In this document: piece by piece, positions 1-33,481 of the stretch
Numbering within the stretch: the first letter of the stretch is position 1
How the letters are laid out: each line of letters opens with the position of its first letter
The notes under the pieces: model-generated
Told to the model about the DNA's origin: nothing
The model's input: the letters and a program-made list of their open reading frames with translations, nothing else
Database searches by the model: none
Position numbers and translations under genes: made by a program
Assembly (NCBI GenBank): GCA_012519515.1
Contig: JAAYQC010000044.1
Coordinates: forward strand, 1-33,481
Direction of reading: 5' to 3'
DNA: 33,481 nucleotides
Origin: Bacteroidales bacterium
GTDB lineage: Bacteria > Bacteroidota > Bacteroidia > Bacteroidales > VadinHA17

Positions 1-1859
1 CCGGGCATTGGGTAGAGCCTTATCAGTTCATATATTGTATTGGTTACATTGTTACAGGACAGATGTATCCCGATCTTTCCTTTTCCTGCCTTGATATTGA
101 CGCCGGTTCTGATATCAACCAGATTATAGGGATCAAGAAGGCGGTCATTGCTGTAATGGCGCGACGAGGTAAAACCATGTGTAACTTCAAGATCGAATAT
201 CCCGGCTGCCAGACTGTTCTTCCATGATGAGATAAACAGGGGAGAGTACAGCATGGTGAGTTTTTCTTGCCCATCTGCCTTATTTGCAACTGAATGGTTC
301 AGATTAACCTTTAATTTGGAAGATAACCTGATTTTTTCATGTTCCATGGTAAAACCTGCAGACAAGTCAACACCTGCAGACCTGACCTCCTGGTAGTTTT
401 CAGGCGACCAGAAAGCTCCTGTCGGACGCCACACTATCATGTCATTGACATTAGTGTAATAGGGGCTGATATCTGTTTCTATCACTGACTTCTCACTGAT
501 GTGGAAAGTATTTTCAGAACCTGCTTCTATGGTGTAACCGTTTTCCGGGTTGAGATCCGGATTGCCTCCCGGTCTCCAGAAGAGGTCATTAAATGTCGGT
601 TTCCGGAATTTCTTCGAGTAATTTGCCCGCAGTACCCATTTTCCCGGAATGGCATCCCATTTTAATCCGAACGAAGGCAGGAGCCCTGAGCTGAAGGTGT
701 TGAACCACTCTTTGCGTAAGACGGTCTGGAGGGTTAAACGGTTAATGGTGTATTTCAGTCCGGAGAACAGGGCTATTCCTTTTTCAAGCTTCTCATCACC
801 GTAGGCTGATACATCGGCAGTTACCAATGATCCTGTAAGCCCGGCGTCAAATGAGAGGCCGGAAGGCATGTGATACCGGAAGTTGATATCTCCGTGATTC
901 TGGATCGCGGCGATTCTTGAATCGATACTGTTTACCGGTGAGTCAGGAGCATTCTTTTGCCAGTATGTTTGAAGGTCATCGAACCTTGCTGCCCTGACTT
1001 TAAGGCTCCAGCGGTTGCCGATATACCTGTACCCAAGGTATAGTTTCAATGTGGAGTCTGACTGGTGTTCATAGCTTGTGGAGCCTATTCGCGACGGAAT
1101 ATCATATTCCTTTGTCTGGTACCATAATCCGGCTTCAAGTAAAGAAGCCTGTGACAGTTTGAATGCCAGGTTGTGAATCATGCCGTAGTCATTCCAGTCG
1201 CCGTCGGTTTGCCGGTGTTCAGTCTGCCTTATATAATCATAATAGGTAAATTCATTTTCCGAGACCGTGCCCCATGCAAACATTTTCCAGGCGAGCCTGT
1301 CAGTACCAGCTTTAAAGGTAAACCCTCCGTTAAGTGCACGTAATGACTGTACACCTGCAAAAGCGCTGCCTGAAATGCCCCTTTCCGGTGACAATTCACT
1401 GTTAAGGCTCACGGCTCCGCCGAAAGTGCCACTGCCATAGAGAGCTCCCGAGGCTCCGTACACCAAAGAGATACGGTCAAATCCTGCCGCGGGGATCATT
1501 GATATGTCTGAGGAACCGAGTGTCACGGAATTGATAGGGAATCCGTTCCAGTTAACCTGCACCTGGCTGGCTGAAACCCCTCGAATGGATATGGACGATG
1601 CCCCTCCTCCAACACCGTATGCTTTAATATTAAGTGCAGTCTGACTGCTCAGGAGCTTTACGAGTGACTCCCCGGTATATTGTTTTAATATAGTATCCCT
1701 GAATTCTTCGGTTTTAACATCATTCCTGAAATAATCTGTACGTGAAGCGTTTACAACAACATCGGGTATATATATCAGGGTATCTGTTATTGACTGGGCG
1801 CCTGTGATTCCCGGAAAGGATAAAACTGTGACCAGAGTCAGTCTGATTCCGGTTCGCAT
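1..1859 (-). CDS. btuB: TonB-dependent outer-membrane receptor, BtuB-type, 3' end cut by window edge
   Basis: My reverse-strand reading from the ATG at 1859 is open to the window edge, about 619 codons, and the start and end lie in the same frame. A signal peptide (MRTGIRLTLVTVLSFPGITGAQS) is followed by a TonB-box-like stretch (PDVVVNAS) near residue 33. A plug domain follows (SISIRGVSASQVQVNWNG, then a GASGALYGSGTFGGAVSL block). The rest is beta-barrel, ending in a typical C-terminal run (NTIYELIRLYPMPG), so probably only 10-20 residues are missing. The plug and barrel place it in the BtuB/CirA class. The substrate assignment to cobalamin rests on the cobalamin riboswitch in its leader. In such systems the receptor moves B12 across the outer membrane using TonB energy. 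An alternative GTG start lies 24 bases upstream. Family certain, substrate likely. Confidence 0.88.
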   Translation of the reverse strand, partial: MRTGIRLTLVTVLSFPGITGAQSITDTLIYIPDVVVNASRTDYFRNDVKTEEFRDTILKQYTGESLVKLLSSQTALNIKAYGVGGGASSISIRGVSASQVQVNWNGFPINSVTLGSSDISMIPAAGFDRISLVYGASGALYGSGTFGGAVSLNSELSPERGISGSAFAGVQSLRALNGGFTFKAGTDRLAWKMFAWGTVSENEFTYYDYIRQTEHRQTDGDWNDYGMIHNLAFKLSQASLLEAGLWYQTKEYDIPSRIGSTSYEHQSDSTLKLYLGYRYIGNRWSLKVRAARFDDLQTYWQKNAPDSPVNSIDSRIAAIQNHGDINFRYHMPSGLSFDAGLTGSLVTADVSAYGDEKLEKGIALFSGLKYTINRLTLQTVLRKEWFNTFSSGLLPSFGLKWDAIPGKWVLRANYSKKFRKPTFNDLFWRPGGNPDLNPENGYTIEAGSENTFHISEKSVIETDISPYYTNVNDMIVWRPTGAFWSPENYQEVRSAGVDLSAGFTMEHEKIRLSSKLKVNLNHSVANKADGQEKLTMLYSPLFISSWKNSLAAGIFDLEVTHGFTSSRHYSNDRLLDPYNLVDIRTGVNIKAGKGKIGIHLSCNNVTNTIYELIRLYPMP

Positions 1860-2027
1860 CAATTGTCTTGTCAGCTTCTGCACGGTTACAATACTTAAAA
1901 ACAGTCACATTTTTCATGGTATTTTAAAAACCATGATGTCAATTCAAATACTCGTAACCTTTAGAGAGACAGGGGTAGAAAAACAGTTTCTGCTCTTTGC
2001 CTTTCACCCGAAAGCTACGAGGTCAAT

Positions 2028-2228
2028 TTACAGGCAGGTCTTCTGGCTCATCCAGTTCCGGCTGCCTTCCCATTTCACATTTCGTGTAACAGTGGCGGGG
2101 GGTGCCGGAACAATTACCGGATTTACAGCTGCGGGTACAGCTCCCGGTTTCCTGTCAACCGTTCGGTTTACGGGTCACGGGATTCCCTATTCACTCAGAC
2201 CGGAGTAGTTCAGGCCTGAGCACCTGAA
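2028..2228 (-). ncRNA. Cobalamin (adenosylcobalamin) riboswitch
   Basis: Read on the minus strand, the leader carries the ordered conserved blocks of the cobalamin riboswitch. These are TCAGGTGC at the 5' side, GAATAGGGAATCCCGTG, GGAGCTGTACCCGCAGCTGT, CCGCCACTGT, and the B12 box GAGCCAGAAGACCTGCCTG at 2031-2050. It ends about 170 bases before the receptor ATG at 1859, leaving room for an expression platform. An imperfect hairpin at 1915-1935 (CATGGT with ACCATG) is one candidate for part of it. Cobalamin binding would be expected to repress the receptor gene. Boundaries are approximate. Confidence 0.93.
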
Positions 2229-2237
2229 ATCGTCAGG

Positions 2238-2245
2238 CAAATATA
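2238..2245 (-). promoter_or_regulatory. -7 promoter box for the riboswitch-receptor transcript
   Basis: The minus strand reads TATATTTG, an exact match to the Bacteroidota -7 consensus TAnnTTTG, ten bases before the first conserved riboswitch block. No clear TTTG -33 element lies at the usual spacing. The position fits a transcript starting at the riboswitch 5' end. Confidence 0.55.
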
Positions 2246-2416
2246 CATATTATTATTATAACATGAATTCCGTGACAATTCTGACCGGATTCACAGCCAT
2301 TCGCAGATTCGCGCATGAAAATCTGGCTGTTATACTCAGGCAGGAATAAAGAACCGCGTAATTAAAATGTAATAATCCTTTAACACTCGCGTAAATAATT
2401 TGTAATATACTGAAGA

Positions 2417-2424
2417 TAGTTTTG
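2417..2424 (+). promoter_or_regulatory. Possible -7 promoter box for the receptor-phytase operon
   Basis: TAGTTTTG matches TAnnTTTG and lies 25 bases before the ATG at 2450. A TTTG at 2399-2402 is only 14 bases upstream, shorter than the usual spacing of about 19, so this is a weak call. The rest of the divergent spacer 2246-2449 shows no other feature I can support. Confidence 0.35.
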
Positions 2425-2449
2425 TCGTGAATTTAAAAAATTGAATATC

Positions 2450-5221
2450 ATGACACTATTGAAGTCATACTTATCAGTTCTTCTGATGGTATTGGCAGTA
2501 GGTTCTCAGGCGCAACAATCAGGTATAATTAAAGGAAGAGTACTGGATAGCGACAATCTTTCAATGCCAGGTGCGGCTGTAGCTTTAAAATCAATTTCCA
2601 AAGGTGCAGTCAGCGATAACTACGGTTATTATACAATTACCGGAGTTCCGGCCGGGACATATGAACTGATTGCCACGTACATCGGTTATACTCCCGAAAC
2701 GAAACAGATTTCAGTTGAGCCGGGCAGGACAACTGTTGTCGACTTCAGCCTGGAAGCAGGTATTGAATTGTCCGAAATAGTTGTGACCGGACAGCTACAA
2801 GGGCAGTCAAAAGCTTTAAATACTCAAATGAATAAGGGTAACATCACCAATATTATCTCATCCGACCAGGTAGGCCGATTCCCCGACGCCAATATAGGTG
2901 ATGCCCTTAAGAGGATTCCTGGAATAAATGTTCAGTATGACCAGGGCGAAGCTCGCTTCGGGAACATAAGGGGGACCGCACCGCAATATAACTCGGTAAT
3001 GGTAAACGGTGAACGCATCCCTTCTGCCGAGGCTGAAGACCGGACTGTTCAGCTCGACCTGATTCCTGCCGACATGATTCAGGCCGTCGAAGTGAACAAA
3101 GCCGTTACACCCGACATGGACGCTGATGCCATTGGAGGTTCGGTTAACCTGGTATCACGCTCGGCTCCATACGACCGTCGTGTAAGTCTGACACTCGGAT
3201 CCGGATATAATATGCTTGCTTCAAAGCCAATATATAATGGCGCTGTTATACTTGGCGACCGCTTTTTCAACAATAAGTTAGGCGTAATTGCAAGTGCCTC
3301 TTATCACAATCACCGGCTGGGAAGTGACAATGTTGAATCGGAGTGGGATTATATGGATGACAACGACAAAGATGGCTCAGCCTTTGCGGAAGAAATTCAA
3401 ATTCGGCAGTACTATTTACAGCGTATTCGTCAAAGTTATTCACTGAGCCTTGATTATAATATTACCGCTAACCATACCTTGTTTGCCAATGGTATATACA
3501 ACCACCGTAACGACTGGGAAAACCGTTACAGAACCATCTATAAAGATATCGAGTATGATGAAGACAGTGATTCGTGGAAAGGTGTTATGAAGAAGGAAAC
3601 AAAAGGTGGCACTAATGACATTAAAAATGCACGTCTGGAAGACCAGCGCATGATGACCTTCTCTCTGGGTGGCGAACACCAGTTTGGCAGAATTGAGGCC
3701 GATTGGACAGCATCATACAGTAAAGCCTCTGAGGAAAGACCTAATGAAAGATATATTGCATATAAGGTTAAAAATCTTACCTTTACAACCGATTTCTCAG
3801 ATAAAAGTGCTCCAAAAATTACAGGTGTGTCTCCTGCTTCGGCAGCCGATTTCAGTTCGGACTATAAATTTGATGAAATCACTGAAGAATTTCAGTTTAC
3901 AGAAGATATTGATAAAAACATTAAGGTGAATTTTACGATCCCGCTGCTTGAGAATAAATATAAAAACAGCATAAAACTGGGATTACGCTACAAGAGTAAG
4001 GAGAAAATGCGTGATAACAGACTGTTCGAATACAGTCCGCTTGATGAAGATGCTTTTAATGCAACTACGCTGAGTAACCTGAATGATTTTACAAAGAATA
4101 ACTTCCTGGCGGGCGACTATAAAACCGGCAAAAATGTGACACGGGAATATCTGGGAGGGCTTGATCTGAACAACTCTTCTCTGTTTGAAGAAGAAAGAAG
4201 TGCTGAAGGTGAAGCAGGAAACTTTAATGCAACAGAAAATATTATAGGTGGATATGTTATGCTGAATCAGAATATTGGTCCTAAATTGTTTATAATTGCC
4301 GGTGCACGTGTAGAAAATACCTCACAGAAATACCAGGGGAACCAATATGATGCTGATGCTGATGAAAATACACTTACCCCCGTTGTTTCCGATTCCTATA
4401 TAAATGTTCTTCCCGGCCTGCATCTTAAGTATGATTTTAACAAAACTTCTATATTAAGGGCTGCCTGGACAAATACCCTGGCGAGGCCAAACTATTATTC
4501 ACTGGTTCCTTACAGGGAAATAACCAGGGACGATAATGAAATAGCCATAGGGAACCCCGGATTGACTCCTACCACATCAATGAATTTCGACCTCTCGTTT
4601 GAGAAATACTTTAAAACAATCGGTATTTTGTCTGCCGACGTTTTTTATAAGGATATAAAGGATTTTATAGTGACAGAAACACGAGAAGACTATCTGTTCG
4701 AAGGAACAACCTGGGATACATACAGTCAGCCTGTCAATGGAGGGAATGCTGAAATATTTGGGATTGAACTGGCAGCGCAGCGACAGCTTGATTTCCTGCC
4801 CGGTTTCCTGAAAGGTTTTGGATTGTATGCCAATTACACTTTTACAACAAGCTCTGTAAGCAACTTCCGTATCGAAGGCCGCGAAGATGATGATATTTCG
4901 CTTCCCGGAACAGCAAAGCATACGATGAATGGTTCCTTATCATACGATAGCAAACGCTTTACCTTCAGAACTTCTGTCAGCTACTCTTCAGCTTATGTTG
5001 ATGAATTTGGTGAAGAGATATTTTATGACAGATACTATGATAAGGCAATACACCTGGATGTTAATGCCAACTTTTCAATTACCCCGAAATTCAGAGTGTA
5101 TGCCGAAGCAAACAATCTGTTAAACCAGCCGTTGAGATACTACCAGGGCATAAGCTCACGGGTAATGCAGGCTGAATATTATAACGCTCGTTTCCAGTTT
5201 GGAATAAAAATAGATTTGTAA
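2450..5221 (+). CDS. TonB-dependent receptor with N-terminal carboxypeptidase-regulatory-like domain (TIGR01782-like)
   Basis: About 923 residues from the ATG at 2450; a TTG nine bases upstream is in frame but less likely. A signal peptide (LLMVLAVGSQAQQ) precedes a carboxypeptidase-D-like domain at about residues 25-105 (IIKGRVLDSDNLSMPGAAVAL, then DNYGYYTITGVPAGTYEL). A TonB-box-like ELSEIVVTG comes next. The plug carries the VGRFPDANIGDALKRIPGI and EARFGNIRG signatures typical of the TIGR01782 Xanthomonas/Caulobacter-type receptors, then a 22-strand-type barrel ends in FQFGIKIDL. No SusD partner follows. The stop codon shares one base with the start of the phytase-like gene, so the cargo may be phytate or another organophosphate. 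The substrate is inferred from context only. Confidence 0.92.
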   Translation: MTLLKSYLSVLLMVLAVGSQAQQSGIIKGRVLDSDNLSMPGAAVALKSISKGAVSDNYGYYTITGVPAGTYELIATYIGYTPETKQISVEPGRTTVVDFSLEAGIELSEIVVTGQLQGQSKALNTQMNKGNITNIISSDQVGRFPDANIGDALKRIPGINVQYDQGEARFGNIRGTAPQYNSVMVNGERIPSAEAEDRTVQLDLIPADMIQAVEVNKAVTPDMDADAIGGSVNLVSRSAPYDRRVSLTLGSGYNMLASKPIYNGAVILGDRFFNNKLGVIASASYHNHRLGSDNVESEWDYMDDNDKDGSAFAEEIQIRQYYLQRIRQSYSLSLDYNITANHTLFANGIYNHRNDWENRYRTIYKDIEYDEDSDSWKGVMKKETKGGTNDIKNARLEDQRMMTFSLGGEHQFGRIEADWTASYSKASEERPNERYIAYKVKNLTFTTDFSDKSAPKITGVSPASAADFSSDYKFDEITEEFQFTEDIDKNIKVNFTIPLLENKYKNSIKLGLRYKSKEKMRDNRLFEYSPLDEDAFNATTLSNLNDFTKNNFLAGDYKTGKNVTREYLGGLDLNNSSLFEEERSAEGEAGNFNATENIIGGYVMLNQNIGPKLFIIAGARVENTSQKYQGNQYDADADENTLTPVVSDSYINVLPGLHLKYDFNKTSILRAAWTNTLARPNYYSLVPYREITRDDNEIAIGNPGLTPTTSMNFDLSFEKYFKTIGILSADVFYKDIKDFIVTETREDYLFEGTTWDTYSQPVNGGNAEIFGIELAAQRQLDFLPGFLKGFGLYANYTFTTSSVSNFRIEGREDDDISLPGTAKHTMNGSLSYDSKRFTFRTSVSYSSAYVDEFGEEIFYDRYYDKAIHLDVNANFSITPKFRVYAEANNLLNQPLRYYQGISSRVMQAEYYNARFQFGIKIDL

Positions 5222-6336
5222 TGCATTTATCACGAATGACATTAAAAAAAACAGGCTGTCTTTTTATTCTGTCATGCATGCTGTTTTCAGCATGTAATGA
5301 TAAAACCTCAAAAGTTGATAAACATAATCAAAACAACAAATCAAAATCAATACTTCCTGAAGTTGCAGTAATAAAAGAATCTTTCACAACCCCGCGTGAT
5401 GAAAGCGACAATGTTGACAGTCCGGCGTTGTGGCATGGCGGGGAAGGGCAGAATTGGCTGTTGGCAACTGCAAAAGAAGGTAACGCTATTATTGTATACG
5501 ATGCTGCAAACGGAGAGAAAATTGGTCGCTTCGGCAGTATTGGAACCGGTTTGGGAGAACTTAGCCGGCCAAACGGTATTGCCGTGATAGACGATTATGC
5601 TGTGGTTATTGAAAGAGACAACCACAGGGTACAGGTTTTCATATTACCCGAATTCAAGCCCCTGGGGGTCTTCGGCGAATCAGTTTTACGATCCCCCTAC
5701 GGCATCACCATTGACCGGTTTGAAGGCAAATACCATCTTTATGTTACCGACAATTATGAAACGCCGGAGGAAGAAACACCACCTGCTGACAGCCTTGACC
5801 GGAGGGTTCATCATTTTGCTTTTACGGTGGAAGATAACCGGGTAGCTGCTGAGCATATTAAAGCTTTTGGCGATACTTCGGGTGAAGGTGTTCTGTATAA
5901 GGTGGAATCCATCCTTGCTGACAGGATTTATAACAGGTTGCTGATAGCCGATGAACATGAAGATCACCGTGATATAAAGATTTATGATACTGACGGAAGG
6001 TTTACAGGGCAAATCATCCCTCATAACTATTTTTTCTATGAACCCGAAGGCATTGTTGTATGGGAATGTGAAGCTGACAGCTCGGGTTATTATCTTATTG
6101 TTGACCAGGGTAAAATAAACAATACCTTTCAGGTGTTCGACCGCAAAACCCTGGAATATATTGGTGGTTTTAGCGGTGAAATTACCCGCAATACCGATGG
6201 AACGGCAATTACCCAGAAAGCATTCGGTGACTTCAGGTACGGTGCCTTTTACCCGGTGCACAATGATGGGAGCTTAACAGCAATATCGTGGCAAGATATT
6301 GCCGGCACCCTGGGTTTAAGGAATGACTGCGATTAG
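5221..6336 (+). CDS. Phytase-like beta-propeller lipoprotein
   Basis: 371 residues. The N-terminus is a lipoprotein signal with lipobox LFSAC (Cys25), so it is probably attached to the outer membrane facing the receptor. The body resembles beta-propeller phytases (PF02333, calcium-dependent). It has an early acidic block (ESDNVDSPALWHGG), LLATAKEGNAIIVYDAANG, a mid block (GDTSGEGVLYKVESILAD), YYLIVDQGKINNTFQVFDR, and a late NTDGTAITQKAFGDFRYG block where the family has its D-T-D-G motif. Family enzymes remove phosphate from myo-inositol hexakisphosphate. Several blades also read like NHL/SMP-30 repeats, so another propeller hydrolase or a binding protein is possible. The ATG overlaps the receptor TAA (TAATG), indicating translational coupling. 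Confidence 0.72.
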   Translation: MHLSRMTLKKTGCLFILSCMLFSACNDKTSKVDKHNQNNKSKSILPEVAVIKESFTTPRDESDNVDSPALWHGGEGQNWLLATAKEGNAIIVYDAANGEKIGRFGSIGTGLGELSRPNGIAVIDDYAVVIERDNHRVQVFILPEFKPLGVFGESVLRSPYGITIDRFEGKYHLYVTDNYETPEEETPPADSLDRRVHHFAFTVEDNRVAAEHIKAFGDTSGEGVLYKVESILADRIYNRLLIADEHEDHRDIKIYDTDGRFTGQIIPHNYFFYEPEGIVVWECEADSSGYYLIVDQGKINNTFQVFDRKTLEYIGGFSGEITRNTDGTAITQKAFGDFRYGAFYPVHNDGSLTAISWQDIAGTLGLRNDCD

Positions 6337-6338
6337 AA

Positions 6339-6357
6339 AACAGGAGTTTTTCCTGTT
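6339..6357 (+). terminator. Hairpin after the phytase-like gene, possible terminator
   Basis: A perfect 7-bp stem (AACAGGA with TCCTGTT) and a 5-base loop (GTTTT) start three bases after the stop codon. There is no clear T tract after it, so termination is plausible but unproven. Confidence 0.35.
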
Positions 6358-6488
6358 ATAAATGCTGACCGTTATTTGCTCTTCAGCATACATGTGAGGT
6401 ATTAAGGCTCCGCGGCGAAAAAGGCAAATATGCTAAGTAGGGCAATTAACCCTGCGTAGGAAAGCTTGTCATTATTGGTATTTTTGCC

Positions 6489-7301
6489 ATGAGTAAAGAT
6501 ACCGGTATGGAACAGGACTTGAAAGAACTGAAGGCTTTTCTTGATGAGAAGGTTGCTCAATACAATAATCCGAAATTTATTGAACTGGACCCTATACAGA
6601 TACCTCATTCGTACACCGTAAAGGAAGACATCGAAATATCAGGATTCCTTGCCGCGACTATTGCATGGGGCAACAGGACATCCATTGTAAAGAACGCGAA
6701 ACGAATGCTGGCTCCCATGGGCGAATCACCATATGACTTCATTTGCAATCACAGGGAACACCATCTAAAAAGGTTTGACGGTTTTGTGCACCGGACGTTT
6801 AATTCGCTTGACCTGTTGACTTTCATTGAAGGTCTGAAGCACTTGTACAAGGATAAAAACGGACTTGAAGGCATTTTTGTGAAATACCAGACCCACGATT
6901 CGCTTCAGCCTGCTATTCATGAACTGAAAAAGGAGTTTTTTAATATCCCGCATCCTGAGAGAACGCGAAAGCATTTGTCTGACCCGATGACCGGCTCTGC
7001 TGCTAAAAGGATCAATATGTTCCTAAGGTGGATGGTACGCCGGGACAATGCAGGCGTGGATTTCGGTATCTGGAAAAACATTCCTCCATCGATTCTTTCA
7101 TGTCCGCTTGATGTTCATTCCGGAAACGTTGCACGCGAACTTGGTTTGCTAAGTCGAAAACAGAATGATGCAAAAGCAGTGCGGGAACTGGATGGCGTTC
7201 TGCGATCAATGGACCGTAATGACCCTGTGAAATATGATTTCGCTTTATTTGGTCTTGGTGTTTCGGAAAAACACCGGCCCGCTACCCGTGAATTATACTA
7301 A
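6489..7301 (+). CDS. TIGR02757 family (DUF2400) protein
   Basis: 270 residues, matching my memory of the TIGR02757/PF09674 family, widespread in Bacteroidota and of unproven function. Recognised blocks are DPIQIPHSYTVKEDIEISGFLAATIAWGNR near residues 34-64, KRINMFLRWMVRRDNAGVDFGIW, PLDVHSGNVARELGLLSR, and the C-terminal DPVKYDFALFGLGVSE. The Leu-Asp-Val-His and helical layout recall HhH-type DNA glycosylase folds, but I see no evidence for catalysis. The first ATG (6489) is used; a second in-frame ATG at 6507 is an alternative. It stands alone on the plus strand and ends directly in a terminator hairpin. No signal peptide or membrane segment, so cytoplasmic. Confidence 0.85.
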   Translation: MSKDTGMEQDLKELKAFLDEKVAQYNNPKFIELDPIQIPHSYTVKEDIEISGFLAATIAWGNRTSIVKNAKRMLAPMGESPYDFICNHREHHLKRFDGFVHRTFNSLDLLTFIEGLKHLYKDKNGLEGIFVKYQTHDSLQPAIHELKKEFFNIPHPERTRKHLSDPMTGSAAKRINMFLRWMVRRDNAGVDFGIWKNIPPSILSCPLDVHSGNVARELGLLSRKQNDAKAVRELDGVLRSMDRNDPVKYDFALFGLGVSEKHRPATRELY

Positions 7302-7331
7302 AAAGGCTGCACCGGGGGAGATGCAGCCTTT
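7302..7331. terminator. Bidirectional terminator hairpin between convergent genes
   Basis: A perfect 10-bp stem (AAAGGCTGCA with TGCAGCCTTT) with a 10-base loop overlaps the end of the TIGR02757 stop region. It has a T-rich end on the plus strand and, by symmetry, on the minus strand. It sits between two converging genes, as expected for a shared terminator. Confidence 0.75.
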
Positions 7332-7333
7332 CA

Positions 7334-7376
7334 TTTAACTAACCTAATTAACCTAACTAACTTAACCTGACCTTAC
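7334..7376. repeat. Short TAAC/CTAA-rich tandem repeat
   Basis: The spacer after the hairpin is built from reiterated CTAAC, CTAATTAAC and CTTAACC words, a low-complexity tract of about 40 bases with no coding content. It resembles the other gene-end repeats in this window in position but uses different words. Confidence 0.5.
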
Positions 7377-7382
7377 CAATTA

Positions 7383-8360
7383 TCATTTTACAAGCTCCAC
7401 AACTGCATATCTTGATATTTTCCAGAATTCTCCGGGATCCAGTATAGCAATCGAACTTATCGTGTTTTCATCCTCTTTGACCAGTTCATACGACCCTGCC
7501 GGATGTTCGGTGACGAGCTTTACTTTCCTGGAATTATTGACCGGGATGCTCTTCAGTTCGGAGATATTCACTTCGGTGAAGATGCTTTCATCGAAATTGT
7601 CCTTGATTGATTCCTGTCTGCCGATTCCGAGAAATCCGCCTTCCTTGTAGAGGATTCCCTTGTCTCTCAGGTCCTTGTAGGTGCCCGACACGAGGAAAGC
7701 CTGATTCAGCATGTATGTCTGGGTGTTTATGGTTTCCACCTTTCTGTTGAGTGTGTCGTTGAGAGCCACCATTGTTTCGTTGAGCTGTTCGATCTCGAAA
7801 TCCTTGTTGTCGAGGTTTGCCTTAAGTATGGCGATATCGTTTTCATAATTTTTCATGGAAGTCTCGAGCTCGGCGACCCTGGTCTGCAGACCGGTGATGG
7901 TGATTCCGGATTGTTTGAGCTGGGCATTGAGACTGGCGATCTTTTTCCTGTTTTCATCAAGCAGGGAGTTTATCGTCTTGATGTCTTCCATTATCTGCTG
8001 CCTTTTGTCGGCCGATACTTCCGAACCGGCTGAGTTGACCGTGATAAGTTTCTCCTTCTCCTTTATCATGCGAAGGTTTTTTTCGATCTCATCGAAAGAA
8101 GTGAGCCAGTCGTTGAGTGTGGAGTCGCGTTCGGAAAGCTGCTGGCTGAAGCTTACCCTCTGGTTTTCCATAAGAGTCAGCTGCTTATTGTGATCCTTCC
8201 TGTACAGTGACCAGCCAAGCAGGCCGAGTCCGAGCAGAACGGCAAGGCCTATAATTGCAGTGATGAGCACTCCTTTTGATTGCCCCTCCTTCCTGGCCTC
8301 CTCAATCCTGTTCATAGTAAGTATGTCTTCATTCTGTGTTTTAGCATCATTGTTTTCCAT
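7383..8360 (-). CDS. Membrane-anchored coiled-coil protein with conserved C-terminal domain
   Basis: 325 residues from the ATG at 8360; an in-frame TTG at 8366 is less likely. A short charged N-terminus is followed by one transmembrane helix at about residues 29-51 (GVLITAIIGLAVLLGLGLLG). A long coiled coil runs to about residue 220. A compact C-terminal domain follows (SGTYKDLRDKGILYKEGGF, GIGR, FDESIFTEVNI, DPGEFWKISRYAVVEL), which I recall from many Bacteroidota hypothetical proteins, some annotated as Cbp1-type collagen-binding adhesins. I would not claim adhesion here: the topology suggests an inner-membrane anchor with an extracytoplasmic stalk. A promoter with good spacing lies just upstream. 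Confidence 0.8.
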   Translation of the reverse strand: MENNDAKTQNEDILTMNRIEEARKEGQSKGVLITAIIGLAVLLGLGLLGWSLYRKDHNKQLTLMENQRVSFSQQLSERDSTLNDWLTSFDEIEKNLRMIKEKEKLITVNSAGSEVSADKRQQIMEDIKTINSLLDENRKKIASLNAQLKQSGITITGLQTRVAELETSMKNYENDIAILKANLDNKDFEIEQLNETMVALNDTLNRKVETINTQTYMLNQAFLVSGTYKDLRDKGILYKEGGFLGIGRQESIKDNFDESIFTEVNISELKSIPVNNSRKVKLVTEHPAGSYELVKEDENTISSIAILDPGEFWKISRYAVVELVK

Positions 8361-8386
8361 TTTCAATAAATGTTGGTTTAACGATA

Positions 8387-8417
8387 CAAATCTTTTGTTT
8401 TCATCATATATGACAAA
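8387..8417 (-). promoter_or_regulatory. Bacteroidota-type promoter for the coiled-coil gene
   Basis: On the minus strand TTTG (8414-8417) is followed after exactly 19 bases by AAGATTTG (8387-8394), one mismatch from TAnnTTTG. This is the best-spaced -33/-7 pair in the window and lies about 27 bases before the ATG. Confidence 0.5.
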
Positions 8418-8468
8418 GCACGGGCCGGAATGAACACCATAAGGTAAAACACAGATTATTAATCGGAT

Positions 8469-8494
8469 AAAAAAAGAACCAGGAGTCCGGTTCT
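8469..8494 (-). terminator. Intrinsic terminator downstream of the sigma-54 activator operon
   Basis: Read on the minus strand, a 6-bp stem (AGAACC with GGTTCT) and 8-base loop are followed directly by a run of seven T residues. It lies about 230 bases past the stop of the NtrC-type gene and would separate that operon from the coiled-coil gene. Confidence 0.6.
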
Positions 8495-8723
8495 GCTCAT
8501 TTTGATAGAAAAATTATCATTTTGGGAAAAATCAGGAGTATTTAGACCCAACCCCGGGGATTTGTTTTGATGACCATTTCACCGACTTACCGTACTTACG
8601 ATCCTCCATCCCTAAGTCTCCGATGCCTTTCAGGACTCACAGATTCACACAGAGGTTTACTTACGATTCTCTCCCATTCTCCCCTTCACCATTCGCTCAA
8701 TCACTCCTTCATCTTCCCGTGCC
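8495..8723. other. 3' untranslated spacer with no supported feature
   Basis: The stretch between the activator stop and its terminator is pyrimidine-rich on the plus strand. It has no convincing reading frame, RNA fold or repeat. Together with 8361-8494 it makes a 363-base gap whose only supported contents are the promoter and the terminator listed here. Confidence 0.5.
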
Positions 8724-10073
8724 TTACTCTTTATCTTCTTTCAGCATCCTGTAAATTGTCGAAATGCCTATATCGAGTTTTTCCGCGGTAAGGGGGATAT
8801 TGTGGTTATACTTTTTAAGTGTGGCTTTAAGGATCCGCATTTCATGTTCGCGCATTGTGAGGTCGGCGTTGTCGTGACTTAAAAGATCTTCCGCAGTATC
8901 TATTGCAAAATCATTCTCTGTTATCTCATCATTGACCGAGAGGGTGAGGGCAAGCTCCACGAGCGATTTGAGTTCCCTTACGTTTCCAGGGAAGGAGTAG
9001 GACATCAGCTTTTTCCTGGCTCCTTCAGAGAAGGCTTTCATCGGTATTCCGTTTTCCTTTGAGAAATTTTCCGCGAAATGTCTGGCAAGGATGAGTATGT
9101 CGCTCGACCGCTCGCGGAGAGGAGGGATGTCGATCGGCAGTCCCATAAGACGGTAGAACAGATCTTCCCTGAAGTTTCCCTTCCTGATCTCTTCCCTGAG
9201 ATTCCTGTTTGTGGCGGTGATAATTCTACAGTCGGTGTGTATGGGCTTGTTGCTTCCTACCCTGACGATTTCCTTTTCCTGCAATACTCTCAGCAGCTTT
9301 GTCTGCAGGTTTGGGTCCATTTCTCCTATTTCATCCAGAAAAAGAGTTCCGCCGTTTGCCTCCTCAAAGCGTCCGATCCTTCTGAAGCTCGCTCCAGTGA
9401 AGGCTCCCTTTTCATGTCCGAAGAGCTCACTTTCAATAAGTTCATTTGGGATGGCCGGGACGTTCACCGCTACAAATGGCTTGTCGCTCCGTTTCGAATT
9501 GTAGTGGATTGCCTTAGCTACCAGCTCCTTTCCGGTACCGGTCTCGCCCGTTATTATTACAGTAATGTTGGTCTCTATTGCCTTGTCTATCAGATCGTAA
9601 ACATTTCTTATGGCAGCACTTTCGCCGAGGATGGTCTTGCTGTAGGAGTATTTCTTCTGAACTTCCTTCCTGAGGGTGGATATTTCCTTTTTCAGGTTAA
9701 TATCCCTGGTAAGGTTCTGTATGGTATTGAGAAGGCGTTCCTTGATGTCGTTCGATTTTGTAATATAGTCGTAGGCACCCATTTTGAGCAGAGTCACGAC
9801 CATTTCAATATCTTCCTGCTCTGAGATCAGGATAACCCTGATATTTTCATTTTCCTGCCTAATTCTCTTAAGCACTTCGAGACCTGACAGATCGGGCAGC
9901 CTGTAATCGAGGGTTACGATATCGGGCTCTTCGCTGAGGCAGGCGAGGAAATCGCGGGCGTTCAGAAAGCCCTTTACCTCATAGTCGGGATTCAGCGACA
10001 GGGTATAAACGAGCAGTTTGTTGTACCACTCATTGTCTTCAACTACAAATATCCTGACAGGTTTTTCTGGCAT
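8724..10073 (-). CDS. NtrC-family sigma-54 activator response regulator
   Basis: 449 residues in three parts. The receiver (1-120) has the acidic pair at VEDNE, phosphoacceptor Asp56 (IVTLDYRLPD) and Lys106. The AAA+ domain (about 145-375) has Walker A GETGTGKE at 176-183, the sigma-54-contacting loop GAFTGA at 223-228, Walker B GGTLFLDEIG at 241-250, and FYRL and FPGNVREL motifs. A C-terminal Fis-type helix-turn-helix follows (LTAEKLDIGISTIYRMLKE). It should couple phosphorylation to open-complex formation by sigma-54 polymerase. It is the last gene of the operon, 81 bases after the hybrid kinase. Two -24/-12 type promoters in this window, one before its own operon and one before the Tyr-rich protein gene, are the obvious target candidates. 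Confidence 0.96.
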   Translation of the reverse strand: MPEKPVRIFVVEDNEWYNKLLVYTLSLNPDYEVKGFLNARDFLACLSEEPDIVTLDYRLPDLSGLEVLKRIRQENENIRVILISEQEDIEMVVTLLKMGAYDYITKSNDIKERLLNTIQNLTRDINLKKEISTLRKEVQKKYSYSKTILGESAAIRNVYDLIDKAIETNITVIITGETGTGKELVAKAIHYNSKRSDKPFVAVNVPAIPNELIESELFGHEKGAFTGASFRRIGRFEEANGGTLFLDEIGEMDPNLQTKLLRVLQEKEIVRVGSNKPIHTDCRIITATNRNLREEIRKGNFREDLFYRLMGLPIDIPPLRERSSDILILARHFAENFSKENGIPMKAFSEGARKKLMSYSFPGNVRELKSLVELALTLSVNDEITENDFAIDTAEDLLSHDNADLTMREHEMRILKATLKKYNHNIPLTAEKLDIGISTIYRMLKEDKE

Positions 10074-10154
10074 AGAGTGTCAGTTTCATAAATTACTGCA
10101 ATCGGCTCAGACTGCATCCCGAAAGTTAAAAAATCCGGATGGATTATCCTCGGT

Positions 10155-12569
10155 TCAGCTGATTTTTGCTATTTCTTCTTCAACAAGCCGTTTTATTATC
10201 CCGAATTCCGCGGCAGCATTCTCAATCATTGCCACTGTCTGACCGGTATTTCCTTCCTTTCCTATCGACCGTTCAATTCCGGCAAGCATATCAAAGAGCT
10301 TAATGGCGCCGATATGCCTGCAAGGCGGCTGTATCTTGTGTGAAAGGTTTGCGGTGTTTTCCCATTCTTCCCTTGCGGCGGCTACGCTCATATCATTCAA
10401 ACCCGAGGCGGTGGTTGAGATGAATGATTCCAGCATCTGTTTTACGAAAACCCTGTCGCCTCCCGCAAGGTGATACAGGTTGCTAAGGTTGATATCTGAT
10501 ATTTCTCCGGCTGATTTCTCAGGGGCGGTCTCAGGTTTAGCTGAAGCGCTTCCGGCGTTTATACCCGTGGCTTCAATTATTGCCGAGAGGAGCATCTTTT
10601 CTGAAAATGGTTTTGGCATGAAGGCATTGATGCCTGCCTTTCTGAATTTTTCCTGTTCTTCATTTCCCGGAGCAGCCGAGGTGAAGATAACAGGCATCTC
10701 CTTTTCGCTGATTTGCATTTCCTCCCTGATGAACCTTGTCGTTTTCAGTCCGTCAATACCCGGCATCCGCATGTCCATAAAGACCAGATCGAATTTTTCT
10801 GTTTTCAGCATCTCGAGGGCAGTCATACCGTTCTCTGCCAGCCTGAAAGCAGCTTTCCATCTTCCAAGGATCTTACTGAAAAGCAAGCGGTTGTATTCTT
10901 CATCATCCACCACCAGTATTTTTTTCCCTTTAATCTCCCGCGGAGCGGCAACAGGGGCTTCCTGACCGGCTTTCACCAGTTTTTCATCGCCAACCGGATA
11001 TGGTATACGGCATATTATGGTCGTACCCTCATTCTTTTTGCTTTTTACCTCAATTTTACCTCCATGCAGGTTAATCAGGCTTTTCACTATTGATAAGCCG
11101 AGTCCCGTTCCGCCGTATTTCCGGGTGGTGTTCATCTCTGCCTGGGTGAAATCGTCAAATATTACTTCCAGCTTCGATTCATCTATCCCTATTCCGGTAT
11201 CGGCAACGCTCAGCACGAGTTCTACTTCTTTGTTGTTTTTCGGATTGTGGCTTACCATCATGGACACTTCGCCATTGCTTGTGAATTTGATTGAATTCCC
11301 GGCAAGATTCAGGAGAATCTGTTTCAGACGGTAGGGATCGCCCACGATCACGGGGGGAGTACCGGGATCAATCTTATGGCTCAGTCGGTTATTATTCTGA
11401 GCCGCTTTTCCGGAAAGCATCTCGTGAACATCCTCCAATACACCGGCAATTCTGAAATGCACTTTCTCGAGAGTGAGCTTATCGGTTTTCAGTTTTGAAA
11501 AATCGAGAATATCATCAATTATTCTCAGGAGATGGTCGGAAGATGATTTTATTACATTCAGCGATTTTGCAGTCTCGCCGCCGCGGTTTTCATGAAGAAG
11601 CTGTTCCGTAAAGCCCGAGATTGCCGTGAGGGGAGTTCTTATCTCATGAGTGATGTTAGCCATGAAAAGCTCCCTGGTTTTTGCCAGTTTTTCAGTTTCA
11701 TCCCTCGACTTTTCAAGGGCTGCCTGGTAAGCAAGGGCGTTTCTGGCATATTTGAAGACTACATATATCAACAGGATGCCCCAAAGCGCCCCGGTAACAG
11801 CCACCAGCACAAGACCTCGGTAGGTTTCGTCAGCTACTTTCCTTGCTTCCACGGCCTTCAGCCCTATCTGCTGGTAGACTTCATTCTCCATGCTTGAAAG
11901 GAGGTCGTAGAATTTTTCGGTAATCACGCTGCTGTTTCTTGCCAGCTGAAGTTCCCTGACAGCCTGCTGGTCTCTTGTCAGCTGGTTTTTCTCAATTATC
12001 TCTTCGTAATTGTTGCCTGTTTCCTTTCTGACCGGGGTATTGTCGGAGCTCAGTCTGAATTCCCTTTGTGTTGTACCAGTCCCGGCAAGTTCAGTTGATG
12101 ACGAATCGAGATGTATTGAAAGTCTTCGAAGGTTTCTTATTACATTGTCGTCCCTCGAGAGAACAAGCAGTTGTGTCCATATTGAGATGTTCCTGTCAAT
12201 CAGAAGCTTTATGGTGTCGGTTTGGGCAAGGAGGACAGAATCGTTGTTGCAGGCTTCCCTCAGGGTACCGATTTTTTCATCAATCCCCGAGATGAATGTG
12301 TAATACGGCCTTATATCGGCGGGATTGCGGCTTGCCATGTATATCCTGACGCTGTTTCCAGCTTTCTCTATGTCGGTTGAAATTTCCCTTATGCCGACCA
12401 GTCTCAGTTCAGGCGACTCGTCAATCTTAATTGAAGACACTATTGATGAAAGGTTGCGGTAGAACATATAAAAAGTTGCCGACAGAAGTAATACTGCCAG
12501 GATCATCAGTAATCCGACCCTTGTACGGATCGAATTCCTGCCGGGCTCCTTTACGGACGGATCGCTCAT
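10155..12569 (-). CDS. Hybrid sensor histidine kinase with receiver and Hpt domains
   Basis: 804 residues. Two membrane helices (about 17-37 and 251-275) flank an extracytoplasmic, mostly helical sensor of about 210 residues without a known motif. HisKA has His308 (NITHEIRTP); HATPase_c has N-box GDPYRLKQILLNLAGNSIKFT, G1 DTGIGID and G2 GGTGLGL. A receiver follows with Asp599 (LVFMDMRMPG) and Lys653, then an Hpt-like helical domain with His744 (LSHKIQPPCRHIGA). The usual Lys-Gly after the Hpt histidine is replaced by Gln-Pro-Pro-Cys-Arg. A His-Asp-His-Asp phosphorelay to the two flanking receivers is the natural reading. The start overlaps the stop of the upstream receiver gene by ATGA. Confidence 0.94.
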   Translation of the reverse strand: MSDPSVKEPGRNSIRTRVGLLMILAVLLLSATFYMFYRNLSSIVSSIKIDESPELRLVGIREISTDIEKAGNSVRIYMASRNPADIRPYYTFISGIDEKIGTLREACNNDSVLLAQTDTIKLLIDRNISIWTQLLVLSRDDNVIRNLRRLSIHLDSSSTELAGTGTTQREFRLSSDNTPVRKETGNNYEEIIEKNQLTRDQQAVRELQLARNSSVITEKFYDLLSSMENEVYQQIGLKAVEARKVADETYRGLVLVAVTGALWGILLIYVVFKYARNALAYQAALEKSRDETEKLAKTRELFMANITHEIRTPLTAISGFTEQLLHENRGGETAKSLNVIKSSSDHLLRIIDDILDFSKLKTDKLTLEKVHFRIAGVLEDVHEMLSGKAAQNNNRLSHKIDPGTPPVIVGDPYRLKQILLNLAGNSIKFTSNGEVSMMVSHNPKNNKEVELVLSVADTGIGIDESKLEVIFDDFTQAEMNTTRKYGGTGLGLSIVKSLINLHGGKIEVKSKKNEGTTIICRIPYPVGDEKLVKAGQEAPVAAPREIKGKKILVVDDEEYNRLLFSKILGRWKAAFRLAENGMTALEMLKTEKFDLVFMDMRMPGIDGLKTTRFIREEMQISEKEMPVIFTSAAPGNEEQEKFRKAGINAFMPKPFSEKMLLSAIIEATGINAGSASAKPETAPEKSAGEISDINLSNLYHLAGGDRVFVKQMLESFISTTASGLNDMSVAAAREEWENTANLSHKIQPPCRHIGAIKLFDMLAGIERSIGKEGNTGQTVAMIENAAAEFGIIKRLVEEEIAKIS

Positions 12570-13000
12570 CGATCCAAAGATACCGAATATTTATTCTCTA
12601 TATGTTGCTGAAGATAGAGACCGCAGAGAGCAGGGGCAAATTCATCCTTTACCACGAAATAATCGTGGGGTATTGTGTGAAGTTTCTCTTTTACCGATTT
12701 CGATTGTGAAAGCAGGATCACCATGGCATCGCAGGAGTGTTCCTTGAGGACCTTTATCACGTGACCGGCATTCAGGCCGTCGCCAAGGTAATAATCGATG
12801 AAAACGGCGTCATAATTTGAACTGAGGTCGCCCGCCTTGATCTTCTTCATATACTCAGCAGCATTGGTAAAGGAGCGTAGTACCAGCTGATACTTGCCCC
12901 GTGTCAGGATACCGTTGAGGCTTTGCTGTATGGCATTCGACAGGAGGTTGCTGTAATACTCGTTGTCTTCAATAACAAGAATGCTGATCGTTTTTTTCAT
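12566..13000 (-). CDS. Single-domain response regulator (CheY-like receiver)
   Basis: 144 residues consisting of one receiver: acidic pair at IEDNE (residues 11-12), phosphoacceptor Asp69 (YDAVFIDYYLGDG) and the conserved Lys in FVVKDE. There is no output domain. Its N-terminus (ILVIEDNEYYSNLLSNAI) closely parallels that of the NtrC-type protein (IFVVEDNEWYNKLLVYTL), which suggests both dock on the same phosphodonor. It is the first gene of the operon, is translationally coupled to the kinase, and lies behind a sigma-54 promoter. It may act as a phosphate sink, a relay intermediate or a protein-interaction output. Confidence 0.92.
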   Translation of the reverse strand: MKKTISILVIEDNEYYSNLLSNAIQQSLNGILTRGKYQLVLRSFTNAAEYMKKIKAGDLSSNYDAVFIDYYLGDGLNAGHVIKVLKEHSCDAMVILLSQSKSVKEKLHTIPHDYFVVKDEFAPALCGLYLQQHIENKYSVSLDR

Positions 13001-13033
13001 GGAGGGGTGGCTTGTTGAATTCTACAATTAATA

Positions 13034-13049
13034 TCCAAGTCCCGTGCCA
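13034..13049 (-). promoter_or_regulatory. Sigma-54 (-24/-12) promoter of the phosphorelay operon
   Basis: The minus strand reads TGGCACGGGACTTGGA. The -24 element TGGCACG is exact, spacing is correct, and the -12 element is TTGG instead of TTGC. The predicted start is near 13023, about 22 bases before the ATG at 13000. The downstream operon encodes a sigma-54 activator, which suggests autoregulation. Confidence 0.7.
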
Positions 13050-13059
13050 CAATCTGCCA

Positions 13060-13076
13060 AAACAGGCAACCTGTTT
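13060..13076. promoter_or_regulatory. Palindrome upstream of the sigma-54 promoter, candidate activator site
   Basis: AAACAGG and CCTGTTT form a perfect 7-3-7 inverted repeat centred about 45 bases upstream of the predicted start. Fis-type activators of the NtrC class bind dyads, so this is a candidate enhancer site, though closer than the usual 80-150 bases. Confidence 0.4.
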
Positions 13077-13188
13077 ATAATTTGCTTAAAAAAAGAAAGT
13101 TAAGATATCAACAATGCCCTTTGCAGAGGATAGTAATCATGTTAAATTCTCATTATGGGAAAAGCAGTTTCTTAATGAAAAAAGATAC

Positions 13189-13402
13189 GGGGCTCAGGGC
13201 ACAGGGCGGAAGAACGGCTTGCGGCGAGCGGCTGGCGGCAAAAGCGCAGGGGGCAGGTCTTGCCGTCTTGCCGTCTTGCCGTCTTGCGGTCTCTTCTAAA
13301 GCGGCACATCGCCTATAATACATCGCCTATAATACATGACTACGCTAAACACTAAACACTTTAATGGCAATTAACAATTAACAATGAGCAATTAGCAATT
13401 AT
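13189..13402. repeat. Mosaic of short tandem repeats (locus A), downstream of the Tyr-rich protein gene
   Basis: This part of the 423-base gap 13001-13423 is built of repeat words in order. GGGGCTC AGGGCAC AGGGCGG opens at 13189. Four 8-mers follow at 13256-13287 (GGTCTTGC, then three CGTCTTGC), then GGTCTCTT. A 14-base duplication CATCGCCTATAATA lies at 13307-13334, ACGCTAAACACTAAACACT follows, and five heptamers of the CAATTAA type lie at 13368-13402. The same words recur in the same order and orientation on the other side of the neighbouring gene. No convincing open frame or RNA fold lies here. Confidence 0.85.
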
Positions 13403-13423
13403 TAATTAACTGCGTACCGCTAT

Positions 13424-15073
13424 TTACCGTCTTCCCGATGATCCGGAGGAGGAGCTTCTGGATGATCCTGAACTGCTGCTTCGGCCTGAAGAGCTGCCTG
13501 AAGATACATGTGACGAACTGCGGCTGGGTGATGATGACCTGCCTATTGAGGAACTGGCCGAGCTACGACTGGGAGAGGATGACCTGCTCATAGAGGAAGC
13601 GGCCGAGCTACGACTGGGTGTTGAAGGTCTGGAAACTGAGGACCCGGATGAACTGCGGCTGGGAGATGATGATCTGGCAGACGGAGCGGAAGGCCTTGAT
13701 GAGGCTGAGCTTGACCTGCTGTAGCTCGACTGCGATCGGGGAGCAGTTACCTGCGACCTCTGGGTTGAGACGGGTCTTTGTGCAGTCTGCGGCCTGGAAC
13801 TTGAACTTACCGGAGCTGATCTTTGTGCAGTTGTGGGTCTCTGGGTTGTTGCAGGCCTTTGTGCAGTTGTGGGTCTTTGAGTCGTTACGGGTCTCTGTGC
13901 GGTCTGCGGTCTGGAGCTGGAGCTAACCGGAGCTGATCTCTGAGCTGTTGTGGGTCTCTGAGTTGTTGCAGGTCTCTGTGCAGTTACAGGCCTTTGAGTC
14001 GTTGCTTGTCTCTGACTTGTTACCGGTCTCTGAGTTGTTACCGGCCTCCGTGCAGTCTGGGCTGAGGTAGTGGCCTGTCTGTTTGTAGTTGATGAGGCGC
14101 TTCTCCTGACCGTCGACTGGCTCTGATCGCTAACCGGTCGTCTTGTGGTATTTGACTGAACAGCATTTGAACGCTGGGTTGAAGACGACCTTCGCGTGGC
14201 ATCCGAAGAGGACGCCCGGTAATCGCTGCCTCGTCTGGTCTGACTCAGGCTGGCATAGTGCGATTCACCCACTCTTCTCATATCGGGGCGCGAGTAAGTA
14301 TCCCTGTAGCGGCCTTCCTGCACTCTGCGTGAGTACATTGTTGAATGCGACCTGATGCGGGTGTAGTAGAAGTCGTTGTACCTGTAGTACCTGATACGGT
14401 CCCAGCGCCTGAACATCACATAGTAATGATTGTGAATATTGTAGTAGTGGAATCCGTAGTAGTAGTGGTAGTAGTACGGACGCCAGGGACTCCAGTAGGA
14501 GGGATAATAGCCCCAGTACCATGTTGAGTGCCAGGGGATGTAGCTTGAAAGGTAGATGAATCTTACCACAGGCCAGTCGGCAACCAGATGGATGGTCACC
14601 CTTCTTCCCCCGGTGTAGCCCGGGTTGTATCTTACTGAATAGTAGTTGTCATAATCGGGCTCGATTATGTAGTTCCTGCCGTAGAGAGCCTCGTCGCCCA
14701 CGAGCTGGATGTTCACAGTGCCGTCGGAGAACCTCTCAACGATAAACACCGCGACATCCTGCGTCTCATAGTTGTTGAGCGCCACCCTGAGGACGATGTT
14801 GTGAACACTTCCGTCTACATAGTCATGCACTGTTATATAGTCGACATAATTATCGCCGTTCAGATCGAGGTTGTTTACCCTCAAATCCGGATCGTTAAGC
14901 TTTCTTTCGAATTCCTCGAGGGTCTGCGACTCCTGGAAGAGGTTCATTACCGCGTAAAGATTGAGATTATCTCCGGGCAGTCCAAGATAATCGTCAGGGT
15001 AACTTCTGGCGGTCAGAGTGGCTCCCGCTGTCATCAATACTGCAAGGATAGTGGTTATTATATACTTTTTCAT
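13424..15073 (-). CDS. Exported Tyr-rich protein with Ser/Arg/Thr repeat tail, under a sigma-54 promoter
   Basis: 549 residues. A signal peptide (about 1-22) is followed by a conserved globular N-domain (about 25-140: PDDYLGLPGDNLNLYAVM, LEEFERKLNDPDLRVNNLDL, DVAVFIVERFSDGTVNIQLV). This domain holds a partial calcium-loop-like Asp70-Leu-Asn-Gly-Asp-Asn-Tyr-Val-Asp78. I recall similar N-domains in Bacteroidota hypothetical proteins but know no function. Residues 175-260 are extremely rich in Tyr, Trp, His and Arg. Residues 300-440 carry TTQRP/TAQRP repeats, and 440-549 are almost entirely Ser, Arg, Pro and Gly. The very basic, disordered tail suggests binding to polyanionic surface polymer or a matrix role; this is inference. 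It lies divergently from nothing and is transcribed alone. Confidence 0.85.
   Translation of the reverse strand: MKKYIITTILAVLMTAGATLTARSYPDDYLGLPGDNLNLYAVMNLFQESQTLEEFERKLNDPDLRVNNLDLNGDNYVDYITVHDYVDGSVHNIVLRVALNNYETQDVAVFIVERFSDGTVNIQLVGDEALYGRNYIIEPDYDNYYSVRYNPGYTGGRRVTIHLVADWPVVRFIYLSSYIPWHSTWYWGYYPSYWSPWRPYYYHYYYGFHYYNIHNHYYVMFRRWDRIRYYRYNDFYYTRIRSHSTMYSRRVQEGRYRDTYSRPDMRRVGESHYASLSQTRRGSDYRASSSDATRRSSSTQRSNAVQSNTTRRPVSDQSQSTVRRSASSTTNRQATTSAQTARRPVTTQRPVTSQRQATTQRPVTAQRPATTQRPTTAQRSAPVSSSSRPQTAQRPVTTQRPTTAQRPATTQRPTTAQRSAPVSSSSRPQTAQRPVSTQRSQVTAPRSQSSYSRSSSASSRPSAPSARSSSPSRSSSGSSVSRPSTPSRSSAASSMSRSSSPSRSSASSSIGRSSSPSRSSSHVSSGSSSGRSSSSGSSRSSSSGSSGRR
13751..13984. repeat. Two in-frame tandem copies of a 39-residue (117-bp) unit
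   Basis: Inside the Tyr-rich protein gene, residues 364-402 and 403-441 repeat the order TAQRPATTQRPTTAQRS, APVSSSSRPQTAQRPV, then T/S-TQR. Each unit is itself composed of TxQRP pentads and hexads. The copies are almost identical, indicating recent duplication and likely length variation between strains. Confidence 0.75.
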
Positions 15074-15112
15074 GACCTGGAGTTTTTGGAATTATTGCTT
15101 CTACTGATGAAT

Positions 15113-15128
15113 AGCAAATGCCGTACCA
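15113..15128 (-). promoter_or_regulatory. Sigma-54 (-24/-12) promoter of the Tyr-rich protein gene
   Basis: The minus strand reads TGGTACGGCATTTGCT, matching the TGGYACG-N4-TTGCW consensus with the invariant GG-N10-GC spacing. The predicted start is near 15102, leaving a leader of about 29 bases before the ATG at 15073, similar to the layout of the phosphorelay operon promoter. Confidence 0.8.
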
Positions 15129-15158
15129 AAAAAACAGAGGAAGGGTGCAGGGCGAAGA

Positions 15159-15328
15159 GCACAGGGCTCAGGGCTCAGGGCGCAGGGCACAGGGCACAGG
15201 GGGCAGTGACAGGTCTTGCAGGTCGTGCAAGTCGTGCAGGTCTTGCAGGTCTCTTACAATGAGCTTTACGCTAAACCCTGAACACTGAACCCTGAACACT
15301 GAACCCTGAACACTGAACATTAAACACA
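15159..15328. repeat. Mosaic of short tandem repeats (locus B), upstream of the Tyr-rich protein gene
   Basis: Three blocks follow one another. First are six heptamers GCACAGG, GCTCAGG, GCTCAGG, GCGCAGG, GCACAGG, GCACAGG at 15159-15200. Next are four 9-mers of the type AGGTCTTGC/AGGTCGTGC at 15211-15246, closed by AGGTCTCTT. After TTTACGCTAAACCCT come alternating heptamers GAACACT and GAACCCT at 15280-15321, giving a 14-base higher-order period. Word order and orientation match locus A. It sits directly upstream of the sigma-54 promoter, inside the 430-base gap 15074-15503, which has no convincing gene. Confidence 0.88.
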
Positions 15329-15401
15329 TACGCCTAAACATTTAACGCTAAACGTCTCGAACCTTGAACACCGAACTATCATCTGAGCCGCATGCCGTTC
15401 A

Positions 15402-15420
15402 GTTATAACAATGTTATAAC
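15402..15420. promoter_or_regulatory. Tandem palindrome GTTATAAC-AAT-GTTATAAC
   Basis: Two copies of the self-complementary octamer GTTATAAC are separated by three bases, making a 19-base dyad. It lies about 300 bases upstream of the sigma-54 start of the Tyr-rich protein gene and about 85 bases beyond the sbcC stop. It could be an operator or a transcript-end structure; there is no T tract. Confidence 0.3.
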
Positions 15421-15459
15421 GTGTTTCGGGCTTAATTTCTGACAGCTAAATACATAGGA

Positions 15460-15499
15460 CAAGACCGCACGACTGCAAGACCGCACGACCGCAGGACCA
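15460..15499. repeat. Five 8-bp tandem repeats at the sbcC 3' end
   Basis: CAAGACCG, CACGACTG, CAAGACCG, CACGACCG, CAGGACCA alternate with a 16-base higher-order period, ending five bases before the sbcC stop codon. The reverse complement (CGGTCTTG, CGGTCGTG) is the same word family as the GTCTTGC blocks in the two neighbouring mosaics, but in opposite orientation. Confidence 0.75.
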
Positions 15500-15503
15500 C
15501 GCA

Positions 15504-18500
15504 TTAAACAATCTCCATGGAGCTATATCCCTGTCCGTTTCTTTTGAGCCTGATCTGGGTGGTAATACGTTCCTGCATCGCATCGATATGTGATATCACT
15601 CCAATTGTCTTGCTGGTTTCATATTGCAGCTTCTCAAGGGTGTCGATGGTCATGTCGAGCGTTAAACGGTCGAGGGAACCGAATCCTTCGTCGATGAACA
15701 GGCTTTTTATGTCGACATGTCTGGATGCCAGATCTGAAAGGGCAAGAGCCAGCGAAAGGCTGACAAGAAAGCTTTCACCACCCGAGAGGGATTTAACCGA
15801 TCTTTTCAGGTCGCCCATGTGGGTGTCGATCACTATCAGGCTGTCGTCCTTGTCTTCTTCAGGGATATCGAGCTGATACCTGTCATTCAGCATCCTGAGC
15901 CGGCGATTGGCAAGCTTCACCAGCTGGAAGAGAGTGAGCTGCTGGGCGAAGGTGCTGAATTTCTTCCCCTCGGCATCTCCAATGTACTTATTCAAAAGAA
16001 CCCATTTTTCTGCTGATTTCTTTTGCTTTTCTATTTCTTCGCCAACAGTTCCAAGTTCTTTCAGCGAGCTGCTCTGTACTCCCTTCCTTGTAACCAGCTC
16101 ATCCCTTTTCGCGTTTACCTCTTCCAGCTGATTACCAAGGATTTCCATTTCAGCATCCAGGTCCCCGATCTTTGCTGGAGTGTCGTTCGTCCTCATTTCA
16201 GTCAGTCGGAGCCTCATATCACTTACCGTTGTTCTAATTTCGAGGAGTCCTTCTTTCAGACGGTCTTCCTTCGTGTTCAGAGTATTGTATTCAGCGTCAG
16301 GGATCAGATCATTAAGGGCTTTTCCGGGCTCGGGGTAGTCGGGTAATTCATTTTTCAGTTCTTCCGTGAGTGATTCCAGATCCTTACTGTCCTTTTCAAT
16401 TGACTGATTCAGTTCTTCCCTGTTTTTATCAAGGTTTTGCCAGGCGCTGTTGTTTTCAGTGAATTTCTTTACCAGTCTGCCTTTCTCCAGGCTTACATCG
16501 CTGCCACTGAACAGAAGCAGCCTTTTACTGGCCAGCCCGGCCGACTCCTTCATAAGTTCTCCGAGAGAAGTAAGCCGGTTGACAAGGTCGCGGATTTTTT
16601 CCACGGCAGCCGATTCCGTTATGAAGCTTTCCATATCCTCTGTTCTTATCCGGAGCAAATCCACTATTGCCTTAGGCTCCATCAGTCTGAACTCTTCAGG
16701 CAGGCGGGCAATGGCTGAGCTGCATTTTTCCCCGGCTATACGGCTATCCTGATCAAGCCCGGCTATTTCCGCTGATTTCTTTTCCTTTATTTCATTATTC
16801 TGCCTGAGGCTTGTTTCAAGCAAGTAGAGATTTTTCCTGTAGTTTTCACTGTCATCGCGGGCCTCTTTTATTTTGCCATCGAGATCATCGGGCGAGGATG
16901 GTCTTTGCCGTCTGTACGGATGAGTTGTTGAACCGCAGAGAGGGCAGGGTTTTCCATCCTCAAGCCGCTGCCTGTGTTCCTCCAGGCTTGCTGACAGTTC
17001 ACGTATTCTCTTTTCCTTTAACAGGTTATCATGAACGAGTTCAGCTTTTTCCTTATCTTCCAGTGCCTTTGCGATCTTCCCCGGAAGTTCACCGATGGTT
17101 TTCAGCGCTTCATCAAGTTCCTTTTTGTCTTTTTCAAGCCTTTGTTCAATATTGTCGAGCTGCATTTTTTCGGTCCTGTAATTATCGGCGTCCTCGCGAT
17201 ACGATTTGAGGGATCTGAGGCCCTGTTCAGGCGATTCAAGCAGCTCCGGATCGATCTTTGCTTTCAGGATTGCTGTTGATGACTCCTTTTTCGAAAGAAG
17301 CCCGAGTACATTTGCCTCCATCATGCCGGGATCGGAAAAATCGGGCTTGATTTTCAGTTCATTGCAGATCCTGGCAATCTCTTTTTTGCTTCCTTCGGCC
17401 AGAACATCCTTCCCGGCTTTTTCCCTTTCAATATCGAGCACTTTCTTTTCAAATTCATCCAGAGCGCTAATTACTTCAGCGGAGCTTCGGGTCAAACGCC
17501 TTACTTCATCTCTGATCTCATCATCCCTGTTTTTGCATACAATCAGATCCTGAGTCGTTTTCCTCTGTTTTTCGCTCAGGTCGTTAATATTTTTCTCCAG
17601 TGCCTGCAGGTTCCAGAGTTTTCTTGAGAAAGGCATCAGCCCGCGATGTTTCGCCAGTCGTTCTCCGTTAAGTCGGATAAACTCATTCTGTTCCGATGTA
17701 ATTTCCTTTTCCCTGTTTATCTTTTGTTCCAGGTCTGAAGCCAGCTTACTGATATTTTCCTTAAGGATTTTCTGGTTTTTCAGCGTCTGTATCCTCTCCT
17801 GGTGTCTGGCCCTTGTTTTTTCGCATTCTTCGAGTTCAGTCAGGAGCCTCTTGAAGGAATCATCATCCATCAGTCTGTTTCTGAGGTCCTTTTCCCTTGC
17901 CAGGAGAAGCTCAAGTTCCTGTCCGTAGAGTTTGTTCCTGTAGAAGGCGGCTTTACCCAGTTCCCTGTATATCCAGCTTCCGGTTATCTGTTCAAGCAGC
18001 TTTCCTCTTTCATCGCCTTTTGCCTTCAGGAAAGCTGAGAAATCGCCCTGGGCGAGTATTATTGCCTTTACGAACTGATCAAAATTCAGGCCTATATTCC
18101 TTTCATTCTCAGCCGGGACCTCGGTTTTTTTGAGATCGAGCAGTGTTCCGTTGCCGTCGTACAATTCCAGTTCGTAATCCCTGAGCGACCCGGTGCGTGT
18201 CCGCGAAATGCTCCACCGGGATGTGAAAATCCCATTTTTGCACTCGAAGCATGTTTCTGCAAAACAGCTGTTCATGTTGCGGGTCATTATCAGCCCGGTT
18301 CTCTCGATGAGTCCCTTTGATACCCTTTCATCAACCCTTGGTATTCTGTTGAAGAGAGCAAGTGTGATTACATCGAGTATGGTGGTTTTTCCTGTTCCGG
18401 TAGCTCCGGTAATTGCGAACAGCCCTGCAGAAGCCAGGGGCTCGCTGCTGAAATCTATTTCATGCACTCTTTTCAGGGAGTTGATATTCTCAAATCTTAT

Positions 18501-18515
18501 CTTCAGGATTTTCAT
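15504..18515 (-). CDS. sbcC: SbcC, ATPase subunit of the SbcCD (Mre11-Rad50-type) nuclease
   Basis: 1003 residues, normal for SbcC. Walker A GATGTGKT lies at 37-44 and the Q-loop AQGDFSAFL near 155. Long coiled-coil arms flank the zinc hook CPLCGSTTHP at 524-533. The ABC signature LSGGES starts at 910 and Walker B/D-loop LFIDEGFGSLD is near 940. With SbcD it forms an ATP-dependent nuclease that opens hairpins and processes protein-blocked or palindromic DNA ends. The start ATG lies three bases after the sbcD stop, so the two are co-translated. Nothing appears degraded. Confidence 0.97.
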   Translation of the reverse strand: MKILKIRFENINSLKRVHEIDFSSEPLASAGLFAITGATGTGKTTILDVITLALFNRIPRVDERVSKGLIERTGLIMTRNMNSCFAETCFECKNGIFTSRWSISRTRTGSLRDYELELYDGNGTLLDLKKTEVPAENERNIGLNFDQFVKAIILAQGDFSAFLKAKGDERGKLLEQITGSWIYRELGKAAFYRNKLYGQELELLLAREKDLRNRLMDDDSFKRLLTELEECEKTRARHQERIQTLKNQKILKENISKLASDLEQKINREKEITSEQNEFIRLNGERLAKHRGLMPFSRKLWNLQALEKNINDLSEKQRKTTQDLIVCKNRDDEIRDEVRRLTRSSAEVISALDEFEKKVLDIEREKAGKDVLAEGSKKEIARICNELKIKPDFSDPGMMEANVLGLLSKKESSTAILKAKIDPELLESPEQGLRSLKSYREDADNYRTEKMQLDNIEQRLEKDKKELDEALKTIGELPGKIAKALEDKEKAELVHDNLLKEKRIRELSASLEEHRQRLEDGKPCPLCGSTTHPYRRQRPSSPDDLDGKIKEARDDSENYRKNLYLLETSLRQNNEIKEKKSAEIAGLDQDSRIAGEKCSSAIARLPEEFRLMEPKAIVDLLRIRTEDMESFITESAAVEKIRDLVNRLTSLGELMKESAGLASKRLLLFSGSDVSLEKGRLVKKFTENNSAWQNLDKNREELNQSIEKDSKDLESLTEELKNELPDYPEPGKALNDLIPDAEYNTLNTKEDRLKEGLLEIRTTVSDMRLRLTEMRTNDTPAKIGDLDAEMEILGNQLEEVNAKRDELVTRKGVQSSSLKELGTVGEEIEKQKKSAEKWVLLNKYIGDAEGKKFSTFAQQLTLFQLVKLANRRLRMLNDRYQLDIPEEDKDDSLIVIDTHMGDLKRSVKSLSGGESFLVSLSLALALSDLASRHVDIKSLFIDEGFGSLDRLTLDMTIDTLEKLQYETSKTIGVISHIDAMQERITTQIRLKRNGQGYSSMEIV

Positions 18516-18518
18516 GGG

Positions 18519-19748
18519 CTACTCCATCTGTTTATGTAGTACTTCCTCAAGCAGTTCTGCAAAAGCTTCCCTTAGCATTCCGGCTGTGTTTTCTTCGAGC
18601 TTGTCGTTTTCAATTCTTCTTTCAAACACTTCGGTGGGTTTGAGTTCTTCGATTCCGGTGCCGGTGTCATAAAGCTCAGCCGTTCCTGCCGTCCTGTTCC
18701 GAAAACTAATCCTGCTTTTAATGATCTCAATTTTTTCCTCATCGTATTCGCTTACCAGGGTTTCGAGTTCAATTCTTTTTGAGGGGTCCTCGTTTTCCTC
18801 GGTGGCATCAAGTTCAAGCAGCGTGGTCAGGGGCAATTCATCTGCCCTTATATTGACAAGCTGTTTCCTGATGTCGCTGATTGTTCCTGAGATTTTTATC
18901 AGTTTTCTGGAAGGAGGAACAGGAATTGATCTGAAAGATGTTTCTTCCCCCTCGAATTGATAGATTATTACCCGGTTGGCATTGTCCCTTTCACTGAAGG
19001 ACAGGGCCAGTGGCGATCCGCTGTAGATTATTTTGCTGTTTTCGCCGGGCGATTGTGGATTATGGAGGTGTCCAAGGGCATAGAATGAAAAGCGCGAGGG
19101 CAGCCGGGAGGACTCAACTGCTGCCAGGTTCCCTACCTGAATATCCCTTTCACTTTCCGAAATACTGCCTCCGCTTACAAAAAAATGGCCCATGGCAAGG
19201 GCCGGTATCCCGGGATAGCTATTTTCACAAAGGACCGCGAGCTCTGAGTAGACCCTGATAATACCTGCCCTTGTACTTTCGAGCCTGTCCTCATAGCTTT
19301 CATCTGAGGCATAGCGTCGCAGGTCGGCATCGCGGATAAAGGGGACAGATGCTATTACCAGTCCGGTTTTACCCTCCCGGTCCCTTACCTCGACAAGCAT
19401 GTCGGCGGGATTTTCAGGCAGGCCTCCCGTGACGTGGATATCGAGTTCCCTGAGGAGTTCCCCGGGAGCCTCAAGCATTGAAGGGGAATCGTGGTTACCA
19501 CCGGCTATTATAACCTTGCATTTCAGTCTCGACAACCTGACCAGCAGTTCATAATACACCTTCCTCGATTCGCTCGAAGGGTTTGCAACATCGAAAATGT
19601 CGCCCGGAATTATAAGGGCATCAATCTTCTCAGTTTCAATGAGAGGGATAAGCCATCCGAAGAAAAGCTGATGGTCTTCAGCCAGTTCCTTTTCATAGAG
19701 CCTTTTCCCGATGTGGAGGTCAGATGTATGGAGTATCCTAATCGCCAT
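18519..19748 (-). CDS. sbcD: SbcD, nuclease subunit of SbcCD
   Basis: 409 residues. The metallophosphoesterase core has metal-binding motifs in order: SDLHIG (Asp10, His12), GDIFD (Asp50), GGNHDS (Asn85, His86), MGHFF, and LGHLH. The C-terminal part has the mixed cap that contacts SbcC, ending in an acidic, helical tail. It supplies the Mn-dependent exo/endonuclease activity of SbcCD. It lies 40 bases after a second, smaller metallophosphoesterase gene and 3 bases before sbcC, so the three are probably one transcript. Confidence 0.96.
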   Translation of the reverse strand: MAIRILHTSDLHIGKRLYEKELAEDHQLFFGWLIPLIETEKIDALIIPGDIFDVANPSSESRKVYYELLVRLSRLKCKVIIAGGNHDSPSMLEAPGELLRELDIHVTGGLPENPADMLVEVRDREGKTGLVIASVPFIRDADLRRYASDESYEDRLESTRAGIIRVYSELAVLCENSYPGIPALAMGHFFVSGGSISESERDIQVGNLAAVESSRLPSRFSFYALGHLHNPQSPGENSKIIYSGSPLALSFSERDNANRVIIYQFEGEETSFRSIPVPPSRKLIKISGTISDIRKQLVNIRADELPLTTLLELDATEENEDPSKRIELETLVSEYDEEKIEIIKSRISFRNRTAGTAELYDTGTGIEELKPTEVFERRIENDKLEENTAGMLREAFAELLEEVLHKQME

Positions 19749-19788
19749 TTTTTATTATATGTTTATTACAGGGCTGTTGAAACAGCTA

Positions 19789-20562
19789 TTAAATGAACCC
19801 GGCATCGAAGTCAGCCGATGGATTGTCATTTTCGGTATCGATGATCCACTGGAATCCGGTTTCACCGTTTTTGTGGGTTGATGATCCGGCATTGTAGCAA
19901 CGAGGAATTCCCCAGGTCCCGTGGTTTATTTTCGACGCCGTTTCCTTATCGCGGTGGTAGTGTCCGAAAAGAAGCATCTCTACCCGGTTGCTGATTATTT
20001 CCTTTAGTTCCTCACTGTCCTTCAGCTGCATTGCAAGCTTGAAATCGAAAGGATGATGGTGGAGGTACACTATCTTCTTCCGGGGGGCGACTTCCGGCCT
20101 TAGCAGTATTCTCTTCAGCCTGTTGAGTTGTGCTTTACCGAGTTCACCTTCAGAAAAATAGCGGTCGTTCCAGTTTAGTTCACCGGCGGTCGAATCGAGG
20201 CCGATAAAGGCAAAATCGTCTATAATGTCAAGCTTTGGGTAGGATATTCTTTTGTTCCCATAGTACCTTTGCTTGAAAAGTCCGACGAACTTCCTATTGG
20301 CCATTATACCTGTTCCATAGTCGTGATTTCCGGGTACCGGAAGTACTCGGTATCCCTGTTCTTCAAGCATTCCGATTGAAGCGGCAGCTTCTTCATTCTG
20401 TTCTTCCCGAAAGGCGTTGTCCGCAATATCTCCAGTGATCACGACGACATAATCTGACGATGGCAGGCAGCTTTTTGAAATGGAATCGATAATAAGGCGG
20501 AACCTGTCACCACACTCCTTGTGTCCGACATGCAGGTCAGACAGGTGAATGATCTTTTTCAC
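19789..20562 (-). CDS. Calcineurin-type metallophosphoesterase (CpdA/Icc-like)
   Basis: 257 residues starting with GTG at 20562 (MKKIIHLSDL). All metal-binding motifs are present: SDLHVG (Asp9, His11), TGDIADN (Asp45), GNHDYG (78-81), LHHHPF (168-170) and GHYH (200-203). The fold and size fit the class III cAMP phosphodiesterase-like group (CpdA/Icc), but these vary widely in substrate. It precedes sbcD by 40 bases, so a nucleic-acid or nucleotide substrate linked to DNA repair is an alternative. Cytoplasmic, with no signal peptide. No Shine-Dalgarno is seen. Confidence 0.88.
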   Translation of the reverse strand: MKKIIHLSDLHVGHKECGDRFRLIIDSISKSCLPSSDYVVVITGDIADNAFREEQNEEAAASIGMLEEQGYRVLPVPGNHDYGTGIMANRKFVGLFKQRYYGNKRISYPKLDIIDDFAFIGLDSTAGELNWNDRYFSEGELGKAQLNRLKRILLRPEVAPRKKIVYLHHHPFDFKLAMQLKDSEELKEIISNRVEMLLFGHYHRDKETASKINHGTWGIPRCYNAGSSTHKNGETGFQWIIDTENDNPSADFDAGFI

Positions 20563-20615
20563 TGCTCAGTCAAAAAATGTACAATATAAAATACAGTACT
20601 CTCCGTCAGGGATTT

Positions 20616-23600
20616 CTAGAAATCCTCATGCCATTTCGAACGGTCGGGGGGAGCCGGTGCCGTGACTTTCTTCACTGGTTTTTCGCCGAGTTCCCTGAGA
20701 AGTACCTCTACTGCCTTTTCAATACATGGATCGCTTCCCTTTGCAAGTTGTTCGGGGCGGTCAACCACCTCGATATCGGGGGATACTCCCACGCCTTCGA
20801 TGATCCATCCTTCATCCTTGTCGAATATACCGAAGCGCGGCACTGAAATATAACCACCGTCAACAAGTCTTGCATTTCCGGAAATTCCGACAAGTCCTCC
20901 CCATGTGCGGGTGCCTATGAGTTTACCAAGTCCGAGTTTTTTGAAGAAGTATGGGAAGGCGTCGCCACCTGATGCTGAATAGCCGTTTATCAGCATCGCC
21001 TTGGGGCCGTCGTGTGCAATGGCCGGCGATTTTCCGGGCTGCAGTCCGTTCTGATGCCAGTATGTCAATGTGTGTCGGTCGAGAAGGTCAGCCATCCTGT
21101 CGGGGATGTAACCTCCTCCGTTATAGCGTTCATCAATAATAAGGGCCTCCTTGTTCCAGTAGGTGTACATTCCGTGGAACAGTTCCTTGTTCCCGTCGGT
21201 GGATGTGTTGGGCACATGAATGTAGCCTATCCTTCCTCCGGAAAGCTTGTCGACCATTGCCCTACGTTCGTTCACCCAGTTGAAGTATCTGAGTTCCAGT
21301 TCACTTCGGACAGGTTTTATTGTGTATGTCCGGGCCCCGTCCGCGGATGGTTTGGAATTGACTTTTATCTCAACAGGTTTTTCTGCCTTGTTTTCAAGGA
21401 AGATATATGGATTTACAGAAGTCGTAACATCCTTTCCGTCGATGCTTATAAGGTAATCACCTTCTTTTACATCGACACCCATTTCGGTAAGCGGCGACCG
21501 CCGGGCATCATTCCAGTTTTCGCCCTGGAATATTTTTGAGATTTTGAATCTTCCCGATGCTTCGTCGGCAGTCAGCTCGGCTCCGAGAAGCCCGTTCTCG
21601 ACTCTTTTTACATTCGGGAAATCTCCCCAGTCGACATAGCTGTGGCCTGCATTGCTTTCAGCCATTATCTCATTAAGTATATAGTCGAGGTCGGCCCTGT
21701 GGCTTACCGAGGGAAGCAGTGCACTGTATCGTGTTTTCATTTCGGGCCAGTCGACTCCGTGCAGATTGTTCACGTAGAAGAAATCACGGAATATTCTCCA
21801 GGCATCGGTGTAAATCTGATTCCACTCTTTCTGTGGATCCAGTTTCATTTCAAGCCCGTCGAGGTTCAGTTTGCCGGCTCCGGCTTTCTGGCCGGGAGTG
21901 AGTTTTATTATTCCATAATCGGGTCCCGACCGGTACATTCCCATTTTTCCGTCGGCTGAAATCGATACAGACTGTGCACGGTCGAGGATTTCTTCATTCT
22001 TCTCTTCCTCTATGTTATACTTCATCAGCTTTCCGCCGCTTATGAAGATCAGTCCACCTTCGGCAGCGCCTGCAATCCTGTAATCGCCTGCTTCACCGGG
22101 AAGCGCCGTGACACGGTTGTTGATCCCATTGAAATCAATTTCCACCTTAACTGCCTTTTCTTCAGCAGGTTTTTCTTCAGCTGTTGTTTTTGCCTTTTTT
22201 GATTTGGCTGTCGTTGAAGCAGCTTCCGCGGACTTTTCTTCCCTGACCGGTTCCACATCATTCTTATCCTTGAATATCTTCGGGCTTTTCGCGGTAAGCG
22301 CCAGGGCATAAAGACGTGTTGCCCTGGTGTATATATAGTCGAAGTCGTAACTTGAAAATGTCAGGTTGAAATCGCGGTCTGAGGCGAAGAAGATATAATT
22401 GCCGTCGAGACTGAATACAGGGCTGTTGTCAGCGAAAGTACCATCGGTAAGCTGATGCAGTGTGCCGGCCGGGATGTCGTAAACCCAGATGGCTGATTTT
22501 TCGTTATCTCCCTCTTTTGTATAGGTTATCCAGCGTGAGTCGGGAGAAAAGTCGTAGCTTCTTATCTCGCTTGCAGTGGCCTTGTCGACTTCAGTTATTT
22601 TTCCCGTTGCAGCTTCGATGAGCTTAAGCTTCATTGTCCTGTCGAAGAATAGAAGGTATCGGCTGTCAGGCGACCACAGGGGCTGATACATCCAGGCTGA
22701 TGAATTGAAGGTAACCTGCCTGGCTTCAGCTCCCTTTTTGTTTTCGATGATCCATAGTTCATATTCGCCTGTCTTGTCGGAGTAGTATGATATATATTTT
22801 CCGTCGGGCGACCAGGCCGGGAAGATCTCACGTATACCCTGGGTTTCGGTAAGGTTTTCGGTAATCCCGTTTTCGGCGGGAACTGAGAAGATGTCTCCCC
22901 GGGCATCAAAGAGAGCTCTTTTGCCTGTGGGAGATATGGCTCCGCTGTGAATGTCATCTTTCACATTCTTATAATACGGAATCAGGTTGGGGTTGTCGAA
23001 ATTGATATTCACTTTCACTCTTTCCGATTGACCCGACTGCAGGTTAAGCCTGTAGATATAACCGCCGTTCTCATAAACCAGCTGGTCGCCGTTGCCTGAC
23101 GGCCACATGACGTCGAAATCCGTATGTCGGGTAATCTGCGAGTTTTCCTTTGTAAGCGTATTGTATTTCCAGATGTTTAGTCTCAGATCGCGGTCGGAAG
23201 CATAGAAAATATTATCACCTGACCATGTCGGGAGCTGGTCGGTTCCTTCGAAGTCGGTTATCTGTTCCGAGGTGTTTGCTTTAAGGTCATAGATCCATAG
23301 GTTGGTTGCCCTTCCGCCTTTGTATCTTTTCCAGTTCCTGAACTCACGGTCGACCGGGGTAAACACCATTTTGGATCCATCGGGCGACAGCACTCCGAAT
23401 CCTCCGTTTACAATCTGAAGAGCTTTTTCAAATTTACCGTCGAGGCTTACCAGGAAATACTTTCCCTGGCGTTCTCCGAATTCAGTACGGGCCGAACGAA
23501 TAAGTATCTGTTTGCTGTCGGGTGTCCAGTCGAGCACCGCATTGTCCCAGCCTCCCCTTGGAGGCATTACACCGACGGAGTTGTACCAGGTGAGCTGCCT

Positions 23601-23903
23601 CGGGACTCCTCCGTTTGAAGGGATCACGAAAATCTGGCGGGTTCCTGAATATTCACCCGAAAAGGCTATCCACTTGCCGTCGGGCGAGATTTTCGGAAAG
23701 AGCTCGAGTCCTTCATGGGAAGTCAAACGGCGGGCTTCGCCACCCGAGGAGCTTACGGTCCAGATATCTCCTGCATATACAAATGCTATCAGGTCATTGT
23801 TGATGTCAGGGAACCTGAGAAGTCTGACGTCATCAATGGCAGAGGCTGTCAGAAAAGTGCACAGAGCAAAAAGTGACAGAGTAATGTGTTTAATGATCTT
23901 CAT
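20616..23903 (-). CDS. Tricorn-like S41 family peptidase, secreted
   Basis: 1095 residues from the ATG at 23903, chosen because it begins a clear signal peptide (MKIIKHITLSLFALCTFLTASA). The frame stays open 61 codons further upstream, but that extension is not protein-like. The N-terminal half holds WD40/PD40 propeller repeats (FPKISPDGKWIAFSGEYSGT, VLSPDGSKMVF, FPAWSPDGKYISYYSDKTGE). An Ala/Lys/Glu-rich linker lies near 590-620. A helical core domain has the SNAGHSY histidine motif; a PDZ domain and a C-terminal S41 domain with GYSASGGDAF follow, in which Ser978 is the likely nucleophile. Archaeal tricorn degrades oligopeptides from the proteasome; exported bacterial homologues probably digest peptides in the periplasm. 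It ends 53 bases before the metallophosphoesterase start. Confidence 0.93.
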   Translation of the reverse strand: MKIIKHITLSLFALCTFLTASAIDDVRLLRFPDINNDLIAFVYAGDIWTVSSSGGEARRLTSHEGLELFPKISPDGKWIAFSGEYSGTRQIFVIPSNGGVPRQLTWYNSVGVMPPRGGWDNAVLDWTPDSKQILIRSARTEFGERQGKYFLVSLDGKFEKALQIVNGGFGVLSPDGSKMVFTPVDREFRNWKRYKGGRATNLWIYDLKANTSEQITDFEGTDQLPTWSGDNIFYASDRDLRLNIWKYNTLTKENSQITRHTDFDVMWPSGNGDQLVYENGGYIYRLNLQSGQSERVKVNINFDNPNLIPYYKNVKDDIHSGAISPTGKRALFDARGDIFSVPAENGITENLTETQGIREIFPAWSPDGKYISYYSDKTGEYELWIIENKKGAEARQVTFNSSAWMYQPLWSPDSRYLLFFDRTMKLKLIEAATGKITEVDKATASEIRSYDFSPDSRWITYTKEGDNEKSAIWVYDIPAGTLHQLTDGTFADNSPVFSLDGNYIFFASDRDFNLTFSSYDFDYIYTRATRLYALALTAKSPKIFKDKNDVEPVREEKSAEAASTTAKSKKAKTTAEEKPAEEKAVKVEIDFNGINNRVTALPGEAGDYRIAGAAEGGLIFISGGKLMKYNIEEEKNEEILDRAQSVSISADGKMGMYRSGPDYGIIKLTPGQKAGAGKLNLDGLEMKLDPQKEWNQIYTDAWRIFRDFFYVNNLHGVDWPEMKTRYSALLPSVSHRADLDYILNEIMAESNAGHSYVDWGDFPNVKRVENGLLGAELTADEASGRFKISKIFQGENWNDARRSPLTEMGVDVKEGDYLISIDGKDVTTSVNPYIFLENKAEKPVEIKVNSKPSADGARTYTIKPVRSELELRYFNWVNERRAMVDKLSGGRIGYIHVPNTSTDGNKELFHGMYTYWNKEALIIDERYNGGGYIPDRMADLLDRHTLTYWHQNGLQPGKSPAIAHDGPKAMLINGYSASGGDAFPYFFKKLGLGKLIGTRTWGGLVGISGNARLVDGGYISVPRFGIFDKDEGWIIEGVGVSPDIEVVDRPEQLAKGSDPCIEKAVEVLLRELGEKPVKKVTAPAPPDRSKWHEDF

Positions 23904-24160
23904 ATACCTAATGATTTTTTGATTGCTATTATTTTTACTGTTTTTTCTATTCAATGTGAATAAGAGGCATAACTGTTTCCGGGTGAAGACCCTGTAACAA
24001 AGCTGATTCCGTGAGGGACTGTTGAATGCAGCCTGTCGCGGACGGTCAGTTTGCTTTAACGGCTTAAGATAAAAAATTAATTCCATTTAATGGTTTTCAT
24101 CGGATTAATATCGAAATTGGCTGCAATGGAATGTAAGGGCAGTCATATCACTTTTTGCCG

Positions 24161-24334
24161 ATGAGCCGGGATTACTTTCAGTTTAAACAGTTTACCGTAT
24201 GGCAGGGAAAGTCGGCCTTCAGGGTTGGCACCGACGGAGTGCTTCTCGGGGCCATTGCCGACACGGCAGGAAGGAGAAGAATACTTGATATCGGTACCGG
24301 CACCGGCCTTATTGCCCTGATGCTTGCACAGAGA
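24161..24334 (+). pseudogene. 5' fragment of a TrmN6-like tRNA1(Val) (adenine-N6) methyltransferase gene
   Basis: The first 58 codons read as an intact N-terminus of the TrmN6/YfiC family: [27 protein letters not shown] and the SAM-binding motif [19 protein letters not shown]. The frame then continues as unrelated sequence ([10 protein letters not shown] and onward) and runs antisense through the saccharopine dehydrogenase-like gene, stopping at 24577. The catalytic NPPY-type motif and roughly three quarters of a normal protein of about 240 residues are missing. The break falls about 30 bases before the stop of the opposing gene, pointing to deletion or rearrangement, or an assembly join. Family assignment is firm; loss of function is inferred. 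Confidence 0.8.
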
Positions 24335-24364
24335 TGTTGTTCAGGGCAAAAGCCACATAGTAAA

Positions 24365-25702
24365 CTACATATCAATGAGTTCCGATTCCGGCAGGCCGTA
24401 TTCCTCCTTCATTTCTATGCCGAGTTTACGGAGTTCGCTGATGACCGGATTATAAATCTCCGGAACTACCGGCCTGTAAACACCTGTCAGGTTTATTTTC
24501 TTTTCAAGTATCATCACCACTGCCACCGAAGCGGGGAGGGCCACTGTTCTGGCTATTGCCGTGTTCGTTTCGGGTGATCCGAAATCGAGCATGGATGATT
24601 TTATCACCTCCTTTTTGCCGCCGGGGTATGAAGCGAGGAAGACATGCTGCATTACCACCATGTCGCGGTCCTTTTCCGACATCATCATCTTGCTGATCAT
24701 TCTTCCGGCAGTTATCTCGAAAGGTGAGGTCTTAGTGTATTCGAGTTTTTCATTGCTGAAGAATCCCAGCCATTCGAGTGAGTCGAGTGCAACGGACGAA
24801 ACGGGGATGCCTAGTTTGAGGGCTAAGTTTTCACGAAGGTTGGCAGCCTCCAGTCCCGACCTTTCGGAAAGGAACCCGGCGTAGTCCTTTCCGGTGTAAT
24901 TAACAATGGTGTCGTCTAACATGTTAAGCGCCTTCATCACATCGAGTGTTTCGCACCAACCCCTGAACCTGAATGTTCCGCGGTATATTGTGGATACTTC
25001 AGGGATACCGTAAATATCCATGTAGCTTATAGAATCCCTGTTTGGATAAACCTCCATTTCACCGACTCCCGGGAAATCGTATGAGAACCTGTTTTTGAAA
25101 AGGTCGATGGATTCAATGTTTACTTTCTCTCCGTTTTTAAGATACAGAGCGCTGTTCCGGCTTGCGAGAACCACCCCTTTGGGGCTCCATGAAAATTTGT
25201 ATTTCATGGGGTTATCGGCATCCTCGGGTGCTGGCAGGGCGCCGCAGAGCGACCAGAACTTCTCAACCTTGCCGCCTTTGGAGTGAATATGGTCGATTAC
25301 CTTCTTTGCAGTCATATGATCGATTCCGGGATCAAGTCCTATCTCATTGAGAAGAAGCGTTCCCGACTTCTTTGCAGCCTCTTCGAGAGCCTTAATCTCG
25401 GGTTGCACATAGGACGTGGTTACAAGAGGCTTTCCTGATTTTATACATGCACGGGCGGCAACTGCATGATACCTGTAAGGAAGGAATGAAACCACTATAT
25501 CATGCTGACGTACAAGTTCGTCCAGCACTTCGGTCTCATCAGATGACCATCTCAACGACGACCCGTTGGGATGACCCTTTATCATCCTGTCGGCTTTTTC
25601 TTTTGTGGTGGTGGCAATCTTTACGGCATAATTATTACTCAGCAGGAATTCCACCATCGGCTTTACAACCAATCCTGCTCCCAGGATAAGGACTTTTTTC
25701 AT
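24365..25702 (-). CDS. Saccharopine dehydrogenase-like NAD(P)-dependent oxidoreductase
   Basis: 445 residues. An N-terminal Rossmann motif ([17 protein letters not shown]) is followed by [18 protein letters not shown] and the family signature [14 protein letters not shown] at 118-130. The C-terminal catalytic domain contains [21 protein letters not shown]. This matches the saccharopine dehydrogenase (L-glutamate-forming, LYS9-type) family, which splits or forms saccharopine in lysine metabolism. In Bacteroidota the lysine-degradative or carboxynorspermidine-type role cannot be decided from sequence alone. It starts seven bases from a divergent open frame leading to mutS, and its 3' end converges on the trmN6 fragment. 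Confidence 0.88.
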
Positions 25703-25816
25703 TTCCGTTATGATATTCGTTTATAATCCTTACAAGTTACGAAAACAAGTGAAACAGAACAATGATAATTGTTACCTGAAGGGAGGCTTTTTATCCGGTG
25801 CCTTGGCAAAAAAAAT

Positions 25817-25824
25817 TATCTTTG
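25817..25824 (+). promoter_or_regulatory. -7 promoter box for mutS
   Basis: TATCTTTG matches the TAnnTTTG consensus exactly and lies 39 bases before the mutS ATG at 25863. No TTTG with standard spacing is obvious upstream, so the call rests on the -7 element and its position in the divergent spacer. Confidence 0.5.
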
Positions 25825-25862
25825 TTGATGATCAATTACTGAAATGTTTCCTGCTTTTCCCC

Positions 25863-28472
25863 ATGGCCAACAAGCAAAAATATGCCGAGACACCGCTGAT
25901 GAAGCAGTACTATAACATCAAGGCGAAGCATCCTGATGCTATTCTGCTTTTCAGGGTCGGCGATTTTTATGAGACCTTCGGTGCGGATGCCATAAAGACC
26001 TCCGAAATCCTGGGCATCACCCTCACCAGGAGGGCAAACGGTGCCGCCTCTTCTGTTGAGCTGGCGGGATTTCCCTATCATGCCCTCGACATCTATCTTC
26101 CAAGGCTGGTCAGGGCAGGGCAGAGGGTGGCGATATGCGAACAGCTTGAGGATCCTAAACTGGCAAAGAAAATAGTAAAGCGGGGGATTACCGAGCTCGT
26201 GACACCGGGAGTTTCGCTTGATGATAACGTCCTTACCCACAAGGAAAATAACTTTCTGGCTGCTGTCCACATCGACAAGAAAGCTGCAGGGGTCGCTTTT
26301 CTCGATATCTCAACGGGCGAGTTTCTTGCAGCTGAAGGCAGCTTTGAATATATCGACCAGTTGCTGAGTAACTTTCAGCCCAAGGAGGTTCTTTATGAGA
26401 AGAGGAAGAAAGAGCTCTTCACTGAGAACTTCGGAACAAAATTCTATACCTTCAGGCTCGACGACTGGATCTTCACCCCGGAAGCGGCAAGCGACAGGCT
26501 CCTGAAGCAGTTCGAGACCACCTCGCTCAAGGGATTCGGAGTACAGAACCTGGCGCTGGCGGTTATCGCGGCAGGCGCTGTGCTGCACTACCTCGATATT
26601 ACCCAGCACTCTCAGCTGGGACACATCACAAATCTGTCGAGGATAGATGAGGACAGGTACGTGTGGCTCGACAAGTTCACCATTAGGAACCTTGAGCTGT
26701 TCCATACACCGTATGAAGGTGCCCGTACTTTTATTGATGTGATCGACCGCACCATTTCGCCGATGGGAGGGAGGATGCTGAAGAGGTGGGTTTCGCTTCC
26801 GCTGAAAGACATTCAGCCTATAGCTGACAGGCACGATATAGTGGAATATCTTATGTCGTCAGTGGATGTAATGCACGAAATTGCCGTACTGCTACAGCAG
26901 GTGGGCGATCTTGAGAGACTGGTCTCAAAGGTGGCTGTCGGCAGGGTGAATCCCCGGGAAGTGCTTCAGCTGAAGAGAGCCCTGAGGGCAGTCGTCCCGA
27001 TAAGGGAGATATGTGACAAAAGCGGATGCGGTCCTCTTAAGATACTTGGGGAACAGCTTAATCCCTGCCAGACAATAGCCGACAGGATAGAAAGGGGACT
27101 TAACAGCGATCCTCCTGCCCAGCTTATCAGGGGGAAGGTGATTGCAGAAGGAGTCTCCGATGAGCTTGATGAACTCAGGAAAATTCTTTACAGCGGCAAG
27201 GATTATCTCAATGAGCTGCAATCGAGGGAGATACAAAGGACGGGTATCAGTTCGCTCAAGGTGAGTTTCAACAACGTGTTCGGGTATTATATTGAAGTAA
27301 GGAACACTCATAAGGACAAGGTTCCCCCGGAGTGGATACGAAAGCAGACCCTGGTGAGCGCAGAACGCTACATCACGGCCGAACTCAAGGAATATGAGGA
27401 GAAAATTCTGGGCGCCGAGGAGAAGATCATTGCACTCGAGACGAAGTTGTTCAACGATCTTGTCCAGTCAATAGTGGATTACATTCCACCCATCCAGCTG
27501 AACTCGTCGCTGATAGCCAGGCTCGACTGTCTTTATTCCTTCGCTGTGGTATCGAAGGAGAATGATTATGTCAGGCCTGTTATGGATGATTCTTTCAGGC
27601 TTGATATCAAGGACGGACGTCATCCTGTGATAGAAAAGCAGCTTCCTCCCGGGGAATCGTACGTGCCGAACGATCTCTTTCTGGATTCCGACGACCAGCA
27701 GATAATAATACTGACGGGTCCGAACATGTCGGGTAAGTCGGCTCTTTTGCGTCAGACCGCCCTGTCGGTGCTTATGGCCCAGATGGGCTGTTTTGTTCCG
27801 GCCAGGGAAGCAAACATCGGCATTGTCGACAAGATCTTCACCAGGGTTGGGGCATCCGATAACATTAGCCTTGGCGAGTCGACCTTCATGGTTGAGATGA
27901 ACGAGACGGCCAGCATACTGAATAACCTTTCCGACAGGAGCCTGGTCCTTCTCGACGAGATCGGCCGGGGAACAAGCACTTACGACGGAATATCGATTGC
28001 CTGGGCCATGGTTGAATATCTTCATGAGAACAGGCACAGGGCAAAGACGCTGTTTGCCACCCATTATCATGAGCTGAATGAGATGGAAAACTCATTTCCA
28101 AGGGTTAGGAATTATAATATTTCGATAAGGGAATTCAACAATAAAATAATTTTCCTGAGGAAGCTTAAACGTGGGGGCAGTGAACATAGTTTCGGGATCC
28201 ATGTTGCCAGGATGGCAGGTATGCCCCGGAGCGTCGTGTCGCGTGCAAGTGACATACTTAAGGAGCTTGAGCAAAGTCATGAAAGGCAGGAGCTTACCAA
28301 GCCCATTGCCGGACTGGCTAGTCAAAGAGAAGGATACCAGCTGAGCTTTTTCCAGCTCGACGACCCCGTTCTGAAACAGATAAGAGACGAGATACTCGAT
28401 CTGGATATCGAAAACCTAACCCCGATAGAGGCCCTGAACAAGCTGTACAACATAAAGAAGTATCTGAAATAA
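25863..28472 (+). CDS. mutS: DNA mismatch repair protein MutS
   Basis: 869 residues from the ATG at 25863. The frame is open another 51 codons upstream but lacks family similarity, and the -7 box lies inside that stretch. The N-terminal mismatch-recognition motif GDFYETF holds Phe36 and Glu38. Connector, lever and clamp domains follow ([15 protein letters not shown] in the clamp region). The ATPase has Walker [10 protein letters not shown] near 618, the [15 protein letters not shown] segment, Walker [17 protein letters not shown] near 690, and ATHYHEL. It recognises mispairs and small loops and recruits MutL. Length and motifs are normal for MutS1. The gene converges on the GNAT-HDAC gene. 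Confidence 0.98.
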
Positions 28473-28500
28473 AGCGGAATACAACGGAATCCAGCCGTTC

Positions 28501-28514
28501 AGGGTTCAGGGTTC
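28501..28514. repeat. Two AGGGTTC heptamers
   Basis: A pair of AGGGTTC units, 28 bases after the mutS stop. The reverse complement, GAACCCT, is a unit of the heptamer block at 15280-15321, so the word recurs in the opposite orientation some 13 kb away. The remaining spacer to 28595 shows nothing else. Confidence 0.5.
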
Positions 28515-28595
28515 GAGCAAGTCTTGATCTGGCGTCACACGGTTTGATACCTAAAGGCCCAAGTCTCATATATTCAGCAATTTCCTCATCAATCA

Positions 28596-28749
28596 CTAAT
28601 TGTTAATTGCTCATTGCTCATTGCTAATTGTTCATTGCTCATTGCTAATTGCTAATTGTTCATTGCTAATTGCTAATTGTTCATTGCTAATTGCTAATTG
28701 TTCATTGCTCATTGCTAATTGTTCATTGCTCATTGCCAATTGCCAATTG
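28596..28749. repeat. Array of 22 in-register heptamers, consensus YYMATTG
   Basis: Twenty-two consecutive 7-base units without a single indel. Variants are CTAATTG, TTCATTG, CTCATTG, TTAATTG and CCAATTG. Between units 8 and 16 the order CTAATTG-CTAATTG-TTCATTG repeats three times, a 21-base higher-order period. The ATTG core is invariant, and variation is confined to the first three positions. The array fills the convergent junction of mutS and the GNAT-HDAC gene and runs 27 bases into the latter, supplying its last codons and stop. Confidence 0.95.
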
Positions 28750-30483
28750 TTTAAAGTGTTCTTCATAAAGTCCCTTCAAAAACCAGCGGGCGTTAATACC
28801 AAGGTGTCTGTTCTTGTAGCCTCCCTCCTGGATTACAAGAATCGGTAATTTCATAGTTCCTGCCATTCTGCCGTTTTTCAGGAAATCTTCCGGCGACAGC
28901 AGCCAGGTACCTGTCGGGTCTCCTTTGGATGTGTCAAGACCCAGGCAGATGATCAGATAGTCGGGTTTGAATCTTCTTATGATTTTCAGGGCATGGCTAA
29001 GAGTTTCCCTGTATTCCTCACCGTTGATAACCTCCTTCAGGGGGAAGTTGAAATTATACCCGGTGCCTTCACCGTTTCCCTTCTCTTCGGTGAAGCCTGA
29101 GAAATACGGATAGGCAAATGAAGGATGGCCGTGGATCGAGACTGTAAGCACGTCGGATCTGTCGTAGAAGATTTGCTGTTGTCCGTTCCCGTGGTGATAA
29201 TCCATATCAAGTATTGCGACTCTGCCATACCTGCTAAGGTAGTTTGCCGCGATGGCCGCGTTGTTGAAATAGCAGAAACCGCCGAAAACGAAGCGTTCCG
29301 CATGATGTCCGGGAGGTCTTGTCAGGACATAAGCTATCCGGTTTCCTTCCAGGATGGAATCAGCGGCAGTCAGCGCGCAGTTCACTCCCCATCTTGCTGC
29401 CTTGTATGCATTTATATTAAGCGGGGTAAAGGTGTCAATGCAATAGTAACCTGCCCTGACCGACAGTTCTTTTGGCGGCCGTGCAACATTGCGGATGGAG
29501 AAGACATAAGGATAGACCGAACGGTCAGGTCCGATTGACATACAGACCGTCTTAAAGTATTTTACATAGCCGCGGTCATGTACATCATAAATGAACTTGT
29601 CGGGATATTCTTCAACCTTTTCCTCTGAAACATATCCCAGTTTGTTTATTTCCCTGAGGATGCTTTTGACTCTTACAGGGGATTCCACGTATCCGACTTC
29701 CCTCACGTGGTGAATCTGATGCCTGGCGTTTACGAATAGTTTTATTTTGAACCTGTTGCTTTCAGCTTTTTGTTTTTCGGGCCGGTGTTTTTTAATATAT
29801 CGTGCAGGCCGGAGTTTTACAGGGTCTTCCTTTACGCTTGAGACTACCATTCTAATGTATTCCATGGGGCAATAATCTCCGTATTTTCGTTTCAGTATAG
29901 CCCTTATTATCTTCTTAAGCTCATTTGCCCTGAGAGGTCGTCCTGAGCCAAGATCGTCGTATACCAGGTAGGGAGGACAGTCGTCTTCGGGTTTTACGGG
30001 TGTTTCATATTTTGTGTTAATAATCGGGAAGGCGCCGTAGCGTTCATAGAACGCGAGCCTTTCTGCATTCTGCCCGATAAGTGTCTTGTCTTTGCACAAC
30101 TCCGGGTCATCAGGAAGGCATTCAAAGAATATCCCTATTGTACCCAGGGATAAAGCCTCTTCTCTCAGTCTCTCATAAAGTGATCCGCCAACACCCGATG
30201 TTGGTCTTCCGGGAGTAACGGCCAGATAATCAAGGTAACATAATTTCAGGTCCGACATGTACATCAGGATGGCAAAACCCCTTATGTTTCCTTTATAATC
30301 GTCAGCAATCAAGAGGGATGTCTGGAATTTCTTTTCCACGGGGTTTGCCATCTGTAGAAAAATATTTTCGATTTGATTTTCAGAAACAGCAGGGAACTGC
30401 AGTTTCATGATTTCCCTGACTCTGTCAATAACCGGCCTGTTGCCATCAAGAAAGGGATTGGATATTTTTCTGATCCTGAACAT
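28723..30483 (-). CDS. GNAT acetyltransferase-HDAC/acetylpolyamine deacetylase fusion
   Basis: 586 residues joining two opposing activities. Residues 1-180 form a GNAT domain with acetyl-CoA loop GRPTSGVGGSLYERLREEA (92-110) and AFYERYGAF. A basic linker (200-250) leads to a class II-type deacetylase domain: RPPGHHAERF with His393/His394, DMDYHHGNG with likely zinc ligands Asp428 and His430, LGLDTSKGDP with likely ligand Asp517, and EGGY with Tyr556. The deacetylase part resembles bacterial acetylpolyamine amidohydrolases as well as HDACs. All catalytic residues appear intact on the deacetylase side. The last residues (LAIGNEQ) and the stop are encoded by the heptamer array. The substrate, whether protein lysine or polyamine, is undetermined. 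Confidence 0.9.
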   Translation of the reverse strand: MFRIRKISNPFLDGNRPVIDRVREIMKLQFPAVSENQIENIFLQMANPVEKKFQTSLLIADDYKGNIRGFAILMYMSDLKLCYLDYLAVTPGRPTSGVGGSLYERLREEALSLGTIGIFFECLPDDPELCKDKTLIGQNAERLAFYERYGAFPIINTKYETPVKPEDDCPPYLVYDDLGSGRPLRANELKKIIRAILKRKYGDYCPMEYIRMVVSSVKEDPVKLRPARYIKKHRPEKQKAESNRFKIKLFVNARHQIHHVREVGYVESPVRVKSILREINKLGYVSEEKVEEYPDKFIYDVHDRGYVKYFKTVCMSIGPDRSVYPYVFSIRNVARPPKELSVRAGYYCIDTFTPLNINAYKAARWGVNCALTAADSILEGNRIAYVLTRPPGHHAERFVFGGFCYFNNAAIAANYLSRYGRVAILDMDYHHGNGQQQIFYDRSDVLTVSIHGHPSFAYPYFSGFTEEKGNGEGTGYNFNFPLKEVINGEEYRETLSHALKIIRRFKPDYLIICLGLDTSKGDPTGTWLLSPEDFLKNGRMAGTMKLPILVIQEGGYKNRHLGINARWFLKGLYEEHFKQLAIGNEQ

Positions 30484-30634
30484 TTTCTTTGTTTTTAATG
30501 TGGACAGTTTGAGCGGTGTTTATCCGGGAAAGTCATCCGTGAAGAACTTAAAAACACATCCGCGTAGATAAATTGGGGCGCAATATAGCAATAATTATCA
30601 GTTGGTGTTCAGCTGTTCTTTGCAGGTTCAGGGA

Positions 30635-30642
30635 TAATTTTG
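30635..30642 (+). promoter_or_regulatory. -7 promoter box for the SPOR lipoprotein gene
   Basis: TAATTTTG matches TAnnTTTG exactly, 29 bases before the ATG at 30672. TTTG at 30619-30622 is nearer than the usual spacing. Placement just upstream of the gene supports it. Confidence 0.5.
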
Positions 30643-30671
30643 CACCTTTACGTCATGAAAAATAACGGAAA

Positions 30672-31118
30672 ATGAGAAGAGTGATTTTTCTTTTTGTGGC
30701 GGTGATATTCACTGCTGCTTCCTGCGATGTAAGCAAGACAAGCCTGTTCGGCAGCAGAAAAACCGAAAAGGAACCGGAAGGGACCTCCATCAAAGCTACG
30801 GTGCTTATTCCTGCAACTCCCATTCCCGCACCCATAAAGGAGGTTGAGGAGACGCTGGTTCCCGATGGGGATATTGAGCCTTCGCCGGGAAAATACTTCG
30901 TCATAATCGGAAGCTTCAGGAATCCCGATAATGCCAGGGAGCATCAGGCTCTGGTTGGAAAGGACGGATTTGTTTCAGAGCTTCTGAAGAATGAAGCAGG
31001 ATTGTACAGGGTTTCAGTTATGGCAACCGATGACATTATTTCTGCAAGAAACGAGATCGGAAGGATACGTTCAAAATTCCCTTCATACTCCGACACCTGG
31101 CTTCTAATCAGAAAGTAA
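30672..31118 (+). CDS. SPOR-domain lipoprotein
   Basis: 148 residues. The signal peptide ends in lipobox TAASC with Cys18. A proline-rich low-complexity spacer (about 40-70) leads to a C-terminal SPOR domain (about 72-148: GKYFVIIGSFRNPDNAREHQAL, LYRVSVMATDDIISARNEI, SDTWLLIRK). SPOR domains bind denuded peptidoglycan at division sites, so this is probably an outer-membrane-anchored, septum-directed protein. A shorter frame at 30655 (MKNNGK) stops after a few codons, so 30672 is the start. A terminator-like hairpin follows and separates it from trkH. Confidence 0.88.
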   Translation: MRRVIFLFVAVIFTAASCDVSKTSLFGSRKTEKEPEGTSIKATVLIPATPIPAPIKEVEETLVPDGDIEPSPGKYFVIIGSFRNPDNAREHQALVGKDGFVSELLKNEAGLYRVSVMATDDIISARNEIGRIRSKFPSYSDTWLLIRK

Positions 31119-31224
31119 CCGTTTTTACCGGCATCGTTTCAGTTAATACAGATGCAGGCAGAACGTCTGCATGCTTCACCATCCGTGCATATCCGCCGTA
31201 AAAAAAAGAAAACAGATGACTTGC

Positions 31225-31256
31225 AAAAGCGGATTATTCAATATATTTCCGCTTTT
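31225..31256 (+). terminator. Terminator-like hairpin after the SPOR lipoprotein gene
   Basis: A perfect 9-bp stem (AAAAGCGGA with TCCGCTTTT) has a 14-base AT-rich loop and a T run in its 3' arm. It lies about 105 bases past the SPOR gene stop and 28 bases before the trkH ATG. A smaller dyad (GCAGA-ACG-TCTGC) lies near 31155. Confidence 0.5.
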
Positions 31257-31283
31257 AAACATTAATGTACCAGCAGGTGCATC

Positions 31284-33110
31284 ATGACAGGAAAGAGGAC
31301 AAGGCTGAGTTTCCGGGAAAGAATCTTTAAGCTGCTTTTCGTAGCAGGCGATAAATACAAATCAATGCTCAGGTGGCTTGAAGATCTCTGCCGCTTTGTT
31401 CTTGTCATATCCATATCCCTTTTCCTGATAGGCTTTCTTTTATATGTGGGCTTCATTGTCTCAGAGGAAAGCCTGACAGGAATCAGGGCTGCTTTCAGGA
31501 TACTCTTCGTGCTGATTTATTTCGCGAAATACATTCCTGAATTGCTGGCACCGCGCAGGATATTCAATGGCTCGCCGGTTTTCAGGACGATTGTGTTCCT
31601 GCTGTGTACGGCAGTTTTCATTGCCAACTTCATAACGCCGGAAAAGCCATCTTCAATATGGACCCACTTCCATGGAACGGTTCCCATCATCATCGCCCTC
31701 TTTTTGATGACTATTTTGAGAATGTCGAAACTTCTCAGGAGGATTAGTACGGTGAAGATCCAGCCGGCAATGGTTTTTTCCATTATATTTCTGATTATAA
31801 TATTCATAGGAACAGGTTTTCTGATGCTTCCGAAAGCCAATTACCAGAATGTTTCCTTCCTCGATGCCCTTTTTACATCAGTGAGCGCAGTGTGTGTTAC
31901 CGGTCTGCAAGTCACTGATACGACAACATCCTTCACAATGATGGGCCAGATTATTATCCTTATCCTTATCCAGCTTGGCGGTCTGGGAATAATGACATTC
32001 ACTGTTTTTTTCAGTTACATCTTTACCTCCAGCTCATCCTTCCGCGACGGTATTCTTCTGACGGAGCTTTTTTCGTCCGAGTCGATGGGAAATTTTTATA
32101 ATATACTTGCCAGGATATTCCTTATTACTTTGCTCACTGAAGCTGCCGGATCGCTTCTTATATACGGGGTACTTGAACATGATGCGGCCGACAGGATTTT
32201 CTTTTCCGTCTTTCACTCGGTGTCAGCTTTCTGCAATGCCGGGTTCTCAACTCTATCCGACGGGCTGGCAACAGAGGGCATCAACCGGAACGCTTCTCTG
32301 AAAATAATAATATCCATACTTGTCATACTCGGCGGAATAGGATTCCCTGTGCTTCTTTTTGTATATCGCTATGCCAGGTATCTGTTCCAGGTTGTTTTAA
32401 GAAAGATCAGAAGGAGGCAGAAGCCCATAAGGCCGGAACAGCGTAACATTCCGGTAAGGATAGTGATTGCAACCACCGTGATTCTTATACTGGCCGGGAT
32501 GGGGCTATTCCTGTTATTTGAACAAAATGGAAGCCTGAGCGGTAAAGATACCGGGATAAAACTGGTGGACGCCTTTTTTGGGAGCGTAAGCGCGAGATCG
32601 TCGGGATTCAGCAGTATGAATGTATCTCTCTGGAGCTATCCCACTGTTTTTATGATGATGATGTTGATGTGGATCGGTTCTTCTCCGGGTTCAACGGGAG
32701 GAGGTATCAAAACCACAACTTTCGCCATAGCGTTGATGTCGTCATGGAGTTATATCAGGGGAAGAGAGTACCTCAGGGTGAACAACAGGGAGATAAGCAA
32801 TGATACAATCAGGAGGGTTCTGGCCATAATATTTTTCTCCCTGATATTTCTGACGGCCGGATTTCTGGGCCTGATGGTGGCGGAGCCTGGCAGGAATCCG
32901 GTTCATCTTCTTTTTGAAACAGTTGCAGCATACAGCACAACAGGATTGAGCCTGGCCGATCCCTCAACATTTACGGCTGCCGGTAAGTTGATCATAGTTT
33001 TTATGATGTTCATAGGAAGGATAGGTCCGCTGACACTTCTTGCAGGAATATTTACCGCCCATGGAAGAAGGTATTCAAGATACCCTGAAATTGATATTGT
33101 TATAAACTGA
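31284..33110 (+). CDS. trkH: TrkH/KtrB-type potassium transporter subunit
   Basis: 608 residues, longer than typical KtrB (about 450). The extra N-terminal 140 residues carry about four predicted membrane helices (ISLFLIGFLLYVGFI, FRILFVLIYFAKYIPELL, TIVFLLCTAVFIANF, HGTVPIIIALFLMTIL). The four pore-repeat selectivity segments follow in order: SAVCVTGLQVTD, SAFCNAGFST, SARSSGFSSMN and AAYSTTGLSL, each with the filter glycine. It forms the membrane pore for potassium uptake, gated by a cytosolic TrkA/KtrA ring. The trkA-like gene starts six bases after its stop, so they form an operon. Confidence 0.94.
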   Translation: MTGKRTRLSFRERIFKLLFVAGDKYKSMLRWLEDLCRFVLVISISLFLIGFLLYVGFIVSEESLTGIRAAFRILFVLIYFAKYIPELLAPRRIFNGSPVFRTIVFLLCTAVFIANFITPEKPSSIWTHFHGTVPIIIALFLMTILRMSKLLRRISTVKIQPAMVFSIIFLIIIFIGTGFLMLPKANYQNVSFLDALFTSVSAVCVTGLQVTDTTTSFTMMGQIIILILIQLGGLGIMTFTVFFSYIFTSSSSFRDGILLTELFSSESMGNFYNILARIFLITLLTEAAGSLLIYGVLEHDAADRIFFSVFHSVSAFCNAGFSTLSDGLATEGINRNASLKIIISILVILGGIGFPVLLFVYRYARYLFQVVLRKIRRRQKPIRPEQRNIPVRIVIATTVILILAGMGLFLLFEQNGSLSGKDTGIKLVDAFFGSVSARSSGFSSMNVSLWSYPTVFMMMMLMWIGSSPGSTGGGIKTTTFAIALMSSWSYIRGREYLRVNNREISNDTIRRVLAIIFFSLIFLTAGFLGLMVAEPGRNPVHLLFETVAAYSTTGLSLADPSTFTAAGKLIIVFMMFIGRIGPLTLLAGIFTAHGRRYSRYPEIDIVIN

Positions 33111-33116
33111 CAAAAT

Positions 33117-33481
33117 ATGAAGTACATTGTAATTGGTCTGGGCTACTTCGGATCAAATCTGGCCTCCAGGCTTACCAGTATGGGCCATGAGGTGATAGGA
33201 GTGGATAATCATCCCGAAAGGCTTGATGAACTGAAAGACAGCGTCACCACGGTGATGAAGATGGATGCTACCAATGTGAATGCTGTCAGGAGCCTGCCCC
33301 TTGATGATGCAGATGCGGTAATTGTGGCTATAGGCGAGGACGTCGGTTCTTCCATACTGGCAGCATCCATACTGAAAAACCTGAAGGTAAAGCGAATAAT
33401 TGGCAGGGCTATTCATCAGACTCATCACAGCATCCTGAACCAGATAGGGATAGATGAGGTGGTAATGCCGCTTGAGGATTC
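33117..33481 (+). CDS. trkA: TrkA/KtrA-type potassium channel regulatory subunit, 3' end cut by window edge
   Basis: About 121 codons are visible. An N-terminal RCK Rossmann fold shows GLGYFGSNLASRL (glycine-rich dinucleotide loop), the acidic residue after strand two in VIGVDNHPERLDEL, then MDATNVNAVRSL, DADAVIVAIGED and KRIIGRAIHQTHHSILNQIGIDEVVMPLEDS. This is the NAD(H)/ATP-binding domain that gates TrkH/KtrB. The remaining part, including any second RCK_C domain, lies outside. A single-domain KtrA (about 220 residues) seems likelier than the double-length TrkA, but the window cannot show it. Confidence 0.93.
   Translation, partial: MKYIVIGLGYFGSNLASRLTSMGHEVIGVDNHPERLDELKDSVTTVMKMDATNVNAVRSLPLDDADAVIVAIGEDVGSSILAASILKNLKVKRIIGRAIHQTHHSILNQIGIDEVVMPLED

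Follow-up and report, generated by a model that had tools for sequence, protein, structure and literature searches.

Organization of the locus

The window, that is, the whole 33,481-nucleotide stretch of Bacteroidales DNA that was analysed, carries the following genes and sites on its reverse strand:

15113–15129 (−): sigma-54-type −24/−12 site TTGGTACGGCATTTGCT, 5′ of the Tyr-rich gene; the sole TGGYAY-N4-TTTG match in the window
13424–15073 (−): exported Tyr-rich protein (from the translation; signal peptide by eye)
13147–13161 (−): UAS, the enhancer-like palindrome of the REC operon, TTCCCATAATGAGAA, with one mismatch to TTCTCA-N3-TGAGAA
13034–13049 (−): sigma-54-type −24/−12 site TGGCACGGGACTTGGA, 5′ of REC (from homologous REC loci)
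12566–13000 (−): stand-alone receiver (REC; from its Response_reg match and orthologues)
10155–12569 (−): hybrid histidine kinase, with an N-terminal sensor region, HisKA, HATPase, REC and a C-terminal Hpt-like motif
8724–10073 (−): NtrC-type response regulator, receiver–AAA+ (GAFTGA)–Fis HTH (from the translation and Pfam)
8514–8528 (−): degenerate UAS with two mismatches, 5′ of the coiled-coil gene (from orthologous intervals)
8412–8427 (−): weak −24/−12-like site CGGCCCGTGCTTTGTC, 5′ of the coiled-coil gene (from the matching position in relatives)
7383–8360 (−): coiled-coil protein with a membrane anchor predicted by our own reading; the last gene of the conserved block

When the coordinates were re-derived, the original calls of the REC, hybrid kinase, GAFTGA activator and Tyr-rich genes proved right, and the two −24/−12 sites lie where they had been placed, both conserved in homologous loci. 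The GG-N10-GC core originally cited is present but worthless as evidence by itself, since it has 219 matches on the two strands of the window; TGGYAY-N4-TTTG and TGGCAC-N5-TTGG have one match each, at the Tyr and REC sites, respectively. The NtrC-type activator has the features that define its family: a receiver, an AAA+ domain with GAFTGA, and a Fis-type HTH. The REC protein matches Response_reg at E 1.2e-4; its 22.6 bits fall short of the Pfam cut-off of 30.2, and the CHASE3 match of the hybrid kinase is also under its curated Pfam cut-off. Pfam gives the kinase no Hpt match at E <= 0.001, and the Hpt region is visible in our own reading as a motif alone, SHKIQPPCRHIGA. In the NCBIfam scan, the matches stayed below the curated cut-off of all 25 models listed.

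The Tyr-rich protein belongs to a family with at least 586 coding matches. An alignment of 25 N-domains reveals a conserved domain with a DLNGDNxxD loop, and the protein also contains a WYWGYYP-type Tyr/Trp region, TQRP repeats, and a Ser/Arg tail ending in GRR. The N-domain of the window's protein has no Pfam or NCBIfam match; the Cementoin match in this protein covers the repeats, not the N-domain, and four families match the N-domain members, each in 1 of the 25 at E 0.01 or worse. The protein has no PDB sequence match at E <= 1, and the predicted structure of the N-domain (pLDDT 71) has no PDB fold match at E <= 0.001. From the composition and the signal peptide seen by eye, our guess is a role at the surface or in a matrix.

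The palindrome and the REC operon

The −12 element before REC had been described as deviating in one position. The deviation is real, but it is not an oddity of the window: in 13 of 13 REC loci, the window included, the site consists of TGGCAY and then TTGGA (TTAGA or TTAGGA in three), and the canonical C is missing. Farther upstream, all 13 loci contain the palindrome TTCTCA-N3-TGAGAA (12 exact), with 112–114 bp from its start to the TGG of the −24 box in every case. Loci in which REC had no match, L069 and L242 among them, do not enter these counts. The UAS is also present in seven of seven named REC loci (six exact), whose records partly overlap the 13-locus set, and the closest named relative, L167, has an exact copy before REC. 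Because the palindrome and the −24/−12 site precede REC at a fixed spacing in all 13 loci, the operon of REC, hybrid kinase and NtrC-type activator is very probably autoregulated, as judged from sequence comparison. The comparison thereby supports the sigma-54-type promoters and the self-amplifying operon of the original prediction.

How is the palindrome distributed among genomes? Exact copies number 44 in the 16 activator-bearing genomes and six in the eight genomes without the activator, and the reversed pattern, used as a control, occurs three times in all 24; the window's own genome has no exact copy. Among the 44, 13 precede REC, 12 precede the coiled-coil gene, four precede a gene of 60–69 aa, and one precedes a 99-aa exported protein (L149). 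The remaining 14 have no evident promoter role: seven occupy the 3′ end of a gene of 328 aa, have no promoter nearby and were taken as coding coincidence, and seven lie elsewhere (inspection covered all of these but G026:C85 and G019:C145). One small further candidate target is CsbD-like, at 13.2 bits against the Pfam cut-off of 40, which is a resemblance and not family membership; a second that was tested has no CsbD match.

The coiled-coil gene lies 3′ of the NtrC gene in the loci whose contig extends that far. Of the 14 orthologous intervals before it, 12 contain the palindrome (11 of them an exact copy), and the window's copy at 8514–8528 is not above chance within the window alone. The weak −24/−12-like site of the window positionally matches CGGCCTGGCATTTGTT (L118) and CGGCCCGGCATTTGTA (L119), and other loci have clearer sites.

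The promoter of the Tyr-rich gene and its candidate activators

Of 78 named Bacteroidota homologues (the best 78 of at least 586, which are the closest loci and not a random sample, include paralogues, and have some records in common with the unnamed set), 72 have the pattern TGGYAY-N4-TTTG no more than 100 nt from the start, as compared to 3 of 690 other ORFs in the same records. With paralogues included the latter count is 10 of 697, of which seven are Tyr-family paralogues and one is htpG-like. A strict position test places the site at 69 of these best 78 named loci. Cultured species also carry the Tyr-type site: Prolixibacter bellariivorans (L178), Mariniphaga anaerophila (L235) and Tangfeifania diversioriginum (L216). 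The base at the −12 C position of the 69 sites is C in 25, A in 22, T in 18 and G in 4; the window's site has the canonical C, unlike the family as a whole. Among 34 homologous loci (L071, which is truncated, was dropped), the site is kept in 32; the two without it, L058 and L072, were left out of the motif searches and the leader inverted-repeat count. For a second Tyr-rich lipoprotein, P0005, the start could be located in 22 loci, our own included, and a site of the Tyr class precedes it in all 22 (L252, with no start located, and the fragment L268 were left out).

In the window's own genome, the pattern at the right spacing has 12 matches versus five for the reversed control, a modest excess, and at the wrong spacing (N5) it has eight, with five for the reversed control. 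At two of the 12, before the Tyr gene and P0005, a long ORF starts 39–40 nt on; two more are 81 and 189 nt away from the genes that follow (L107, L113), and the others either fall inside ORFs or are followed by a short or doubtful ORF or by none. Two further Tyr paralogues on other contigs (C104, C138) share the site class, and miss the right-spacing pattern at the final letter. Between the Tyr site and the start codon lies a 39-nt leader, which is patterned in many relatives: an inverted repeat is present in 10 of 22 Tyr genes that are not adjacent to the phosphorelay, and in 0 of 10 that are.

Does the neighbouring activator control the Tyr gene? It had been predicted to drive both units. 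The comparison supports this for its own operon, with the palindrome in 13 of 13 loci, and does not support it for the Tyr gene: within one mismatch and up to 400 bp upstream (at least one upstream region is much shorter), the palindrome precedes 0 of 34 Tyr genes. Motif searches found no conserved enhancer 5′ of the Tyr promoter. The motifs returned upstream of Tyr and P0005 (poly-pyrimidine, GC-rich, or a block common to close relatives) were rejected despite log-likelihoods above those of shuffled sequences, because the shuffles preserve base content only and the motifs are composition-driven or clade-specific. When 28 candidates per genome were scored at E <= 1e-100, 15 of the 36 genus members, our own included, proved to have an orthologue of the activator; G034 has one as well, cut by a contig end. 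The Tyr promoter is retained in G004, G009, G010, G012 and G022, where the orthologue was not found. Since the Tyr promoter lacks the palindrome and is kept in such genomes, it is probably not dedicated to the neighbouring activator. The Tyr gene adjoins the phosphorelay in 9 of the best 78 named loci, 65 of which extend at least 1 kb past the Tyr stop. To call the module self-contained, with a single main output, is too strong; locally, the coiled-coil gene and the activator's own operon are the better-supported outputs.

The original model nevertheless stays alive, because the Tyr gene lies directly 5′ of the phosphorelay, in the same orientation, in 10 of the 16 activator-bearing genus genomes. 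This arrangement invites co-regulation, and the Tyr and REC promoters are of one class; the activator might reach the Tyr promoter from solution, or by looping from the UAS, which lies some 2 kb downstream. The adjacent Tyr genes, all 10 without the leader inverted repeat, look as if they were regulated differently, although this difference may reflect the shared descent of the adjacent loci. Considering that 34 of 34 Tyr promoters have no nearby UAS, that the promoter persists where the orthologue was not found, and that two Tyr paralogues on other contigs of the same genome carry the same site class, we regard control of the Tyr gene by its neighbour as unlikely.

Which protein might then activate the Tyr promoters? 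G022 and G010, which retain the Tyr and P0005 sites, each show no more than two proteins that match the sigma-54 activator domain at E <= 1e-30: a GSFTSA protein, and a protein of the lptE-linked type, whose motif is GSFTGA or GAFTGA. The latter type, encoded upstream of lptE, is the likeliest candidate; G013 (92% complete) speaks against it, as this genome has the P0005 site and its sole activator-type protein is the GSFTSA one. The GSFTSA response regulator is common (it was read in our own genome and in each of the 12 further genus genomes examined), and in our own reading its sequence ends without an HTH. Activation from solution by this protein would account for the missing Tyr enhancer, and no enhancer is conserved upstream of Tyr or P0005. 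However, GAFTGA is held necessary for the contact with sigma-54, and GSFTSA deviates from it, which makes this regulator an improbable activator of the Tyr promoters. Equally a long shot is the broader proposal that a Bacteroidales-wide sigma-54 regulon builds a Tyr-rich surface layer, enhancer-free, through a regulator without DNA-binding ability, and that a separate, enhancer-bearing phosphorelay is embedded alongside.

Sigma-54 and the two proposed circuits

The −24 box of the sites is TGGCAY-like and correctly spaced from the −12 TTG, as in sigma-54 promoters, but the C of the −12 GC is not kept family-wide. The same site class precedes htpG at 22 of 22 starts found by the motif (of 30 loci) and in our own genome; among the other eight loci, five have the site (L332, L334, L335, L340, L342), L321 and L337 have it with a doubtful start, and L325 has none. 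GroES gave no match with the motif used. Within the order, the htpG sites likewise vary at the −12 C position, so a −12 element without C appears to be normal here and not disqualifying. In Flavobacterium psychrophilum, htpG has a mapped sigma-54-type promoter (PMC9723704). The rpoN gene is present in our own genome and in 55 of 60 genomes; it was not found in G010, G003, G035, G039 and G051, also when queried with our own RpoN protein, although Tyr genes, P0005 or htpG keep such sites in these five. In four of the five, the adjacent gene asnS is likewise missing, which suggests, without proving, that assembly gaps lie behind these negatives.

That TTGG-N7-TTTG is the binding site of another regulator would fit the dispensable −12 C of the Tyr genes (25 of 69 have it), the five genomes with sites where rpoN was not found, and a TAnnTTTG-like vegetative box that we read 5′ of many P0005 sites, but it is very improbable, given both sigma-54 boxes at the right spacing and a narrow start-codon distance, the same class before htpG, where it is mapped as sigma-54-type in F. 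psychrophilum (PMC9723704), and a REC site of this kind 112–114 bp from an enhancer-like palindrome. We infer that sigma-54 uses these sites.

We therefore propose, with a probability of roughly 0.6, that two sigma-54 circuits meet at this locus: a local autoregulated phosphorelay, and a broader regulon of Tyr-rich exported proteins under another activator. In the first circuit, REC, the hybrid kinase and the NtrC-type activator would constitute one phosphorelay. Once phosphorylated, the activator would bind two copies of TTCTCA-N3-TGAGAA, one some 110 bp ahead of the −24/−12 promoter of its own operon and the other 5′ of the coiled-coil gene, and would open the sigma-54 polymerase at both promoters. 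In the second circuit, the Tyr-rich protein would belong to a wider sigma-54 regulon made up of exported, Tyr-rich proteins with a Ser/Arg tail; the activator of this regulon is perhaps the enhancer-binding protein encoded upstream of lptE. The compared sequences themselves display the conservation of the sites, of the palindrome with its spacing, and of the Tyr promoter where the activator was not found.

The local circuit resembles the autoregulated systems of the NtrC/AtoC/ZraR type in its receiver–AAA+ GAFTGA–Fis HTH activator, the kinase in the operon, and the palindromic site upstream of a −24/−12 promoter. It differs from them in the hybrid kinase, the stand-alone receiver, the −12 element without the canonical C, and the linked coiled-coil gene. 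Within the same phylum, the sigma-54 (SM4) regulon of F. psychrophilum has mapped −24/−12 promoters, and includes chaperones such as HtpG, envelope stress functions, and exported proteins whose function is unknown; next to LptE stands a sigma-54-dependent regulator, as in the genomes studied here (PMC9723704). The selection in Table 2 of that report contains no Tyr-rich, Ser/Arg-tailed family, as judged by the descriptions (PMC9723704). An in silico survey, with the consensus TGGCACN5-7TTGCT, found chaperones, TonB and ABC permeases enriched under sigma-54 in Bacteroidota classes, and does not name a Tyr-rich exported family in the sections cited here (PMC12316311).

Sigma-54 regulation beyond Pseudomonadota has scarcely been mapped (PMC12316311). 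In a mostly uncultured group of Bacteroidales, the exported Tyr-rich protein usually has the same sigma-54-type promoter, so that a family of at least 586 coding matches, unnamed by Pfam and NCBIfam, now has a sharply defined promoter. The locus also cautions that an activator adjoining a sigma-54 gene is not necessarily its controller. Three promoter groups can be told apart by the upstream signal (TTCTCA-N3-TGAGAA, TTTGTCA, and none found), and for one activator, the palindrome and a list of candidate targets are now in hand.

Probable autoregulation of the phosphorelay operon

The source genome (3.2 Mb, 255 contigs, with the window as contig C211) carries the locus below; among the matches kept, its closest named record is a Bacteroidales MAG (L167; N-domain identity 88%).

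Features of the locus, in gene order
13424-15073, minus strand: Tyr-rich exported protein
12566-13000, minus strand: receiver (REC)
10155-12569, minus strand: hybrid kinase
8724-10073, minus strand: NtrC-type activator with GAFTGA
8514-8528: degenerate second palindrome, before the coiled-coil gene
8412-8427: degenerate -24/-12-like site, before the coiled-coil gene
7383-8360, minus strand: coiled-coil protein

A pattern scan of the window places both -24/-12 sites where the original prediction had them, before the Tyr-rich gene (15113-15129) and before REC (13034-13049). While the bare GG-N10-GC core has 219 matches in the window, the fuller patterns have one match each, at these two sites. 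Within the intergenic tracts at 13190-13300 and 15150-15340, short phrases recur, among them cagggcacaggg, ccgtcttgccgtcttg and gaacactgaaccctgaac.

The gene block that runs from REC through the kinase and NtrC genes to the coiled-coil gene is conserved. In 13/13 loci the region upstream of REC carries the palindrome TTCTCA-N3-TGAGAA (12 exact, and the window copy with one mismatch), and its distance to the -24 box is 112-114 bp in every case. The named loci, which are partly the same records, give 7/7 (six exact, and L244 with one mismatch). The canonical C is absent from the REC -12 element in all 13 loci; the single deviation remarked on earlier is therefore a family feature. The palindrome and its constant spacing uphold the proposal that the REC operon is autoregulated, as judged from sequence conservation.

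In 12/14 loci, 11 of them with an exact copy, a second palindrome lies between the NtrC and coiled-coil genes. A -24/-12-like site comes next in 13/14, at a distance of about 100 bp in all but L070, whose sequence is interrupted by N; the remaining locus, L120, is masked by N. Across 24 genus genomes, exact palindromes number 44 in the 16 activator-bearing genomes and 6 in the 8 where no activator was found, as compared to 3 matches of the reversed control pattern in all 24; the source genome has no exact copy. Twenty-five of the 44 stand before either REC or the coiled-coil gene. Four genomes have an additional copy 121-126 bp upstream of a -24/-12 site that precedes a gene for a 60-69 aa protein; one of the two such proteins tested is weakly CsbD-like, its 13.2 bits falling short of the cut-off (40). 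At L161 (G021:C202), the start of a gene that looks DnaJ/CbpA-like by eye is 137 bp away from the palindrome of the REC operon; this gene lies on the opposite strand.

The promoter of the Tyr-rich genes

The N-terminal domain of the Tyr-rich protein occurs in 27/35 other genus members; the source genome has three copies. The site TGGYAY-N4-TTTG lies 48-59 nt upstream in 32 of the 34 Tyr loci with a usable start, one truncated locus being left out. In the named Bacteroidota collection, with which these loci partly overlap, the domain has at least 586 coding matches; the best kept represent 78 distinct loci, mostly from Bacteroidales MAGs together with cultured genera such as Prolixibacter, Mariniphaga, Maribellus and Tangfeifania. 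A site within 100 nt of the start is found in 72/78 of these best loci, versus 10/697 other ORFs (mechanically defined, at least 150 aa) from these records. Without the seven Tyr-family paralogues among the ten, 3/690 remain, one of them htpG-like by sequence. A strict position test retains 69/78, with C (25), A (22), T (18) or G (4) as the -12 letter. The source genome has 12 pattern matches, versus 5 for the reversed pattern and 8 for wrong spacing. This count is only modestly above control, and the evidential force therefore lies in the position before one gene family.

One of the 12 matches lies 40 nt upstream of a second gene of the same promoter class, P0005 (L109, G000:C117:41940), encoding a Tyr-rich, Ser/Arg-tailed lipoprotein. 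Homologues occur in the source genome and 22/22 other genus genomes searched, and in 0/14 genomes searched outside the genus. Among 23 loci checked, the start could be located in 22 (the source genome and 21 relatives), and all 22 have TTGGTAY-N4-TTTG 44-58 nt upstream.

Is this a sigma-54 promoter? The gene htpG offers an independent point of reference: according to PMC9723704, its start in Flavobacterium psychrophilum maps to a sigma-54-type promoter. Here, [CT]GGCAY-N4-TTTG lies 55-62 nt upstream in 22/22 htpG starts located by motif (30 loci tried), the source-genome htpG also has the site, and the -12 letter is again variable. An upstream element, TTTGTCA, is present in 17/20 htpG loci and in 0/72 Tyr and 0/22 P0005 upstreams (60 nt each). 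In htpG upstreams among L314-L343, sequence resembling TTTGTCAG is conserved some 20 nt before the -24 box, and is perhaps the enhancer of another activator.

RpoN was found in the source genome and in 55/60 genomes overall. Profile and protein searches did not find it in the other five, although their Tyr genes, P0005 or htpG retain such sites; this counts against sigma-54. In four of these five, the rpoN neighbour asnS was likewise not found, which suggests assembly gaps without settling the matter. The genus members G010, G003 and G035 retain the sites although searches found neither rpoN nor asnS there; either an assembly gap or true loss would account for this.

Candidate regulators of the Tyr-rich genes

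Does the phosphorelay also control the Tyr-rich gene, as one module? The two adjoin in 10 of the 16 activator-bearing genomes. However, a search of up to 400 bp before each of 34 Tyr genes, with one mismatch allowed, did not find the palindrome, and the Tyr promoter is kept where no activator orthologue was found among up to 28 candidates scored per genome (e.g. G004, G009, G010, G012 and G022). Moreover, the N-domain search proposed as a check of joint conservation recovers the promoter, but the phosphorelay neighbourhood in 9/78 best named loci; of the 78, 65 extend at least 1 kb past the Tyr stop. A single module is therefore the less probable reading. The original interpretation is supported in part: autoregulation stands, and dedicated control of the Tyr-rich gene by the neighbouring activator is unsupported.

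G022 and G010 (99% and 98% complete) each have two proteins with a sigma-54 activator domain (E <= 1e-30). One has GSFTSA, with no HTH seen by eye; the other has GSFTGA or GAFTGA and is of the type preceding lptE in the source genome. By elimination, this second type is the likeliest activator of the Tyr genes. Against this lptE-linked candidate, only the GSFTSA type was found in G013 (92% complete), a genome that carries the P0005 site. L002 and its relatives (among L274-L295) encode a common AAA+ response regulator in which GSFTSA replaces GAFTGA, with no DNA-binding domain seen by eye. Motif searches yielded no acceptable enhancer shared by Tyr and P0005 upstreams.

An inverted repeat, GAAG-N-CTTC, lies near the predicted start in 32/72 Tyr leaders, versus 0.14 expected from base shuffles. 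It occurs in 0/10 loci adjoining the phosphorelay and 10/22 others, a difference that descent may explain. Among the leaders that carry it, spanning roughly positions -45 to -1 relative to the start codon, are those of L041-L046, L175 and L192. Near the predicted transcript 5' end, it is possibly an operator or an mRNA hairpin.

The Tyr-rich protein family

The Tyr-rich protein combines a conserved N-domain with a Tyr/Trp-rich region and a basic Ser/Arg tail, and judged by eye it also has a signal peptide. The window N-domain has no relative found in Pfam, NCBIfam or PDB, and searches of the openly accessible literature showed neither the module nor the family described. In the alignment, the N-domain has an invariant D-x-N loop, which to us has a calcium-binding look. 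From the composition, a surface or matrix role is our guess. More generally, the comparison reveals a conserved promoter, sigma-54-type by its sequence, before a family of putatively exported Tyr-rich proteins.
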